A stretch of 64,000 nucleotides of DNA, taken from positions 1,612,001 through 1,676,000 of the forward strand of contig NZ_CP101824.1 in NCBI RefSeq assembly GCF_024498195.1, in the 5' to 3' direction. Shown one piece after another: positions 1 to 64,000 of the stretch. A program made the translations under genes and the position numbers. The DNA comes from Halovivax cerinus. Lineage in GTDB: Archaea; Halobacteriota; Halobacteria; Halobacteriales; Natrialbaceae. Position 1 is the first letter of the stretch. Each line of letters opens with the position of its first letter. The notes below the pieces were generated by a model that saw only the letters and a list, made by a program, of their open reading frames with translations, did no database searches and had not been told where the DNA came from.

Positions 1-182
1 TCCGCTCGAAACCCATCTGGAACCTATTTGCGCACCTGAGCGACGGCGGGTGGACCGTCGAGGTCGAGTCGGAGCCGCGAACCTATCGGGTTACGCTCCG
101 CGAAGATGAGGACGAACTCCGTCTCACGTTCGACGCCGACCTCTCGGTGACGGACGTCGCACGGCTGACGAGCGAGGCATGA
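1..182 (+). CDS. 3' end of an unidentified gene (partial)
   Basis: An open frame enters from the left edge (first full codon at base 3) and ends at TGA 180-182, giving about 59 C-terminal residues. Its codon use is haloarchaeal and it is rich in Glu and Asp, with a pattern of short beta-strand-like segments (TVEVES, YRVTLRE, LRLTFDA). It resembles the tail of a small haloarchaeal protein, but I do not recognise the family. The rest of the gene lies outside the window. Confidence 0.6.
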   Translation, partial: RSKPIWNLFAHLSDGGWTVEVESEPRTYRVTLREDEDELRLTFDADLSVTDVARLTSEA

Positions 183-352
183 GTTGATCGGGGCGACCGG
201 GTTCTGCGCGCGACCAATGGAGCCCCCTCTCGTCGAGATAAGTTGGCTCTCCAACACAATAGCTCTTGACCGATCCGTCCCGTTCGACGACCGAATCCGC
301 CGTACCCGCCGCGATCTGCCGCATTCACTCAATATCGCTTTTGTTCTAGCCG

Positions 353-364
353 TGACAAATGTCA
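353..364. promoter_or_regulatory. Inverted repeat TGACA-AA-TGTCA upstream of the ABC exporter
   Basis: Perfect 5-bp arms around AA lie in the AT-rich part of the 257-bp gap before the ABC transporter, just upstream of a weak TATA-like stretch (ACTTATGG). This could be an operator for the exporter operon. Nothing else coding is seen in the gap. The site is inferred from symmetry and position only. Confidence 0.3.
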
Positions 365-439
365 AAAACTCAATAACACTTATGGGCGTCCACCTCGCGA
401 GGCCTCACTACAGCCGGGCATCGCCCGGGTGATACACCG

Positions 440-1441
440 ATGCACGCAATCAGCACGCACGAGTTGACGAAACGCTTCGGAGACGTTACCGCAGTGGAAG
501 GTATCGACCTCGCCGTCGAGCGCGGCGAGGTCTTCGGCTTCCTAGGGCCGAACGGCGCCGGGAAGTCGACGACGATCGACACCCTGCTGGACTTCGTCCG
601 GCCGACGGACGGCCGGGCGGAGCTCTTCGACCTCGACGCCCAGGCCGACGCCGACCGGATCAGCCGCCGGATCGGCGTCCTGCCGGACGACTTTTCCCTG
701 TACGATCGACTCAGCGGGCGACGCCACGTCGAGTTCGCGATCGAAACCAAGCGAGCCGACGACGACCCGACCGAGATCCTCGACCGCGTCGGCATCGACC
801 CCGCCGACGCCGATCGGCCCGCCGGCGACTACTCCAAGGGGATGGCCCAGCGCCTGGCAATGGGCATGGCCCTCGTCGGCGATCCCGACCTCCTTATCAT
901 GGACGAGCCGTCCTCCGGACTTGATCCCCACGGGATCCGCGAGATGCAGGAACTGGTCCGCGCGGAGGCCGATAACGGGACGACCGTGTTCTTCTCGAGT
1001 CACATCTTAGAACACGTCGAGGCGGTCTGCGACCGCGTCGGCGTCCTTCACGAGGGGGACCTCGTCGCCGTGGACACTATCGACGGCCTCCAGGAGTCGC
1101 TGGGCGGCGGCGCGACGGTCCGTGTCGACCTCGATCGACCAGTCGCCGACGCGGTCGAACGGCTCTCGGGGATCGACGGTGTCTCGGAGGTGGTCGCCAG
1201 CGGCCGATCCGTCCAGGTGACCTGTCACACCGCGCGGGCGAAGGCGGTGGTCGTCCTCGAACTGGAGGGCACCGGCGCGACCGTGGAGGATCTGGCCGTC
1301 GAGACGGCCTCGCTCGAATCGCTCTTTACGACGCTGACCGAGACTGGCGGGTTGGACGCCGGCGGTAGGCGGTCGGGGTCGTCACCCCCCACCGGGACGA
1401 CCGACGATACCCGTCGGAGGGTCACGGAGGTGCGTTCATGA
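440..1441 (+). CDS. ABC transporter ATP-binding protein
   Basis: This is the cytoplasmic ATPase of an ABC-2 type exporter (333 aa). Visible in order are Walker A GPNGAGKST (about residues 36-44), the signature YSKGM (131-135), Walker B LLIMDEP (151-157) and the switch histidine in SSHILEH (about 188). A roughly 100-residue C-terminal domain follows, ending in a Gly/Ser/Thr-rich tail, as in drug and copper-type exporter ATPases. It overlaps the permease start by ATGA, so the two are translationally coupled. The substrate cannot be read from sequence; NosF-like or multidrug-type ATPases have the same architecture. Confidence 0.93.
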   Translation: MHAISTHELTKRFGDVTAVEGIDLAVERGEVFGFLGPNGAGKSTTIDTLLDFVRPTDGRAELFDLDAQADADRISRRIGVLPDDFSLYDRLSGRRHVEFAIETKRADDDPTEILDRVGIDPADADRPAGDYSKGMAQRLAMGMALVGDPDLLIMDEPSSGLDPHGIREMQELVRAEADNGTTVFFSSHILEHVEAVCDRVGVLHEGDLVAVDTIDGLQESLGGGATVRVDLDRPVADAVERLSGIDGVSEVVASGRSVQVTCHTARAKAVVVLELEGTGATVEDLAVETASLESLFTTLTETGGLDAGGRRSGSSPPTGTTDDTRRRVTEVRS

Positions 1442-2382
1442 GTACTGACGTCCGCTCCGACGGCGAGACCCTCGGCGATTCGACCGGAACAGACCGGCGC
1501 CGGTGGCGGTTCCGGACGGCCCTCGCGGTGGCTCGGAAGGACCTGGCCGACGTGGCCCGTTCGCGGATGCTGCTGACGATGGTCGCCCTGCTCGTCGGGT
1601 TCGTTGCGATCCTCTACGCGGCGTTCGGGTTCGTCGCGGACGACGGCACCGCTCTGGAGACACTGGCGTGGCTTGGGATGCCGATGCAGACCGTCCTCGG
1701 CGTCGCGGCTCTCGTCGTGGGCTACATGGCGATCGTCGGCGAGCGTCGGTCGGGCAGCATCAAGCTCCTGCTCGGCTTGCCGCCGAGTCGGCGGGACGTC
1801 CTCCTCGGGACGCTCGCGTCCCGGAGCGCGATCGTCCTGCTGGCCGTCGTCCCGGCCGCCCTGCTCGCCGCGGGGCTCAGCCTGGCCGTCTTCGGGACGC
1901 TCCCCGTCGCCGAGTGGCTCGTCCTGTCGCTCGCGACGGCGCTGTTCGGCCTGGCGTTCGTCGGCCTCGCGGTCGGCGTCTCCGCCTCGGTGTCGACTCG
2001 CGGTCGCGCAATGGCGCTGACGGTCGGGCTGTTCACCGTCTTCGTCGCTCTCTGGGAACTCGTCGTCGCCGGACCATACTACCTGATTCACGGCAAATCG
2101 CCGCCCATCGAAGCCGAGGCCTGGTACCTCTTTCTCGACGGACTCAATCCGATCGCCGCCTACGCGGGGCTGGCGAACGCGGCGATACCCGGTGACGTCT
2201 GGCCGCTCCAGTTCGGGTACGGCCTGCGCGAACCGGCGGCGCTGACGATGACCGCTGCTGAGCGTTATCCAGGAGACGCGCCCGTCTATCTTGAGGCCTG
2301 GTTCGGTGCCGTCGTTCTGCTCGCCTGGTTCTTGATCCCGCTCGCAATCGGTTACCGGCGGTTTCGACGGACGGACCTCTGA
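1438..2382 (+). CDS. ABC-2 type transporter permease
   Basis: A membrane subunit of 314 aa pairs with the preceding ATPase through an ATGA overlap. A short polar N-terminus leads into an amphipathic segment (ALAVARKDLADVARSR), then about six hydrophobic helices, the first near residues 45-65 and the last near 285-305, before a basic C-terminus. The RKDL...RSR motif ahead of the first helix is typical of ABC-2/NosY-like permeases. The substrate is unknown. The gene converges on the downstream minus-strand pair with only 10 bp between. Confidence 0.88.
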   Translation: MSTDVRSDGETLGDSTGTDRRRWRFRTALAVARKDLADVARSRMLLTMVALLVGFVAILYAAFGFVADDGTALETLAWLGMPMQTVLGVAALVVGYMAIVGERRSGSIKLLLGLPPSRRDVLLGTLASRSAIVLLAVVPAALLAAGLSLAVFGTLPVAEWLVLSLATALFGLAFVGLAVGVSASVSTRGRAMALTVGLFTVFVALWELVVAGPYYLIHGKSPPIEAEAWYLFLDGLNPIAAYAGLANAAIPGDVWPLQFGYGLREPAALTMTAAERYPGDAPVYLEAWFGAVVLLAWFLIPLAIGYRRFRRTDL

Positions 2383-2392
2383 GACGGCCCCG

Positions 2393-2713
2393 TCACATCC
2401 ACAGCGCCTGCGCGTGGACGGTCTCGTCGACCTCTAGGACGTTCGCCTCGTCGACGATACCGACCTCGACAGCGAGGTCGACCGCCCGGTGGCCGACGAC
2501 GTTGGCGACGTCGGCGCGAGCGAGTGCGTCGGCCGCGACGTCCGCCTCGACGGGATCGGAGCCGTAGAACTCCTCGGTGACGGTGAGCGAGACGGCGCCG
2601 GCCTCGAACGTCTCACCGAGGACGTCTGCGTCGCAGACGGCGACGAGGAGTCCCTCTGGGGTCTGGCGCTCGGTGCAGACGATCGATCCGTCGACCTCGC
2701 TCTCGTCGCTCAT
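2393..2713 (-). CDS. DUF424 domain-containing protein
   Basis: This archaeal small protein (106 aa) matches the DUF424 pattern: an N-terminal strand with LLVAVCD, LGETF, EEFYG (about 47-51), ANVVGHRAV (about 70-78) and a C-terminal VHAQALW. DUF424 is conserved across archaea without an assigned role. I chose the ATG at 2713 because it overlaps the stop of the upstream TPR gene (ATGA) and leaves the expected family length. The family assignment is from recalled pattern. Confidence 0.8.
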   Translation of the reverse strand: MSDESEVDGSIVCTERQTPEGLLVAVCDADVLGETFEAGAVSLTVTEEFYGSDPVEADVAADALARADVANVVGHRAVDLAVEVGIVDEANVLEVDETVHAQALWM

Positions 2714-3519
2714 TCGTCGAGCTGGGCGCGCTGTTGCTCGTCGATCAGCCGCTGCTCGGCCTCTTCGCGGCGCTGTTCGGCCTCGTCGGCGACGCGCTCG
2801 GCCTCGTCGTACTCGCCGAGATCTTCGAGGATGCGGGACTTCTCCGCCAGTACTTCCGAACTGCGCATCCCGAGGCGGATCGCGTTGTCGATGCACCGTA
2901 GCGCCTCCTCCGAGAGGCCACGCTCCTGGAGGAAGAACGCGCGATTGTACCAGCCCTCGGCGAAGCGCGGGTCGCGCTCGACGGCGCGCTCTGCGTGTTC
3001 TAACGCCTGCGTCGTCTCGCCGTACTCCCAGAGGGCGAAGGCGAGGTTGCTCTCGGCGGTGGCGGCGTGCTCGCTCGCCGACCGGGTGTTCGACGTCTCG
3101 TCTTCGCTCGTCTCGATTTCGGTCTTCTCGACGACGTTCAACGCCTCGCGGTAGGCGCCGATGGCCTCGTCCCACTCCTCCAGTTCGGCGTGGGCGACGC
3201 CCTTGTTCGTCCAGGCCTCCTGGGCGAGTCGATCGTCGTCGGTGAAGCGGGCGGCGCGCTCGAACGCCTCGGTCGCCTGCTCGAAGCGATTGATCTGCAT
3301 GTAGTTGAGGCCGACGTCGAGAACCTCCTCGGCGTCGACCTCCTCGCTCCCGATCTGGCGCTCGTCGAGCATGTCGGCGATCGCTCGCGAGTCGACGGGG
3401 TCGACCGTCCCCGGGTCGACGTCGAGCGCAGGGGGGTCGAGGTCGAACTCGTCGTAGGGGTCGTCGAAGCCGGCGCCTTCGGAGAAGCGGTGCCGGTCGT
3501 CTCCCGCGTCGTCGGTCAT
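2710..3519 (-). CDS. Tetratricopeptide repeat protein
   Basis: A soluble 269-aa protein with an acidic N-terminal 60 residues followed by TPR units with the usual W/G/Y/A/P spacing: NRFEQATEAFERAAR, EEWDEAIGAYREAL, ETTQALEHAERAVERDP, GLSEEALRCIDNAIRLG and GEYDEAERVADEAEQ. It ends in a charged coiled-coil-like tail rich in Glu, Arg and Gln. It probably scaffolds protein-protein contacts; the partner is unknown. It is first in a two-gene operon with the DUF424 gene (4-bp overlap), divergent from thpR with about 110 bp between. Confidence 0.85.
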   Translation of the reverse strand: MTDDAGDDRHRFSEGAGFDDPYDEFDLDPPALDVDPGTVDPVDSRAIADMLDERQIGSEEVDAEEVLDVGLNYMQINRFEQATEAFERAARFTDDDRLAQEAWTNKGVAHAELEEWDEAIGAYREALNVVEKTEIETSEDETSNTRSASEHAATAESNLAFALWEYGETTQALEHAERAVERDPRFAEGWYNRAFFLQERGLSEEALRCIDNAIRLGMRSSEVLAEKSRILEDLGEYDEAERVADEAEQRREEAEQRLIDEQQRAQLDE

Positions 3520-3630
3520 GGCAAAACGTACTCGCCCGGGCGGGTTAAGACCTGCGCACCTCTCTGTCCGCTCCGGACGTTCACTCACGTCCGCGCACGA
3601 TTGAAGAAGCCCCGCCGCGAAGTCCGACGC

Positions 3631-4236
3631 ATGCGACTGTTCGTCAGCGTCGACCTCCCCGACGCGCTCGCCCCGGCGGTCGCCGACGTACAGGACGCGT
3701 TCGCCGACGCGTCGGGCCTGTCGGTCACCGATCCCGCCCAGGCGCACCTGACCCTGAAATTCCTCGGTGAGGTCGATCGGAATCGCGTCCCCGAGATCGA
3801 GGGCGCCCTCCGAGCGGCGGTCGAGGAGTCGGGCGTCACGCCGTTCCCGGTTACCTACGGCGGGCTCGGCGTCTTCCCGGACCTGTCGTACATCTCCGTC
3901 CTCTGGCTCGGCGTCGAATCGGGTGGCGCGGAACTGACCCGCCTCCACGAGGCCATCGAGGCGCGGACGACCGCTCTGGGATTCGACCCCGAAGCGCACG
4001 ACTTCACCCCGCACGTCACACTCGCCCGGATGGACCACGCTGGCGGGAAGGAACTCGTGCAGGACCTGGTCACCGACTGGGAGCCCATCGACTCCGACGC
4101 CCTGGCCGCCCAGCATCCGGGCGAGCGCGGGCCCGTCGTCGGCGAGACGACGATCGAGGCGGTTCGGCTCACTGAGAGCACGCTCGGTCCCGGCGGGCCG
4201 ACCTACGAGACCGTCTCGTCGCTTCCGCTGGGATAG
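3631..4236 (+). CDS. thpR: RNA 2',3'-cyclic phosphodiesterase (2'-5' RNA ligase family)
   Basis: A member of the 2H phosphoesterase superfamily (201 aa) that opens 2',3'-cyclic phosphates on RNA. Both catalytic H-x-T-x motifs are present: HLTL (about residues 38-41, in QAHLTLKFLGEV) and HVTL (about 130-133, in FTPHVTLARM). The start MRLFVSVDLP is the usual ThpR N-terminus and length is normal. A second, more diverged 2H protein lies at 51510-52010. No operon partner. Confidence 0.93.
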   Translation: MRLFVSVDLPDALAPAVADVQDAFADASGLSVTDPAQAHLTLKFLGEVDRNRVPEIEGALRAAVEESGVTPFPVTYGGLGVFPDLSYISVLWLGVESGGAELTRLHEAIEARTTALGFDPEAHDFTPHVTLARMDHAGGKELVQDLVTDWEPIDSDALAAQHPGERGPVVGETTIEAVRLTESTLGPGGPTYETVSSLPLG

Positions 4237-4317
4237 GCGGGGCTTCGAGATCCCGAACCCTCGGCCCGGCCGCGTCGACATCGTCGATGCCGTCCAGAAT
4301 AAAACACGTATCGACGA

Positions 4318-4548
4318 TCATTCGAACTGCTTCGCCACCTTACGGACCTCGTCGCGGTCCGTCCGGTCGGCGGCATCGATAGCGTCGCGCATCTCGGTCA
4401 CCTGTTCGTCGTCGAAAACATCGCGGAGGTCCCTAAGCGAGCGGCCGCCGATGAGTCGCTCGACGGCGTCACTGAACGACTCGTCGGCTCTCTTGTTCGC
4501 CTTGATCCGTTCGTAGACGTCGTCATCAAGCCGGACCTGGGGCGACAT
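4318..4548 (-). CDS. Orphan VapB-like / DUF7557-type antitoxin
   Basis: A 76-aa protein starting SPQVRLDDDVYERIKANK, the short beta-strand plus helix of ribbon-helix-helix antitoxins. An acidic helix and a C-terminal KQFE follow. This is the UPF0330/VapB-like antitoxin type usually paired with a PIN-domain VapC. No toxin gene adjoins it: downstream lies the end of thpR and upstream a degenerate stretch. I use the ATG at 4548; a TTG four codons upstream is also possible. It is either a solitary regulator or half of a decayed toxin-antitoxin pair. Confidence 0.7.
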   Translation of the reverse strand: MSPQVRLDDDVYERIKANKRADESFSDAVERLIGGRSLRDLRDVFDDEQVTEMRDAIDAADRTDRDEVRKVAKQFE

Positions 4549-5479
4549 CCTTGTTGACAACGTTGACGCTCGATGCGATTCAAGGTTTGGGTGGACCGGA
4601 ACGAAACGGGAGAAATCGGTATCGGCTGCTCCGAGAGATATTTCACCGATCGGTATCGCGTCTGGCGCACCTCGTCATCGTGTGAATGTATCCGTGATCA
4701 CGCAGAACGGTGGGTTACTCCGTACGATCCGATATGCGGTAGACCCTCACGATCTGAATGCAGATCCAGCATTCGAGAGGAGTCGCAAATCTATACGCAA
4801 CCGACTCTTACAATCCAAAATACGGGTTGTTGTAGTTGGATATATGTAACTACTCGGCGTAGTACAATCCGGAAGCTACCGTCTCCATCGGCCGTCGCCA
4901 GGGGACGTGCGCGAGAGGTCCCGAGTGGCCTAACACCCGAGACGGTGGCTTCCATCCGAATGGAGCGAAGCCATGATTCCGTACCGCCCCGCGAGACATA
5001 AACGTCTCGCACGAGCGCTCACTCGCTCGGTCTTGGTAGCGTTGAGTCTCGAGGCCGTTCTCGACAGCCGTGTCGACATCGACTGCGGTGTCTCCATCGC
5101 CATCGTCGTCGGCGGTTTCGATGGCGGTGGCGTTGTCGGCCAGTGGATTGGGGAATCTGCGTCACCTGTGGGTGACGACTGTCGCGGACGGCCATCCGGG
5201 ATGCGGCGCGACGGGGCGGCCCTGGCTTCGCTCCCATCGGAGTACGTGCGCGAGCACTTCGTGTCGGTGGATGCGTCGCAGGCACGAGAACGCTTCCGGT
5301 CGCGAGACCCACCGATCGCGACCTCCTTCGCGATCGGGATTATAGTTCCCGTTGCTGAGTGATGGATTTCGACGGGTGGCCTACTGTTGTTTTCTCTATA
5401 CGCCCGTAGGATCACAAGCTATGGCGCTCCATCCATCGTACTACGCCCACTTGCGTGCTCGGTTGTGACCCAAAGACAA
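4549..5479. other. About 930 bp with no convincing intact gene; degenerate coding-like remnant
   Basis: No frame here looks like a complete gene. On the minus strand, one frame shows haloarchaeal codon use over about 5170-4900 (including a D-G-D-T-A-V-D-V-D run), but an in-frame stop near 5164 and no start break it, so it may be a gene remnant. Small hairpins lie at 4947-4973 (GGCTTC...GAAGCC) and 4992-5007 (GAGAC...GTCTC). Base composition drifts from GC-rich to AT-rich towards the next operon. Confidence 0.4.
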
Positions 5480-5506
5480 ATGAAGGGGGATTACCGATGG
5501 TGGCCT

Positions 5507-6403
5507 ATGGGTGTGCGTGAAGGGGGCGTGGATGTCAAAAACGTCTTCCGGGTTTGGGCTCTTCGTGCATGGAAGGGACTCTACAGTCGATGGATGGGCC
5601 TATTCCTCGGTGTTTCTCTCGCCCTCCTACTGGGTGCCTTCGGATATCTACTCGGACCAATCGTTGGCCAATTCATCCGTGAAGGACTTAGCCTGAACAT
5701 ATTCAATTTCTCTCGCGACGAACTTATTGCGCTATGGGGTATTCATGGAACTATCATCGCCTTTGGTCTGGTTGCACTCTCATTTGCCTGGAATTCTATT
5801 CGGGATATCGAGACGGACCCCGACATTATCGCGAATATCGCCCATAGGTTGCGGTCAATCGAGCTGATCGCGTTCTTGCTCATGTCTAACCTCTTGATTG
5901 GTGCTTTAGTATTGCGAACACCGTCACAACCGGTTCCAACTCATATCGGGTTACCGGCTGGAATCCTCCTGATTGTCGGATTAGGGGCAATCCTCAATCG
6001 TTTCTGGCACGTGCTTGACTTGCTCCTCCACAACTCAATTGACGATAAGGTCGAGCAATACGGAAAAGATCACCTTTCAGGGGACTTTCACAGTCCAGCC
6101 GGGGATTTTGACACCTACTTGGGCCACTATTTCGACGCGAGCAGGCGAGAGATCGATTCGGAGCGTCCAGAGAAGCTGAGGGAAAAATTACGACGGGTAG
6201 AATCTCTTCTTGAAGTACTATTGGAGAACGACGACCAAATGGCCACTGATACTGAACTCTGGGACTTCGTTTTCAACAACTACAATTCGATTTACCGAAG
6301 AGCAGTTGCACAAGATAATGATGAACTCGAACAGCAGGTTATTAACTCACAATCGGGTGTCCTCTGGATCAGCATGAATCAATGGAGGAATCGCCAGTCA
6401 TGA
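5507..6403 (+). CDS. Unknown four-helix membrane protein, first gene of an accessory pair
   Basis: I do not recognise this gene. From the ATG at 5507 it encodes 298 aa; ATG 5480 and GTG 5528 are alternatives. Four hydrophobic helices are visible: GLFLGVSLALLLGAFGYLLG, HGTIIAFGLVALSFAW, IELIAFLLMSNLLIGALVL and GILLIVGLGAILNRFW. A roughly 130-residue cytosolic tail follows, rich in charged helices (REKLRRVESLLEVLLE). G+C is clearly lower than in the flanks and codon use is less biased, which suggests transfer. Its stop overlaps the next start (ATGA), so the two products probably act together. Confidence 0.72.
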   Translation: MGVREGGVDVKNVFRVWALRAWKGLYSRWMGLFLGVSLALLLGAFGYLLGPIVGQFIREGLSLNIFNFSRDELIALWGIHGTIIAFGLVALSFAWNSIRDIETDPDIIANIAHRLRSIELIAFLLMSNLLIGALVLRTPSQPVPTHIGLPAGILLIVGLGAILNRFWHVLDLLLHNSIDDKVEQYGKDHLSGDFHSPAGDFDTYLGHYFDASRREIDSERPEKLREKLRRVESLLEVLLENDDQMATDTELWDFVFNNYNSIYRRAVAQDNDELEQQVINSQSGVLWISMNQWRNRQS

Positions 6404-8061
6404 CCAACGACCGATCTGACCCTGTCCATCGGGCGCTTGGCATGTACGCACAGTTGCTCGAAACGGGGCTTTCTCAAGACCCACGATCCGGCTCTACGAT
6501 TCACCTGCTCAAGCGCTTCGAAAATGCGCAGATACAGACGTTAATGGAATTTGGAGAGGCTGAGACCCAAGAGCAGATATCTCGGACGGAAAGTCTGCTT
6601 GACACTTGGCTGCAGACACAAACCGACATGTGGAAGGCATCCGTTGAAAACGATTCCCTCGAGACGCTGCAGTCACTCAGACAGCTACTGAGTGACATCA
6701 ATCAATTTCGGGAAGGCGAATACGCCTTTACCCAACATGATATTAATATAAAAATTTCCGAACAAGCGGATCTCCACTCTACTCATTATAAACAACGGCT
6801 CGCAGACGGGTTTCGACGGCGACTGGCCGAATTACAATTCGCGGCATATGCTTGGGCGTTTCACCTTTTCAAGGAAGACGAGTTATCCGAGGCTACCATT
6901 CGCTGGGTTCTTGAGACAGCAATCCCCGAAGACTTTGGGTCGGTGCGGGAACTCTCTGAGATGTTCTTCCGCATGCGTGAGGCCCGGGGACTCGCGAGTT
7001 CTTGGGAACAGTGGAACATGAATCGCGAACTGGACCGCAATTTTGGCGTTGCGACCACGGGCCCGGCGACGAGTACGTGGCTTCTCTCGTTCTATTGTAG
7101 TGCCCTCGTTTGGATCACTCTAAGTACCGACCAACGGATATCGGAAATCGAGGATCCACAGGACAGCCCAGCGCTCGACTATGCCGACCGCACCTTGCAA
7201 CTAGACCAAGTTCTCGAGACCCTCGAATTATATAAGGAAACGTATCCACTGGAGTCGCTGCTGATCGATGATGCGGCCGTTGAGCGTACCTGTGAGAATC
7301 TGACCGAATACTTCGAAGGAGTGCAGGCTACCTTCAAGCAACAAGAACGTGAGTGGACTCGAGCTCAACCGATCGACAACTCTCTCGTGGAACATTTTGA
7401 AGAGAGAGCAAACTCCAGACTCAACGACAGTACCTTTCGAGCAGCACTTACTAACTTAAAGAAGATCACCGAAGTCGACGATTTGGACGACGAAAACACA
7501 GCGAGCTTCGACATGTCTTTGTGGTACCCTCGGAGACTTTTCGTCGAAACTGGGATTTCAACGACGTTCACGAACTCCCTTTCTCCAGTACTCACTCGCT
7601 ATCGAGAGTTCGTGATCAACCAGTTAAATTTCAAGACTCAGCGGGTCTCTTCGCACAACAGACTCCCCCAAGAACTAGATGACATCATTGGGAACCATAC
7701 TGTCGAGCTGATTATTACTGGTGGTAGTGAGCCAGCAAGTACACTCCGCAATCACGAAAAGAGCAACCGCACATCCAACAGGCGCCTGCGGAGCTATCTG
7801 GAATATGGTGACACACCCGTACTCAATGACTTCGGGGCAGATTACTTGACGCTAGTCCTCTACGAGGTCGAGTTCGCGTATGAAGAATCTTCCACCAATA
7901 CTCCCTTGTCGATCGACTATACCCCTGGAGAATCTGTCGATGATTGGCAAGACATTAAAACTTCGTCAGATGCTGATCCATCCGACTGGGTGAGATTCAA
8001 TATAAACTACGACGCCGTAATTCAGTCTGATATACAAACCGGTATTCTCCTGACGTTATAA
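6400..8061 (+). CDS. Unknown 553-aa soluble protein, second gene of an accessory pair
   Basis: I do not recognise this gene. It is a large, mostly helical soluble protein without signal peptide, membrane segment or an enzyme motif I can name. The N-terminal 110 residues look like a helical or coiled-coil region (FENAQIQTLMEFGEAETQEQ). A central domain contains LAELQFAAYAWAFHLFKED, and the last 150 residues are richer in strands (HTVELIITGGSEPAST, DYLTLVLYEVEFAY). I start at ATG 6400, which overlaps the upstream stop; ATG 6382 is also open. The low G+C matches its partner. The 3' end overlaps the Fic remnant on the other strand by about 40 bp. Confidence 0.72.
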   Translation: MTNDRSDPVHRALGMYAQLLETGLSQDPRSGSTIHLLKRFENAQIQTLMEFGEAETQEQISRTESLLDTWLQTQTDMWKASVENDSLETLQSLRQLLSDINQFREGEYAFTQHDINIKISEQADLHSTHYKQRLADGFRRRLAELQFAAYAWAFHLFKEDELSEATIRWVLETAIPEDFGSVRELSEMFFRMREARGLASSWEQWNMNRELDRNFGVATTGPATSTWLLSFYCSALVWITLSTDQRISEIEDPQDSPALDYADRTLQLDQVLETLELYKETYPLESLLIDDAAVERTCENLTEYFEGVQATFKQQEREWTRAQPIDNSLVEHFEERANSRLNDSTFRAALTNLKKITEVDDLDDENTASFDMSLWYPRRLFVETGISTTFTNSLSPVLTRYREFVINQLNFKTQRVSSHNRLPQELDDIIGNHTVELIITGGSEPASTLRNHEKSNRTSNRRLRSYLEYGDTPVLNDFGADYLTLVLYEVEFAYEESSTNTPLSIDYTPGESVDDWQDIKTSSDADPSDWVRFNINYDAVIQSDIQTGILLTL

Positions 8062-8408
8062 GCCCAATCGCCGCCCATGTTGTTAAAATTCTTATACGTC
8101 TGGCAGAATCGATTCCGGCCCTGCCCAGTAAGCCGCATAAGCACATCGCCCTCCTCAAAATGCCCAACCAATCGATTCGCGGTGCTGTACTGCACGCCAA
8201 GCCAGTCAGCGGTCGTGTTCACGTAGAGATATGGATTCTCGAAGAGGCGCATCATCACCCTGAGGATTTTCTCCGAGCGCTCGTTCTGGTATCGGCTTCT
8301 TGTATCTTCATGTAGGTCGATAAGTACGTCGGCTCGCCGGTGAGCCTCGTCGACCTGTATCTGAACGCCCTGTAGGAAGAAGCGAAGCCACGAGACAACG
8401 AGCAACCG
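8022..8408 (-). pseudogene. Fic family protein, C-terminal remnant
   Basis: The frame from about 8408 down to 8075 matches the C-terminal part of Fic/DOC proteins: SWLRFFLQGVQIQ, a linking helix with RADVLIDLHED, then the winged-helix end ILRVMMRLFENPYLYVNTTA, WLGVQYSTANRLVGHFEE and LTGQGRNRFCQTYKNF. The catalytic HPFxxGNGR core and everything N-terminal are missing. Upstream sequence (8409-8700) shows no Fic similarity in any frame I checked. This is a decayed AMP-transferase (FicT-type) gene at the edge of the low-G+C island. Confidence 0.72.
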
Positions 8409-8763
8409 TACACTCGCATGTGTTGTAAGCGTGCCCGCGGACCGACATTCGATCGAACACTGCGAGTATACCGAACTCACTCCGCTTGGAGTCCATCGGG
8501 TTCGAGCGGACATTGCGGACCGTGCTGCGGTAGTCGGGTCCTCGGGCAGATCCGTAACGGGAACCTGGCTCCCGCGACAGATACTCCCGTCAGCTTCCGT
8601 TCGGTACTGCTGCGTACGATACGACACGGAACTGCGCACTGCTTTCAGCACCAGCACTTCGGATAATCGGCGTGTACAGGGCATTCACTGAAGCGCCCGC
8701 CGAGCGTGGGTCACTGGGCATGTCGAGCCGCGTCCGTCCGGGACACGTTCCGGGTGCGTTTGC

Positions 8764-9783
8764 GTGACGGCCGTGGACGATCCTCCCGACCCGCCGGATG
8801 CCAGCGGAGTCGGCGACCGGCCCGACTCGTGGTGCTCCCGCCGGACCGTCCTCTCGGCGGGGCTCGCCGCGGCGGGGCTGCGCGCGCCGGTCGTCGGATC
8901 GGTCGAGCAGGGCGAGCCACGCGCGACCGTCCACGTCACCTGTTACGCCGGACCGACGCCGCTGTACGCGCGCCTCCGTGACGGTCCGAGCGGGCTGGGT
9001 TCCCCATGGACGAGTGCCCACGAGGCGGGTATGGCGGCCGTCGCGGACGGCCTCGATCAGATCGAGTCACACGCACGGGAGACGGGTCGTGATTGGTTCT
9101 CTGTCGCCGTCGATCGCGGGCCGTCGCTCGGCTCCCCGCTCGCCGCGGCGTCGCCGATAGACGCTGCCGCACCCGTCGAGCGTGTCTACGACGGCTTTCG
9201 GGAGGCGATCGGTGCGGGACTGGACGAGCGGCGATGTCACCTGCTTTGCTGGTGGGGCCCGTTCGATCACCGGATCGGCTACGGTCGGACGGTACCCGGC
9301 GACGGACGCGTGGGTCGCGGCGACCGGCCGGCGGCCCTCGCAATCGCGAACGTCGGCGCGACGGAAGGCTGGGATGGCCGCGCGGTGACGCGAAACGTGG
9401 CGATCCACGAGGCGCTGCACGCGTTCCTCTCGCCGGCGGTCGTCGAGACGGTGATCGACGGCCTGTGCGACCACGGCCTGGGAACTGTCCGCGAACCGGA
9501 CCCCGGCGTCCGCGAGGTGTCGCCGATGGCGACCACCTACGCCGGCGGCGGGGCGGGAGAGCGCGGACCGGCGGGCTTGCTCGCCGACGGCCTGATGGGT
9601 TCGAACGGGGGCGGTACGCGCTGGGCCGGTCGCGGGTGCGTGGCTCCGGACGCGGTCAGGGAGGAGGGGGAGAAAGCGGGGGCCGGACCGACGGAGAGCG
9701 ACGTCACCTGGCGCCACTCGACGCGACTCACCGTGGAAACCAGGGAGGCCGTCTGTCGGTACGCGGAGCGGACACTGCGGTGA
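8764..9783 (+). CDS. Predicted Tat-exported protein with an HExxH metallopeptidase-like motif
   Basis: A 339-aa protein with a twin-arginine-like N-terminus (SRRTVLSAGLAAAGL, about residues 25-39) after a short acidic lead, suggesting export. HEALH at residues 215-219 (VAIHEALHAF) is a zinc-binding HExxH motif. The preceding stretch (ALAIANVGA) and a later SPMATTYAG could supply further active-site parts. I know no named family, so peptidase activity is inferred from one motif. GTG at 8764 is the first start in frame; GTG 8773 would still keep the signal. Confidence 0.68.
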   Translation: MTAVDDPPDPPDASGVGDRPDSWCSRRTVLSAGLAAAGLRAPVVGSVEQGEPRATVHVTCYAGPTPLYARLRDGPSGLGSPWTSAHEAGMAAVADGLDQIESHARETGRDWFSVAVDRGPSLGSPLAAASPIDAAAPVERVYDGFREAIGAGLDERRCHLLCWWGPFDHRIGYGRTVPGDGRVGRGDRPAALAIANVGATEGWDGRAVTRNVAIHEALHAFLSPAVVETVIDGLCDHGLGTVREPDPGVREVSPMATTYAGGGAGERGPAGLLADGLMGSNGGGTRWAGRGCVAPDAVREEGEKAGAGPTESDVTWRHSTRLTVETREAVCRYAERTLR

Positions 9784-9906
9784 CGTGGTCGCTGGGCTCC
9801 CTGATACGCGTCGAGGCTCCCGGGCCTGCGCTCGAAACCGAGCGCACGATCCACCGGAGAGCGCGTTCGGGGCGCCGAATACCGCCCGCACGCGGGATGG
9901 ACAAGC

Positions 9907-9913
9907 CTTTAAG
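9907..9913 (+). promoter_or_regulatory. TATA box for the rpl39e operon
   Basis: CTTTAAG lies about 29 bp before the rpl39e ATG, the right spacing for a near-leaderless haloarchaeal transcript. Confidence 0.6.
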
Positions 9914-9938
9914 CGAGGCTGGGTAAGAGACGGCCACT

Positions 9939-10091
9939 ATGGGTAAGAAGTCCAAGGGCAAGAAAAAGCGCCTGGCGAAACTCGAAAAGCAGAACAGCCG
10001 TGTCCCGGCGTGGGTCATGCTCAAGACCGACATGGACGTCCAGCGAAATCCCAAGCGCCGAAACTGGCGGCGTAACGACACCGACGAATAA
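9939..10091 (+). CDS. rpl39e: 50S ribosomal protein L39e
   Basis: A 50-aa very basic ribosomal protein starting [19 protein letters not shown] and containing VPAWVMLKT and [13 protein letters not shown], the L39e hallmarks. L39e lines the exit tunnel of the large subunit. It opens the rpl39e-rpl31e-eif6 operon: its TAA overlaps the rpl31e ATG by one base (TAATG). Length is as expected. Confidence 0.97.
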
Positions 10092-10369
10092 TGAGCGCCA
10101 GTGATTTCGAGGAGCGCGTCGTCACCGTCCCGCTCCGCGACGTGAAGGCTGCACCGAACCACGAGGCAGCTGACCGGGCGATGAAGATCGTCCGCGAACA
10201 CATAGCGAAGCACTTCGCGGTCGAGACCGACGCCGTCCGCCTCGACCCCTCGATCAACGAGGCCATCTGGGCCGACGGCCGGTCCAACCCGCCGCGGAAG
10301 CTTCGCGTCCGCGCCGCACGCTTCGACGAGGAGGGCGAACCGGTTGTCGAAGCCGAGTTCGCCGAGTAA
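10091..10369 (+). CDS. rpl31e: 50S ribosomal protein L31e
   Basis: A 92-aa large-subunit protein. The core features of L31e are visible: [34 protein letters not shown], the conserved [20 protein letters not shown] and an acidic C-terminus. It sits near the tunnel exit. It is coupled to rpl39e by TAATG and followed after one base by the eif6 start. Confidence 0.97.
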
Positions 10370-10370
10370 C

Positions 10371-11036
10371 TTGCTCCGCGCCTCCTTCGCCGGCTCCGCC
10401 TACGTCGGCGTCTTCGCGTGCGCGACCGACAGCCTCCTGCTCGTTCGCCCGGACGCCGACGACGACACCGTCGCGGCTATCGCCGACGAACTCGACGTGA
10501 CGGCCGTCCCGACGACCGTCAGCGGCGCCGGCACCGTCGGGGTGCTCGCCGTCGGCAACGAGAACGGGCTGCTCGTTAGCGACCGCGTTTACGACTACGA
10601 GCGCGAGCGTCTGACCGAGGCGGCGGACGTCCCCATCGGCACGCTCCCCGGCGAGATCAACGCCGCCGGGACCGTCGTCCTCGCGAACGATCACGGGGCC
10701 TACGTCCACCCCGACCTCTCTCGGGACGCCGTCAGGGCTGTCGAGGACACTCTCGATGTCCCCGTCGAGCGGGGCGACCTGGCCGGCGTCCGGACCGTCG
10801 GCACCGCCGCCGTCGCGACGAACGACGGCGTGCTCTGTCACCCGAAGTCGACGGACGAAGAACTCGACCGGCTGGAGGACGTCCTCGACGTCCGTGCCGA
10901 CGTCGGGACGATCAACTACGGGGCGCCCCTCGTCGGCTCCGGCCTGCTGGCCACCGACGCCGGCTACGTCGTCGGCGAGGACACGACCGGCCCCGAACTG
11001 GGACGTATCGAAGACGCCCTGGGCTATCTGCAGTGA
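10371..11036 (+). CDS. eif6: Translation initiation factor aIF6
   Basis: A ribosome anti-association factor that binds the 50S subunit (221 aa). The pentein-type repeats of IF6 are visible as recurring VGxxx...NxxGxL units: [45 protein letters not shown] and [16 protein letters not shown] use TTG at 10371, one base after the rpl31e stop, giving the normal start [15 protein letters not shown]; no ATG fits. The operon links ribosomal proteins and a ribosome-biogenesis factor. Confidence 0.95.
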
Positions 11037-11304
11037 GGTCGGTCGCGGCTCGGTTCGGTGATGCAGTCGATTCTCAGTAACACACTCGATCACTTTCCCA
11101 CGACACGTCACAACTGGCTGTCTACCGCCCGGAACCGACCGGTTCGACGACCCCGTCCCCGCTCCGTCGGTTCCCAGCAGTCGATAGTCGGAAGGGAACA
11201 TTCTTCCGCCTGCCTGCCGGAAGTCGGTGTATGAACGAATCAGTGCCGAGTGTACTCGCGACGAACTCCTCTCACCGACGCACAACGGGCGAGGTGATCG
11301 CCCG

Positions 11305-11760
11305 ATGAGTCAGAGCCAACAGGAACTGCAGGCGCTCTCCCAGGAGCTCCAGCAGATCCGCGAGCAGATCGAGGGGCTGCAGGGCAGTGTCGAGGAGATT
11401 CGAACCGAGAAGACCGAGGTAGACGAGGCGATCGACGCTATCGGGTCCCTCGAGACGGGGTCGACGGTCCAGGTGCCGCTCGGGGGCGGGGCGTACGTCC
11501 GTGCCGATCTTCAGGACATCGACGAGGTGCTCGTCGAACTCGGCGGCGAGTACGCGGCCGAATTCGACCAGGACGACGCGGTCGACGTGCTGGAGAACAA
11601 GAAAGAGCGCCTCGACGACCGTATCGAGGACGTCACCGAGGAGATCTCCGAACTCGAAGCCGAGAGCACCCAGCTCGAAGGGCAGGCCCAGCAACTCCAG
11701 CAGCAGGCGATGCAACAGCAGATGGGGGCCCTGGGCGGGCAGGGAGACCCTGACGAGTAA
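11305..11760 (+). CDS. pfdA: Prefoldin subunit alpha
   Basis: The alpha subunit of the hexameric prefoldin chaperone (151 aa), which hands unfolded proteins to the thermosome. An N-terminal coiled coil (QQELQALSQELQQIREQIEG), a central beta hairpin region with VQVPLGGGAYVRADL, and a C-terminal coiled coil ending in Gln/Met-rich QQQAMQQQMG are all seen. The stop is followed within 5 bp by ftsY. The 268-bp gap upstream lacks the L18Ae/LX gene that I recall often lying here. Confidence 0.95.
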   Translation: MSQSQQELQALSQELQQIREQIEGLQGSVEEIRTEKTEVDEAIDAIGSLETGSTVQVPLGGGAYVRADLQDIDEVLVELGGEYAAEFDQDDAVDVLENKKERLDDRIEDVTEEISELEAESTQLEGQAQQLQQQAMQQQMGALGGQGDPDE

Positions 11761-11765
11761 GGGCC

Positions 11766-12974
11766 ATGTTCGACAACCTGAAGGAGAAGCTCGGTAGCTT
11801 CCGGTCGGAGGCCGAAGACGTCGCCGACGAGAAGGCGGAAGCGGTAGACGACGAGGAGGTTGAAGCGGTAGACGACGAGGCGGCGAAGACCGAGGTAGAC
11901 GAGGCGGCGATAGCCGATTCCTCGTCGGCTGGGGACACTCAGGGCTCTGTCGACGCGACGAGCGCTGCCGACGAGTCGTCCGGTGACGAGACTGCCGTCG
12001 ACGGTCGCGACTCGACCGAAGACGACGGCGCGAGCGGGTACCGCGCCGGTGTCACGACGGCCGACGAGGAAGCGTCGTCGAACTCGGCCGGCTTCGGCCG
12101 CAAGGCGGCGTCGCTCGCCCGCGGGAAGTTCGTTATCGAGGAAGCGGACCTGAAAGGTCCGCTCGATCAGCTCGAGCTCGCGTTGCTCTCCTCTGACGTC
12201 GAGGTGGGTGTCGTCGACGAGATCGTCGGCACCATGCGCGAGGAGCTGGTCGGCGAGACGCGCACCTTCACCACGTCGACCGGCGAGGTCGTCGAAGACG
12301 CCCTCCGAACCGCGATCACGGACGTCATCAGCGTCGGACAGTTCGACGTCGAAGAACGCGTCGCCGAGGCAGAGAAACCCCTCGTCATCGTCTTTACCGG
12401 CGTCAACGGCGTCGGCAAGACGACCTCGATCGCCAAGCTCGATCAGTGGCTCGCCGAACGCGGCTACTCGACCGTGATGGCCAACGGCGACACCTACCGC
12501 GCCGGTGCGAACGAGCAGATCAGAGAGCACGCCGAGGCCCGCGGGACGAAGCTCATCTCACACGAGCAGGGTGGCGACCCGGCCGCCGTCCTCTACGACG
12601 CCGTCGAGTACGCCGAGGCGAACGGCGTCGACGTCGTTCTGGGCGACACGGCCGGCCGGCTGCACACCGACGAGGGGCTCATGGATCAGCTGGAGAAGAT
12701 CGGCCGCGTCGTCGATCCGGACATGACGCTGTTCGTCGACGAGGCTGTCGCGGGCCAGGACGCCGTCAAGCGCGCCCGCGAGTTCGACGAGGCCGTCGAG
12801 ATGGACGGGGCGATCCTGACGAAAGCCGACGCCGACTCCAACGGCGGTGCCGCCATCTCCATCGCGCAGGTGACCGGCAAACCGATTCTCTTCCTCGGCG
12901 TCGGCCAGGGCTACGACGATCTGGAGCGGTTCGACCCCGACGAACTCGCGGATCGATTGCTCGCCGAGGAGTAG
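11766..12974 (+). CDS. ftsY: Signal recognition particle receptor FtsY
   Basis: The SRP receptor GTPase (402 aa) docks SRP54-bound ribosomes at the membrane. A long acidic A domain (about residues 15-115, rich in Glu, Asp, Ala) precedes the helical N domain. The G domain then follows with P-loop GVNGVGKTTS (about 215), DTYRAGANEQ, GDTAGRLHT (normally DTAGR), TKADADSNGG and FLGVGQGYDDL. It follows pfdA by 5 bp and partners with srp54 1.5 kb downstream. Confidence 0.96.
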   Translation: MFDNLKEKLGSFRSEAEDVADEKAEAVDDEEVEAVDDEAAKTEVDEAAIADSSSAGDTQGSVDATSAADESSGDETAVDGRDSTEDDGASGYRAGVTTADEEASSNSAGFGRKAASLARGKFVIEEADLKGPLDQLELALLSSDVEVGVVDEIVGTMREELVGETRTFTTSTGEVVEDALRTAITDVISVGQFDVEERVAEAEKPLVIVFTGVNGVGKTTSIAKLDQWLAERGYSTVMANGDTYRAGANEQIREHAEARGTKLISHEQGGDPAAVLYDAVEYAEANGVDVVLGDTAGRLHTDEGLMDQLEKIGRVVDPDMTLFVDEAVAGQDAVKRAREFDEAVEMDGAILTKADADSNGGAAISIAQVTGKPILFLGVGQGYDDLERFDPDELADRLLAEE

Positions 12975-13101
12975 ACCGCCATCACCGTCTACCCATTTCT
13001 CTCCTCGTCGTTGCTCGTCCGGTGTCACCCTAGAAGTCGGTCACTTTCGACTGGATCCGACCGTCGTCGACGGTCGCGGGCTGGCCGATCGCGATCTGCC
13101 G

Positions 13102-13590
13102 GTGACCCTCGCCGTGGACGGGGGGACGCGTCACCTCCACGTCGGCATTGGCGAGCTTCGGTACGAGATGGGGCTGCTCGACCCCGAGACGATCCGCTCG
13201 CCACCGGATCCGACGGAGTTGCGCTTCGAGTACGTCGGTGGAGCCGTCCTGTCCGGGGCGACCGTCGACCGGTTCGTCGAGGCGACCGATCTGGTGGCGA
13301 ATCACCTCTCGATCGCTCTGGCAACCGAGGCGCTTCGGGTCGAGGCCGACGGCGACGTCGATTCCGTCTCGCTGGAATTCGAAGCGACCGATCTCCAGGA
13401 TCTCTCCCCTGGCCAGGCCCGCTCGCTGTACTCCCTCGAGTCCCTCCGCGACATGAGCCGGGCCATCCCCGGCGACGCGGCCGTCGATCTCAGGCTCGGG
13501 ACGGAGACGCCTATCTCGCTCGGGTTCGAGTTCGCCGACGGCGACGGCTCCGTGGAGTACGTCCTGTCCCCGCGAATCACGCGGGAGTGA
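13102..13590 (+). CDS. N-terminally truncated PCNA (sliding clamp) relative
   Basis: The frame matches the second half of archaeal PCNA: TRHLHVGIGELRYEMGLLDP (compare TRKLxIxIDGLxYTLALIDP), a diverged interdomain loop, LSPGQARSLYSLESLRDM and AIPGDAAVDLRLG, ending YVLSPRI. Similarity continues upstream of the GTG at 13102 to about 13033 without a start codon, and the first roughly 70 residues of a clamp are missing. FtsY ends only 60 bp before. No stop interrupts it. It is either a decaying paralogue or an expressed half-clamp; the normal pcn gene must be elsewhere. Confidence 0.6.
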   Translation: MTLAVDGGTRHLHVGIGELRYEMGLLDPETIRSPPDPTELRFEYVGGAVLSGATVDRFVEATDLVANHLSIALATEALRVEADGDVDSVSLEFEATDLQDLSPGQARSLYSLESLRDMSRAIPGDAAVDLRLGTETPISLGFEFADGDGSVEYVLSPRITRE

Positions 13591-13614
13591 TCGATTTCGA
13601 TTCCCGATTGCTCC

Positions 13615-14025
13615 TCAGCTGTTCGATCGAATTCGCGCTGCGAGCGTTTCGGCCTGCTCCGCCTCCAGCGAGTCGCGCTCGAGCGAGAGGGAGATCCCGT
13701 CGTCGCCGCTTCGGGGCAGGACGTGGACGTGAGCGTGGTCGATCCGGCCGACGAGCGGGCCGGAGGTGTGGAATACGCTGAAGCCGTCGGGATCGAGTGC
13801 CTGTTCGAGGGCGTCCGAAACGTGTCCGACGGCGTCGAAGACGGCCTGGCGCGTCGGCTCCGGGGCGGTCGCGATCTCCGTGTGGTGGCTCGTCGGGATC
13901 ACCAGCGTGTGGCCGTCGACGGCCGGGTTGGCGTCGAGGAACGCCACGGTCTCGTCGGTTCGATAAACTTCGGCAGCGTCGCCTCTCCCGGCGACGATCT
14001 CGCAGAACGGACAGTCGGCTTCCAT
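13615..14025 (-). CDS. HIT family nucleotide hydrolase/transferase
   Basis: A 136-aa histidine-triad protein. Near the N-terminus is a CPFCEI zinc-type pair (FCEIVAGRGDAAEVY), then the core HTLVIPTSHH, and the catalytic HxHxHxx site HAHVHVLPR (about residues 97-105). HIT proteins hydrolyse nucleotide phosphoramidates and dinucleotides. It stands alone on the minus strand between the PCNA relative and a HicB-like gene. Confidence 0.93.
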   Translation of the reverse strand: MEADCPFCEIVAGRGDAAEVYRTDETVAFLDANPAVDGHTLVIPTSHHTEIATAPEPTRQAVFDAVGHVSDALEQALDPDGFSVFHTSGPLVGRIDHAHVHVLPRSGDDGISLSLERDSLEAEQAETLAARIRSNS

Positions 14026-14063
14026 GTCAAGAGGTTCGAGCGAATAGTCAAAACGTTGTGGCC

Positions 14064-14300
14064 TCAGAGCCAGTCGTCGCCGTCGTCCGCGTCACCTTCC
14101 TCGACGGTCTCGAGCGTCGCCGCGAGATTCCGAAGGGCGTCGAACTTGGTCGGGCCCTGACTGGAGATGCCGGTCTCGTCGTCCGCGGCGATCCAGAGGC
14201 CGTCTTCGACGGTGATCCTGACGGTCGTTACGGCTTCGGACCCGGTCGTCGGCTCCTCTTCGGTCCGCTTTCCGTCGTCGGCTGGCGTGTCGTCGCTCAT
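14064..14300 (-). CDS. HicB-like small protein (DUF7389-type)
   Basis: A 78-aa protein with an acidic N-terminal 20 residues, then [38 protein letters not shown] and an acidic tail. This is the single-layer HicB fold (strand-strand-helix) with the typical SQG(D/P)T motif. No HicA toxin is adjacent, so it is probably a free-standing regulator or binding protein. Its promoter region is shared with srp54, which diverges about 185 bp away. Confidence 0.72.
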
Positions 14301-14453
14301 ACTTGGCAGTTGGCTGCTTCTGTGGAAAGCGTTGCTGGTCCACTCGGGTACTGGCTGTCTGTCTCAGCTGCCGGTTCGTCCGGTCGAGTCGACGCCGGCT
14401 AGCCCAGTCGCGGCCGCCGATCGGGCCAGCGCGATCGTCCGCGCGAGAAAAGC

Positions 14454-14460
14454 CTTTAAC
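14454..14460 (+). promoter_or_regulatory. TATA box for srp54
   Basis: CTTTAAC lies about 28 bp before the srp54 ATG, matching the spacing seen for rpl39e. Confidence 0.55.
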
Positions 14461-14484
14461 GCCGTCACCCCGTACTCCGTGCAA

Positions 14485-15876
14485 ATGGTACTCGACGATC
14501 TCGGCAGTTCGCTGCGGGGGACCTTAGACGACCTCCGGGGCAAATCTCGGATCAGCGAGGACGACGTCGAGTCGGTCGTCACGGAGATCCAGCGCTCCCT
14601 GCTCGCGGCCGACGTCGACGTCTCGCTCGTGATGGAGCTCTCTGACAGCATCGAGACGCGGGCATTAGAGGAGGAACCGCCCGCGGGAACGCCGGCGCGC
14701 GACTTCGTCCTGCGCATCGTCTACGAGGAACTCGTCGACCTGATCGGCGAGTCGACGGAGCTCCCCTTAGAGGAGCAGACGATCCTGCTGGCCGGTCTGC
14801 AGGGGTCGGGGAAGACGACGTCCGCGGCCAAGATGGCGTGGTGGTTCTCGACGAAGGGGCTGAAGCCGGCGGTCATTCAGACCGACACCTTCCGCCCGGG
14901 CGCGTACGACCAGGCGAAGCAGATGACCGAGCGCGCGGAGGTCGAATTCTACGGGAACCCCGACGCGGAGGATCCGGTCGAGATCGCGCGCAACGGACTC
15001 GAGGAGACCGCCCACGCGGACGTACACATCGTCGACACTGCGGGTCGCCACGCGCTGGAGGACGACCTCATCGCCGAGATCGAGGAGATCGAGGGCGTCG
15101 TCGAACCCGACACCTCCCTGCTCGTCCTGGACGCCGCGATCGGACAGGGCGCAAAAGATCAGGCTCGCGAGTTCCACGACTCGATCGGTATCGACGGCGT
15201 CGTCATCACGAAGTTAGACGGAACGGCGAAAGGGGGCGGTGCGCTGGCCGCCGTCGACCAGACGGACTCCTCGATCGCCTTCCTCGGGACCGGCGAAGAG
15301 GTCGACGACATCGAGCGCTTCGAGCCCGAGGGGTTCATCTCCCGGCTGCTCGGGATGGGCGACCTGGGCCAGCTAGCCGAGCGCGTCGAGCGTGCGATGG
15401 AGCAGACCGATATCGAGGAGGACGACTGGGATCCCGAGGACATGCTGCAGGGCAACTTCACCCTGAACGATATGCAGAAACAACTCGAGGCGATGAACAA
15501 CATGGGACCGCTCTCACAGGTGCTCGACATGATCCCCGGGATGGGCGGTGGGCTCAAAGATCAGTTGCCCGACGACGCGATGGACGTCACGGAAGAGCGC
15601 ATGCGCACGTTCCAGGTCATCATGGACTCGATGACCGACGCGGAGAAGGAGTACCCCCGCGCCATCGGCGCCAGCCAGATCGAGCGCATCGCCCGCGGGT
15701 CGGGCACCAGCGAGGAGTCCGTCCGGGAACTGCTGCAACAGTACAAGATGATGGAAAAGACCATCAAGCAGTTCCAGGGCATGGGCTCGGAGAAGGAGAT
15801 GCAGCGCATGATGCAGCAGATGCAAGGCGGCGGGGGCGGTGGGATGGGCGGTATGGGCGGCGGGCCGTTCGGCTGA
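14485..15876 (+). CDS. srp54: Signal recognition particle 54 kDa protein
   Basis: The SRP GTPase (463 aa) binds 7S RNA and signal sequences. The N domain ([19 protein letters not shown]) is followed by the G domain with P-loop [12 protein letters not shown] (about 108-119), [30 protein letters not shown] and [12 protein letters not shown]. The methionine-rich M domain ([37 protein letters not shown]) ends in a Gly/Met-rich tail. ATG 14485 gives the standard start. It works with FtsY encoded upstream. Confidence 0.97.
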
Positions 15877-15896
15877 TCCCCAGGGTCGTTCTGCGG

Positions 15897-16211
15897 TCAC
15901 TCGAGGCGCTCTTCGACGGCCTCGAGTATCGCACACAGCCGGCGAACGCGTGCCGTCGACTCGATCCGATCTCGCTCCGCATCGTACTCGACGACGCCAG
16001 CATCGGCCAGTTTCGGGACGTCGACGTGTCTGAGTGCAGACTGGATCCGTTCGTACTCGACCTCGCAGTCCTCGGCGATCACCCGCGAGATGTCGGCCGT
16101 TGTCGTCACGTCGTTCGTCTCGTTCAGGTGGCGGACGACGTGGTGGCGACGCGGTTCGCCGAGAATGCGCCACACTGTACGTTCGTCCCCATCGACGACC
16201 GTTTCGGACAT
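15897..16211 (-). CDS. DUF7344 winged-helix protein
   Basis: A 104-aa haloarchaeal protein of the DUF7344 wHTH type: VWRILGEPRRHHVVRHLNE, a second helix pair, IQSALRHVDVPKLADAGVV and a recognition-wing stretch YDAERDRIE. It is probably a DNA-binding regulator. A TATA-like CTATAAAG (about 16235-16242 on the minus strand) lies about 27 bp upstream, so the mRNA is probably leaderless. A second DUF7344 gene is at 27342-27698. Confidence 0.8.
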   Translation of the reverse strand: MSETVVDGDERTVWRILGEPRRHHVVRHLNETNDVTTTADISRVIAEDCEVEYERIQSALRHVDVPKLADAGVVEYDAERDRIESTARVRRLCAILEAVEERLE

Positions 16212-16280
16212 TGGTATCGGTTACTCTATCGTCGTCTTTATAGCCTTCCCGTACGCCGGTACTGTTCGATCGTTGTCGTT

Positions 16281-17258
16281 TCAGCCCGGGTCGCCGTCGT
16301 CGACGTCGGTCGGCTCCGGCGGCTCGCGTTCGATCGTCCGGACCGTGAGGTCGCCACCCATCCGAACGCTGAGCGTGTCGTCGTCGATCCGAATCGAGAT
16401 GTCGAACAGGTACGGTTCGCGCTCGATCACGTCGACGTCGACGTGTCGATCGATCTGTAGGCGTTCCCAGGGGAGTTTCCACACCGGAATCGACTCGTCG
16501 ATACCGTGGTCGTAGTAGAACGAGATGACGCCGGGGTGTGTCAACGCCGCGAACCAGACGATCACGCGCCTGGTGTAGTAACAGCGTTCGCATCGCAGGA
16601 CGGCCCACGTTTCGTTTCGCGTCTCACACGCGACACATAGCTCGCCGTCGATGGCGTCGTGGTCCTCGCAGTGCTCGATCGTCGACTCGATCTGTCCCGC
16701 ACAGATCGGACAGATCCCGCGCAGCATCGGGATCACCTTCGCGTCGTAGAAGACGTGCGCCGCGTCGACGATCTCGGCCGCGTCGCGACCGGCGAGTCCG
16801 CCCGGCGGAAACTCGTAGTGGATAAACGTCCCGCGGGGCAGGTCGCCACCGACGAGGCCCTCGCAGTCGGTGCAGGAGACGGTGATCGTCTCGTCGTCGT
16901 ACTGGAACTCGACCGGTGCACCGCAGAAGGTACACTCGTCGTCGACCGTCTGGGACGGAAGCGACGGGTTCGCGGTGATGGTGCCCGCGATGACGGCTCG
17001 AACGACCTGTTCGCCGGCGAGACGTAGTTCGTACCCGTCGTTCGATTTCTGGACGAAGTGGCCGGTGAGTTTCGACAGGTGGTACCCGAAGTTCCCCCGG
17101 TCGTCGGGCGCCACCTCGCGACGGAGGGAGGTGTATCTCATCGCCTCGTCGGCCTCCCAGAGTGCCCTGAGAACGTCGAGGCGGGTCTCGTTTCCGAGCG
17201 TCGTAAACGCCTCGGCCGGGTCCAACTCCCAGGTCACGGTCTCTCCGGTCGGTAACAC
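16281..17258 (-). CDS. ArsR-like wHTH regulator with zinc-ribbon C-terminal domain
   Basis: A 325-aa haloarchaeal regulator. An N-terminal winged helix (FTTLGNETRLDVLRALWEA, FGYHLSKLTGHFVQKSNDGY, residues 15-90) is followed by a Cys-rich region with at least four CxxC pairs: CTFCGAP, CTDCEG, CPICAG and CERC, with a further CVAC, suggesting zinc ribbons. The C-terminal strands (LFDISIRIDDDTLSVRM) look like a sensor domain. This resembles the DUF7347/DUF7351 arrangement. The start is GTG at 17258. Confidence 0.78.
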   Translation of the reverse strand: MLPTGETVTWELDPAEAFTTLGNETRLDVLRALWEADEAMRYTSLRREVAPDDRGNFGYHLSKLTGHFVQKSNDGYELRLAGEQVVRAVIAGTITANPSLPSQTVDDECTFCGAPVEFQYDDETITVSCTDCEGLVGGDLPRGTFIHYEFPPGGLAGRDAAEIVDAAHVFYDAKVIPMLRGICPICAGQIESTIEHCEDHDAIDGELCVACETRNETWAVLRCERCYYTRRVIVWFAALTHPGVISFYYDHGIDESIPVWKLPWERLQIDRHVDVDVIEREPYLFDISIRIDDDTLSVRMGGDLTVRTIEREPPEPTDVDDGDPG

Positions 17259-17414
17259 GTACTTATAGATGTACAGGACGAATAAACAATTTGTGGTGGG
17301 GTTCCGATCGTTAAACGGTCGTTCGGGCAGATTGGATCGGCGAAGGGCCGTCGATGCGTCGTGTCCTCGCTATCGGACCCGATCGCCACGCCGTTGTCCA
17401 CCACCGTACCAGCG

Positions 17415-17870
17415 TCAGGACTCGACCGGACGACCGTCTTCGGTCCGCGGGGCGACGTGGTCGACGAACGTCTCGACGGTCGGTTCGTCGACCGTCACGC
17501 GGACGTCTATCTCTCCGAGCTCGTCGGGTTCCCCGACCGAAAACGTCGCTCGCCCTCCGAGCGCCGGCTGTTTCTTGAGCGCGAACGAGAAGGCGTCCCC
17601 CTCTCGTCCCGCGAAGAACTCGTTCCTGGCCGTGTCGAGGATCTCCTGGCGGTGGAGTAACTCAGAGAGGTGATCGAGTGAGTGGGCACGACCGACGATC
17701 TCTCCGTGGCGCGCTTCGACGTCGGCCTCGGGGAAGATCGTCGTGACAGCTTCACGGACTCGATCGGTCACCTCCGTGTCGAAGACCGGCGCGGTGATCT
17801 CGACGTCGACGCGGTAGATGGCCGCCTCGCCGTCACCGCTCGTCGATTCGCCGTCGTGGTTCGCGCTCAT
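17415..17870 (-). CDS. UPF0201 family protein
   Basis: A 151-aa archaeal protein with the UPF0201 pattern: YRVDVEITAPVFDTE, TTIFPEADVEARHG, SLDHLSELLHRQEILDTARN and FALKKQPALGGRATF. In several archaea it is neighbour to, or fused with, UPF0200, and here it overlaps the UPF0200 gene by ATGA, supporting both calls. The function is unassigned; RNA-related roles have been suggested for relatives. Residues 1-16 are an acidic haloarchaeal extension. Confidence 0.87.
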   Translation of the reverse strand: MSANHDGESTSGDGEAAIYRVDVEITAPVFDTEVTDRVREAVTTIFPEADVEARHGEIVGRAHSLDHLSELLHRQEILDTARNEFFAGREGDAFSFALKKQPALGGRATFSVGEPDELGEIDVRVTVDEPTVETFVDHVAPRTEDGRPVES

Positions 17871-18433
17871 CGGTTCACCCGAAGCTCGTCGTCGGTCGTG
17901 AGGAGCTCACGAACGCGCTCGTGGAACGCCTCCAGCGTATCCGTGTTCTCGACGACGACGTCCGCCTCGGCCATCGCCTCACCCATACCCCAGCCGAGCT
18001 CGCGCTGGTCTCGCTGTTCTACGGATTCGCCGCCGTCCGCCTCGTCGGCGTCGCGACCCCGGCTTTCGAGACGCTCCCGACGGAGCTCGGCCGGCGCCTC
18101 GATGCTCACCAGGGTAAACGTCTCGCCGAAGGCCTCCTCGAAGACCGCCACCTCGTCGTCCGACCGGATCCCGTCGACGAGGACCGTGTCGTGGGTCTCC
18201 AGGCGGTCTTCGATCATCGGAAGTGACCGCTCGGCGATCGCCGTCGGTCCGTCCTCGTCGCGCAGCGCCTGGGCGACGGTCCCGTGATCCTTCGTCGGAT
18301 CCAGGCCGCGATCCGCCGTCTCCTGGCGCACCACGTCCCCCATCGTCACCACGGGAATACCCGCTTCGCGGGCGACCGTGGCCGCCTCTCCCTTCCCGCT
18401 TCCCGGCAACCCGACGGTTCCGATGACGTGCAT
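17867..18433 (-). CDS. UPF0200 family nucleotide kinase-like protein
   Basis: A 188-aa P-loop protein: Walker A GLPGSGKGEA (about residues 8-17), VTMGDVVRQE, LVDGIRSDDEV and a lid-like RRERLESRGRD segment. The fold is that of dephospho-CoA/adenylate kinases, and the family is UPF0200. It is translationally coupled to the downstream UPF0201 gene. The substrate is unknown; related archaeal proteins are often annotated as dephospho-CoA kinase-like without proof. Confidence 0.9.
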   Translation of the reverse strand: MHVIGTVGLPGSGKGEAATVAREAGIPVVTMGDVVRQETADRGLDPTKDHGTVAQALRDEDGPTAIAERSLPMIEDRLETHDTVLVDGIRSDDEVAVFEEAFGETFTLVSIEAPAELRRERLESRGRDADEADGGESVEQRDQRELGWGMGEAMAEADVVVENTDTLEAFHERVRELLTTDDELRVNR

Positions 18434-18551
18434 CAGGGCTGGATACTGCGACCGCGAGTATAAGGACTGTGGGTTCGGTATCGGTCCGAATGGGTTCGGG
18501 AGTCGCGCGAAAACGAGTATTCAGCGCTGACGGACCGGTCCTCGCCCGTCG

Positions 18552-18791
18552 TTACATCCGGCCGAGGTGGATCTCGTCGTCGGTGACCGATTCGACGCGA
18601 CTCTCGTCTAGCTGGTAGGTGTCCTCGTCGGCGTCGCCCCACCCGAGTGAGGCCTTGATCGAGTCTGTCATGCCCGGGTCCGGCTCGACGTGGAGTTCGC
18701 CGTTTCTGACTTCTTTGACCATTCCGATCCGGTCGCCGTCACTGGTTACCACGTGTTTTCCCTCCTCGTCGTCGGTGTAGTGAGCGCACAT
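18552..18791 (-). CDS. PRC-barrel domain protein
   Basis: A 79-aa protein with a single PRC-barrel-like beta domain: GKHVVTSDGDRIGMVKEV, GELHVEPDPG, then LGWGDADEDTYQLDESRV and a closing DDEIHLGRM. I chose ATG 18791 (MCAHYTDDEEGK), the usual haloarchaeal start for this family; the longer frame adds non-matching sequence. Such proteins are thought to bind RNA or other proteins; the role here is unknown. Confidence 0.8.
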   Translation of the reverse strand: MCAHYTDDEEGKHVVTSDGDRIGMVKEVRNGELHVEPDPGMTDSIKASLGWGDADEDTYQLDESRVESVTDDEIHLGRM

Positions 18792-18943
18792 TGCACCGCA
18801 ATCGACAGCCAGGACACGGGTGAAGGTGTCAGGCGCACTCGCCGGGCGTTCAGATGGGGGCGAGTAGCGTGCGTCTCCATCCCACTGGAAGATACCGACG
18901 TGGTCAGGCGGTAGGGGGCCGTACGCGGTCGTTTCGGTGCGGC

Positions 18944-19705
18944 TCAAACGCGCTCAGCTGGGAGGAGGTCGTCGTTCGGGCGGTCGGCCACCCAGTCGGC
19001 GAGGCGAACGAGCTGCTCCGTGGCGGCCTCGAAGAGTTGTTCGCCCTTCTCGGCGGAGGCGTCGCGCGGATCGCCGAACGAACCGTTCGCGGCGTTCTCG
19101 ACGGAGTCGTGGAAGACGCGTGCCCCGTGTTTCGTGAACGTCTCGCGCTCGACTGGGACCATCCCGCCCTCGTAGGCAGCCTCGAGTTCGTCCTCGCGGA
19201 CCAGGCCCTCGAGGTAGGCGACCATCGAGGTCTCCTTCGGGCCCGCGTGGGGGCCGTTGGTCTCGAAGAGCTCGTCGACCAGTTCCGGGATTGACTCGTC
19301 CCACATCCACTCGATGGCGTAGGCGGTGCCGTCCCTGTGGAGGCGCTTCGAGACCTCCCGGAGGTGGGCCACGTTCCCTCCGTGGGCGTTGACGTAGATT
19401 ACCCGGTCGATCCCGTGGTAGGTGAGGTTTCGGGTGAGGCTCTCGACGTAGTCGCGAAAAACCGGCGGCTCGACCCACATCGTCCCGGGGAACTGCCGAT
19501 GGTGGTCGCTCACCCCGACCGTGATCGTCGGCGTACAGAGGTACCCCGTCCGCTCTGCGGCCTCGTGCGCCAGCCCGCGGGCGATCATGTGGTCCGTCCC
19601 CTCGGGGAGGTGGGGTCCGTGCTGTTCCGTCGAACCCAGCGGTACCAGCGCGATCGACTCGTCGTAGTCGGCGACCTCGGGCCAGGTGTGGTCCGGCAGG
19701 TACAT
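18944..19705 (-). CDS. Creatininase family protein
   Basis: A 253-aa metal-dependent amidohydrolase of the creatininase/ArfB/MftE family. Metal-binding motifs are visible: STEQHGPHLPEGTDHMIA (about residues 25-42), DHHRQFPGTMWV, VNAHGGN (about 105-111) and GPHAGPKETSM. Known members hydrolyse creatinine or formamidopyrimidines or mature mycofactocin; which applies here cannot be told. I chose ATG 19705 (MYLPDHTWPEV) over an upstream non-ATG extension. Confidence 0.88.
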   Translation of the reverse strand: MYLPDHTWPEVADYDESIALVPLGSTEQHGPHLPEGTDHMIARGLAHEAAERTGYLCTPTITVGVSDHHRQFPGTMWVEPPVFRDYVESLTRNLTYHGIDRVIYVNAHGGNVAHLREVSKRLHRDGTAYAIEWMWDESIPELVDELFETNGPHAGPKETSMVAYLEGLVREDELEAAYEGGMVPVERETFTKHGARVFHDSVENAANGSFGDPRDASAEKGEQLFEAATEQLVRLADWVADRPNDDLLPAERV

Positions 19706-19804
19706 GGATGACTGCAGGAGCGCGGACACTAACGGTCTTCCGGCTTCGTCGGCGAGCGGCGAATCCACACCGCTTATGCTCTACCCGACGGAACCCGTAC
19801 CCGA

Positions 19805-19879
19805 GGGCACGTAGCTCAGTCCGGATAGAGCGTCGGACTTCTAATCCGACGGTCGTGGGTTCGAATCCCATCGTGCCCG
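19805..19879 (+). tRNA. tRNA-Arg (anticodon UCU)
   Basis: A complete cloverleaf: acceptor GGGCACG/CGTGCCC, D arm GCTC...GAGC, anticodon stem TCGGA/TCCGA with loop CTTCTAA (anticodon TCT), and T arm GTGGG-TTCGAAT-CCCAT. There is no intron and no encoded CCA. The discriminator is G. The 3' end is repeated in decayed form just downstream. Confidence 0.95.
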
Positions 19880-20111
19880 TGATTCTGCGACGAACGGACG
19901 TGAGGAGCGAATCACGAACTGAGATGGGTTCGAATCAGGGAGGAGCGTTGCTCCGACCGTGGTTCGAATCCCATCATGCCCGTAGATTCTGTTGCGAGCG
20001 ACAGCGAGCAACGAAGTGAGGACCGGGTGGGATTCGAGCCCTGCCAGTCGCGCACAGCGAACGGAGTGAGCGAGCACGTCTGGCTTCGGTTCGAATTTCA
20101 TCGTGCCTGTG
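19855..20111 (+). repeat. Decayed direct repeats of the tRNA-Arg 3' end (att-like)
   Basis: The T-arm and acceptor end of the tRNA (19855-19879) recurs as GGTTCGAATCCCATCATGCC at 19961-19980 and as GGTTCGAATTTCATCGTGCC at 20088-20107, with a weaker GATTCGAGCCCTGCC near 20030. Copies are about 105-125 bp apart, with related spacers carrying GAGCGAA/GAAGTGAG motifs. No integrase lies between. This looks like stacked attachment-site footprints from past integrations. The rest of the 445-bp gap (20112-20324) holds nothing recognisable. Confidence 0.7.
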
Positions 20112-20324
20112 CGAACGTTGTCGGTTCAGCGCTTCTACACAGAAGCTACAGCGAACGCCGGAGGACGGAGAATTCCGCCGATCTACGATCCCACTTCCGC
20201 GCTGAAAAATCGGATCCCGTTAGACAGCGTACCGCCCCGTCGCAGTCGGGCGATTTTCGGTGTCGTCTCGTGGGGACTCTCGAGGTGGTCGGCGTGACGA
20301 TCACAGACGCGGAAGGCCAACCGA

Positions 20325-21536
20325 CTACACCGCCTCGAAGTTCTCGATGATGCGGTCGGCGAGGTGGTCGCCGAGGGGGAGCGAGCAGGTCAGCCCGGGC
20401 GAGACCGCGTTGAGCACGTGCGTCGAGGCGTCCGTGTGTCGAACGACTGGGTCTTTGACGAGGTCGCCGTCCGCACTCACGAGCTGGGCGCGGATGCCGG
20501 CGTAGCTCTTCGTGACGTCGTCGGCCGAGAGGGAGGGAACGAGGCGTCGGGCCGCCTCGACGAACGCCGTCTTGCGGTAGGACTTGTTTACCTCGGTGGC
20601 GGCGACCCGGAGCATCTTTGGGTCCGAGACGAGGCGTCGGAAGCCACGGTACCCGAGGATCTCGACGAGGTCGCGTGGATTCACGTCCGTGTTGGTGTAG
20701 GCCTCCCGACCGAGGGCGAGCACCGCGTTCGGCCCGACGATGACCGTGCCGTCGGTCCGTCGGGTGTAGTGGACGCCGAGGAACGGCAATTCGGGATCCG
20801 GCGTCGGGTAGATCATCGACCGACAGAGTTCCCGCCGGTCGGGAACGACCTCGTAGTACTCCCCACGGAACGGGATCACCTGGAGGTCCGTCCCGACGTC
20901 GAAGGCGTCGGCGACGCGATCGGCGTGTAATCCCGCGCAATTGACGACGTACCGCGCGTTCAGCCGTCCCGAGGAGGTCCGGAGTCGAAAGCCGTCGCGG
21001 GTCGGCGAGACGCCCTCGACGCGCGTGTCGGTGTAGAAGTCGACGCCTGTGGCTCTCGCGTCCCTCGCCAGCGAGTAGACGTACTGCTGGGCGTCGATCG
21101 ACGCCGCCGCTGGTGCGACGAGCGCGGCCTGGCCGGCGGCGTGGGGTTCGTACGACTCGATGGCGTCGGCTCCGCGGAGCAACTCGGCTTCGACGCCGTT
21201 CGCGTCGGCCTGCCGTTGGAGGTCGCGTAGTCGACGCTCCTCGGCGTCGGACTGGGCGACGACGAGGACGCCGTCGTTCGCTATCGGGACATCGTTCTCG
21301 GCTGCGTAGGTCTTCATCCGTCGCGTCCCCTCGGTCGCGAACCGAGCCTTCAGCGACCCCGGTTCGTAGTTGAATCCCGGGTGGAGGACGCCCGAATTCC
21401 GACCGCTCTGGTGGACGGCGAGGTGGTGTTCTTTCTCCACCACCGCCACGTCGAGTGCGGACGCCGTCGACAGCGAGCGGGCGACCGAACACCCGATGCA
21501 ACCGCCCCCGATGATGACGATGTCGTGTGTCGACAC
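20325..21536 (-). CDS. lhgO: L-2-hydroxyglutarate oxidase-like FAD-dependent oxidoreductase
   Basis: A 403-aa DAO-family flavoprotein. The N-terminal dinucleotide site IVIIGGGCIGCSVARSLS is followed by VVEKEHHLAVHQSGRNSGVL, the strongly LhgO-specific HQSGRNSGVLHPG segment, and YVVNCAGLHADRVA and IPFRGEYYEV. The C-terminal KSYAGIRAQLV and SPGLTCSLPLG complete the family pattern. It oxidises L-2-hydroxyglutarate or a similar hydroxy acid. The start is GTG 21536 (STHDIVIIGG). A different DAO-type enzyme is at 27891. Confidence 0.88.
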   Translation of the reverse strand: MSTHDIVIIGGGCIGCSVARSLSTASALDVAVVEKEHHLAVHQSGRNSGVLHPGFNYEPGSLKARFATEGTRRMKTYAAENDVPIANDGVLVVAQSDAEERRLRDLQRQADANGVEAELLRGADAIESYEPHAAGQAALVAPAAASIDAQQYVYSLARDARATGVDFYTDTRVEGVSPTRDGFRLRTSSGRLNARYVVNCAGLHADRVADAFDVGTDLQVIPFRGEYYEVVPDRRELCRSMIYPTPDPELPFLGVHYTRRTDGTVIVGPNAVLALGREAYTNTDVNPRDLVEILGYRGFRRLVSDPKMLRVAATEVNKSYRKTAFVEAARRLVPSLSADDVTKSYAGIRAQLVSADGDLVKDPVVRHTDASTHVLNAVSPGLTCSLPLGDHLADRIIENFEAV

Positions 21537-21703
21537 GTTGGGGGCGATGCGGTCGCGGACGATAAGTGTACTCACCTGGGGACTCACTCGTGTGCGGAGT
21601 GCCGTCGGCCGACAGTAGGCTGGACGATCGAGCCGCTGTTCAGGAAACGCTTCGTCCCTGACCTGACTCCGAACTGGGTCACTCCGTCGATACATCAGAG
21701 CGG

Positions 21704-21814
21704 TCCTCCTCCACTTTCATCTCCTCCGTCTCCTCCTTCTCCACTCCCTTCTCCTCCGTCTCCACTTTCATCACCCCCACCACAATCCCACATCTTCACC
21801 TCCTCCTCTCCTCG
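21704..21814. repeat. Pyrimidine-rich low-complexity tract
   Basis: Almost pure C/T on the plus strand, with reiterated CTCCTCCGTCTCC and a duplicated TCCACTTTCATC. It lies in the 448-bp gap (21537-21984) between lhgO and a small leaderless gene. Read on the minus strand it would encode a Gly/Glu/Asp/Ser-rich peptide of about 32 residues, but without a clear start signal. No other feature is seen in the gap. Confidence 0.6.
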
Positions 21815-21954
21815 GTGGAATCGTCGCTCTCACCACCGGTTGCCGCTCGTTCCCCTGTAATTCCCGGACAGGACCGATGCGTGTTCACAGTCCCGCCCGA
21901 GATTCGCCTTTTAGCCACACAGAGGCATATTGATGGATTTACACTAGTCGATAA

Positions 21955-21963
21955 TTTTTATAC
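21955..21963 (+). promoter_or_regulatory. TATA box for a small leaderless gene
   Basis: TTTTTATAC lies about 26 bp before the ATG at 21985, the expected spacing for a leaderless haloarchaeal mRNA. Confidence 0.5.
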
Positions 21964-21984
21964 GGTGCAGTATGCAACAGGTGT

Positions 21985-22116
21985 ATGCCCATGAACGAGT
22001 TACTCGTCGTGGCGGAGCCAGCAATCGAACTGCTGACGACCATCGACTTCGTCTGGGGCTTCGAGGTCGCCGACGTCGAACTGTTCAAGCGCGTGTCGTC
22101 GTACGGCGGGCCCTGA
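21985..22116 (+). CDS. Small unknown protein (43 aa), leaderless
   Basis: MPMNELLVVAEPAIELLTTI continues through DFVWGFEVADVELFKRVSS to a Gly-Gly-Pro end. Codon choice is haloarchaeal and the AT-rich promoter stops exactly at the start codon; the second ATG at 21991 is also possible. The protein is acidic and amphipathic with no membrane segment. I do not recognise it. Antisense frames here read less well. Confidence 0.45.
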   Translation: MPMNELLVVAEPAIELLTTIDFVWGFEVADVELFKRVSSYGGP

Positions 22117-22269
22117 TCGGGTTCGACGACGAAAGTGAGCCGCGTCAGTCCTCGCTTGGCCGACGCGGAGTCGAGGCCGGCATCCACGGAGTGTCACGAC
22201 ACCGTCGGGATTTCAGTGGCCGGTATCGCCTCGCCCGGAGAATACGGTGGCAGTAGCCGTCGGATTCGA

Positions 22270-23586
22270 TCAGGTTAGCAGCGCGACGAGTCGGTCCGTC
22301 GCGTCCGGAACCGACCGCGCCTGTGCGGTCGCGATGGCGTACAGGGCGATCATTTCGACCGCGGTCGGTTCGGGCAGGTACGAGGCGTCGTCTTCGGCCT
22401 GTTCGTCGGCGTTTCGAATACGCCAGTACGCGTATTCGAGTCCACTGTCGACGAGCGCCGGGTGCGCGGCGTCCGCCCGGCCCGATTCGAGGGCCGCCAC
22501 CGCATCCGCTCGCGCCGTTCGAACCGCCGAGCCGTCGTCCGGGCGATCGAGTCCGCCGTCCGCGACGATCGCCCGGATCCGATCGAGCGCCCCCAGCAGG
22601 ATCTCGACCCGGTACAGGTCGACGAGTACCTTCGCGAACCGGTCCGCCTCACGCGACTCGCTCGCGTGCTCGAACGTCGACCGGATTTCCCGGACGAGTA
22701 CCTCCCCGACTCGCCGTCTCGGCGTTTCCTCGACCGGTGCGTCGAACAGGTCCTCGGCGACAGTACGCGACCGCTCCGGAAGGTCGGCGACGCGGTCTGC
22801 GAGGTCGTCGTGGAGCGTCGTCGTCGCCTCCCTGAACTCGTCGTCGAACGAACGCGGGTCGTCGAGTCCGTCGGCGTGTCGGTCCCCGAGGTGCTGGGCC
22901 TGGTCCAGTCTGGCGGCACCCGTCTCGAGACGCTCGTCGAGTTCACCGACGGCCCGAGCCTCGGCGTAGCCGTCCGCAATCGCGCCCGTCCGGAGTCGCT
23001 CGACCGCGAGCGCGGCCACCCGGAGTTCCTCTTCGACTCGTTCGTAGACGACCAGCGACGGGATCGGTTCTTCGCCGATCCGTTCGAACGCCGCCGCCTC
23101 CCGGACCCGCGTTTCGAGTGCGTCCACCTCGTCCAGTGCGTCGGCCCGCGTCCGGTTCCCGACGGCGGCGGCGACGGTACCGGCCGCGTGGGCGGCGCTC
23201 TCGCGCGCCCGGCGCAACGGCCGCAAGGCCGCCAGGTTCGTCGAGGCGTCTCTCACGTACGTCAGCCCCTCTCGCGCGCTCTCGCGCTCTCGATCGACGT
23301 ACCGTCGCACGGCTTCGTTGGGAATCTTCGCGTCGAGGTCGTCGGGAATCGACGCCAGCAGGGAGTCGACGCGGTCGATTCCCGCGTCGACGTACTCGTC
23401 GGTCACGGTGAGAGGGAACGCATCAAGCGGGGCCGGACCGTCGACGCTCGCGATTTCCAGCAGCGTCGACCCTTCGACGTCGATCGGCGGCGGTTCGTCC
23501 GCGAAGCGATCGGTACACCCCGCGAGAGACGTGAGACCAAGCGCGCCACCGGTGAGTGCGCGGCGACGAGACAGTCGGTGGGTCAT
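22270..23586 (-). CDS. Tat-type lipoprotein, long helical, unknown function
   Basis: A 438-aa exported protein: twin-arginine LSRRRALTGGALGLTSLAGC with a lipobox (LAGC, about residues 20-23), then an almost wholly alpha-helical body rich in Ala, Arg, Glu and Leu (REGLTYVRDAS, RARESAAHAAGTVAAAVG, EVLVREIRSTFEHASESREA). It looks like an extracytoplasmic helical-bundle protein anchored by lipid. It overlaps the end of the upstream lipoprotein gene by 4 bp, so both belong to one operon. No known family recognised. Confidence 0.8.
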   Translation of the reverse strand: MTHRLSRRRALTGGALGLTSLAGCTDRFADEPPPIDVEGSTLLEIASVDGPAPLDAFPLTVTDEYVDAGIDRVDSLLASIPDDLDAKIPNEAVRRYVDRERESAREGLTYVRDASTNLAALRPLRRARESAAHAAGTVAAAVGNRTRADALDEVDALETRVREAAAFERIGEEPIPSLVVYERVEEELRVAALAVERLRTGAIADGYAEARAVGELDERLETGAARLDQAQHLGDRHADGLDDPRSFDDEFREATTTLHDDLADRVADLPERSRTVAEDLFDAPVEETPRRRVGEVLVREIRSTFEHASESREADRFAKVLVDLYRVEILLGALDRIRAIVADGGLDRPDDGSAVRTARADAVAALESGRADAAHPALVDSGLEYAYWRIRNADEQAEDDASYLPEPTAVEMIALYAIATAQARSVPDATDRLVALLT

Positions 23587-24179
23587 TCGGAATCACCGTC
23601 GGCGGCCGGCTGGCCTGGCGGGTGGTTACAGCCCGAGCTGGTGGTGATCGTCCCCGGGTACGGCCCGTTCTCGAACGTGACGGGAACTTCGATCGCCGTT
23701 ACCTGCCGGTAGGTGTCGTCGACACTGCACTCGAACGAGGCATCGTGAAATCGCTGGCAGAACTCGATCGACAGCTCGTCGTCGGCTCGACGCTCGACGA
23801 GTTCGACGACCAGCTGGTGACAGGCGCGGGTCCGGTTGTCGGTCAGGAGGCCGGTCGCCTCGTCGAAGTCGATGGCCCGGAGGAACGCGAGCGGGTCGGC
23901 CGCGTCGTCGTCCGCCGCGAGCGGGTCAGCTTGCAATTCGAACTCGTCGACATCCGCGTCGGACGTGACGGAGTAAAGCGGCCCGCGTTCCCCATCGAGC
24001 ACCGGGTCCGTCACGTCGAACCAGTACCTGCGGACCGCGAGGTCGGTGAACACGTCGTCCGGGTCGGGGTGTGGCTGTTGCGGCTGATCGAATGGGTCGG
24101 TGCCGTCAGTACAACCGGCCAGCAGCGCGAGCGTCCCGGTGGCGAGACCGAGATACTCGCGGCGGGTGGGGAGGGCCAT
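23583..24179 (-). CDS. Tat-type lipoprotein, unknown function
   Basis: A 198-aa protein with signal RREYLGLATGTLALLAGC (lipobox LAGC, about residues 20-23), an acidic Pro-rich linker, and a compact domain with five Cys residues after the lipobox (CHQL, EFCQRF, FECSV, SGCNHPPG), which could form disulfides. It is first in the operon with the 438-aa lipoprotein. An AT-rich promoter-like block lies 35-45 bp upstream (about 24215-24226). Function unknown. Confidence 0.8.
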   Translation of the reverse strand: MALPTRREYLGLATGTLALLAGCTDGTDPFDQPQQPHPDPDDVFTDLAVRRYWFDVTDPVLDGERGPLYSVTSDADVDEFELQADPLAADDDAADPLAFLRAIDFDEATGLLTDNRTRACHQLVVELVERRADDELSIEFCQRFHDASFECSVDDTYRQVTAIEVPVTFENGPYPGTITTSSGCNHPPGQPAADGDSE

Positions 24180-24311
24180 GAACGAACGCTCTCCGGTTAC
24201 TTTTCTACCAAAATACTATATTTGTTCCGGACGAATGCGGAGTTAAATCCACGAATTCCGGCGACGCCGCCGGCGCTAAGCGTAGGCACGCGGTGCGACC
24301 GGGCGACGCGG

Positions 24312-24974
24312 TCACTCCGATCTGGAGGCGTCGATCTCCTCGACGAACACCTGCCCGTCCGTGTCCAGGTCGTCGTACGCGACCGGTGGCTCCCACTCGG
24401 TGTAGTTGAATGGCTCCGTGAGGACGTGATAGCCGTTCGGCGTCGCTCGCGTCGACGCGACCGTCGTCTGCGTCTCCAGTGCGGCCGTGAACGTCTGGAT
24501 CTCGGCTTCGGTGACGTCGTCGACGTCGAACTGGAAGTACTGGTCGTCCCGCACCGTCGGGCTGTGAAGCGCACTCTTCCAGCGCGAGTCGATCTCGCCG
24601 AGCTTCGGGGCGGCGTGGTCGTCGCCAGCGACGAGGTCGCGGATCCAGCCGTTCATCTCGTCGCGGAACTCGAAGTACGCGTCCAGCGTGTTCCGCGCGT
24701 TCACCGTGAGGTAGATCCGGAACACGAGGTCGTGTCGGGTGAGTAACGCCCGAAGGTCGTCGTACTGTCGCCTGACGTCATCGGCGTCGCGGAGGACGCG
24801 TCGGTGGACGACTTCGTCGGCACCCGTGAGATCGTCGTTGTGCGTCGCCCGCGCGATGGCCATGAGGATGTACGCCCGGTAGTCACCGAACTCGCACCAG
24901 TCCGTGATGGTCTCGACTGGGTCAGCTCTCGCGGCGTCTCCTCGTCGAAACGTATCGCCGCTCCCGTCCGTCAT
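24312..24974 (-). CDS. Unknown 220-aa acidic protein with DVDD and TPNGYH motifs
   Basis: A soluble protein. The N-terminal half is helical (YRAYILMAIARATHND, VRRQYDDLRALLTRHDLVFR). The C-terminal half has FQFDVDDVTEAE (about residues 145-156) and STRATPNGYHVLTEPFN (about 177-193). An acidic D-x-D followed by a TPNG-H element recalls phage and archaeal primase- or ligase-like proteins, but I cannot place it in a family. No lipobox. It stands upstream of the lipoprotein operon with 130 bp between. Confidence 0.7.
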   Translation of the reverse strand: MTDGSGDTFRRGDAARADPVETITDWCEFGDYRAYILMAIARATHNDDLTGADEVVHRRVLRDADDVRRQYDDLRALLTRHDLVFRIYLTVNARNTLDAYFEFRDEMNGWIRDLVAGDDHAAPKLGEIDSRWKSALHSPTVRDDQYFQFDVDDVTEAEIQTFTAALETQTTVASTRATPNGYHVLTEPFNYTEWEPPVAYDDLDTDGQVFVEEIDASRSE

Positions 24975-25180
24975 ACCATCACCACGGCGACCGATCGTCG
25001 TATCGGTTTCTATCGACTCACCTGGCTCGGCACGGAGACCGAGCGCGACGGACGACCGTGCGGTCGAAGGCCCAACTCACCACGAACGCGAGCCGCTGGC
25101 GAAGTCGATCGCCGCGTTCGACGGTGCCGCGTTCGATCGATGGAGGGGTCCGGACCCGTCGGGCGGCCGCCGTCGACCGT

Positions 25181-25975
25181 TCAGTCGCCGTATCCACCGT
25201 CGTCGCCACTTTCGTTGCCGCCGGATTCGTCGCCGGTGGCGCTCTCGTTTCCGTCACCATCGCCGTCCTGGTCGTCGTCACCGACGCTCTCGTTTCCGTC
25301 ACCATCGCTGTCTCCCGAAGCGTCGTCATCCTGGCCATCGCCCCCCGCGGCGTCGTCCATATCGGTGCCGCTCAGCATGTCGACTACGTCGGTTACGGAC
25401 AGGAGCTGGCCCCTGATCTCACCGCCGGGGTTCGCCTCCGTGTGGACGTTCACGTAGGTGTCGCCGCTCGCGATCCGGTCTACGAGGGCGTCCAGTCGCT
25501 GGCCCTCAACCTCCTCGGTGAGGTGCTCCTCGGTGATCGTCCCGGTGGCCAGAATGCCGTCGTAGCGGCCTTCCTCCAGCCCGGGCTCGGTGGCGTCGGG
25601 GCCGGGATAGAGCCAGACTGCGACCGGGCCGTCCTCGCCCGCAGCGCCCAGGTGGATGTGCGCCTGCGTTGCGTCTTCGATCGCGGTGACGAGCACCGCG
25701 TACTGGAGTTCGCTTCGATCCCCGTTCGCGCTGACCACCGCGCCACCCGCCGCCACGGTGTCGATATCCGTGGTCTGCTGGTCGCCGGTCAGCGCCGCCA
25801 CGTACAACTCGGCTTGCTCGTCGCCGTCGTCTTGCGCCGCGGCGGGGATGGTCGATACTCCCAGCCCCGCACCGACGGCCGTCGCCGCTCCGATCGCCAG
25901 CGCGCCCCGCCGGTGTACCTCCATCGATCCGTCTCGCTTCGATACGGCCGTCTCCGCTGATGTGTCGTCGTGCAT
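25181..25975 (-). CDS. CHRD domain exported protein
   Basis: A 264-aa Tat-exported protein: HRRGALAIGAATAVGAGLG signal ending near AAAQ (about residue 48), then a CHRD domain (AELYVAALTGDQQTTDID, QYAVLVTAIEDATQAHIHLG, DTYVNVHTEANPGGEIRGQL). The last 70 residues are a disordered Asp/Gly/Ser/Asn tail built of repeats such as DGDGNES. CHRD domains occur in secreted proteins of unclear role. The 234-bp gap to the next gene holds only an AT-rich promoter-like stretch. Confidence 0.88.
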   Translation of the reverse strand: MHDDTSAETAVSKRDGSMEVHRRGALAIGAATAVGAGLGVSTIPAAAQDDGDEQAELYVAALTGDQQTTDIDTVAAGGAVVSANGDRSELQYAVLVTAIEDATQAHIHLGAAGEDGPVAVWLYPGPDATEPGLEEGRYDGILATGTITEEHLTEEVEGQRLDALVDRIASGDTYVNVHTEANPGGEIRGQLLSVTDVVDMLSGTDMDDAAGGDGQDDDASGDSDGDGNESVGDDDQDGDGDGNESATGDESGGNESGDDGGYGD

Positions 25976-26209
25976 GTGTTCACCGCCCCACTGATCGGAT
26001 CACGGGCCCTTCAAAGAGGACTACGGACCGTTTCACGATACACGAGCCATTGCCGACGGGTCGCCGCTCGATCCGCCGTCGTACGATCGCTATCGACGAT
26101 CGACTATGACTCGTTACCGGGTGACAATACCGCACTACCAGCGGCCGTTCGCTCCCTTTCCCGGTCGCGTTCCTGGTCGCACCGGTCTTTCCTCAGCTTG
26201 CAGCTGTTC

Positions 26210-26617
26210 TCACGTCCGTTCGGACCGGACCAGCTGTTCTCGTCTGCAGCCGTGTGGAACCGCCCGTCGCCCTGGGCTCTCGGGGGTTTCCGACTCGGCC
26301 TCGTACGAACAGCGATCCCCGCAGTCGCCGCTACAAACGCAACCGTTCCCGAACCCGAGTCCCGGTCGACCGCACCCGTCGCAGCAGCCGACTTGCGTGA
26401 AGACGCCCACGGCGCCGAGGAGACCGATCCTGCGGACCAGGAGTCCGGACGTGGGTTCGAAGACCGTGATCGCGATCGTCTCTCGACCCACGACTCCCAG
26501 GCTGATTCCGGCGAGCCCGCCGGCGAGGACGTTCACCAGGACGGTGATGCCCATGCTGTCGCGGATCAACGCGACGAGTCGCGATGGTCCCCCTCGGTCC
26601 CCTGCCGTCGCTGTCAT
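26210..26617 (-). CDS. Small membrane protein with cysteine-rich tail
   Basis: A 135-aa protein read from ATG 26617. A polar N-terminus precedes two hydrophobic stretches (GITVLVNVLAGGLAGISLGV and RRIGLLGAVGVFTQVG), then a knot of Cys and Gly: GCCDGCG, GNGCVCSGDCGDRC, followed by an Arg/Glu-rich tail. Hydrophobicity and codon choice favour this frame over the antisense ones. The Gly/Cys spacing recalls halocin-type peptides or a metal site, but there is no clear match. Function unknown. Confidence 0.55.
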   Translation of the reverse strand: MTATAGDRGGPSRLVALIRDSMGITVLVNVLAGGLAGISLGVVGRETIAITVFEPTSGLLVRRIGLLGAVGVFTQVGCCDGCGRPGLGFGNGCVCSGDCGDRCSYEAESETPESPGRRAVPHGCRREQLVRSERT

Positions 26618-26851
26618 ACGTCCGATTCGCCGGTCCCGTGCTATCTCTTGGTGCCCATCTCGGGCGCTCGCGGTCGCGGTAGCCGTCTCGTCGGCTTCGA
26701 GACTCGTCTCGACTCGTCGGTTGCGACACCCGTTTCGGCGGGCGGACCGTCGCCGCTCGTCGTGGTGTTCGGTCGCCGACGCGGTTATCGTGGTGCCCGC
26801 CCTGGAAGGTGTGCGAGTGCGGCGACATCGTCCCGTCCTCGCCCTCCACAG

Positions 26852-27112
26852 ATGCACGACACCGATCCCACAGGGACCACTGGACCCAGCACGGCACCCG
26901 ACGCCACGAAGCCACCCGCCGACCCGACAGAGACCTTCGAGACCCGGCTCGCCGAAGTGATCTTCTCCGCGTACGGCCGGGGCGCGGCCGTCGAGACCAC
27001 ACTCGAGATCGACGGGCCGACGTCCGACGCGCCGGACTGGCTCGTGACGATCGAGAAACGTCCGCCCGCCGAGCGGACGTACAACCCGACGTTGCTCGAC
27101 GACGATGTCTGA
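26852..27112 (+). CDS. Small haloarchaeal protein of unknown function (86 aa)
   Basis: A Thr/Pro-rich N-terminal 25 residues lead to a compact domain: FETRLAEVIFSAYGRGAAVE, TLEIDGPTSDAPDWLVTIEK. The PDWxVTI ending is common in short haloarchaeal proteins of unknown role. It is divergent from the Cys-rich membrane protein gene (234-bp shared upstream region, G+C-rich, no clear TATA). Function unknown. Confidence 0.65.
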   Translation: MHDTDPTGTTGPSTAPDATKPPADPTETFETRLAEVIFSAYGRGAAVETTLEIDGPTSDAPDWLVTIEKRPPAERTYNPTLLDDDV

Positions 27113-27241
27113 CGCCCGTCCGCATTTTTCGTACGAACCCGTCGATCACCGTTCTACCGCGTTGTAGACGCCGAAAACCGTGACTGACCGGAAACGTTGA
27201 TTGTTTGTTTTACTGTCTATTTATCGGATACAAACCCTTAT

Positions 27242-27269
27242 GGTACTCCGTACCACACGTGGTGGTACC
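27242..27269. promoter_or_regulatory. Nested palindromes upstream of a DUF7344 gene
   Basis: GGTAC-TCC-GTACC (27242-27254) overlaps ACCAC-AC-GTGGT (27252-27263), followed directly by GGTACC (27264-27269). It lies about 20 bp after a TATA-like CTATTTATC (27217-27225) and 75 bp before the regulator's ATG, so it sits in the transcribed leader or at the start site. A likely operator, perhaps autoregulatory. Confidence 0.4.
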
Positions 27270-27341
27270 CCCTACGTTGCTGACGTCGGTACGCGAGACG
27301 GGTCGACGGCGCGTCGGGTCGGTACGGCACCACCATCAATT

Positions 27342-27698
27342 ATGATCCCTCAAACGAGCGACCCCAACAGGCTGGACGACGAGAACCAAGAGATCCCCCC
27401 GGAGCGGCTATTTCGAGCGTTCGCGAACGACCGGCGGCAGCGAGTCGTGGCCTACCTGGCAGGGAAGACCGCGGCGATACCGATCGGCGACCTCGCGGAG
27501 TACGTGGCAATCACCGAGGGACAGCCCACGCAAGAGCGGTACGAGCGTGTGCTCACCGCACTGGCGCACAACCACCTCCCGCACCTGCAAGACGCGGGCC
27601 TCGTCCGGTACGACGCACTCGCGGAGACGGTCGAATGTACCGCCTCGCGAAGCGTGATCGATCCGTACCTCGACCTCGCCGGCCACGCGGTCGAGTAG
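27342..27698 (+). CDS. DUF7344 winged-helix protein
   Basis: A 118-aa wHTH protein: LFRAFANDRRQRVVAYLAG, IPIGDLAEYVAI, an RYERVLTALAHNHLPHLQDA helix and a wing GLVRYDALAETVEC. Same family as 15897-16211 (DUF7344). I use ATG 27342; an in-frame ATG at 27240, close to a TATA-like box, would add 34 residues. A complex palindrome lies upstream. Probably a DNA-binding regulator. Confidence 0.75.
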   Translation: MIPQTSDPNRLDDENQEIPPERLFRAFANDRRQRVVAYLAGKTAAIPIGDLAEYVAITEGQPTQERYERVLTALAHNHLPHLQDAGLVRYDALAETVECTASRSVIDPYLDLAGHAVE

Positions 27699-27775
27699 CC
27701 ACGAACGAACAGATCCTGGCGGTCTCGATCCATTCCGGGGCCGCGGTCCTCGCGCGTCGAAAGACGGGACAGGAC

Positions 27776-27870
27776 CGCCCGAGCAGTCCGGAACCACCTG
27801 ACCAGTCCCGAAGCGCCCGGGCAGTCCCGAATCGGGTGAACGGTCCCGAAGCGCCTGAACCCTTACGGGG
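27776..27870. repeat. Five-copy 19-bp tandem repeat
   Basis: Units CGCCCGAGCAGTCCGGAAC, CACCTGACCAGTCCCGAAG, CGCCCGGGCAGTCCCGAAT, CGGGTGAACGGTCCCGAAG and a decayed fifth unit run head to tail at exactly 19 bp, ending 20 bp before the FAD oxidoreductase ATG. The core (C/G)AGTCCCGAA is best kept. They may be binding sites or a slippage product. Confidence 0.65.
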
Positions 27871-27890
27871 TCCGGGGACGAATCGATCGC

Positions 27891-29042
27891 ATGGACGTCG
27901 GAATCGTGGGCGGCGGGATCGTCGGCCTCTCCGCGGCGCACGCCCTCGCCGAACGCGGCGCGACAGTGGCCCTCTACGAACGTGGTGCGCTGGGGACCGG
28001 GAGCACCGCCCGGTCGGCGGGCGGGATCCGCTCGCAGTTCTCGACGCCGGTCAACGTCTCGCTCTCGCGGGCCAGCAAACGCGTCTGGAACGACTTCGAG
28101 GGGCGCTTCGGCGTGGACATCGAGTATCGAAAGTGCGGCTACCTGTTTCTCGCGCGGTCCGACGCGACCGCCGAGCGGCTCCACGAGACCGTCGGGATGC
28201 AGCGGGAACTGGGGGCGACCAGCGAGTACGTCGACCCGATCGAGGCGACCGAGTACTGCCCTGGGCTCGATCCGGAGCCGTTCGTCGGCGCGACGTACGG
28301 CCCTGACGACGGGTTCGCGGATCCGAACCTCGCGGTCCAGGGCTACGCGACGGCGGCCCGCGAGGCCGGCGTCGAGATCCGGACGGGGACGACCGTCACC
28401 GACCTTCGTCGCGACGGTGACCGCGTAGTCGGGCTCGAGGTCGACGGGACGGAGCGGTGCAACGCGGACTACGTCGTCAACGCCGCGGGCGCATGGGCCG
28501 GTCGCATCGCCCAACTGGCCGGGATCGACCTCCCGATCGCGCCGCGTCGGCGCCAGATCGCGATCGTGGAGCCGGAAACGCCAGTTCCGGAGACCGTCCC
28601 GCTGACGATCGATCTGGAGACGGGGTCGTACTTCCGACCCGAGCGCGCGGGGATCGCCCTCGTCGGCGGGCACTTCGGCGACGCCGATCCGGACGTCGAT
28701 CCCGACCGGTTCGACGACGGGATGGACGTCGCGTGGGCGGCCACCGCCGTCGAACACGCGGCCGACTACACCGGGTACTTCGGGCCGGAGACGCGGATCC
28801 GCCGGGGTTGGTCGGGGCTGTACGCCGTCACGCCGGACCACCATCCCATCGTCGACGAGACGCTCCCGGGGCTCGTGACCGCTGCGGGCTTTTCGGGTCA
28901 CGGCTTTCAACACGCACCGGCTACGGGCCGACTCGTGGCCGAACTCGTCCTCGACGGCGATGCGTCACTCGTCGACGTCTCGGCCCTCGACGGCGACCGG
29001 TTCGATCGCGGCGAGACCGCGACGGAGCGCCACGTCGCCTGA
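27891..29042 (+). CDS. FAD-dependent oxidoreductase (DAO family)
   Basis: A 383-aa amine/amino-acid oxidase-type flavoprotein. VGIVGGGIVGLSAAHALAER is the FAD site, with GTGSTARSAGGIR, then VVNAAGAWAGRIAQLAGI and a C-terminal RRGWSGLYAVTPDHHPIV and GFSGHGFQHAPATGRL. The pattern fits the glycine oxidase/sarcosine oxidase beta group; exact substrate not readable. It stands alone behind the 19-bp repeat array. Confidence 0.9.
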   Translation: MDVGIVGGGIVGLSAAHALAERGATVALYERGALGTGSTARSAGGIRSQFSTPVNVSLSRASKRVWNDFEGRFGVDIEYRKCGYLFLARSDATAERLHETVGMQRELGATSEYVDPIEATEYCPGLDPEPFVGATYGPDDGFADPNLAVQGYATAAREAGVEIRTGTTVTDLRRDGDRVVGLEVDGTERCNADYVVNAAGAWAGRIAQLAGIDLPIAPRRRQIAIVEPETPVPETVPLTIDLETGSYFRPERAGIALVGGHFGDADPDVDPDRFDDGMDVAWAATAVEHAADYTGYFGPETRIRRGWSGLYAVTPDHHPIVDETLPGLVTAAGFSGHGFQHAPATGRLVAELVLDGDASLVDVSALDGDRFDRGETATERHVA

Positions 29043-29077
29043 CCGTACGGGTCGGACTCGGTTTCCGTCGCCCCGTA

Positions 29078-29087
29078 CTTCTATATC
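29078..29087 (+). promoter_or_regulatory. TATA box for the UspA gene
   Basis: CTTCTATATC lies about 26 bp before the ATG at 29109, indicating a near-leaderless mRNA. Confidence 0.55.
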
Positions 29088-29108
29088 CCAGGCCCGACAG
29101 TCTCCGGT

Positions 29109-29537
29109 ATGGTGTCGCGTATTCTCGTGCCGTTCGACGCGAGCGCGCCGTCCGAGGCCGCGCTGCGGTTCGCGTTCGAGCAGTTCCCGGACGCGTCGGT
29201 CGCGGTCCTCCACGTCGTCGAACCGTTCGCGGATCACACGGACGCTGGCAGCGAACACGACCGCCACCGGTGGCGAGAGCGAGCGACCGGGATGGCCGAG
29301 GAGCACTTCGACGAGGCGCGGGCGATCGCCACCGAGTACGACGCCTCGATCGAGACGGACTGGCGGTACGGCCGGCCGGGCCACGAGGTCGTCGCTCACG
29401 CCGCGACCGGTGACTACGATCACGTCGTGATGGGCAGCCACGGCCGTAGCGGCATCGAGCGTCTCATGCTCGGCAGCGTCGCCGAGACGACGATCCGGCG
29501 CGCGGGCGTCCCGGTGACGGTCATCCCGGAGACGTGA
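29109..29537 (+). CDS. Universal stress protein (UspA family)
   Basis: A 142-aa UspA domain: start SRILVPFDASAPSEAALRFA, and the ATP-binding G-x2-G-x9-G-S/T loop GSHGRSGIERLMLGSVAE (about residues 114-131) followed by VPVTVIPE. Presence of the loop suggests ATP binding. A monocistronic gene with its own promoter. Confidence 0.93.
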   Translation: MVSRILVPFDASAPSEAALRFAFEQFPDASVAVLHVVEPFADHTDAGSEHDRHRWRERATGMAEEHFDEARAIATEYDASIETDWRYGRPGHEVVAHAATGDYDHVVMGSHGRSGIERLMLGSVAETTIRRAGVPVTVIPET

Positions 29538-29658
29538 CCGGCCGACCCGGGTCGCGACCCGCCACGGTCGGACTGCGTCACCTATTCACAATCGTCCCGA
29601 TACGGACCTGCGCTGGCGACCCGGGGCTATTAGTGCCGACGGCCTGCATCGGGACGGT

Positions 29659-29853
29659 ATGAGTAACTCGGCAACCTTCGAAGTGTTTCGCGACCGTGCG
29701 GACGAGTGGCGCTGGCGACTCGTCGCGAGGAACGGCCGAATCATCGCCGATAGCGGCGAGGGATACACCTCGAAACAAGGAGCCGAGCGCGGCATCGAGA
29801 GCGTGAAACGGAGTGCGGCCGACGCGACCGTCGAGTACCTCCCCGAGGACTGA
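29659..29853 (+). CDS. DUF1508 / YegP-like protein (HVO_2922 type)
   Basis: A 64-aa protein with one DUF1508 unit: FEVFRDRADEWRWRLVARNG, IIADSGEGYTSKQGAERGIE, SVKRSA. The W-x-W-R and G-x-x-I-A-x-S-G-E-x-Y motifs are the family signature. Bacterial relatives carry two units; the haloarchaeal type has one and is thought to dimerise. Function unknown. Confidence 0.9.
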   Translation: MSNSATFEVFRDRADEWRWRLVARNGRIIADSGEGYTSKQGAERGIESVKRSAADATVEYLPED

Positions 29854-30000
29854 TTGCCCCGCATCTCCCCCTGTATCGGCCGGAATTGACTCTGTGAGTG
29901 CCTCTACGGTGACTTCTCCCGATTGGCCGGCAACTGGGGCGTTCGTGCGTCCTGCCCGTTCTCGACGCTGTCTGTGGCGATCGAGCGAATATCTTGTGGA

Positions 30001-30010
30001 TTATATATTG
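30001..30010 (+). promoter_or_regulatory. TATA box for the cation antiporter gene
   Basis: TTATATATTG lies about 30 bp before the ATG at 30035. Confidence 0.55.
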
Positions 30011-30034
30011 GGGGCGTCCAGTCACCACTGATCA

Positions 30035-31351
30035 ATGTCACGCCGGTTGCGCCACCCGCTCGTCGCGGTCGCCGTTACGGTTCTGTTGACCGTTCCCTGG
30101 CTCGGTACGTTCTTCTCGTACGGCGGCTACGGCACCGTTCATCCCGGTGCTAACATCGGTGCGGGGATCGCCGTCCTCGTCGCTGGTGCGTCGATTCTGG
30201 GCGCGTCGTTCCTGCTGGCGTGGGCCGCGGAAACGGCCGAGAAGGACGTCCCACGGGCGTTTGCCATCGCCGTCCTGGCCGTGCTGGCGGTCGCCCCGGA
30301 GTACGCGGTCGACGCGCTCTACGCCTGGCAGGCCGGCGCCGGCGATCCTGAGGCGGCCAACCTCGCCGTCGCGAACATGACCGGCGCGAACCGGATCCTC
30401 ATCGGTCTCGGCTGGTCCGGGATCGCCCTCTACAGCATTTATCGTGCTCGTGGTGGCTCGGACCCGGCGGTCGACCACCGGAACGGTTTTCTCACCGACG
30501 TCGTCACGCTGGACCGGGACCTCTCCCTCGAGATCGTCTTCTTGCTCGCGGCGACGGCGGTCGCCTTCTTCGTCCCCCTCGCCGGTGGCATCGGCATCGT
30601 GGACACGGTCGTCCTCGTCGGCCTCTACGTGACCTATCTCGTCGTGATCGTCCGCGGCGACGTCGAGGAACCGGAGGAGCACGGCGGCGTTCCCGCGTAT
30701 TTCCAGCAGTACCCGAAACTCGGCCGCGCTGCGGTCGTCCTCGGGGGCTTTGCCTTCTCCGGGGCGATCATCTTCACCGCGGTCCACCCGTTTGCGGAAG
30801 GGTTGGAGCAGGTCGGGATTCAGAACGGCATCCCGGAATTCTTCATGATTCAGTGGTTGGCGCCGCTGGCATCCGAGAGCCCGGAACTCATCGTCGTCGC
30901 CTATCTGGTGAACAAGGCGCGGACGACCGCGGGCTTTAACGCGCTCATCTCGTCGAAGTTGAATCAGTGGACGCTCCTCATCGGGACGCTCGCCATCGTC
31001 TACTCCATCTCCGCGGGCGCGGTCGAGGCGCTCCCGTTCGACTCGAAACAGGCCGCCGAGATCTGGATCACGGCCGCCCAGAGCTTCTTCGCCATCGCGA
31101 TCCTGACCAACTTCGAGATCAGTACTCGCGAGGCGGTCGGCCTGCTCGGCCTGTTCCTCTCGCAGGTGCTCGTCGAGTTCTTCATTATCCAGACGTACGC
31201 CGAATCGACAGCCAACGAGCTCAGTATGCTCGTCCTCTACGCCTACACGGCCGTCTACGTCGTCCTCGGGATCGCCCTCTTCGTCGCCCGCCGTGAGAGC
31301 GTCGGGGCGCTGTTCGCCCGCTCGGCACGGACGGTTCGCGACGCGATGTGA
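30035..31351 (+). CDS. Sodium/calcium exchanger family (CaCA) antiporter
   Basis: A membrane protein of 438 aa with about ten helices. The two alpha repeats of the CaCA superfamily are visible: AVAPEYAVDALYAW with NLAVANMTGANRILIGLGW (about residues 88-130), and LASESPELIVVAYLVN with GFNALISSKLNQWTLLIGT (about 275-320). These carry the acidic and Asn/Ser residues that bind Ca2+/Na+. Probably exports Ca2+ (or K+/H+) using the sodium gradient. Confidence 0.88.
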   Translation: MSRRLRHPLVAVAVTVLLTVPWLGTFFSYGGYGTVHPGANIGAGIAVLVAGASILGASFLLAWAAETAEKDVPRAFAIAVLAVLAVAPEYAVDALYAWQAGAGDPEAANLAVANMTGANRILIGLGWSGIALYSIYRARGGSDPAVDHRNGFLTDVVTLDRDLSLEIVFLLAATAVAFFVPLAGGIGIVDTVVLVGLYVTYLVVIVRGDVEEPEEHGGVPAYFQQYPKLGRAAVVLGGFAFSGAIIFTAVHPFAEGLEQVGIQNGIPEFFMIQWLAPLASESPELIVVAYLVNKARTTAGFNALISSKLNQWTLLIGTLAIVYSISAGAVEALPFDSKQAAEIWITAAQSFFAIAILTNFEISTREAVGLLGLFLSQVLVEFFIIQTYAESTANELSMLVLYAYTAVYVVLGIALFVARRESVGALFARSARTVRDAM

Positions 31352-31467
31352 GGACTTCGGCGGCCCGACCGATCACACCGTACTCGGTACGACGGCCGAT
31401 CGAAACGACTCGCCGACGCGTGCCGTCGAGGGAACACTGATAGGCCTGTCCGTGTAACCTCCGCGAC

Positions 31468-32829
31468 ATGGAGACGACGAACCCGGCGACGAACGAACGA
31501 ATCGACACCTACGAGGCCGATTCGGCGGACGACGTCGATGCGGCGCTCGACCGCGCGACCGACGCGTACGCAGACTGGCGCGACGTTCCGATGCGCGACC
31601 GCCAGGAGCTGCTCGTCAACGCGGCGGAAATCCTTCGCGATCGCAAGCGAGAGTTTGCCGAACTGATGACCCGGGAGATGGGCAAACCGATCTCGCAGGC
31701 CGAGAGCGAGGTGGAGAAGTGCGCGTGGGGGTGTGAACACTACGCCGAGTACGCCGAAGCCTATCTCGCCGACGAGTACTACCCCAGCCCGCCGGGAACG
31801 ACGGCCAAGACGCAGTACGACCCGATCGGCCCCGTCCTGGCGGTCATGCCGTGGAACTACCCCTTCTGGCAGGTGTTTCGCTTCGCCGCGCCGTCGCTCG
31901 CTGCGGGCAACGTCGGGCTGTTAAAACACGCCTCGAACGTTCCCGGCTGTGCGCTCGCGATCGAGGAGATCTTCCGCGAGGCGGGCTTCCCCGAGGGCGT
32001 CTTCCAGTCACTGCTCATCCCCTCCGATCTCGTGGACGACATCGTCGAGGACGAGCGCGTCCGCGCGGCGACGCTCACCGGGAGCGGCCCGGCGGGTCGC
32101 GCCGTGGCGCAGACTGCTGGCGACCAGTTGAAACCGACCGTCCTCGAACTCGGCGGGAGCGACCCGTTCGTCGTCTTCGACGACGCCGACCTCGACGCGG
32201 CCGCCGAGACCGGCGCACTGGCGCGAAACTTGAACGGCGGTCAGTCCTGTATCGCCGCCAAGCGCTTCATCGTCCACGAGTCCGTCGCCGAGGCGTTCAC
32301 CGAGAAACTCGTCGACGAGATCGAGGCGCTCACCGTCGGCGATCCGATGGACGAAGACACCGACGTGGGCCCACAGTCGAGCGAGGGGGCGATGGAACAC
32401 CTCCACGAACAGGTCGAGGCGAGCGTCGAGGCCGGCGCGACCGTTCTCGCGGGCGGCGAACCGATGGACCGGGAGGGCGCGTTCTACCCGCCGACGGTCC
32501 TGACCGACATCCCGGCCAACTGTCCGGCCGACAGCGAGGAACTCTTCGGGCCCGTCGCATCGGTCTTCACGGTCGAGGACGAGGCCGAAGCCATCGAGAA
32601 GGCCAACGACACGCGCTTCGGACTCGGCGCGTCCATCTGGACCGAAGACCGCGACCGTGGCGAGCGCGTCGCCGGCCGGATCGACGCCGGCTGTACCTTC
32701 ATCAACCAGCTCACGAAGTCCGACCCGCGCGTCCCCTTCGGCGGCGTCAAGGACTCCGGCTACGGCCGTGAACTCTCGAAGGAGGGCATTCACGAGTTCG
32801 TCAACCGCAAGACCGTCTGGATCGAGTGA
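31468..32829 (+). CDS. gabD: NAD(P)-dependent succinate-semialdehyde dehydrogenase
   Basis: An aldehyde dehydrogenase of 453 aa, the short length typical of the YneI/GabD group. Visible: VMPWNYPFWQVFRFAAPSLA, TLTGSGPAGRAVA, catalytic Glu in LELGGSDPFVVF and catalytic Cys in NGGQSCIAAKRF, ending PFGGVKDSGYGRELS. It oxidises succinate semialdehyde or a similar aldehyde to the acid. Single gene. Substrate assignment is by family resemblance. Confidence 0.88.
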   Translation: METTNPATNERIDTYEADSADDVDAALDRATDAYADWRDVPMRDRQELLVNAAEILRDRKREFAELMTREMGKPISQAESEVEKCAWGCEHYAEYAEAYLADEYYPSPPGTTAKTQYDPIGPVLAVMPWNYPFWQVFRFAAPSLAAGNVGLLKHASNVPGCALAIEEIFREAGFPEGVFQSLLIPSDLVDDIVEDERVRAATLTGSGPAGRAVAQTAGDQLKPTVLELGGSDPFVVFDDADLDAAAETGALARNLNGGQSCIAAKRFIVHESVAEAFTEKLVDEIEALTVGDPMDEDTDVGPQSSEGAMEHLHEQVEASVEAGATVLAGGEPMDREGAFYPPTVLTDIPANCPADSEELFGPVASVFTVEDEAEAIEKANDTRFGLGASIWTEDRDRGERVAGRIDAGCTFINQLTKSDPRVPFGGVKDSGYGRELSKEGIHEFVNRKTVWIE

Positions 32830-32968
32830 GCGCCGAGTCCCCGGTCGCTACCCGGCCACTACGCTGGAGGGATTGTTAAATCTGGGCCTATAATTTGTTA
32901 ATGATGGCTAGATTGGACCGGGTATATGGTAGCTACATTAATAAAAATCCGGCACCTAGGCAGATTCA

Positions 32969-35470
32969 ATGACTTCGACGGACGACAACCCGCCCGATCC
33001 TGACCCGGCCGTCGCCGAGTTCTCGGTCCCCGAGATGGATTGTCCCTCCTGTGCGGGGAAGGTCGAGAACGCGCTGGGTGGTGTCGATGGCATCTCCGAG
33101 GCCGACCTGCGGCCGACGACCGGCTCGGTCTCGGTCGCGTACGACGCCGAGAACACCACTGACGCGGAGATCGCCGGCGCTATCGAGGGTGCCGGATACG
33201 CGGTAGCCGACTCGGCCGGCGATAGTGCGCCGACCACCGGCGGCGAAGCCGGCGCAGGCGCACCCAGTGCGGGCGCCGCGGCCAGTGCGAACCCTTCGAA
33301 CGCCGACGAGTCGCCGGCCATCTGGACGAGTTCGCGCGGGATCAAGACGGGGATCAGCGGCGTCTTCCTCGCACTCGGCCTCCTCTTCGAGTTCTTCCTC
33401 CACGGGGCCAACGTCCAGGTCGGGACGCTCGTCGGGACCGATCTCTTCCTCGCGGACGTGCTCTTCCTCGTCGCCGTCGCCGTGGGCGGCCAGGAGATCC
33501 TCCGCGGGGGCTACTACTCGGCGAAGCTCCGCAACCTCGACATCGACTTCCTCATGTCGGCCGCGATCGTCGGCGCCCTGCTCGCGAGTCTCGCGTTCGG
33601 CGAGGCGCTGTACTTCGAGGCCGCGACGCTTGCATTCCTCTTCAGCGTCGCCGAACTCCTGGAGACGGCCTCGATGGACCGGGCGCGCAACTCCCTGCGG
33701 GAGTTGATGGACCTCTCGCCGGACGAGGCGACCGTGCGGCGCGACGGCGAGAGAGTGACGGTTCCCGTCGAGGCGGTCGACGTGGGCGACGTCGTCCTCG
33801 TCAAACCCGGCGAGAAGATCCCGACCGATGGCACGGTCGTCAACGGCGAGAGCAGCGATGGATCGGAGATCCCTCGAGCGAACGGGGAACCCGTGAGCGC
33901 CGTCAACCAGGCGCCGATCACGGGCGAGAGCGTCCCCGTCGACAAGACCGACGGTGACGAAGTCTACGCCGGGACGATCAACGAGGGTGGCTACCTCGAA
34001 GTGTCGGTCACGGCGGCGGCCGGCGACGACACGCTCTCGCGGATCGTTGCCATGGTCGAGGACGCCCAGGCGAACAAGACCGAGCGCGAGCAGTTCGTCG
34101 AGCGTTTCGCGGACTACTACACGCCCGTCGTCGTCGCCTTCGCGATCGTCGTCACGCTCGCCAGTCCCGCCGTCCTCGGGACCACGTGGCCGACGGCGGT
34201 CGTCTACGGCCTGACGCTGCTGGTGCTCGCCTGTCCCTGTGCGTTCGTCATCTCGACGCCCGTTTCCGTCGTTTCCGGCATCACGAGTGCCGCGAAGAAC
34301 GGCGTCCTCGTCAAGGGTGGGAATCACCTGGAAGCGATGGGCGCAGTCGACGTCGTCGCACTCGACAAGACGGGTACCCTGACGAAGGGCGAACTCACCG
34401 TCACCGACGTCGTCCCGCTGTCCGACAACACCGAGGACGACGTCCTCCGCTGTGCACGCGGGCTCGAACGCCGCAGCGAACACCCGATCGGCGAGGCCAT
34501 CGTCGACGCGGCCGACGAGGCGGGCGTCGCCGAGCGCGAGGTCGCCGACTTCGAGAGCCTCACGGGAAAGGGCGTCCGCGCCGACCTTGACGGGACGACC
34601 CACTTCGCCGGTAAACCCGGCCTCTTCGACGACCTCGGCTTCGATCTCTCGCACGTCCACGCCGCGACCGACGGTGGCGTAGTCACGCAGACGGCGCGCG
34701 ACCTGTGCGACCGGAACAACTGCCTCGACCTGCTGGAGGAGACCGTCCCCGAACTGCAGGCCGAGGGCAAGACGGTCGTCCTCGTCGGCACCGCGGACGA
34801 ACTCGAGGGCGTGATCGCCGTCGCGGACGAGATCCGCCCCGACGCGAACCGGACCATCCAGCGCTTACGCGATCTCGGCGTCGAGCGCACCGTCATGCTC
34901 ACCGGGGACAACGCGCGGACGGCCACTGCAATCGCCGAGCAGGTGGGCGTCGACGACTACCGGGCGGAACTCCTCCCCGAGGAGAAGGTGGCAGCCATCG
35001 AGGAGTTGATGGACGACCACGACGATGGCGACGAGCAACGGATGGCCGATAGGGGAACCACCACCGGCGGCGTGGCGATGGTCGGCGACGGCATCAACGA
35101 CGCCCCCGCGCTCGCGACCGCCACCGTCGGCGTCGCGATGGGCGCCGCGGGGACCGATACGGCCCTGGAGACGGCCGATATCGCCCTCATGGGCGACGAC
35201 ATCGCGAAACTCCCCTACCTCTACGAACTCGCCCACGACGCCAACGGCGTCATCCGGCAGAACATCTGGGCCAGCCTCGGGATCAAGGCCGCCCTCGCGG
35301 TCGGCGTTCCCTTCGGGCTCGTCCCCATCTGGCTGGCCGTCCTCGCAGGCGACGCCGGGATGACCGTCGGCGTCACCGGCAACGCGATGCGCCTCTCGCG
35401 GATCGAACCGGAGTCGGTCGATCCGAACACGGTCGATCGGGAGTCGGAGCAAATTGACACCGCCCAGTGA
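32969..35470 (+). CDS. Zn/Cd/Pb-type heavy-metal P-type ATPase
   Basis: An 833-aa metal efflux pump. It has an N-terminal HMA domain with MDCPSCAGKVENAL, a Gly/Ala/Ser linker, TGES-type ITGESVPVDK, membrane site CPCAF, phosphorylated Asp at residue 466 in DKTGTLTKGE, SEHPIGEAI and GDGINDAPAL. The last helices carry N-x7-K (NIWASLGIK) and D-x-G (GDAGMTVGV), the P1B-2 signature for Zn2+/Cd2+/Pb2+ rather than copper. An AT-rich promoter (ATTAATAAAAAT) lies about 25 bp upstream. Confidence 0.93.
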   Translation: MTSTDDNPPDPDPAVAEFSVPEMDCPSCAGKVENALGGVDGISEADLRPTTGSVSVAYDAENTTDAEIAGAIEGAGYAVADSAGDSAPTTGGEAGAGAPSAGAAASANPSNADESPAIWTSSRGIKTGISGVFLALGLLFEFFLHGANVQVGTLVGTDLFLADVLFLVAVAVGGQEILRGGYYSAKLRNLDIDFLMSAAIVGALLASLAFGEALYFEAATLAFLFSVAELLETASMDRARNSLRELMDLSPDEATVRRDGERVTVPVEAVDVGDVVLVKPGEKIPTDGTVVNGESSDGSEIPRANGEPVSAVNQAPITGESVPVDKTDGDEVYAGTINEGGYLEVSVTAAAGDDTLSRIVAMVEDAQANKTEREQFVERFADYYTPVVVAFAIVVTLASPAVLGTTWPTAVVYGLTLLVLACPCAFVISTPVSVVSGITSAAKNGVLVKGGNHLEAMGAVDVVALDKTGTLTKGELTVTDVVPLSDNTEDDVLRCARGLERRSEHPIGEAIVDAADEAGVAEREVADFESLTGKGVRADLDGTTHFAGKPGLFDDLGFDLSHVHAATDGGVVTQTARDLCDRNNCLDLLEETVPELQAEGKTVVLVGTADELEGVIAVADEIRPDANRTIQRLRDLGVERTVMLTGDNARTATAIAEQVGVDDYRAELLPEEKVAAIEELMDDHDDGDEQRMADRGTTTGGVAMVGDGINDAPALATATVGVAMGAAGTDTALETADIALMGDDIAKLPYLYELAHDANGVIRQNIWASLGIKAALAVGVPFGLVPIWLAVLAGDAGMTVGVTGNAMRLSRIEPESVDPNTVDRESEQIDTAQ

Positions 35471-35566
35471 GCACGGACAGTGTGTCCCGTCCCGAAATCG
35501 CGCACTTAGCTGGTGGCCACGTACAGGGAACGATGTAGGGGCCAGGCCGGCACTGTCCCGATAGGA

Positions 35567-35908
35567 ATGGCCACCGTCGAGACCGTCCTGTCGTCGATCT
35601 TCAGCACGATTCCCGAACTGCACGCCGGTCAGCTCGGCCTGTTGGCGGGTATCCTCGTTGGGTTGTGTTACTGGCACGGGTTCCGACGAGCGTCGCTCGG
35701 TCTGCTGGCTGCGTTCTACCTGCTCGCACTCGGAATCGTCCCCGCGTCGACGACCGGACTCGCGGTGGTCCAGGCCAAGCCGTGGTACTTCGCGACGTTG
35801 CTGGTCGGAACCGCACTCGCGGCGATCTGTGCCAACGCGCTGTGGATCCGGGCGCTCTCGACGACTCGCACGCGCTCGTCGCTCGAACGCGGACACAGGG
35901 ACCTCTAA
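35567..35908 (+). CDS. Small integral membrane protein
   Basis: A 113-aa protein with three hydrophobic helices (QLGLLAGILVGLCYW, ASLGLLAAFYLLALGIVPA, YFATLLVGTALAAICANALW) and a basic C-terminus. I do not recognise the family. I chose ATG 35567; an upstream GTG would add polar sequence. It follows the metal ATPase by about 95 bp. Confidence 0.65.
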   Translation: MATVETVLSSIFSTIPELHAGQLGLLAGILVGLCYWHGFRRASLGLLAAFYLLALGIVPASTTGLAVVQAKPWYFATLLVGTALAAICANALWIRALSTTRTRSSLERGHRDL

Positions 35909-36021
35909 CCGCCGCCACCATTCTGTGATTCCGTCAGTATCACCTCCGCGTGTAGCGGTCCAGGGTGAACCCCGCGAGTGCCTACCCGGCCCTTTTTCCT
36001 GCCGGTCGGTGTGGAGCGACT

Positions 36022-36588
36022 ATGAGTACCCAGATGGATACCCGGGCCAGGCGAGGGCTCGGCGGGACGCTGAACTGGCTCGTCGGCGGCGCGATCGGTG
36101 GCCTCGTCGGATCCGCCGTCTTCGGTGCGATCCTCTGGCTCGTGGAACCGACCATCGTGCGGGAAGATATTCCCGCGATCTACGGCGTGGATCCCGGGTC
36201 GATCGGCCTGCTGTTTCACCTGATTCACGGCCTCGTCCTCGGCATCGTCTTCGGGTTTCTCGTCACGCGTGATCCGGTCCTTGGAACTCTCAGCGCGGAC
36301 GTCGAAACCGACGCCATCGCGGCGATGGGCATGCACACCCGGTTCGCCCTGGCGGGCTTCGTCTTCGGGCTCCTCGTCTGGACGCTCCTGCCCGTCATCT
36401 CGCAGTCGATCCTGATCGCGGTCAGCGGCGGCGGGGAGTCGGTCTTCCCGGCAGCGGCCTTCTCGAGCCTCGTCGGGCACGTACTCTACGGATTCCTGCT
36501 CGGCTGGCTGTTCTCGATCGTCGTCGCCGTCGGTCCCGCGGCTGCGGGTACGACGAACCCGTTCGACGAACCGGTCGATCGTCGATGA
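36022..36588 (+). CDS. Integral membrane protein (DUF6789-like)
   Basis: A 188-aa membrane protein: LNWLVGGAIGGLVGSAVFGA, a second helix around LLFHLIHGLVLGIVFGFLV, and two C-terminal helices (FALAGFVFGLLVWTLLPVIS and LVGHVLYGFLLGWLFSIVVA). His residues in LFHLIHG and the matching later GHVLYGF suggest an internal repeat. It resembles haloarchaeal DUF6789 proteins; function unknown. Confidence 0.72.
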   Translation: MSTQMDTRARRGLGGTLNWLVGGAIGGLVGSAVFGAILWLVEPTIVREDIPAIYGVDPGSIGLLFHLIHGLVLGIVFGFLVTRDPVLGTLSADVETDAIAAMGMHTRFALAGFVFGLLVWTLLPVISQSILIAVSGGGESVFPAAAFSSLVGHVLYGFLLGWLFSIVVAVGPAAAGTTNPFDEPVDRR

Positions 36589-36686
36589 CACACCGAGAGC
36601 GTCGCACCAGCACCGGTCGGCCTATCGAGTGACCGTTCCGTACCGTTAGAGGGGAGGCGACGCCGGATCGCGGACGCTCACGGCGG

Positions 36687-36917
36687 CTACGGATCCGTCC
36701 CGACGCGACACCCGCAGGGACCGAGCACTCGCGTGGTCGGTTCCGTCATCGTCACCTGGAAAACGGGCCAGTGACACTTCGGACAGCGCGTGTCCGTCGG
36801 TAACGCGTCGTCCGGAACCTCACTCATATCGAACGCTGTCAGGTCCGCCGGGTCGAGCGCGTCCCAGTCGACCGAGCCGCCGTCCATCGACTCGTCGTCG
36901 GGCGCGGAGTCGCTCAT
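36687..36917 (-). CDS. Small zinc-ribbon-like protein
   Basis: A 76-aa acidic protein with a C-terminal metal knuckle: TRCPKCHWPVFQVTM and LGPCGCRVG (CxxC ... CxC). The N-terminal 45 residues are Asp/Ser-rich. Such small zinc-ribbon proteins are frequent in haloarchaea; function not known. ATG 36917 is preferred because the longer frame runs through low-quality sequence. Confidence 0.62.
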   Translation of the reverse strand: MSDSAPDDESMDGGSVDWDALDPADLTAFDMSEVPDDALPTDTRCPKCHWPVFQVTMTEPTTRVLGPCGCRVGTDP

Positions 36918-37429
36918 CCGGTTCGCCTCGCCACGGGACTGGCGACGCTGTGACCCGACGACTGGCCGGTCGACGCCGATTGGGCACCCGCCAATCGGCG
37001 CTCGCCCGGCGCGCCGGCCGGTTCGGTCGTACCGGGCGTATATTCTCCGCTCGTCCGTTTGCTTGCGTCTGACATCCGTCCTATTATTAGATCTATTCGT
37101 ACATATATCCTCTGCATTTTCTATGAATAACGGGTGCCGGCTTCGGTAGCCGCATCCGTGGCGGTGGGATGGACACACCGAGACGCCATACCGGGTCTCA
37201 CTGCGTCCACGCAACCGCCGTGCGTCCACGACGACGTCCTCCGATACGCCTATGTCCACGTGCGAAGTTGGGTGGACTGTCGGCAACCCTGTATGGCATC
37301 ACACCTGGGGATCGGTCCGACGCGATGCGTCGGCCCACTGCCGACACGTCCGGATCGACCCGGAGCGGACACTCGCCGAAACCGGGGGCTACAAATACGA
37401 CGAGCCGAATGCATCATCTAGAGATCCAT
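36918..37429. other. Intergenic region, about 510 bp
   Basis: The left part is G+C-rich and unremarkable. An AT-rich block near 37080-37130 (TTATTAGATC, ACATATATCC) could be a promoter for either neighbour. No ORF here has convincing codon use, and no tRNA or stable RNA is seen. Confidence 0.4.
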
Positions 37430-37681
37430 ATGCAGCGTTTCGCACTGTCGACCGACCTCGCACTCCTCGGTGGCGTCGATCCGACCTTCCTGATTACGAT
37501 CGCCGCGTCGGCGTTCCTCGTCCTGTCGATGGTGTTCTTCACCGCGATCGCCATCGGCCCGTACGTGAAACCGTCGGCGCTCTCCGAGGACCAGAAGAGT
37601 GCCGCGATCGGACTGGGTGCTGCGCTCGCTGGTGCCTCGTGGATGGTCGCGATCCTGCTGGCGGCGTACTACCTGAGCTAA
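37430..37681 (+). CDS. Small two-helix membrane protein
   Basis: An 83-aa protein: FLITIAASAFLVLSMVFFTA then GPYVKPSALSEDQKS and GLGAALAGASWMVAILLAAY. Two transmembrane helices and a short polar loop. Start could be ATG 37430 or ATG 37409. The family is unknown to me. Downstream lie the 54-bp direct repeats. Confidence 0.6.
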   Translation: MQRFALSTDLALLGGVDPTFLITIAASAFLVLSMVFFTAIAIGPYVKPSALSEDQKSAAIGLGAALAGASWMVAILLAAYYLS

Positions 37682-37827
37682 CCCTGCCGTCTCCGGACGA
37701 GTCGACCGCGCCGTTCGAACCCCTCCAGGATCCGTCACTCGATAGCTCCGGCTCCCCGTTCACGTAGCTGAACGTCTCGCGCCGTCGGCGCTCACGGGTC
37801 GTTCCTCACCGTTCGCTATCTCGCGGT

Positions 37828-37969
37828 TTCACCGCTCGTATGTTCGCGGTTCTCACTCGCTTCGCTCGTTCCGAACCGCGCACGCTCTGACTCTCGCTCC
37901 TCGCGGCTCACTCCGTTCACCGCTCGTATGTTCGCGGTTCTCACTCGCTTCGCTCGTTCCGAACCGCGC
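37828..37969. repeat. Exact 54-bp direct repeat, two copies
   Basis: Copies at 37828-37881 and 37916-37969 are identical, from TTCACCGCTCGTATG to GAACCGCGC. Each contains CACTCGCTTCGCTCGTTC, the GAGCGAAGCGAGTG-type motif common after haloarchaeal genes. The second copy ends on the last codons of the aminopeptidase gene (minus strand), so its coding end is duplicated in the intergenic DNA. Confidence 0.75.
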
Positions 37970-39048
37970 TACTCGAACACGAACGTCCCGTCCTCCTGAA
38001 TGCGCTCGCCGTCGACCTCGATGAACGAGTCCTCGCTCATGTCGACGATCATGTCGACGTGGGTCGACGAGTCGTTGACCTCGTTGCCGTCGCCGACGGT
38101 AACGGGGTAGGCGCGTCCGACTGCCATGTGGACGGTGTCGCCCATCTTCTCGTCGAAGAGCATGTTGTAGGTAAACTCGTCGATGTCGCGGTTCATGCCG
38201 ATGCCGAGTTCGCCGATCCGACGGGCGCCGTCGTCTGTTTCGAGCACTTCTGTGAGGACCGCTTCGTTCTTGCCGGCCTCGTGGGCGACGACGTCCCCGT
38301 TCTCGAACTCGAGGTAGGCGTCGGTCACTTCGCGACCCTCGTGGTACAGCGGCATGTCGAAGTGGACGGTGCCCTCGACGGAGTCGGGGAGTGGTGCGGT
38401 GAAGACTTCGCCGCCGGGCAGGTTGTGCTTCCCGTGGTCGTTGAGGGCCTGGTTGCCCGCGATGGACATCGTCAGGTCCGTCTCGTCGCCACTCTTGATC
38501 CGGACCTCGTCCGCGGGATTTAAGATCTCGACGAGCTGTTCCTGGTGGTCTCGCTGGTCGGCCCAGTCCTTGTTGACGGCGTCCCAGACGAAGTTCTCGT
38601 ACGCTTCGGTACTCATCTCTGCGAGCTGGGCGTTGGCCGGTGCGGGGTACTGGGTGAGACACCAGCGCTTGCTCAGGCGCTCTTCTTGCACTGGACGGTA
38701 GGCCTGTCGGTACGCGGTGTTCGTCGCGGGATCGACGTCGCTGGTCTCGGTGGCGTTCGTCCCCGCTCGGACGGCGATGTAGACGTCCGTCTCTTCCATC
38801 ATCGCGAGCTCGTGTTCTGGCGTCTCGAACGCCCCGTCGGCCGACCGGAGGAACGCGCGATCAGGTCGCTTCCCGGCGCGTTTTACCGTCCAGAGCGGCT
38901 TCGCGCCCGCGTCGCCGATCTCCTCGAAGAGCGCGACGACCAGGTCCTCGGCGACCGGGTGGGCGTCGACGACGACCGTGTCGCCTTCCTGTAAGTCGAC
39001 GGAGTGATTCGCTACGACGGCTGCGTGCTCCCGAATACGCGGATCCAT
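37969..39048 (-). CDS. Aminopeptidase, M29 family
   Basis: A 359-aa metalloaminopeptidase. Family features are VVANHSVDLQEGDTVVVDAH, the central ANAQLAEMSTEAYENFVWDA, LPGGEVFTAPL, ELGIGMNRDIDEFTYNMLFDEK and DTVHMAVGRAYP, with the C-terminal SSTHVDMIVDM carrying metal ligands. It removes N-terminal residues from peptides in the cytoplasm. ATG 39048 (MDPRIREHA) is the family start. The gene is monocistronic. Confidence 0.92.
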   Translation of the reverse strand: MDPRIREHAAVVANHSVDLQEGDTVVVDAHPVAEDLVVALFEEIGDAGAKPLWTVKRAGKRPDRAFLRSADGAFETPEHELAMMEETDVYIAVRAGTNATETSDVDPATNTAYRQAYRPVQEERLSKRWCLTQYPAPANAQLAEMSTEAYENFVWDAVNKDWADQRDHQEQLVEILNPADEVRIKSGDETDLTMSIAGNQALNDHGKHNLPGGEVFTAPLPDSVEGTVHFDMPLYHEGREVTDAYLEFENGDVVAHEAGKNEAVLTEVLETDDGARRIGELGIGMNRDIDEFTYNMLFDEKMGDTVHMAVGRAYPVTVGDGNEVNDSSTHVDMIVDMSEDSFIEVDGERIQEDGTFVFE

Positions 39049-39189
39049 GTCGCTCGCTTGTGTCACCGGTCGCATACGGCTTTCGCTTCGCCGTCTCTAC
39101 GGCCGGTCGACGATCGCGTCACGGTCGGATCCGGTCGAGTGGTGTGCTGACCAGTACACCTATGCCGACACCGGCGGAGAGTCTACGAC

Positions 39190-41319
39190 GTGTCGGGAGA
39201 ACATCGTCCGGTCCTCGAAGTCGAGCATCTCGATACGACGATTCGCGCGACTGACCGCGCTGACAACGTCTCGTCGATCGGCGTCGTCGGCTGGGACCCG
39301 ATCGAGACCGATCGACAGATCCCATTCGCGCTCGACGAGACGGTGTCGGGTCACGTCAGCCGACTCACGTACTCGTCCGGTGGGACGTCGCTCGCCACGG
39401 TCGTGGACGGTTCTACCCGCGGCCACGACGGAGTCGCTGCTCGCGAGGAGCGGGTCGTCGACGACGGATCGTTTCTCGTGCAGTTGTTCTCTGCCATCGA
39501 GACGTTCATCGCCTTCTCGGGCCCGGCCACGCTCTCGCAGGACGCGACCATGAACGGAACGCTCTCGTTTCCCCAGCCGACGCGGGTCACGATCGGCTTT
39601 CGAAGTCCGCTCAACGTGCCCAGGGACACGGTCACTGTGCCGCCGACGCCGACGGGCCTGGCGGCGGCACTGTCGACCTTTTCGTACCAGTATGCTGAGG
39701 AGTCGCCGAAACGAACCATGTCTCTCGCCAGGAACCACCCTCCTCGCGTTCGATACGGGGACACCGTTCACGTTCCGTCGACGGTCGCCGAGGCGGTGAC
39801 CGAGACAGGTATCGAACTCCGACTCCCCGACTCGCTCGACGCGATCGTCCCGGCGGCGTCGCTCGCGACGTATCTCGGCGCTCGGGTCACCGTCTCCGAC
39901 CGGGAGCGACCGCGGTTACTCGCACCGTCGGTCGATCTGGACCGACCGTTCTCGCCCCTCCCGCGATTTCAACACGAGACAGCAGCACTCCTCCGGCGGA
40001 TCGTCTTCCTCGATATGCTCGTTCAGAACGTCGTCGAGTACGATTGGGACCTGTTCGAGGCGGACGCACTCACGACGCTCGCCCTCGACCCTGAACGGTG
40101 CTACGACCAGCCGCTGGCCGCGCGTCTGGCGACGTACCTCCAGTTGGATTTCGAATCGGTCTCGGCCATCTTTCCCGACTGGTCGTCGGCCGTCTACGTG
40201 GACCCGACCGTCGAGAATGCACGAGCGTTACCCTCTCTCGTCAGTCGACTCACTCAGCCGTACCTCCCCGGCGGGAGTCCCGATCGACGGGAGCCGACGA
40301 TGGCGGCCGCCGGTGGCGGTGATGGCGACGTCGCCGAACCGGTCGAGCCCCTCCCGACGCTCCCACCGCCAGCTCCCGATCCACGGGGTGAGCCGGCGGG
40401 TCCGTACGTCGGCTGGATGGGCCCCGACCCGCTTGCCGGTACGTTCCGGGTGACGCCGACCGCGTACACGAACCGGGAACGGTACGCGGAACCGGGGGAC
40501 GAACTGACCGTCGACGTCGTCACGCCCGATACGGGCTGGGCGGACAGCTGTCGTGAGGTCGTGACCGGCTGTGAGAGCGATCCGATCACCTCGACGGACG
40601 TCACCGTCCACCGCTCACCCGACCGGGAAGCACTCGAGGCGATCGCCGCCCGAGGGACGGACCTGCTGTACGTCTTCGGACCGTGTCGCGACGGCATCCC
40701 CTGCGCCGAGGGTCACCTTCGGCCGGCCGAAGCGGACACGTTCGACGTCAAAACGGCCGTTCTGGACGACTTCGGTGCACACGAGACCGCTTCTGAGTGT
40801 GTCGAGGCGGGCAGCGTCGCGTGCCTGACGTGGCCGTCTGACGGTCCGGCCCTCGATTCGGCCGCCTCCGCGGACCCGGACGAGCGTCGAGCGACGCTCA
40901 CGTCCGAACCGATCTCGACGGTACGAACCCCGCTCGTAACCGGGTTAGTAAGCGGGTTCACCGCCGAACTGTCGCGACGATACGCGTCACTCACCGTCGA
41001 GGACGGACCGGTCGCCCGCCTCGTCGGCGACGGAACGGTCGCGCTGACCAGCTTCGGAAAGGGGCCGGTGTTACCACTCGAAGTCGTGGCCGAACACGAG
41101 GGAGCCGTCACCGTCCGCCTTCACGTGCGCGACGCCGAGCCCGGATTCGCCTTCGGGGGACCGCCGCTCGACCACTGGCAGTTCGGCGGCAGTACGTTCG
41201 ACGTCACGCTCGAGTGGACTGAACTCAAGCAACTCTTCGAAATGCGCCGGTACCTGGTCGTTCACGACGGGTCGATCTACCGATCGGAGGCTATCGAACC
41301 GTTCTACGCATGGCTCTGA
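39190..41319 (+). CDS. Large haloarchaeal protein of unknown function
   Basis: A 709-aa soluble protein. The N-terminal 300 residues are beta-rich. A linker near 365-405 is rich in Gly, Pro and Glu. The C-terminal 300 residues contain LEAIAARGTDLLYVFGPCRD and AEGHLRPAEADTFDVKTAVL with several Cys. The order resembles haloarchaeal proteins with a degenerate caspase/CHAT-like second half, but no catalytic dyad is clear. GTG start at 39190. Confidence 0.7.
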   Translation: MSGEHRPVLEVEHLDTTIRATDRADNVSSIGVVGWDPIETDRQIPFALDETVSGHVSRLTYSSGGTSLATVVDGSTRGHDGVAAREERVVDDGSFLVQLFSAIETFIAFSGPATLSQDATMNGTLSFPQPTRVTIGFRSPLNVPRDTVTVPPTPTGLAAALSTFSYQYAEESPKRTMSLARNHPPRVRYGDTVHVPSTVAEAVTETGIELRLPDSLDAIVPAASLATYLGARVTVSDRERPRLLAPSVDLDRPFSPLPRFQHETAALLRRIVFLDMLVQNVVEYDWDLFEADALTTLALDPERCYDQPLAARLATYLQLDFESVSAIFPDWSSAVYVDPTVENARALPSLVSRLTQPYLPGGSPDRREPTMAAAGGGDGDVAEPVEPLPTLPPPAPDPRGEPAGPYVGWMGPDPLAGTFRVTPTAYTNRERYAEPGDELTVDVVTPDTGWADSCREVVTGCESDPITSTDVTVHRSPDREALEAIAARGTDLLYVFGPCRDGIPCAEGHLRPAEADTFDVKTAVLDDFGAHETASECVEAGSVACLTWPSDGPALDSAASADPDERRATLTSEPISTVRTPLVTGLVSGFTAELSRRYASLTVEDGPVARLVGDGTVALTSFGKGPVLPLEVVAEHEGAVTVRLHVRDAEPGFAFGGPPLDHWQFGGSTFDVTLEWTELKQLFEMRRYLVVHDGSIYRSEAIEPFYAWL

Positions 41320-41395
41320 TCGGTCGCCGGCCGTTGGCCGTACGTGGCGAGGCCCGTGCCACAATTTACAAGGGCGTGACACGCGAGTTTCGTGT

Positions 41396-43714
41396 ATGTC
41401 CGGGACTGGTCTGCGCGTCCTCGTCGTCGGTGAGGACGACGTGGACGCGGAGGCGCTCCGTGCGGCTGGCGAGTTCGACGTCGCGACAGTCCCTGGTCCC
41501 GACGCGGCGGTCGCGTGGTTCGACGAGGGGACGGGATTCGACGAGCGGACGGTTGCGTGTGTGGTCGTCGGGGCCGACCTCGACCCGGTCGCGGTTATAG
41601 ACGCCGTGCGACGATCGGTCCCCGAGATTCCAGTCGTAGTGTGTACAGCCGACCGTCGCGAGTCGACGGCGGTGCTCGAAGCAGGTGCGACCGACGTGGT
41701 GGCGAGCGACGAACCGGTCGCCGTCTTCGCGAACCGGATCCGGACCGTCGCTGCGACGGCGAGGCGGCGTTCCGATTCACTTCGGACATCGGCTGGGGTC
41801 GAGGGCATCCTCCAATCGTTCGCGGACGATCGGCTGGTCGCGGTGTTCGACGAGACGGGCCGACACCTCGCGGCGGCGGGGGAATCACTCGCCGAAGGGC
41901 TCGACCCGTCGGCCCTCTCCGGTCGAGTCGTCACCGACGTCTTCGCCGATACGCCCTCGACGGCCGCGCACCTGTCGGCGAACTACGCCGCGGCCGTCGA
42001 GGGTGACCGTCGCGACCGCGAGTTTCCGGTCGGCGATGGGACGTTCTGGTTCGAAACGCGTCCCGTCTCCGGTGTCGACCTCGGACTCGTGTGCGTTCGG
42101 TCGGGGGTCCCTGGCCCGGCGACCCTGCCGGATCGCGACGACGCCAATCGAAAATTACACCGGTTGCACGACATCGTGACGCGGATGGACGCCGTCGAGA
42201 ACGAGAGTGACATCTTCGAACTGGCGGTCGAGAGCGCCGAACGGATCCTCGCGTTCGACGCCTGTAACATCGCCGAAGTCGAGGACGGGAAGATCGTCGC
42301 CCGCGCGGCGACGGCGCCGGAACTCGACGTCGACGTCCCGCTCGCCGACGCGACGGACGGGATCGCCGGCAAGACCATCCGGACCGGCGAGAGTTATCTT
42401 ATATCTGATGTCTCTGCCGAACCGGAGGCGATTCCGACGAACGCGTCGTACCGATCGGCGCTCTCGATCCCCCTCGGTGAGTCCGGCGTCTTCCAGGCGA
42501 TTTCGACCGAGGAGGGCTACTACGACGAGTCGGACCTCACTCTCGCGGAGTTGCTGGTGGCACACGTGGCGGACGCGCTCGATCGAACCCGCTACCAGGA
42601 CGCGCTGACGATCGAACGCGATCACTTCGCGGCGCTCTTCGAGAACGTTCCGGATCCGGCGATCGAGTACCGCCTCGTCGACGGTGAGCCCCGGATCGAA
42701 GCCGTCAACTCGGCGTTCGTCAGCCTGTTCGGCGTCGAACCGGACGACGCGATCGGTACGTCGACGCTCGCGTTGCTCGTTCCCGACGAACACCGCGACG
42801 AGGCGCGCGAGCGATACGCAGCGATCGCCGCGGAGACGCGGATCGACGCCGAAGTCGTCCGCGAGACCGCAGACGGCGTCCGGCCGTTCTTGCTCCGGAG
42901 CGTCCCCGTCCCCGCGGACGACGAACGGATCGGCTACCTGATCTACACGGACCTCGCCGAATTGAAAGCCAGGGAACGCGAACTCGAACGCGAGAACGAG
43001 CGCCTCGATCGGTTCGCGAGCGTCGTCAGTCACGACCTGCGGAACCCGCTCACCGTGGCGTCAGGCTACGTCGATCACGCGAAAGAGACCGACGATCTGT
43101 CGATGCTCGACCCCGTTCAGGAGGCTCACGATCGCGCGTTCGCGATAATCGAAGACGTACTGACGCTCGCGCGGGAGGGTGGGACCGTCTCGGAGACGGA
43201 ACCGGTGGCCCTGGACGAAATCGCCACTCTCGCGTGGAACGACGTCTCGACCCCCTCTGCTTCGCTCGAGCTCGCGACGACCCGGACCGTCGACGCCGAC
43301 CCGAGTCGTCTGCGACAGCTGTTCGAAAACTGCTTTCGAAACTCGGTCGAGCACAACTCCACGAGCCGCTCGAGTGTCGACACCGCCGGTGACACCGACG
43401 AGGGTGCGACGTCCGACGACGCCGACGGATCCGGGTCCGATTCGACCGGCGACCTGACGATCACCGTCAGATCGATCGACGACGGCTTCGCCATCGCCGA
43501 CGACGGCGTCGGGTTCCCCGACGGGGCCACCGACCGTCTCTTCGAATACGGATACACGACGTCTTCCGACGGGACCGGGTTCGGCCTCTCGATCGTCGCC
43601 GAGGTCGCGAGCGGCCACGGCTGGGATGTCGAGGCGGGTGAGAGCCCCGACGGCGGGGCAGAGATCCGCGTGACCGGAATCGACCGCCCGCTCGCCGTCG
43701 ACCTCGACGACTGA
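41396..43714 (+). CDS. Sensor histidine kinase (pseudo-receiver, PAS, GAF, PAS, HisKA, HATPase)
   Basis: A 772-aa kinase. Order: a receiver-like domain (1-115) in which the phospho-acceptor position reads VVVGADLDP (Gly for Asp), so it is probably not phosphorylated; a PAS-like segment; a GAF domain (about 255-395); a PAS domain with FENVPDPAIEYR; an H-box SHDLRNPLTV (His 546); and HATPase N, G1 and G2 boxes NCFRNSVEH, IADDGVGFP and GTGFGLSIV. An Asp/Ser-rich insert lies between the N and G1 boxes. No response-regulator gene is adjacent. Confidence 0.9.
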   Translation: MSGTGLRVLVVGEDDVDAEALRAAGEFDVATVPGPDAAVAWFDEGTGFDERTVACVVVGADLDPVAVIDAVRRSVPEIPVVVCTADRRESTAVLEAGATDVVASDEPVAVFANRIRTVAATARRRSDSLRTSAGVEGILQSFADDRLVAVFDETGRHLAAAGESLAEGLDPSALSGRVVTDVFADTPSTAAHLSANYAAAVEGDRRDREFPVGDGTFWFETRPVSGVDLGLVCVRSGVPGPATLPDRDDANRKLHRLHDIVTRMDAVENESDIFELAVESAERILAFDACNIAEVEDGKIVARAATAPELDVDVPLADATDGIAGKTIRTGESYLISDVSAEPEAIPTNASYRSALSIPLGESGVFQAISTEEGYYDESDLTLAELLVAHVADALDRTRYQDALTIERDHFAALFENVPDPAIEYRLVDGEPRIEAVNSAFVSLFGVEPDDAIGTSTLALLVPDEHRDEARERYAAIAAETRIDAEVVRETADGVRPFLLRSVPVPADDERIGYLIYTDLAELKARERELERENERLDRFASVVSHDLRNPLTVASGYVDHAKETDDLSMLDPVQEAHDRAFAIIEDVLTLAREGGTVSETEPVALDEIATLAWNDVSTPSASLELATTRTVDADPSRLRQLFENCFRNSVEHNSTSRSSVDTAGDTDEGATSDDADGSGSDSTGDLTITVRSIDDGFAIADDGVGFPDGATDRLFEYGYTTSSDGTGFGLSIVAEVASGHGWDVEAGESPDGGAEIRVTGIDRPLAVDLDD

Positions 43715-43927
43715 CGTTTGCGTAGCGTTCGTCCGGACCATGTCGGCCGTTGGAAGCGATAATCGACGGCAGGTCGAGCTGAGCGCGTCCGTCGCCTTCG
43801 TGCTGTCTGTGTCCTCGAAAACGGCGTCGTCCGTTCGCGTGAATCGCTCCACCGGCCGCCGGGTACCGGTTTCGTCACACTGGCCGGGAACGGCCCTTTT
43901 TTCTCCGGTGGGTGGGTAGACCGGGGC

Positions 43928-44946
43928 ATGATCGACTGTCGCTCCGACACCGTCACCACGCCCGACGACGAGATGCGCGAGACCGCCGCGTCGGCCGACG
44001 TGGGTGACGACGTCTACGGCGAGGACCCGACCGCGAACGAACTCGAACGCCGTGCGGCCGAGCGCGTGGGGAAAGCGGCGGCGCTGTTCGTCCCGACGGG
44101 GACGATGGGCAACCAGATCGCCGCACGCGTCCACACCGACCGCGGGCAGGAAGTGCTCGCCGACCGAAAGAGTCACGTCGTCAAGTACGAACTCGGCGGG
44201 CTGGCCCAGCACTCGGCGCTGCAGGTCCGTACGTTCGACGCCGAGCGAGGCGTCCCGACACCCGAACAGGTTGCCGCAGGCGTCGTCGAGGAGGACCTCC
44301 ACCGACCGGGAACCGGTCTGCTCTGTCTCGAGAACACGCACAACGCCCGCGGCGGGCTCGCGATCGAACCCGACGCCATTGGCGCAGCGGCGACGGCCGC
44401 CCACGAACGCGACGTGCCCGTCCACTTAGACGGCGCGCGCGCGTCTTCAACGCCGCGACGGCGCTCGACGTGCCAGTCACGGAGATCACCGACCACGTCG
44501 ACTCCGTCATGTTCTGTCTCTCGAAGGGACTCGGCGCGCCGGTCGGTTCCATCCTCGCCGGCGACGCTGACTTCGTCGAACGCGCCCGACGGATCAGGAA
44601 ACTGCTGGGCGGTGGGATGCGCCAGGTCGGCGTCGTGGCCGGCCCCGGGCTCGACGCGCTCGAGAACGTCTCCGACCTCGCGGTTGATCACGACCGCGCC
44701 GGGCGCCTCGCTGCCGGTCTCGACGACGTTTCCGGCTTCGACGTCTCCGAACCTGAGACGAACATCGTCTTCGCGGACGTCTCCGGGACCGGACTGGACG
44801 TGGCGGCCGTCCTGGACCGAATGGAGGCCGAGGGCGTTCGGGCGTCCCCGTTCGGACCGACGACGATCCGATTCTGCACCCACCGAGATCTGACCGATGC
44901 AGCCGTCGATGCCGTCCCCGACCGCGTCGCAACCGCGCTCGAGTGA
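43928..44946 (+). pseudogene. ltaE: Low-specificity L-threonine aldolase, frameshifted
   Basis: The first part (43928 to about 44440) reads IDCRSDTVTTPDDEMRETAA through VGDDVYGEDP, LFVPTGTMGNQI and PVHLDGAR. At a run of alternating C/G (44431-44442) the frame shifts: dropping two bases continues as VFNAATALDVPVTEI into VMFCLSKGLGAPVGSILAGD (catalytic Lys) to the stop at 44946. The protein otherwise looks complete (about 338 aa). The gene is broken by a 2-bp slippage or carries a sequencing error. It would split threonine to glycine and acetaldehyde. Confidence 0.85.
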
Positions 44947-44969
44947 GCCGGCACCGCGGCGAGGCGGGG

Positions 44970-45098
44970 CTACTTCTCCATCCCTTCGCGGAACTCGAGG
45001 ACGGTCCGCCGGAGGAGCAGATAGGTGAAGAAGATCAGGGCGAGTAAGATGACGACGATCGTGAGGATCACCGGGTCATCGGTCATCGTTTCCAGCAT
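44970..45098 (-). CDS. Small single-helix membrane protein (42 aa)
   Basis: Read from ATG 45098: a short polar start MLETMTDDP, then one hydrophobic helix VILTIVVILLALIFFTYLLL, followed by RRTVLEFREGMEK. This is the layout of a conserved kind of very short haloarchaeal membrane protein. It is followed (on plus) by the threonine aldolase end after 23 bp. The function is unknown. Confidence 0.65.
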   Translation of the reverse strand: MLETMTDDPVILTIVVILLALIFFTYLLLRRTVLEFREGMEK

Positions 45099-45249
45099 AC
45101 TCGACCGCTACATGAGGGGCCGGCAAAGCCCTTTCGGAGCGACCGACGGTGGAGCAAACGGTACGTTCGTTCGGCCATCCGGGCTCGACAGGTGGCGCCA
45201 GCCGGGTACCGGCAGTGACGTGAGGGACCGTCACCGAGCACGACCCGAC

Positions 45250-45405
45250 CGGTGAAACCCCGTAACGGGCCAGATCGGCGAAACCCAGTGACGGTCCTGA
45301 CCGACGAGACCCAGTGACTGGCTCGACTGGTGAAACCCAGTGGCGGTCCTGACCGCCGAAACCCAGTAACGGGCCAGCTCGGCAAAACCCAGTGACGGGC
45401 GGAGG
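45250..45405. repeat. Six-copy 26-bp tandem repeat array
   Basis: Six head-to-tail units of exactly 26 bp start at 45250, 45276, 45302, 45328, 45354 and 45380. The consensus is approximately CGGCGAAACCCAGTGACGG followed by TCCTGAC or GCCAGCT; units alternate between the two endings. There are no spacers, so it is not a CRISPR. An inverted repeat and a palindrome follow within 50 bp. Confidence 0.8.
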
Positions 45406-45414
45406 ATCGCCGTG

Positions 45415-45452
45415 GGTAAAACTCGTGTTTTACCTTGGCGGAGTTATAACTC
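45415..45452. promoter_or_regulatory. Inverted repeat and palindromic TATA-like element
   Basis: GGTAAAAC-TCGT-GTTTTACC (45415-45434) is a perfect 8-bp-arm inverted repeat. Six bases later comes the perfect palindrome GAGTTATAACTC (45441-45452), whose centre is TATA-like. Together with the 26-bp array just upstream this looks like a promoter/operator for whatever is transcribed to the right. Confidence 0.45.
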
Positions 45453-45927
45453 TCCGTGGGGCCAAGCGGTGGTATGCCCTGGTCGTCCCTCGCCGGTGAG
45501 TTCGATCGGGGCGTACCGTGTCCGGGGGTCTAACCTGACATCCCGGGCCGGACGCCGAGCCGGCCGTGTCCCGGCCGGGGGCCCGACACACCGCGGCGCC
45601 TCCGGTCCGTGCCGCTCGGTTCGTTCCGGCCCAGCGTTCACCGGCCGCCCGGCGCGGTCGCCATCGACCGCGCCGGGTCACCGTGTCGGCCCACCACGCC
45701 TGCCCACTGCCCTCCCGGTGGGCCGTCGCGAGTAGAAACCGTCCCCGCTGACGTACCCGGCCGTCCCTCGTACGCATTCTCCGATGCCCTGACCCGAACG
45801 GAGACCGCACCGGGCAGTTTCGGTCCGATCCGTCGATTCGACCAGCCCCGTCGAGCCCCGTCTATCGACCGATCCGGCGTGGATCTGTGGTCGTCTGTCC
45901 CCCTGATTCGGCCCGACTCGCGTCAGA
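45453..45927. other. Structured G+C-rich non-coding region
   Basis: No frame on either strand looks like a protein. The DNA is G+C-rich and full of potential stems, including the perfect 13-bp hairpin CCCGGCGCGGTCG-CCAT-CGACCGCGCCGGG (45648-45677) and GGCCGG...CCGGCC pairs near 45545-45585. It lies directly downstream of a promoter-like element, so a structured RNA is possible. I could not match it to SRP RNA, RNase P RNA or a tRNA. Confidence 0.35.
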
Positions 45928-46446
45928 TCACCGGTCGTCGAGCGCGCGCGTCGCGTCTTCGATCACCGTCCCGTCAGGTTCGCGAATCGTGATGTGGAGT
46001 CGCCCGTTCTCTCGTGAGAGTGTCGCGAACCCCGGTCGGAATCCGCGCGGCTGGGCGTGGCTGCCGGGGTTACAGAGGACGACGTCGTCAGTTTCGACGA
46101 GCGTCGGCCGGTGGCTGTGGCCGAAGACGACCACGTCCGCGTCGCGTTCCCGGCCGAACAGCGCGAGGGCGGTCTCGCCGCCGTCGGGTCGGTGGCGCAG
46201 CGCGATTCGTACCCCGTCGACGCAGACCGTACGCTCGGTCGGGAGTCGCTCTTCGACGCCCGGTTCGTCCACGTTACCGGCTACGGCGAAGAGCGGCGCC
46301 GGGAACGCCTGGAACGCGTCGAGGACCGATTCCGTCTTGAAATCGCCGGCGTGGACGATGGCGTCGGCGTCCCGCGCGGCGGCCAGCGCCTCGGCGACGA
46401 GCCCGTGCCCCTCGGTGCGGTGCGTATCGGCGAAGATCGCGATCAT
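45928..46446 (-). CDS. Metallophosphoesterase (YfcE/MJ0936-like)
   Basis: A 172-aa calcineurin-like phosphodiesterase. Metal ligands are visible: ADTH near the N-terminus (D-x-H), HAGDF (GD), GNVDE (in place of the usual GNCD), and GHSH with the later NPGSHAQPRG. It probably hydrolyses phosphodiesters. It diverges from the CDF gene with about 145 bp between. Confidence 0.9.
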   Translation of the reverse strand: MIAIFADTHRTEGHGLVAEALAAARDADAIVHAGDFKTESVLDAFQAFPAPLFAVAGNVDEPGVEERLPTERTVCVDGVRIALRHRPDGGETALALFGRERDADVVVFGHSHRPTLVETDDVVLCNPGSHAQPRGFRPGFATLSRENGRLHITIREPDGTVIEDATRALDDR

Positions 46447-46590
46447 GGTGGCAGGTTCGACGGTCGAGCGGAGGTTTCTTTCGGTTCTCTGGGTCGTGCT
46501 GGAACACCGCCGCGAGGTTCGCGTCCCGGCCGGACTCGGACGACGGCGAGAGGCCTACGTTTTTATCGCCCCGCTTCGAACGAACCGCCG

Positions 46591-47559
46591 ATGGCCGAAA
46601 GCAGATCCGTCGTGATCGCTGCCCTGATCGCCAACGGCTCGATCGCCGTGATGAAGTTCGTGGGCTACCTCCTGACGATGAGTCCGGCGATGCTCTCGGA
46701 GACCTACCACTCCATCTCCGACACCGGCAATCAGGTGTTCTTGCTGATCGGCCTGCGCTACGGCGCCCAGGAGGCCGACCGGCAACACCCGTTCGGGTAC
46801 GGCAAGGCGCAGTTCTTCTACAGCTTCCTCGTCAGCGTCATGCTCTTCGGCGTCGCGGGCCTGGAGAGCGCCAGGCACGGCTACGACGCGCTGATGCACG
46901 GCTCGCACGCCACGATGGGGCAGACCCCGCCGCTGCCCGTCGTCGGCGCCGTCGACGGCATCTACGTCAACTACACGGTCCTTCTCGGTGCGATCGTCTT
47001 CGAGTCGTGGGCGCTCAAGAAAGCCTACGAGGGGATCTCCGCCCAGATGGAGGAGTACGAGTGGGAGTCACTCCGCGAGGCATTCACGAAGACCAGCGAC
47101 GTGACGACGCTGACGGCACTCACCGAGGATGCCGTCGCGCTCGCGGGCGCGGGGATCGCCCTCTTCGGCGTCTACCTCTCACGGACGACTGGTAACGAGG
47201 TCTACGACGCCGGTGCCGCGCTCATCATCGGCGTACTCCTGATGGCCTTCGCCGTCGCGCTCGCCTGGCAGAACAAGCGCCTGCTGCTCGGCGAGAGCCT
47301 CTCACCCGAGGCCGAGGGCGAACTCCGCGAGATCGTCGCGAACGCCGACGTCGTCCGCGAGGTCGTCGACTTCCGGACCGTCTACTTCGGCGCCGAGGAA
47401 CTGCTCGTGACCGCGGACGTGGTCTTCGAGTCCGACGTCGACGCGCTGGACGAACGGATCGCCGAGATCGAGGATTCCCTGAAGGCCCACGACGGACAGG
47501 TGCAGCGGGTGTACCTGGAGCCGGATACGGGGGGTAACACCGCAGACTTCACCGGGTAG
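46591..47559 (+). CDS. Cation diffusion facilitator family transporter
   Basis: A 322-aa CDF protein. It has an N-terminal helix bundle with SETYHSISDTGNQVFLLIGL (metal site S/H/D in helix 2), QHPFGYGKAQFFYSF, a loop insertion, then DVTTLTALTEDAVALAGAGI (helix 5 metal site). The C-terminal cytoplasmic domain (DFRTVYFGAEELLVTADVVF) is of the usual ferredoxin-like type. It exports Zn2+, Mn2+ or Fe2+ in exchange for protons. ATG 46591 fits. Confidence 0.92.
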   Translation: MAESRSVVIAALIANGSIAVMKFVGYLLTMSPAMLSETYHSISDTGNQVFLLIGLRYGAQEADRQHPFGYGKAQFFYSFLVSVMLFGVAGLESARHGYDALMHGSHATMGQTPPLPVVGAVDGIYVNYTVLLGAIVFESWALKKAYEGISAQMEEYEWESLREAFTKTSDVTTLTALTEDAVALAGAGIALFGVYLSRTTGNEVYDAGAALIIGVLLMAFAVALAWQNKRLLLGESLSPEAEGELREIVANADVVREVVDFRTVYFGAEELLVTADVVFESDVDALDERIAEIEDSLKAHDGQVQRVYLEPDTGGNTADFTG

Positions 47560-47599
47560 AACTATCGCCGGACGTCACGGGCGGTTCGGCGATGCACCA

Positions 47600-48001
47600 C
47601 TACTCGGGGGACCGACCGTTGACGTAAATTGTGACGTCTTCGGCCGACCTGATAACGACTTTCACTTTGAGTGTTAGGTTCTTCGTTATCGCGGACGTAT
47701 CCCACTGAGCTGCGTCCGGTCCGATCGCAGTGACCTCGAAGTACGTATCGTGGAGCTCGGGAAGATTCAGGGTTCGGTGACCTGCGTGGGTCGTTCCACC
47801 CGCTCGACGGGATCGTTCGATTTCTATTAGTTCGTGGAAAACGATCCCGTCAGATGACGAGATGCTGATTCCGAGCGTATGGGGTTCGAGGTCGGTGTTC
47901 TCGATATCCAGTTCTTCGATCTCGATCGTCGCTGGAGACGAGCTGGTACAGCCGACAAGCGGTACGAGCGTGGGTGCCGAGAGAAGCGCTCGTCGTTTCA
48001 C
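47600..48001 (-). CDS. Putative lipoprotein, tandem paralogue 1
   Basis: A 133-aa exported protein with the basic start MKRRALLSAPTLVPLVGC and a lipobox (LVGC, residues 15-18). The body is a small beta-sandwich-like domain (IEIEELDIENTDLEPHTLGI, LTLKVKVVIRSAEDVTIYVN). It resembles the next gene in layout and in the start, so the two are tandem paralogues. G+C is lower than average. Function unknown. Confidence 0.7.
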   Translation of the reverse strand: MKRRALLSAPTLVPLVGCTSSSPATIEIEELDIENTDLEPHTLGISISSSDGIVFHELIEIERSRRAGGTTHAGHRTLNLPELHDTYFEVTAIGPDAAQWDTSAITKNLTLKVKVVIRSAEDVTIYVNGRSPE

Positions 48002-48077
48002 ATCGTGCGGTTATACCCCGTCGCATATGTATTTTTCACCGTGAGTACATAAGAAACTGAACGAGTTCCCCGTCCAG

Positions 48078-48482
48078 TCACTCCGTATGTGCGAATTCGA
48101 TAGTTAAACCACCGGCTCGTTCGACTTCGACCTCGATCCGAATCGCTTGGGATTTTAAGCCCCAATCGCTCGTCTCGAACCGTGCTGACCCAGGGCCGAT
48201 CGATATAATCTCTATATCCTTTCCTACCAGTTGAGGCAAAGCCAACAGTGTCGTTTCAGCGTGTACTATTCCATCGGTTGAAGTTGCTGGGTCAATGTCT
48301 CGCACCGTGTGATACCGTAATTCGTCGTCTACTATGGCTAGAACACCTATTGTTGCGCGTTCCTCTCTAAGATTCTGCAATTTTATCTCCGATATTTCTA
48401 CGCTAGAGTTGCTGCCTCTTCGATTCGCACAACCGCTCACAAGCGGAGCACAGGCTGCACAGAGGACGGCTCTTCTCTTCAT
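48078..48482 (-). CDS. Putative lipoprotein, tandem paralogue 2
   Basis: A 134-aa protein starting MKRRAVLCAACAPLVSGC (lipobox VSGC), then VEISEIKLQNLREERATIGV, DIEIISIGPGSARFETSDWG and EVEVERAGGLTIEF. It shares length, signal type, and the I-x-IGP-x-x-A-x-x-x-TS segment with the preceding lipoprotein. It has relatively low G+C and an AT-rich upstream region (TTATATAAAAATAATCG). Function unknown. Confidence 0.7.
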   Translation of the reverse strand: MKRRAVLCAACAPLVSGCANRRGSNSSVEISEIKLQNLREERATIGVLAIVDDELRYHTVRDIDPATSTDGIVHAETTLLALPQLVGKDIEIISIGPGSARFETSDWGLKSQAIRIEVEVERAGGLTIEFAHTE

Positions 48483-48634
48483 AGATTACTGCACTGTGCA
48501 TTTTAAATTATATAAAAATAATCGGTCATGGTGTCGTACGGCACTGATCACGATACATGCGCACTGTGGCTTGACACCGACACGGTGGAACACTTCCTCT
48601 ATGGTACGAACGCATCCGGTCGACCGGACGAACG

Positions 48635-48642
48635 CTTTTATC
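48635..48642 (+). promoter_or_regulatory. TATA box for the XPD-like helicase gene
   Basis: CTTTTATC is about 28 bp before the GTG at 48666, which supports that start and a leaderless mRNA. Confidence 0.55.
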
Positions 48643-48665
48643 GGGTGCGGAACCTATCATCGGCC

Positions 48666-50843
48666 GTGTCCGAGTCGGCCGACTACCAGCGCTTCTTCCC
48701 GTACGACGAGCCCTACGCGAATCAGCGGGAGGCGATGGACCGGATCCACAACGCGCTCGTCCGGGACCAGGACGTGCTCTTCGAGGGCGCCTGTGGGACG
48801 GGCAAGACGCTCTCCGCCCTCGTCCCGGCGCTGTCGGTCGCGCGCGAGCAGGACAAGACGGTCGTCATCACGACGAACGTCCACCAGCAGATGCGCCAGT
48901 TCGTCGAAGAGGCGCGCTCGATCGTCGAGACGGAGGACGTACGCGCGGTCGTCTTCAAGGGGAAGGGCTCGATGTGTCACATCGACGTCGGCTACGAGGA
49001 GTGCCAGACGCTCCGCGACGCCACGCACGACCTCGTCGAGACCGAGCGCGAGTACGAGGAACTGAAACGCCGACAGGAGGAACTCTTAGAACGGAGCCAG
49101 GCCGGCGACGGCGACGCCGCTGAAGCGCGGGCGGCCGTGATGGACGAACTCGACGCGCTCGACGCCGAACTCGAGGACGTACAAGAACGCAACGTCTGTG
49201 ACTACTACCACAACAACCTCACCGAGCCCGGCGCCGCTGAGGACTTTCACGCCTGGCTCTTCGAGGACGTTCGCTCGCCCGACGAAATTTACGAGTACGC
49301 CGAGAACCGGGGACTCTGCGGGTACGAACTCCTCAAAGACGCCGTCGAGGGGGTGGATCTCGTCGTCTGTAACTACCACCACCTGCTCGACCCCGGGATC
49401 CGCGAGGCGTTCTTCCGCTGGCTGGGTCGCGAACCCGAGGACGTCGTCGCGGTGTTCGACGAGGCGCACAACCTGGAGGACGCCGCGCGCGATCACGCCA
49501 GCCGGGAGTGTTCGGAGCGCACGTTTGCGTCGGCACTCGACGAACTCGACGACGCGGACGACCCGCGCGCCGGCCCAGCGCGAAACGTCATCGAGACGTT
49601 TCACGATGCCCTGTGCAGGACGTACGATGGATCGTTCCAGTTCGGCGACCGGGAGCGCGTCGGCGAGAACTGGCGTGACGTCCCGATTGCCAACGACGAT
49701 CGCCGCGACGACCTCACGCTCACCTTTCTCCAGTCGTATTCGGGCCAGGGGATCGACGACGACCTCGAGGCCGCGGTCTCGCTGGGGCGCGACTTGGACG
49801 AGGAGTACGAGGAGGCCTACCGCAACGGCGAGCGCGACACCCGGACGGAGTGTCAGACCGTGCAGGCCGGCCAGTTCGTCCGCGCCTGGATGGACGATGG
49901 CGGGTCCGCGGGCGTCTACCCCGTGCTCGCGGTCCGACGCGACGAGGGGACCGACGAGCTCTACGGCCGTGCGGAACTGTACAGCTGTCTTCCAACGCGC
50001 GTCACCGGCGACCTCTTCGACGCCCTCTCGGCGACGATTCTCATGAGCGCGACGCTGCAGCCGTTCGACGTCACGGAGGCCGTCCTCGGGCTGGACGACC
50101 CGATCACGATGGCGTACGGGCTCGACTTCCCACCGGAGAACCGGCGCACCTACGCGGTCGAGACGCCAGCACTCTTCGCGAGCGAGCGCGACGATCCGGA
50201 CGTCCAGGACACCGTCGCGACGACGATCCGAAACGCCGTGCGGATGACGCCGGGCAATACGCTCGCCTTCTTCCCCAACTACGGCGAGGCCGAACGCTAC
50301 GCCGAGCGGGTCGACCCGCTCGTCGACGCGACGGTCTATCGTGACGAACCCGGTGTCGCCGTCGAGGACCTCCGGACGGCGTTCGTCGCCGACGAGAACG
50401 GCCTGCTCTGTACCTCGCTGTGGGGTACCCTCGCGGAGGGCGTCAGTTTCGACGGCGACGACGCGCTCTCCGTCCTCGTCGTCGGCGTCCCGTACCCCCA
50501 CCTGGACGAACGTGCGGAGGCGGTCCAGGACGCCTACGATGCCGCTTTCGACGGCACGGACACCGGCTGGCGGTACGCCGTCGAGATCCCGACCGTCCGG
50601 AAGACCCGGCAGGCGCTCGGTCGCGTACTCCGCTCGCCGGACGACGTCGGCGTGCGAGCCCTCCTCGATCGGCGCTACTCCGGCCGCGCCAAGGGAGATC
50701 TCGGCACGTACAGCGTCAACGGCACGTTCCCGATGGAGACGCGCGATGAGCTGCTCGACGTCGAACCCCAGAAACTCACCTTCGCCATGCGGAACTTCTA
50801 CGCGGACCACGACGCCTACGACGGCGAACCACCGGCACCGTGA
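48666..50843 (+). CDS. XPD/Rad3-family DNA repair helicase
   Basis: A 725-aa superfamily-2 helicase. It contains Walker A GACGTGKTLSAL, an Fe-S cluster region with cysteines in GKGSMCHID, YEECQTL, NVCDYYHN and GLCGYELL, DEAH box VVAVFDEAHNLED, SATLQPFD, and motif VI PTVRKTRQALGRVLRSPDD. It unwinds DNA 5' to 3' in repair. A charged coiled-coil insert (REYEELKRRQEELLERSQ) sits inside the Fe-S domain. GTG 48666 is chosen from the TATA spacing; a longer ATG start at 48528 is open but unlikely. Confidence 0.93.
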   Translation: MSESADYQRFFPYDEPYANQREAMDRIHNALVRDQDVLFEGACGTGKTLSALVPALSVAREQDKTVVITTNVHQQMRQFVEEARSIVETEDVRAVVFKGKGSMCHIDVGYEECQTLRDATHDLVETEREYEELKRRQEELLERSQAGDGDAAEARAAVMDELDALDAELEDVQERNVCDYYHNNLTEPGAAEDFHAWLFEDVRSPDEIYEYAENRGLCGYELLKDAVEGVDLVVCNYHHLLDPGIREAFFRWLGREPEDVVAVFDEAHNLEDAARDHASRECSERTFASALDELDDADDPRAGPARNVIETFHDALCRTYDGSFQFGDRERVGENWRDVPIANDDRRDDLTLTFLQSYSGQGIDDDLEAAVSLGRDLDEEYEEAYRNGERDTRTECQTVQAGQFVRAWMDDGGSAGVYPVLAVRRDEGTDELYGRAELYSCLPTRVTGDLFDALSATILMSATLQPFDVTEAVLGLDDPITMAYGLDFPPENRRTYAVETPALFASERDDPDVQDTVATTIRNAVRMTPGNTLAFFPNYGEAERYAERVDPLVDATVYRDEPGVAVEDLRTAFVADENGLLCTSLWGTLAEGVSFDGDDALSVLVVGVPYPHLDERAEAVQDAYDAAFDGTDTGWRYAVEIPTVRKTRQALGRVLRSPDDVGVRALLDRRYSGRAKGDLGTYSVNGTFPMETRDELLDVEPQKLTFAMRNFYADHDAYDGEPPAP

Positions 50844-50931
50844 GGTGAGCGGCCGGACGACTAGGCCACCGGGTAGCAGAACCCGACGCCAGATCGGTGG
50901 CGGTCACGACGTCGGTCGACCGCCAGGCCGA

Positions 50932-51243
50932 TTACTCCGTCGACGATCCGTCGAACGCCCGTTCTAACCGCCGTTCGAACTGCGAACGGACCGACTCGGG
51001 GTCGACACCGTCGGTCGATCGACACCGGAGCCGGAGGCGTCCGGTATCGAGGTTCCCGGTGAGGACGAACGTCTGGGCCTCCATCCGGACGAGCGGCCGA
51101 TCCGAACAGGGCTGGCAGACGTCGCCGAGATCGTCGAACGCCGACCGGAGTCGGTCCGCCGTCGGCATCGTTCCGTCCTCGATCGTCACTTCGTAGATGG
51201 GCTCGTCGGTACATCCCCGGAGCCGGGAGATGTCGTAGCCCAT
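50932..51243 (-). CDS. Small unknown protein with a CxxC pair
   Basis: A 103-aa protein: MGYDISRLRGCTDEPIYEVT, DDLGDVCQPCSDRPLVRMEA and TFVLTGNLDTGRLRLRCRST. The short strands and the CQPC pair suggest a small metal- or redox-type fold, but I do not recognise it. Its ATG overlaps the stop of a 25-codon upstream ORF (TGATG), suggesting coupling. Confidence 0.6.
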   Translation of the reverse strand: MGYDISRLRGCTDEPIYEVTIEDGTMPTADRLRSAFDDLGDVCQPCSDRPLVRMEAQTFVLTGNLDTGRLRLRCRSTDGVDPESVRSQFERRLERAFDGSSTE

Positions 51244-51320
51244 CAGTCGATCACCCGCGCTAGGACGGAGCCGAAGCCGACGGCGATTCGATCGTCCGAT
51301 CGCATCTCTGGGGAGGGCAT
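51243..51320 (-). CDS. Possible small coupled ORF (25 aa)
   Basis: The frame MPSPEMRSDDRIAVGFGSVL ends in TGATG shared with the next gene's start. It could instead begin 9 codons earlier. Codon choice is haloarchaeal. It may be a real micropeptide or simply a translational lead into the 103-aa gene. The rest of the gap 51321-51509 shows nothing. Confidence 0.3.
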   Translation of the reverse strand: MPSPEMRSDDRIAVGFGSVLARVID

Positions 51321-51509
51321 ACACTCTCCTTTCACCGTTCGATGCATTCCTACATGATTGTTTCGGGTGGTAACGAACGTCGTGATGGTGGTGGTCCTTC
51401 GGTGGGCGACGACTGGCCTGGCGGGCCAACGTTCGAACACGGGGAGGGTCGAACCGTCGGGATGATCGAACACAGCGTCGGCCGACCCGAATCGGTTGTT
51501 CGAGCGCTG

Positions 51510-52010
51510 TCAGGCGGGTAGTGAAACCCGGCTCACGGGCAGGCGATGGCGACCGTCGAAGAATTCGAGCTCGGAGACGGTCCACCGGATCGGTTCGATA
51601 TCGCGCTCTGAGAGTCGGCGGGCTGCCGACTCGTCGCCGCCGCGCGCCAGGGTGACGTGCGGAACGTAGTCCGCACCTTCGAGGTCCGGGACGGGTTCGA
51701 AGACGTCGGCGAGGTCGGCGTGGATCGATTCGAGGCCGGGGCTCTCGACGGCGAGGTAGACGACGGGGGCCGAGCCGACGGGTGGGTCGGGAAAGTACTC
51801 GACGCCGGTGACGGCCGCTTCCACGGCCGGCGTCCCCGCCAGCGTGCGATGTGCTCGTCGCTGGAGTTCGGACACGTCAGCGGCGTCGCCGAGCCGCTTG
51901 ACGAGTAGTGAGTGCGTCTCGCGGACGCGGTCGAACCCGTGGAGGTCTGGGTAGAGACGACTCGCGAGCTGGCGCACCCGGCCCGGAACGGGGGCGTTGA
52001 CGCTGTACAC
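51510..52010 (-). CDS. 2H phosphoesterase superfamily protein (2'-5' RNA ligase-like)
   Basis: A 166-aa protein with two H-x-[ST]-x motifs: THSLLVKRLG (about residues 32-41) and VPHVTLARGG (about 115-124). Between them lies EYFPDPPVGSAPVVYLAVES. It is more diverged than ThpR at 3631 but has the same two-lobe layout, so it probably acts on cyclic phosphates or RNA 2'-5' bonds. Start is GTG 52010. Confidence 0.82.
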   Translation of the reverse strand: MYSVNAPVPGRVRQLASRLYPDLHGFDRVRETHSLLVKRLGDAADVSELQRRAHRTLAGTPAVEAAVTGVEYFPDPPVGSAPVVYLAVESPGLESIHADLADVFEPVPDLEGADYVPHVTLARGGDESAARRLSERDIEPIRWTVSELEFFDGRHRLPVSRVSLPA

Positions 52011-52075
52011 GTCGGCATTTGGGGGGCGCGTTCAATGAGCGTGGCGGTTCGCGGGCGATGCGTCGCGGTACCACC

Positions 52076-52273
52076 CTAGAGCCTGTCGAGTAGCCACAGG
52101 ACGATTACCAGCGCGATGGCGAGGGTGACGATGCTGCTGAGGAACGCCGGGATGAGCGACACGATCTCACCCAGGATTTCGAGGACCAGTACGGCAGCGA
52201 CCAGCAATAGGATAACTTTCAGGAGCGTATCGACCTCGAGTGACGCTCGATCTCGTGTCATGGCACCTTTCAT
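52076..52273 (-). CDS. Small two-helix membrane protein (65 aa)
   Basis: A polar start, then VILLLVAAVLVLEILGEIVS and FLSSIVTLAIALVIVLWLLD. Two membrane helices with almost no loops, of the haloarchaeal DUF7554-like kind. ATG 52273 or 52261 (MTRDRASLEV) could start it. Function unknown. Confidence 0.68.
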   Translation of the reverse strand: MKGAMTRDRASLEVDTLLKVILLLVAAVLVLEILGEIVSLIPAFLSSIVTLAIALVIVLWLLDRL

Positions 52274-52476
52274 TCGGAGGCGAGGTCAAAAAACCACCGT
52301 TCGTCCGTCCCGGCTTCGAGGTCCAGGCCGCAGACCGGAGTGGCGACGGGTGCCGGAGGGGATCGCCATCGGCGCACCGCCTGCCGGTACGGGGTGTCGG
52401 ACGCCCGCTTCGACCTGCCCGGGTGTGCTACGCGATTACAAAACAGTCTAATGGACAGGGGTCAGAGGGACGTGTG

Positions 52477-53745
52477 ATGGCCGCGTGGCCGGCCCGTGTC
52501 GTGTGCTGTGGTGTGCTGTTCGTTGCGCTCGTGGTGGGCGCGCTCAGCGTCGGCTCCGTCGCGGTCGTCGACGCGGAGAGTGACCGTCCGATCGGAGCCC
52601 TGGCGACCGACGGGGTGACCGGTGATCGGTTCGGGTCTCGTCTCGTCGTCGCGGACCGCGACCGCGCGTCACCACGTCCGATGGGTGAGACGGTGCGCCA
52701 GGCGCAGGCGAACGAGTCTCCGCCGGAAAACGAGACGGCTGTGCCCTACCTTGCGGGCTTCGACCGCGTCACCACGCGGATCGACGTGGCGGAAAACGGG
52801 TCGGCGACTGTCACCGTCACCTATCGGTACCTTCGGTCGGACAACGAATCCGACGACGAGTGGGTCGAGGTTCGGGACGACGTGGAGGCGAATCCGGAGC
52901 GCTACCTGGACGGCGAGCGCGACCGCTGGAACGACACCGTCGCGGCCGGCCGGAACGCGACCGGTCGTGAGATGGCCACCTCGGAGTTCGCGATACGCAC
53001 GGGGGAGGGCATGACGCCGCAGCCCTACGGCGACGTGATCGTGACGTTCCGCTGGTCGTCGTTCGCGGAAGTCGAACCGAAGTGGATCGGTGACGCCGGC
53101 GACGCGCTCGTGCAGTTCGCCTTAGAGGACGACGCGACCCTCAGGATCAGCTGGCCGGAGGGGTACTCCCTCCAGGCGGTCGCACCGGAGCCGGACGAAT
53201 CGGAACGGGAGACGGTCGTCGGCTGGCACGGCGACGAGACGGACTTCCTCGAAGACGAACCGCGGGTGACGGCGTATCCCGACGGACCGCCGCCCCGTGC
53301 CTCGGATCCCCCGGAGCCCACGCGATCGGTCCTCCCGCTTCTCGTCGCTGGTGTCGGGATCGTCGTGCTCGCCACTGGTGTCCTGTGGTGGGCTCGTCGC
53401 GACGACGAGGAACCGCGAGCGCCGATGACCGACGCGGACGACGCACCGACGGTGGCTCCGCCGCCCGACCTCATGAGCAACGAAGAGCGCGTTCTCACCC
53501 TTCTCGACGCGAACGGCGGCCGAATGAAACAGCAAACGGTGATCTCCGAACTCGACTGGACGGAGGCCAAGACGAGCCAGGTCGTCGGTGACCTGCGTGA
53601 GGACGGCGATATCGAGGTGTTTCGGCTCGGTCGGGAGAACGTCCTGGCGCTGCCGGATCGGACCGCCGCTACCTCGGACGGACGCGTGGTTGCAGGAGAT
53701 ACCGACGAGTCGGGTTCCGGTGACGAGGATGCGTCCGCCTCCTGA
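52477..53745 (+). CDS. Membrane-anchored wHTH regulator (DUF7345/DUF7343-like)
   Basis: A 422-aa protein. An N-terminal signal or anchor (VVCCGVLFVALVVGALSVGS) is followed by an extracytoplasmic beta domain (FDRVTTRIDVAENGSATVTV, PYGDVIVTFRWSSFAEVEPK) with Asn-x-Thr/Ser sites. A single helix LPLLVAGVGIVVLATGVLWW (about residues 290-309) precedes a cytoplasmic winged helix (RVLTLLDANGGRMKQQTVIS, ELDWTEAKTSQVVGDLREDG). It probably senses outside signals and regulates DNA inside. ATG 52477 or GTG 52474. Confidence 0.82.
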   Translation: MAAWPARVVCCGVLFVALVVGALSVGSVAVVDAESDRPIGALATDGVTGDRFGSRLVVADRDRASPRPMGETVRQAQANESPPENETAVPYLAGFDRVTTRIDVAENGSATVTVTYRYLRSDNESDDEWVEVRDDVEANPERYLDGERDRWNDTVAAGRNATGREMATSEFAIRTGEGMTPQPYGDVIVTFRWSSFAEVEPKWIGDAGDALVQFALEDDATLRISWPEGYSLQAVAPEPDESERETVVGWHGDETDFLEDEPRVTAYPDGPPPRASDPPEPTRSVLPLLVAGVGIVVLATGVLWWARRDDEEPRAPMTDADDAPTVAPPPDLMSNEERVLTLLDANGGRMKQQTVISELDWTEAKTSQVVGDLREDGDIEVFRLGRENVLALPDRTAATSDGRVVAGDTDESGSGDEDASAS

Positions 53746-53828
53746 TCCCCTGTCAGTGGCTGCCGTTTCAGTGGCTGCCGTTGCGCGAACCACACCATTT
53801 AAACCGCTCGGACCATTTGAGTCCTGTA

Positions 53829-53903
53829 ATGACGACAGCGCCGCGTTTCGGGTTCGACACCCGCGCGAGCGACGCGGCCCGGCGACCGCGGCGGCCCCTC
53901 TAG
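53829..53903 (+). CDS. Candidate arginine-rich leader peptide upstream of argG
   Basis: A 24-residue ORF from ATG 53829 to TAG 53901: MTTAPRFGFDTRASDAARRP then RRPL. Six of 24 residues are arginine, four of them in the last eight (ARRPRRPL). It sits about 165 bp upstream of argG behind a TATA-like CATTTAAACC (53796-53805). The stop codon lies in a G+C-rich potential hairpin (GGCCC-CTCTA-GGGCC). This is the layout of a leader peptide for arginine control. That is an inference; no archaeal leader of this type is known to me. Confidence 0.5.
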   Translation: MTTAPRFGFDTRASDAARRPRRPL

Positions 53904-53937
53904 GGCCACACTTACTCTCACTTCACGGTATCCGGTT

Positions 53938-53958
53938 GATGCTATTTTCCCTAGCATC
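53938..53958 (+). promoter_or_regulatory. Hairpin between leader ORF and argG
   Basis: GATGCTA-TTTTCCC-TAGCATC is a perfect 7-bp stem with a T-rich loop, 35 bp after the leader stop. It could be an attenuator or anti-terminator part, or an operator. A weaker inverted repeat TACGG...CCGTA follows at 53981-53998. Confidence 0.35.
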
Positions 53959-54027
53959 GCTCGCACATTCTTCATTAGAATACGGTTAGCATGCCGTACG
54001 AACTTTATTTTCTAAATCTAAAGCGGT

Positions 54028-54035
54028 GTATTTAT
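54028..54035 (+). promoter_or_regulatory. TATA-like element upstream of argG
   Basis: GTATTTAT lies about 35 bp before the ATG at 54066. It argues against translation from the upstream in-frame ATG at 53991, and it could be a second promoter after the leader. Confidence 0.4.
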
Positions 54036-54065
54036 CCGTTCGCGGCTGATTCGTTCAGGTACGAT

Positions 54066-55373
54066 ATGACACGCGTTGCACTCGCGTTCTCGGGCGGACT
54101 GGACACGACGGTTTGCGTGCCGCTGCTCGAGGAGGAGTACGGATACGACGACGTTCTCGGCGTCACGGTCGACGTCGGGCAACCCGAATCGGAGTTCGAG
54201 GAGGCCGCGGAGACCGCCGACGCACTCGGTCTGGAGCACGTCGTGGTCGACGCGAAAGCGGCGTTCGCCGACCTTTGTCTCGAAGGCGTTCGTGCGAACG
54301 CGACCTACCAGGGCTACCCGCTCGGGACGGCGCTCGCACGTCCAGTGATCGCCGAGGCCATCCTCGAGGTCGCCGAGGAACACGACTGTACGGGGCTGGC
54401 CCACGGCTGCACTGGGAAAGGAAACGACCAGCTCCGATTCGAGGCCGTCTGGCGCGACTCGGACATGGAGGTCATCGCGCCCGTGCGCGAACTCGGACTC
54501 ACGCGCGAGTGGGAACAGGAGTACGCGGCCGAGAAGGACCTGCCCGTCGAGGGTGGCAACGAGGGGGACTGGTCGATCGACACCAACCTCTGGAGTCGCT
54601 CCGTCGAGGGCAAGGAACTCGAGGACCCGAGCTACGTCCCCGGTGAGGAGATCTACGAGTGGACCGACGCACCGTCGGGCGAGACGGCCGAGATCGAGAT
54701 CGAATTCGAGGATGGCTCCCCCGTCGCCGTCGATGGGGAGGCCTACGATCCCGTCTCCCTCGTCGAGCACCTCAACGAGGTCGCCGGCGCCTTCGGCGTC
54801 GGCCGTACGGACACGATGGAAGACCGCATGCTCGGCCTGAAGGTGCGCGAGAACTACGAGCACCCGGCCGCGACGACGCTGCTGGCCGCCCACGGGGCGC
54901 TCGAAGCGCTCGTCCTCACGCAGGAAGAGCGCCAGTTCAAGGACACGATCGACGCGAAGTGGGCCGAGAAAGCCTACGAGGGTCTGATCGACGCGCCGCT
55001 CGTCGGCGCGCTCGACGCCTTCGTCGCCGAGACCCAGTCGCGCGTGACCGGAACCGTAACGATCCGCTTCGAAGGCGGCCAGGCGCGCGCCGTCGGCCGC
55101 GACAGCGCCTACGCCGCTTACTCGGCCGAGCACGCCTCCTTCGACACTGAAGCGGTGGGCAAGATCGAGCAGTCCGACGCCACCGGCGTCGCGAAGTACC
55201 ACGGCTTCCAGCGCCGCCTCGCGAACGAGTCGATCGCCGCCGTCGAGGCGGCTGAGGAGGCGAACGGGACCGAATCGCCCACGCTCGCAACGGATGGTGG
55301 GGCCACCGATGGGACGACGACTAATGGCGGCGCGACTGCGGACAGTTCCGCCGATAGCACACCTGAGGAGTGA
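54066..55373 (+). CDS. argG: Argininosuccinate synthase
   Basis: Joins citrulline and aspartate with ATP (435 aa). P-loop-like VALAFSGGLDTTVCV is at the very start, then VTVDVGQPESEFEE, AHGCTGKGNDQLRFE, VEGGNEGDWSIDTNLWSR and the tail domain. The last 35 residues are a Gly/Ala/Thr/Asp-rich extension beyond the family end. ATG 54066 is the family start. argH follows after 2 bp. Confidence 0.95.
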   Translation: MTRVALAFSGGLDTTVCVPLLEEEYGYDDVLGVTVDVGQPESEFEEAAETADALGLEHVVVDAKAAFADLCLEGVRANATYQGYPLGTALARPVIAEAILEVAEEHDCTGLAHGCTGKGNDQLRFEAVWRDSDMEVIAPVRELGLTREWEQEYAAEKDLPVEGGNEGDWSIDTNLWSRSVEGKELEDPSYVPGEEIYEWTDAPSGETAEIEIEFEDGSPVAVDGEAYDPVSLVEHLNEVAGAFGVGRTDTMEDRMLGLKVRENYEHPAATTLLAAHGALEALVLTQEERQFKDTIDAKWAEKAYEGLIDAPLVGALDAFVAETQSRVTGTVTIRFEGGQARAVGRDSAYAAYSAEHASFDTEAVGKIEQSDATGVAKYHGFQRRLANESIAAVEAAEEANGTESPTLATDGGATDGTTTNGGATADSSADSTPEE

Positions 55374-55375
55374 GC

Positions 55376-56866
55376 ATGACCGGGTCCGACGCGACGAACG
55401 GGAAAGTCGACGCCGACGAGAGCGTCGTTCGCCGCGATCGTTTCAGCGGCGGCCCCGCCCGCGAGTTCCTCTCGTCGCTCGAAGCCGACGCTCGTATCTT
55501 TGCGGCCGACATCGCGGTCGATCGCGCCCACGTCGTGATGCTCGCCGAGTGCGACATCGTCGACGACGAGACGGCCGGATCCATCCTCGCTGCCCTCGAG
55601 GCGATCGAAGGCGCGGGTCACGACGCACTGCCCGACGGCGAGGACGTACACGAGGCCATCGAGACGGCGGTCGTCGACCACGTCGGACCCGACGGCGGGC
55701 GGATGCATACCGCACGCTCGCGCAACGACGAGGTCGCGACCTGCATTCGCTACCGTTTCCGCGAGGACGTCCTCGACGCGGTCGAGGTGACGCTCGCCCT
55801 GCGCGAGGCGCTCGCCGGGATCGCCGAGGAACACGCGGAGACGATCATGCCGGGCTACACGCACCTCCAGCCAGCCCAGCCGACGACCGTCGCCCAGTGG
55901 GCCCTGTCCTACGAGTCGACGGTCGCGCGCGATACGGCTCGCCTCTTCGAGACCCTCGGGCGGCTGGACGCCTCGCCGCTCGGCGCGGCCGCGTTCGCCG
56001 GCACGCCGTTCGAGATCGACCGCGAACGCACCGCCGAGTTGCTCGGCTTCTCGTCCGTTCTTACCAACGCGACGGACGCGGTCGCGAGCCGCGACGTGCT
56101 CCTCGAGACGACACAGGCCCTTTCGACGCTCGCGACGACGCTGTCGGGACTCGCCGAGGACCTGATCGTCTTCGCGAACCGCGGCTTCGTCGACCTCGAC
56201 GACGACTACGCCTCGACCTCCTCGATCATGCCTCAGAAGGTGAATCCGGACACCCTCGAACTCGTCCGCGCGGTCGCGGGCGACGCGGCGGCGGGCGTCC
56301 AGGGCCTCACGACGACGCTCAAGGGCCTCCCGCGCGCGTACAACCGCGATCTGCAGCGCGCGACGCCGCACGTCTGGGGGACCGTCGATGCCGTCACGGA
56401 GGCGACCGAGGTAGCCGCCGGCGCGGCCGCGACCGCGGAGTGGAACGAGGAATCGCTCTTCGGGGCGGCCGGAGAGGGCTTCTCGACGGCGACGGGCGTC
56501 GCTGACCTGCTCGCAATGGGCGGCGTTCCGTTCCGCACGGCCCACGAGATCGTCGCGGAGGCGGCGACTGCGGCCGAGGCGACCGACGATTCGATCCGCG
56601 AGGCGCTCGCGGCGACTGCCGAGGAACACCTCGACGTTCCGCTCGACACGTTCGTCGACCCCACCGCGCTAGCCGATGCGCTCGATCCCGCCGCGAGCGT
56701 CGCGAGTCGCGACTCGGCGGGCGGGCCGGCTCCGGAGGCGGTCCGCGACCAGCTCGCGGCCGTCACCACGTCGATCGATGCCGATCGTGAGACGTACGCT
56801 GACCACATCGGCGTCCTGCAGGCCGCGGACGAGCGCCGTCTGGAGGTGGTCTCGAGCTATGTTTGA
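55376..56866 (+). CDS. argH: Argininosuccinate lyase
   Basis: Splits argininosuccinate to arginine and fumarate (496 aa). Visible: DEDVHEAIE-type GEDVHEAIET, HTARSRNDEVATCIRYRFRE, MPGYTHLQPAQPTTVAQWAL and signature SSIMPQKVNPDTLELVRAV. ATG 55376 is two bases after the argG stop; GTG 55370 is an alternative. A candidate second leader ORF starts inside its 3' end. Confidence 0.95.
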   Translation: MTGSDATNGKVDADESVVRRDRFSGGPAREFLSSLEADARIFAADIAVDRAHVVMLAECDIVDDETAGSILAALEAIEGAGHDALPDGEDVHEAIETAVVDHVGPDGGRMHTARSRNDEVATCIRYRFREDVLDAVEVTLALREALAGIAEEHAETIMPGYTHLQPAQPTTVAQWALSYESTVARDTARLFETLGRLDASPLGAAAFAGTPFEIDRERTAELLGFSSVLTNATDAVASRDVLLETTQALSTLATTLSGLAEDLIVFANRGFVDLDDDYASTSSIMPQKVNPDTLELVRAVAGDAAAGVQGLTTTLKGLPRAYNRDLQRATPHVWGTVDAVTEATEVAAGAAATAEWNEESLFGAAGEGFSTATGVADLLAMGGVPFRTAHEIVAEAATAAEATDDSIREALAATAEEHLDVPLDTFVDPTALADALDPAASVASRDSAGGPAPEAVRDQLAAVTTSIDADRETYADHIGVLQAADERRLEVVSSYV

Positions 56867-56978
56867 GACGGCGACGGTGGCGCTCAGCGCATCGGGCTCG
56901 GTGCGCGCGGATCGCTCGATCGGGCCGCGACCGCGACGGCCGCGGTCCCCGCCAGGGGACACTATTCTATCGAACTGA
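56859..56978 (+). CDS. Candidate second leader ORF upstream of lysW
   Basis: A 39-codon ORF from ATG 56859, overlapping the argH end, includes SVRADRSIGPRPRRPRSPPG. Its RPRRP stretch and surrounding DNA (CGACCGCGACGGCC, then CCAGGGGACACT) match the end of the argG leader (CGACCGCGGCGGCC, then CTAGGGCCACACT) in the same frame. Start and stop differ from the first leader, so this may instead be a non-coding copy of the same element. Confidence 0.4.
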   Translation: MFETATVALSASGSVRADRSIGPRPRRPRSPPGDTILSN

Positions 56979-57014
56979 CATTCGACACGAAATCGCGGTA
57001 TATGGGGCTCGAAA

Positions 57015-57035
57015 ACACTGTTAGTGTACAGTACA
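57015..57035. promoter_or_regulatory. Overlapping inverted repeats in the lysW promoter
   Basis: ACACT-GTT-AGTGT (57015-57027) overlaps TGTAC-A-GTACA (57025-57035). They lie in the AT-rich region just ahead of a TATA-like run and 65-85 bp before lysW. A good candidate operator for an arginine- or amino-acid-responsive regulator. Confidence 0.45.
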
Positions 57036-57063
57036 AATATATAATTTATCAGATAGGTTCGAC

Positions 57064-57073
57064 GAATTTATGT
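57064..57073 (+). promoter_or_regulatory. TATA box for the lysW operon
   Basis: GAATTTATGT lies about 30 bp before the ATG at 57100. A second AT-rich stretch ATATATAATTTATC is at 57038-57050. Confidence 0.45.
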
Positions 57074-57099
57074 ACCCGTAGCGCCGATGTGGGAGTACC

Positions 57100-57264
57100 A
57101 TGACGACATGTCCCGAGTGCGGGGCCGACGTGACCCTGCACGACGACCTGGAAGCTGGAGAGATCGTCGACTGTACGACCTGCGGCGTCGAACTCGAAGT
57201 GATCGAGACGGCGCCACCAGTCCTCGATCGAGCCCCCGAGCTCGAAGAGGACTGGGGTGAGTGA
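57100..57264 (+). CDS. lysW: Amino-group carrier protein LysW (ArgW)
   Basis: A 54-aa carrier. A zinc-ribbon with TTCPECGADVTLHD and VDCTTCGVELEV (two CxxC) and the conserved acidic C-terminal EEDWGE, whose last Glu carries the substrate through an isopeptide bond. It holds glutamate during arginine synthesis, replacing the acetyl group. It opens the operon and overlaps argX by the TGA/GTG. Length and ending are typical. Confidence 0.95.
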   Translation: MTTCPECGADVTLHDDLEAGEIVDCTTCGVELEVIETAPPVLDRAPELEEDWGE

Positions 57265-58172
57265 CCGTGAAGATCGGGGTACTCTACTCGCGCATCCGCG
57301 CGGACGAGAAGCTCCTGTTGTCGGAACTGCGCGAGCGCGGTCACGAGGTCGTGAAGATCGACGTCCGCGACCTCGCACTCGCAGTCGACGAGGCACCCGA
57401 GATCCTCGCGGACCTCGACATCGTCGTCGACCGCTGTCTGGCGACGAGCCGCAGCGTCTACGTCACGCAGTTCCTGTCGGCCTACGGCGTCCCGGTGGTG
57501 AACGGCCCGGAGACGGCGACCGTCTGTGCAGACAAGGTCCGAACCAGCCTCGCGCTCGACGGCGCGGGCGTCCCGACGCCGGCGACGAACGTCGCGTTCA
57601 CTACCGACAGCGCCCTCGCGGCCATCGAATCGTTCGGCTATCCGTGCGTCCTCAAGCCGGTCGTCGGCTCCTGGGGGCGCCTGATGGCGAAGATCGACTC
57701 GCGCAGCGCCGCTGAGGCCATCCTGGAGCACAAGTCGACGCTCGGGCACTACGAGCACAAGGTGTTCTACGTCCAGGAGTTCGTCGAGAAACCTGGCCGT
57801 GATCTGCGCGTCGTCGCCGTCGACGGCGAGCCGATCGCCGGCATGGTCCGCTCGTCCGACCACTGGATCACGAATGCCGCGGCGGGCGCCGAGACGACCG
57901 CCCTCGAAATCGACGACGAGATCGCGGACCTGGTCGCCGCGGCGAGCGACGCCGTCGGCGGCGGCTTGCTCGGCGTCGACCTCATGGAAACCGACGACGG
58001 CTACACCGTCCACGAGGTCAACCACACCGTCGAGTTCAAGGCGCTGAACGGCTCCGTCGACGTCGACGTCCCCGCGGCGGTCGTGGACTGGCTCGAAGCT
58101 AAGGCCGCAGCGGAAGCGGCCGGCGAAGACGGCGAGACGACGGACGGCACCGAACTGGAGGTGACCCACTGA
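57261..58172 (+). CDS. argX: Glutamate-LysW ligase (ATP-grasp)
   Basis: A 303-aa RimK-like ATP-grasp enzyme. VKIGVLYSRIRADEKLLLSE starts it, then VPTPATNVAFT, PCVLKPVVGSWGRLMAKIDS, FYVQEFVEKPGRDLRVVAVD and GGGLLGVDLMETDDGYTVHE. It attaches glutamate to the LysW C-terminus. Alpha-aminoadipate use (LysX) cannot be ruled out by eye, but the arginine operon makes glutamate likely. GTG start overlaps lysW; it overlaps argC by one base. Confidence 0.92.
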   Translation: MTVKIGVLYSRIRADEKLLLSELRERGHEVVKIDVRDLALAVDEAPEILADLDIVVDRCLATSRSVYVTQFLSAYGVPVVNGPETATVCADKVRTSLALDGAGVPTPATNVAFTTDSALAAIESFGYPCVLKPVVGSWGRLMAKIDSRSAAEAILEHKSTLGHYEHKVFYVQEFVEKPGRDLRVVAVDGEPIAGMVRSSDHWITNAAAGAETTALEIDDEIADLVAAASDAVGGGLLGVDLMETDDGYTVHEVNHTVEFKALNGSVDVDVPAAVVDWLEAKAAAEAAGEDGETTDGTELEVTH

Positions 58173-59308
58173 TGACCGGCGGGGCTTCAGCCGCTGCTGC
58201 CACCGACGCAGACGACGCGGCTGCGGAGACGGTCACCGCGAGCGTCGTCGGCGCCAGCGGCTTCGCCGGCGGCGAACTCCTTCGCCTGCTGGCTGGTCAC
58301 CCCCACTTCGACATCCAGCAGGCGACGAGTCGCCAGAATGCCGGCAAGAGCGTCGGCTCGACCCACCCGCCGCTTCGCGGGACCGAGCTGCGCTACACGG
58401 AGCCGACGGACCTCGAATCGGTTGACGTGCTCTTCGCTGCGACTCCCCACGGCGTCTCGATGGGTCGCATCGACGAGTTCTTCGAGGTCGCAGACACCGT
58501 GGTCGACCTCTCGGCGGATTTCCGCCTCGACACCGCAGCCCAGTACGACGCGTGGTACGACGGCCACGACGCGCCCGCGTACCTCGCGAAAGCGGAGTAC
58601 GCCCTTCCCGAACTCAACCGTGCGAACCTGCCGGGTGCGGACCTGATCGCGAGCGGGGGCTGTAACGCCACCGCGACGATCCTCGGGCTCTATCCGCTGT
58701 TCGAGCACGGGATTTTCGGCGGGGAAACCGGCGCTACCGACGGAGGCGTCGCGGACGAGGTCGGGGGCGACGAGCGGATCGTCGTCGACGTCAAGGTCGG
58801 ATCCTCCGAGGGCGGCGCCGGCGGCGGCGCGGCTTCGAGCCACGCCGAGCGCTCGGGCGTCGTCCGCCCCTACGCGCCGACGGGCCACCGCCACGAGGCC
58901 GAGATCGAGCAGTTCCTCGGCACCCCGGTCGCCTTTACCTGCCACGCGGTGGACATGGTGCGCGGCGCGAGCGCGACGAGTCACGTGTTTCCCGACGGCC
59001 CAGTCTCGAAGGGCGACCTGTGGTCGGCCTACCGCGAGTCCTACGAAGACGAACCGTTCGTCCGCCTCGCCGCGGGTGGCTCGGGCGTCTATCGCTATCC
59101 TGAGCCGAAGGCCGTCGCGGGGACGAACGTCGCGGAGGTCGGCTTCGAACTCGACCCGTCGAACGAACGCGTCGTCGTCTTTTCGGCGATCGACAACGTG
59201 ATGAAAGGTTCGGCCGGGCAAGCCGTCCACGCGGCCAACATTGCCCTCGGATTCGCGGAGACGGCCGGGCTCGACTTCGCGGGACTCCACCCGGTGGGAT
59301 CGCCATGA
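58172..59308 (+). CDS. argC: LysW-glutamyl-phosphate reductase
   Basis: NADPH-dependent semialdehyde former (378 aa). An N-terminal Ala-rich tail (to about residue 24) precedes TASVVGASGFAGGELLRLLA (NADP site), FAATPHGVSMG, catalytic Cys in SGGCNATATILGLYP, and YAPTGHRHEAEIEQFLG. The middle domain has an acidic insert around 185-230. It acts on the LysW-linked intermediate. Overlaps argB by 4 bp. Confidence 0.94.
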   Translation: MTGGASAAAATDADDAAAETVTASVVGASGFAGGELLRLLAGHPHFDIQQATSRQNAGKSVGSTHPPLRGTELRYTEPTDLESVDVLFAATPHGVSMGRIDEFFEVADTVVDLSADFRLDTAAQYDAWYDGHDAPAYLAKAEYALPELNRANLPGADLIASGGCNATATILGLYPLFEHGIFGGETGATDGGVADEVGGDERIVVDVKVGSSEGGAGGGAASSHAERSGVVRPYAPTGHRHEAEIEQFLGTPVAFTCHAVDMVRGASATSHVFPDGPVSKGDLWSAYRESYEDEPFVRLAAGGSGVYRYPEPKAVAGTNVAEVGFELDPSNERVVVFSAIDNVMKGSAGQAVHAANIALGFAETAGLDFAGLHPVGSP

Positions 59309-60285
59309 CCGCCGACGAGACGCCGACGACCGCCGACGAGGCGACGCCGGTCGTGATCAAGATCGGCGGTGCCAGCGCGGTTGATCCCGCGGGCGCGCTC
59401 GCCGACGTCGCGCACCTGTCGGCCAACGGTCGCCCGGTCGCGGTCGTCCACGGCGGTTCGACCGCCGTCGACGAGACGCTCGAGGCGCTCGGCGAGGAGC
59501 CGACCTACGTCGAGACGCCCGGCGGCGTCGTCGGCCGGTTCACCGACGAGACGGCGATGGAGGCGTTCACGATGGCGATGGCCGGGACGGTCAACACGGA
59601 CCTCGTCGAGTCGCTGCAGAACGAGGGCGTCGACGCGGTCGGCCTCTCCGGTCTGGACGGCAAACTCCTCGCCGGAAAGCGCAAATCCGCCGTCAGGGTA
59701 CTCGAGGACGGCAAGAAGAAGATCAAACGCGGCGACCACTCCGGGACGATCGAGTCGGTCAACGCCGACCTGCTGAAGACGCTCCTGGCCGGGGGATACG
59801 TCCCCGTCGTCGGCGGCCCGATCCTCGGCGCCGAGTCCGACGGGGACTACACCGCCGTCAACGCCGACGCCGATCGCGCGGCCGCGGCCGTCGCCGGCGC
59901 GCTCGGAGCCGACCTCGTCGTGCTGACCGACGTCGCCGGCGTCTACGCGGACCCCGAGGACGCGTCGACGCTGATCGAATCGGCGACGACCGAAGCCGCG
60001 TTCGAGGCGATCGAGGACGCCGCGGCGGGGTTCATGACGAAGAAGGTGATGGCGGCCAAGGAGGCCCTGGAAAGCGGCGCGTCGTCGATCGTCGTGGCCG
60101 ATGCGAACGCGAACGACCCCGTCCTCACCGCCCTCGACGGGGCGGGGACGACGATCACGCCCGGAGCGATCGGAAACACGACTGCCACCGACGGTCTCGA
60201 GGCCAGCGTCACGGACGACGCCGAGGGCCTCGAGACCGTCGTCACGGACGACGCGGACGACGAACGCGGGGTGAGCGAGTCGTGA
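59305..60285 (+). CDS. argB: LysW-glutamate kinase
   Basis: An amino-acid kinase family protein (326 aa): VVIKIGGASAVDP, VAVVHGGSTAVDETLEALGE, SGLDGKLLAGKRK, PVVGGPILGAESDGDY and VVLTDVAGVYADPED. The KKIKRGDHSGTIE segment is of the LysZ type. The last 45 residues are an acidic, repetitive tail beyond the family end (VTDDAEGLETVVTDD). Phosphorylates LysW-bound glutamate. Overlaps argD by 4 bp. Confidence 0.93.
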   Translation: MTADETPTTADEATPVVIKIGGASAVDPAGALADVAHLSANGRPVAVVHGGSTAVDETLEALGEEPTYVETPGGVVGRFTDETAMEAFTMAMAGTVNTDLVESLQNEGVDAVGLSGLDGKLLAGKRKSAVRVLEDGKKKIKRGDHSGTIESVNADLLKTLLAGGYVPVVGGPILGAESDGDYTAVNADADRAAAAVAGALGADLVVLTDVAGVYADPEDASTLIESATTEAAFEAIEDAAAGFMTKKVMAAKEALESGASSIVVADANANDPVLTALDGAGTTITPGAIGNTTATDGLEASVTDDAEGLETVVTDDADDERGVSES

Positions 60286-61436
60286 GCGGATTCGTCTACT
60301 CCCAGAAGCCGATCACGATAGACTCGGGCGACGGTGTCACGCTGACGAGCGACGACGGCACCGAGTACCTCGATTTCGGCGCGAGCTACGCCTGCACGCC
60401 CGTCGGTCACTGCCACCCGAACGTGGTCGGCGCGATACAGGAACAGGCGAGTGAGTTGCTCTTCGTCCAGGGGTCGTACCCGGTCGAGACGCGCTCGACG
60501 CTCACGGCCCAACTCGCCGCGCTCGCCCCGGGCGATATCGAGAACGTCTGGCTCTGTAACTCGGGGACCGAGGCCAACGAGGCGGCGCTGAAGTTCGCCC
60601 GTAGCGCGACCGACGGGACGAAGATCGTCGCCGCGCGCGACGCGTTCCACGGCCGCACCGCCGCCAGTCTCTCGGCGACCTGGAAACCGAAGTACAAAGC
60701 GCCGTACGAGCCGCTACTCGAGGATCACGTCGAGTTCGTCCCCTACGGAGACGCGACGGCGCTCGAAGCCGCGGTCGACGACGAGACGGCCGCGGTCATC
60801 CTCGAACCCGTCCAGGGTGAGGGCGGCGTCAACCCAGCGCCGGCGGGCTACCTGCGCGCGGCCCGCGAGGTCACCGCCGAGACCGGGTCGGCGCTGATCT
60901 TCGACGAGATCCAGACCGGCCTCGGCCGCACCGGGTCGTTCTGGGCCTGCGAGAACGACACGCTCGTCGATTCACCGGTCGTCCCCGACATTCTGACGTC
61001 CGCGAAGGGCATCGCGAGCGGGCTCCCGATCGGCGCGACGCTCTGTGCGGATTGGGTCGCCGAAGGCGCCGCCTCGCACGGGTCGACCTTCTCCGGGAAT
61101 CCACTGGTCGCCGCGGCGGCGACCGCGACGCTCGACGTCATCGTCGACGAGGACCTCGCGGCCAACGCGGCGGCCGTCGGCGAGACGCTCGTCGACGAAC
61201 TCGAGACGGCCGACCTGCCGATCGACGAAGTCCGCGGCCTGGGCCTCATGTGTGGCCTCGAGGTGGGTCGCGGGGCGAACCGCGTCCTGCGCGACCTCGC
61301 GCTGGAGCACGAAATCCTCGCGCTGCCCGCCGGGCGCACGGTCGTCCGCCTGCTGCCGCCGCTGACGATCGACGAATCGCAGGCACACGCCGTCGTCGAC
61401 GCGCTCGAAGACGAACTCGCGGGGACGGCTGACTGA
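60282..61436 (+). CDS. argD: LysW-glutamate-semialdehyde aminotransferase
   Basis: A class III PLP aminotransferase (384 aa): start FVYSQKPITI, then LCNSGTEANEAALKFARSAT, FHGRTAASLSATWKPKYKAP, ILEPVQGEGGVNPAP, FDEIQTGLGRTGSFWACEN and PLP lysine in DILTSAKGIASGLPIGA. Forms LysW-ornithine. GTG start overlaps argB. The arg operon continues after 28 bp. Confidence 0.94.
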   Translation: MSGFVYSQKPITIDSGDGVTLTSDDGTEYLDFGASYACTPVGHCHPNVVGAIQEQASELLFVQGSYPVETRSTLTAQLAALAPGDIENVWLCNSGTEANEAALKFARSATDGTKIVAARDAFHGRTAASLSATWKPKYKAPYEPLLEDHVEFVPYGDATALEAAVDDETAAVILEPVQGEGGVNPAPAGYLRAAREVTAETGSALIFDEIQTGLGRTGSFWACENDTLVDSPVVPDILTSAKGIASGLPIGATLCADWVAEGAASHGSTFSGNPLVAAAATATLDVIVDEDLAANAAAVGETLVDELETADLPIDEVRGLGLMCGLEVGRGANRVLRDLALEHEILALPAGRTVVRLLPPLTIDESQAHAVVDALEDELAGTAD

Positions 61437-61464
61437 TGACGACGATGATCGGAGGGACCGACGA

Positions 61465-62898
61465 ATGACCACGCCACCCAACACGCTCGATCCCGCCGCC
61501 GCGACTGACGTCTCGCTCGCGACGGCCCGCGAGTTGCTGGTCGACCTGGTCTCGACGCCCTCGGTTTCGGGCGCGGAGGACGCGGCCGCCGAGCACCTGG
61601 CCGACTTCTTCGAGGCCCACGACCGCGAGGTGTGGCGCGACGAGGTCGGCAACGTTCGCGCGCCGGCTGACGACGCCGTGCTCTTCACGTCGCACGTCGA
61701 CACCGTCCCGGGCGACGTTCCCGTCCGCCTCACCGCGGACGACGTGGCTGAAGACGACGCGGTGGCCGGGAACGATGCGGTGGCCACGGCCGACGAGGAA
61801 CTCGACCTCGACGATGCGGCGACCGTCGCGGACGCGGTCCTCTGGGGGCGCGGAAGCGTCGACGCGACTGGGCCCCTGTGTGCGATGGCCGTCGCGGCCG
61901 TCAGGACGGGCTGTTCGTTCGTGGGCGTCGTCGGCGAGGAGACCGACTCGCGCGGCGCCCACCACCTCGTCGCCGAGCGCGACGTCCCCGGCGCGCTGAT
62001 AAACGGCGAACCCTCCGGCGCGAACGGCATCACGCTCGGCTACCGCGGGCTGGTCGCTGGCACGTACACCGTCTCGACGGCCTCGGGCCACAGTTCCCGT
62101 CCGGAGCCGAACGCGATCGAGGACGCGACGACCTGGTGGGCGGCCGTCGAATCGGCCTGTGACGACCTCGCCTCGACCGGCGACGAGACTGACGGCGGGC
62201 GCTCGGCAGGCGACGGATCGAACGGTGACGATGCCGGCTCCGTCTTCGAGTCGCTGACGACGAAGCCGACCGCCATCGAGGGCGGTCCCACCGAGGACGG
62301 GCTCGCCGTCGAGGCACGCGTCGACTTTCAGATCCGCGTGCCGCCGGCAACGACGATCGATGCGGTCAGGTCGACCGTCTCGTCGGTCACCGACGATTTC
62401 GACGGCTCGCTCGAGTGGACCGACGGCATCTCGCCTGTCATGGCGAGCCCGCGCACGCCGGTCGCCCGCGCGCTTCGCGTGGCGATCCGCGAGACGGGCG
62501 CCGACCCGCGGCTCCTCCGCAAGACCGGGACGAGCGACATGAACGTCTACGCCGCGGCGTGGGACTGCCCGATGGCGACGTACGGGCCCGGTGACTCCAC
62601 ACTCGATCACGCCCCCGACGAGCGCCTCTCGCTGTCGGCTTACGACCGCGCGATCGCCGTTCTCGACGCCGTTGGCGAGCGTCTTCGAGGACCAGCGTCC
62701 AACGCAGCCGCTGACGGTGACACCGATTCGTCGACCGAAGCGGACGACGCGAACACCGAGGCGACCACGCAGCACCCCACTACCGACGCGGCCTCCGCTG
62801 CGAATCCCTCCATCCCCGAGACAGACTCACAGACTCCGGATATCGACTCCACCACCTACGATACCGATTCCACTCCCCCAGATACCGATCCCCAATGA
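61465..62898 (+). CDS. argE: LysW-ornithine hydrolase
   Basis: A zinc peptidase (M20-like, LysK type) of 477 aa that frees ornithine from LysW. Metal residues: SHVDTVPGD (H-x-D), RGSVDATGPLCAMAVAA, GEETDSRGAHH (EE) and KTGTSDMNVYA. Two haloarchaeal oddities: an acidic insert after the first metal site (about 92-120) and a 65-residue Thr/Asp/Ser/Pro-rich tail from about residue 410. Overlaps argF by 4 bp. Confidence 0.92.
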   Translation: MTTPPNTLDPAAATDVSLATARELLVDLVSTPSVSGAEDAAAEHLADFFEAHDREVWRDEVGNVRAPADDAVLFTSHVDTVPGDVPVRLTADDVAEDDAVAGNDAVATADEELDLDDAATVADAVLWGRGSVDATGPLCAMAVAAVRTGCSFVGVVGEETDSRGAHHLVAERDVPGALINGEPSGANGITLGYRGLVAGTYTVSTASGHSSRPEPNAIEDATTWWAAVESACDDLASTGDETDGGRSAGDGSNGDDAGSVFESLTTKPTAIEGGPTEDGLAVEARVDFQIRVPPATTIDAVRSTVSSVTDDFDGSLEWTDGISPVMASPRTPVARALRVAIRETGADPRLLRKTGTSDMNVYAAAWDCPMATYGPGDSTLDHAPDERLSLSAYDRAIAVLDAVGERLRGPASNAAADGDTDSSTEADDANTEATTQHPTTDAASAANPSIPETDSQTPDIDSTTYDTDSTPPDTDPQ

Positions 62899-63869
62899 GC
62901 TACCAGCCGAACACTGACACGACCGACGCGACCGAGAATCCGACCGGCCCGACCACCAGCGACCCGATCCACGTCACTGACGTCGACGACCTCTCGCGAG
63001 ACGACCTCGCGGCCGTCCTCGACCTGGCCGCGGAGTACAAGACCGCACAGCAACGGGGCTGGACGCACGCCGATCTCTCGGGCCAGACGCTCGGCATGCT
63101 GTTCGAGAAGCCGAGTACGCGAACCCGCGTCTCGTTCGAGACGGGGATGACCCAGCTCGGCGGACACGCCGTCTTCCTGGGCGAAGACGACATCCAGCTG
63201 GGAAACGGCGAGCCGATACGTGACACCGCACGTGCGCTCTCTCGATACGTCGACGTGATCATGGCGCGCCTGTTCGACCACGCGGATCTCGAGGAACTCG
63301 CCCGGTACTCGGACGTATCGGTGATCAACGGGCTCACAGACGATGCACACCCATGTCAGACGCTGGCCGATCTCCTCACCATTCGGGAGGCCGTCGGTCC
63401 GTTCGAGGACGTCTCCGTGACCTGGGTCGGGGACGGGAACAACGTCGCCCAGTCGTTCGCTCTCGGTTGTGCGCTCGCCGGGATCGACTGCACGATCGCG
63501 ACACCCGCGGGCTACGGCGTCGACCACGCGGTCGTCGATCGGGCCGACGAGATCGGAACGCCACCGACGGTAACGACCGATCCCGAGGCGGCGGTCGAGG
63601 ACGCGGACGTCGTCTACACCGACGTCTGGGTGAGCATGGGTCAGGAAGCCCAGCGCGAGGAGCGCCTGGGGGCGTTCGAGCCCTATCAGGTGAACGACGA
63701 GCTACTCGCGGCGGCCCCCGACGACGCGTCGGTGATGCACTGTTTGCCGGCCCACCGCGGCGAGGAGATCACGGACGAGGTCCTCGAGAGCGACCGGGCG
63801 CTCGTCTGGCACCAGGCGGAGAATCGCCTTCACGCCCAGAAGGGGCTGCTCGGCTGGCTTCAGCCGTGA
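62895..63869 (+). CDS. argF: Ornithine carbamoyltransferase
   Basis: Makes citrulline from ornithine and carbamoyl phosphate (324 aa). Carbamoyl-phosphate loop EKPSTRTRVSFETGM, then HPCQTLADLLTI, VTWVGDGNNVAQSFALGCAL, ornithine site VWVSMGQE and HCLPAHRGEEI. An N-terminal Thr/Asp/Pro-rich extension of about 20 residues. It is the last visible gene of the operon. Confidence 0.96.
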   Translation: MSYQPNTDTTDATENPTGPTTSDPIHVTDVDDLSRDDLAAVLDLAAEYKTAQQRGWTHADLSGQTLGMLFEKPSTRTRVSFETGMTQLGGHAVFLGEDDIQLGNGEPIRDTARALSRYVDVIMARLFDHADLEELARYSDVSVINGLTDDAHPCQTLADLLTIREAVGPFEDVSVTWVGDGNNVAQSFALGCALAGIDCTIATPAGYGVDHAVVDRADEIGTPPTVTTDPEAAVEDADVVYTDVWVSMGQEAQREERLGAFEPYQVNDELLAAAPDDASVMHCLPAHRGEEITDEVLESDRALVWHQAENRLHAQKGLLGWLQP

Positions 63870-63980
63870 TGGGTTCGCCTCGTCGATCCGACAGGGATTG
63901 CGACCAGCCGGCTTCCGGTATCGCGGGCGGAGGTGTATTACCGTCAGTCATCCGTACCGGCGCTGAAAAATCCGCATAGG

Positions 63981-63990
63981 TTATATATCT
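63981..63990 (+). promoter_or_regulatory. TATA-like element near the right edge
   Basis: TTATATATCT is followed by only 10 bases before the window ends. It probably starts a gene lying just outside. Confidence 0.4.
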
Positions 63991-64000
63991 GGCGGCCGTT

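Follow-up and report, generated by a model that had tools for sequence, protein, structure and literature searches.

The argG locus of Halovivax cerinus

The window (the whole stretch of 64,000 nucleotides that was analysed) contains an arginine cluster, as judged from the gene order argG, argH, argW (encoding a LysW-type carrier), argX and argC. A short ORF of 24 codons (product MTTAPRFGFDTRASDAARRPRRPL, followed by the stop; C-terminal end RRPRRPL) ends 162 nt before the start of argG and contains six Arg codons, the last eight residues holding four. The TTTAAA box ahead of it begins 31 nt before the ATG, a spacing which implies a leaderless start of the leader transcript. The ORF as described in the sequence-only reading (24 codons, six Arg codons, a TATA-like box, a terminal G+C-rich hairpin and argG downstream) was re-read in the sequence and confirmed. 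A Pfam search of the leader peptide gave no match. The features of the locus are as follows.

53798..53803, + strand: P1, TATA-like box TTTAAA of the leader transcript (sequence)
53829..53903, + strand: Arg leader peptide ORF, MTTAPRFGFDTRASDAARRPRRPL and stop; a homologous sORF precedes argG in 110/110 loci read
53833..53876, + strand: stem A, RNA hairpin predicted within the N-terminal part of the ORF (from the predicted fold)
53880..53894, + strand: Arg-codon run CGG CGA CCG CGG CGG (RRPRR), proposed sensor
53893..53907, + strand: stem B, hairpin GGCCC-ctcta-GGGCC (arms co-vary among leaders)
53908..53930, + strand: G-poor, pyrimidine-rich single-stranded tail after stem B
53938..53958, + strand: inverted repeat GATGCTA-ttttccc-TAGCATC (perfect 7-bp; kept in 3/5 genus genomes read)
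53983..54035, + strand: P2, likely second leaderless argG promoter, with CGGTTAG box (53983-53989) and TATA-like TTTAT (54031-54035) (consensus inspection)
54066..55373, + strand: argG, argininosuccinate synthase (NF010392, 1.2e-192; TIGR00032, 8e-131)

An origin of the leader ORF as the decayed 5′ end of another gene (GFDTRA resembles the N-termini of PLP enzymes) was rejected, since relatives carry a conserved leader and no gene fragment, and no second copy was found in the organism's own genome. The gene upstream of the leader (52240-53745, + strand) carries DUF7345 and DUF7343 domains and, by appearance, encodes a membrane protein with a winged-helix-like C-terminus; a similar gene lies 5′ of the leader in the other genomes of the genus.

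Distribution of the leader among haloarchaea

A DNA search of relatives gave matches to the region upstream of argG in 4/4 same-genus genomes, each with an sORF that has an Arg-rich tail and a stop within a G+C hairpin. The regions upstream of argG were read at 110 loci, 80 of these named, and the same layout was present in 110/110, giving 98 distinct leaders from Natrialbaceae to Haloferax, Halogeometricum, Haloprofundus, Halorussus, Halorientalis, Natronomonas, Halobacterium and others; examples, each followed by a stop, are MATRSTLATFAPLRAAAVRRRRPAL (Haloferax), MTRTRRNGSRAVASGGSVRLLRLRRRPGR (Halorientalis) and MSGSADRSVPLFATAGAVTPRRPRRPGL (Natronococcus group). The distinct leaders were 18-53 aa in length (mean 30, n = 98) and started with ATG in 96/98 cases, and the TATA-like box began 31-33 nt 5′ of the start codon in 83/98, a spacing that, on sequence grounds, is the geometry expected of leaderless transcripts.

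Specificity was assessed with a strict automatic test combining TATA spacing, an ATG or GTG start, a minimum of 3 Arg among the final 12 residues and a G+C hairpin at the stop. It was passed by 68/80 named argG loci; the remaining 12 were each off in one criterion, and the leader was recognisable by eye. The test was passed by 0/30 regions upstream of leuA, 0/27 of trpC and 0/25 of hisG (together 0/82), by 0/312 windows farther upstream and by 0/78 reverse complements, and comparable Leu/Ile/Val, Trp or His leaders, sought before leuA, trpC or hisG, were not found. The arrangement is far beyond chance.

A covariance model of 74 positions was built from 49 diverse argG leaders. It gave a single strong hit in the organism's own genome (E 4e-6; next 0.1). 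Within the order it had hits in 188/243 genomes, representing 65/77 genera, and rarely more than one hit per genome. As the model was trained on argG leaders of the same class, this hit rate is not independent of them, but it is informative that the hits are confined to a single locus in each genome. Where both the hit and argG were listed, the hit had the same orientation as argG and preceded it by 50-205 nt in 105/105 genomes. Genomes missed by the model mostly carried variant leaders on inspection by eye. The leader goes well beyond the single genome in which it was first noticed, being present in nearly all haloarchaea examined. The model misses a variant in one genus (g19, of a single family; L180-L184), whose leader has greater length, additional hairpins and several blocks of Arg. 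Deep-branching relatives, whose ArgG is 57-65% identical, are without the leader, and none was detected in about 100 genomes of the phylum outside the class, a result to be read with caution as the model is G+C-rich. At the gathering score, Rfam searches of the window and of six leader loci gave no match at the leader, and with E allowed up to 1 the leader region still had none; the leader matches no T-box, riboswitch or other described RNA family.

Arginine codons, RNA elements and promoters

Reading frames and stems were counted in 49 representatives of the leader. Ahead of stem B, the ORF frame held a stop in 0/49 representatives, whereas stops interrupted the two alternative frames in 36 and 7. 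The ten codons leading up to stem B included 3 or more Arg in 46/49 representatives when read in the ORF frame, and in 19 and 2 when read in the alternative ones. Arg made up 40% of the last 12 leader residues. Arg codons of the tail were CGA 302, CGG 143, CGT 32, CGC 9 and AGG 1; those of the head of the same ORFs were CGC 62, CGT 34, CGG 26 and CGA 16; and those of argG bodies were CGC 1204, CGT 222, CGG 137 and CGA 46. CGA, the rarest CGN codon of argG, is therefore the commonest in the tail (62% of Arg codons vs 2.8% in argG), and CGA and CGG together account for 91% of tail Arg codons vs 11% in argG bodies. A nucleotide motif could contribute to this bias. In 25 close pairs, substitutions at the first, second and third codon positions numbered 14, 27 and 46 for the tail as against 86, 84 and 87 for the head, so that the third-position excess is confined to the tail, which is held as amino acid whereas the head is not. 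The frame shared with the start, the third-position excess and the CGA bias show the tail to be selected as Arg codons and are three independent indications that it is read as protein; the N-terminal part is constrained as an RNA hairpin and not as a peptide. The sequence-only reading had called for an alignment of argG upstream regions across haloarchaea; in that comparison the ORF proved to be conserved class-wide with Arg codons changing synonymously. An Arg-codon leader peptide is well supported, and we regard it as highly probable. Codons for the end product lie upstream of the biosynthetic gene (an Arg tail, with argG following in 105/105 checkable genomes), and both the reading frame and the sensing codons are conserved in relatives.

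Natronorubrum leaders (L045, L052, L053, L058, L060 and L061) carry a long Arg run, up to RRRRRRRR. In this genus a frame change shifts the stop to about 20 codons past stem B while the Arg run is kept, and a stop placed in stem B is thus not essential.

Stem A is weak in Halovivax cerinus and strong in most species, and its arms gave z = -6.0 for cognate vs non-cognate duplexes (49 representatives). Stem B has its arms at 53893-53897 (GGCCC) and 53903-53907 (GGGCC) with the loop ctcta, and the stop TAG (53901-53903) occupies the loop and the first base of the 3′ arm. Across leaders, stem B comprised 4-8 G+C-rich pairs with a loop of 3-8, covaried (GGGCC/GGCCC, GGCCC/GGGCC, GGGGC/GCCCC and GGGGTC/GACCCC) and contained the stop in 88/98 leaders. 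RNAalifold on a MAFFT alignment returned no structure, which is attributed to the varying loop lengths, and the columns of stem B were therefore set by hand from pair counts. The 22 nt 3′ of stem B were 42% C, 29% T, 22% A and 8% G (49 representatives). A hairpin with a U-run, as in bacterial terminators, was not found after the leader ORF, stem B being without a U-run. A stretch of T4-5, mostly followed by C, was present in 23/49 leaders vs 12 expected, often 52-58 nt past stem B, and its sequence resembles the intergenic termination motif of Haloferax volcanii (PMC7237163).

A four-segment attenuator of the classical kind, with an antiterminator shared across the class, was considered and rejected: windowed cognate/non-cognate duplex tests gave weak signals only, and no competing antiterminator conserved across the class was found in them. 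Pairing of the Arg run with downstream sequence showed a weak excess (t -2.6 and -2.9) and was strong only in some lineages. The inverted repeat at 53938-53958 contains ATTTTC, resembling the T-stretch termination motif of H. volcanii, and is a candidate hairpin, terminator or operator. Its 3′ arm (GCATCGCTCGC) can pair with the leader ORF (GCGAGCGACGC) in the three genomes carrying the repeat, a pairing that is lineage-specific to Halovivax.

Halovivax cerinus and much of Natrialbaceae and Haloferacaceae have a further TATA-like box some 30-35 nt ahead of argG. The layout of a GTTAG-like box, an AT-rich element and a TATA-like box is common to argG and argW (about 57016-57075). The proximal TATA-like box and the GTTAG box shared with argW make a separate leaderless promoter of argG probable, and the common layout suggests a common transcription regulator of arginine genes. 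In Halovivax cerinus, the likely P2 lies after the leader and could bypass leader control. The second promoter is missing in many loci of other families, e.g. Halorussus, Halorientalis and Natronomonas, although some other loci of family f17 do have it; where it is missing, the leader would sit on the only argG transcript.

A proposed arginine sensor and alternative explanations

The best explanation, which we hold to be reasonably probable from the sequence comparisons, is that a leaderless leader peptide read by the ribosome senses charged tRNA-Arg and exerts attenuation-like control over argG. The leader, its reading frame, the selection of Arg codons, stems A and B and the link to argG are supported by the sequences; we infer that the leader is translated, that the ribosome stalls, which way the control runs and that termination is the step it acts on. 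The transcript would begin at the sORF ATG, and a ribosome would load on the nascent 5′ end and translate the short peptide, the body of which would fold as stem A while the run of rare Arg codons at its end abuts stem B. With ample charged tRNA-Arg, the ribosome would clear the run and be released at the stop in the stem B loop, after which stem B would form behind the polymerase with the G-poor tail exposed, and transcription of the leader would end, or the RNA would be cut, shortly 3′ of stem B. When charged tRNA-Arg is scarce, the ribosome would be held on the Arg run and, at most stall positions, would cover stem B, which would be kept open so that RNA polymerase continues into argG; such direct occlusion is the simplest model. 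In Natrialbaceae and Haloferacaceae, the TATA-driven second promoter would supply a basal or separately regulated argG mRNA. As a conjecture, stem A, lying near a leaderless start, may let only the first ribosome, working during transcription, translate the leader; the archaeal termination nuclease aCPSF1/FttA might load on the G-poor tail.

Median distances to stem B are 23 nt for the first Arg codon and 5 nt for the last. With a ribosome modelled on the last Arg codon, the probability of stem B fell from 0.90 to 0.00, and with one on the stop to 0.04; with one on the first Arg codon it was 0.85, so that stem B was not abolished. In the model, two points speak against occlusion, namely that a stall on the first Arg would leave stem B free and that a ribosome paused at the stop would also block stem B until release. 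Haloarchaeal ribosomes and RNA polymerase interact with each other (PMC8576121), a coding-region hairpin terminated 59% of the transcripts of one H. volcanii reporter (PMC7237163), and the form of a hairpin plus U-run is not required of archaeal terminators (PMC7237163, PMC8716108). The sequence-only reading had suggested that an Arg-rich leader read by the ribosome controls argG through downstream structure or termination, which is supported in part. Class-wide conservation, synonymous Arg changes and rare-codon selection favour its core, a ribosome-read Arg-rich leader that would control argG; for the structure or termination step, neither a hairpin plus U-run nor a class-wide antiterminator was found.

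The same Arg-codon sensor might instead act on the stability or processing of the leader mRNA or on the translation of argG, an output we think rather unlikely. The missing classical terminator after stem B favours it, as do the lineages seemingly without a second promoter, where a single transcript would carry the leader and, some 100 nt further on, argG, the interval being occupied by a further hairpin and a CA-rich start region; in the model, however, pairing of the argG start region was unchanged by the ribosome (0.41 free; 0.40-0.42 in other states), and an argG mRNA from a proximal promoter would be leaderless and beyond such control. Improbable to a greater degree is a nascent-peptide arrest sensor of free arginine, akin to the eukaryotic arginine attenuator peptide, in which abundant arginine would cause the Arg/Pro tail in the exit tunnel to arrest translation at the stop or close to it. 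Eukaryotic arginine-sensing uORFs are known (PMC8370653, Toxoplasma) and most leaders have an Arg/Pro-rich C-terminus beside the stop, but only the Arg/Pro content is kept, the order and length of the tail vary (RRPRRPGL, RRRRPAL, RPRPGL, RRRRRRRRAFEP), the peptide body is unconstrained, and the rare-codon bias points to tRNA supply and not to peptide sequence.

That the locus is a conserved non-coding RNA or DNA element (a transcript end or insulator), with Arg codons as a by-product of a CGACGACCG motif and translation irrelevant, would agree with the conservation of stems A and B as RNA and with an N-terminal part free of amino-acid constraint. It is nevertheless very improbable, because the run is in frame with the start over ORFs of 18-53 codons without an in-frame stop, the TATA-to-ATG spacing is fixed and changes in the tail are concentrated at third positions. 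The separate promoter and the short, self-contained unit would suit a functional basic microprotein or a small RNA acting in trans; its constant place beside argG (105/105), the little that is conserved outside the Arg tail and the lack of a family match make this scarcely credible.

With the bacterial trp, his, leu and ilv attenuators, the haloarchaeal leader shares a short ORF rich in end-product codons directly 5′ of the biosynthetic gene and a fixed order of codon run, stop and hairpins. It differs from them in the archaeal host, the leaderless start (by geometry), the second promoter in some families, the rare-codon run that abuts a small hairpin whose loop holds the stop, and the lack of a U-run terminator and of a clear antiterminator. 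In pyrBI-type attenuators of E. coli, a ribosome close behind RNA polymerase can block the downstream hairpin with no separate antiterminator. Blocking of a hairpin by the ribosome itself is common to that type and the proposed argG leader model; the signal is nucleotide supply acting on RNA polymerase in pyrBI, whereas for argG it would be charged tRNA-Arg acting on the ribosome. The fungal arginine attenuator peptide (arg-2/CPA1) and eukaryotic arginine uORFs likewise tune an arginine gene by stalling on an upstream peptide, as proposed for the leader, but they act on translation via a conserved peptide that senses free arginine, while the leader keeps only Arg/Pro codons; beyond its Arg content no conserved peptide was found, the body being unconstrained and the tail varying in order and length. 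The short hairpin and T-stretch plus C motifs of H. volcanii terminators (PMC7237163) occur in leaders too, although the T-stretch is found in only about half of leaders; both are putative terminator elements here.

No archaeal amino-acid leader-peptide attenuator was found in the literature covered, which excluded subscription journals, preprints and supplements, and publications on transcription-translation coupling describe the physical link and no such attenuator in archaea. The kind of sensor is known in bacteria and, as far as found, the archaeal case is apparently new. There is about an even chance that this is the first archaeal ribosome-mediated amino-acid attenuation, present in nearly all haloarchaea, in which a rare-Arg run, a hairpin with the stop in its loop and a G-poor tail would replace terminator and antiterminator. 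The regulatory use of transcription-translation coupling by archaea is an open question, which the argG leader makes directly testable: it is short, tied to one gene, present in the genetically tractable Haloferax and makes sharp predictions, and it offers a natural reporter of tRNA-Arg charging.

Elsewhere in the window, a tRNA-Arg gene (anticodon TCT) was located at 19805-19879 (+ strand). A second Arg/Pro-rich sORF (MFETATVALSASGSVRADRSIGPRPRRPRSPPGDTILSN; 56860-56979, + strand), the start of which spans the argH stop codon, enters a GTCCCC-gcca-GGGGAC hairpin (56945-56960) ahead of argW. Both the hairpin and the overlap of the start with the argH stop are found in many haloarchaea; as the Arg content varies, this may be a coupled sORF at the end of the argGH transcript.
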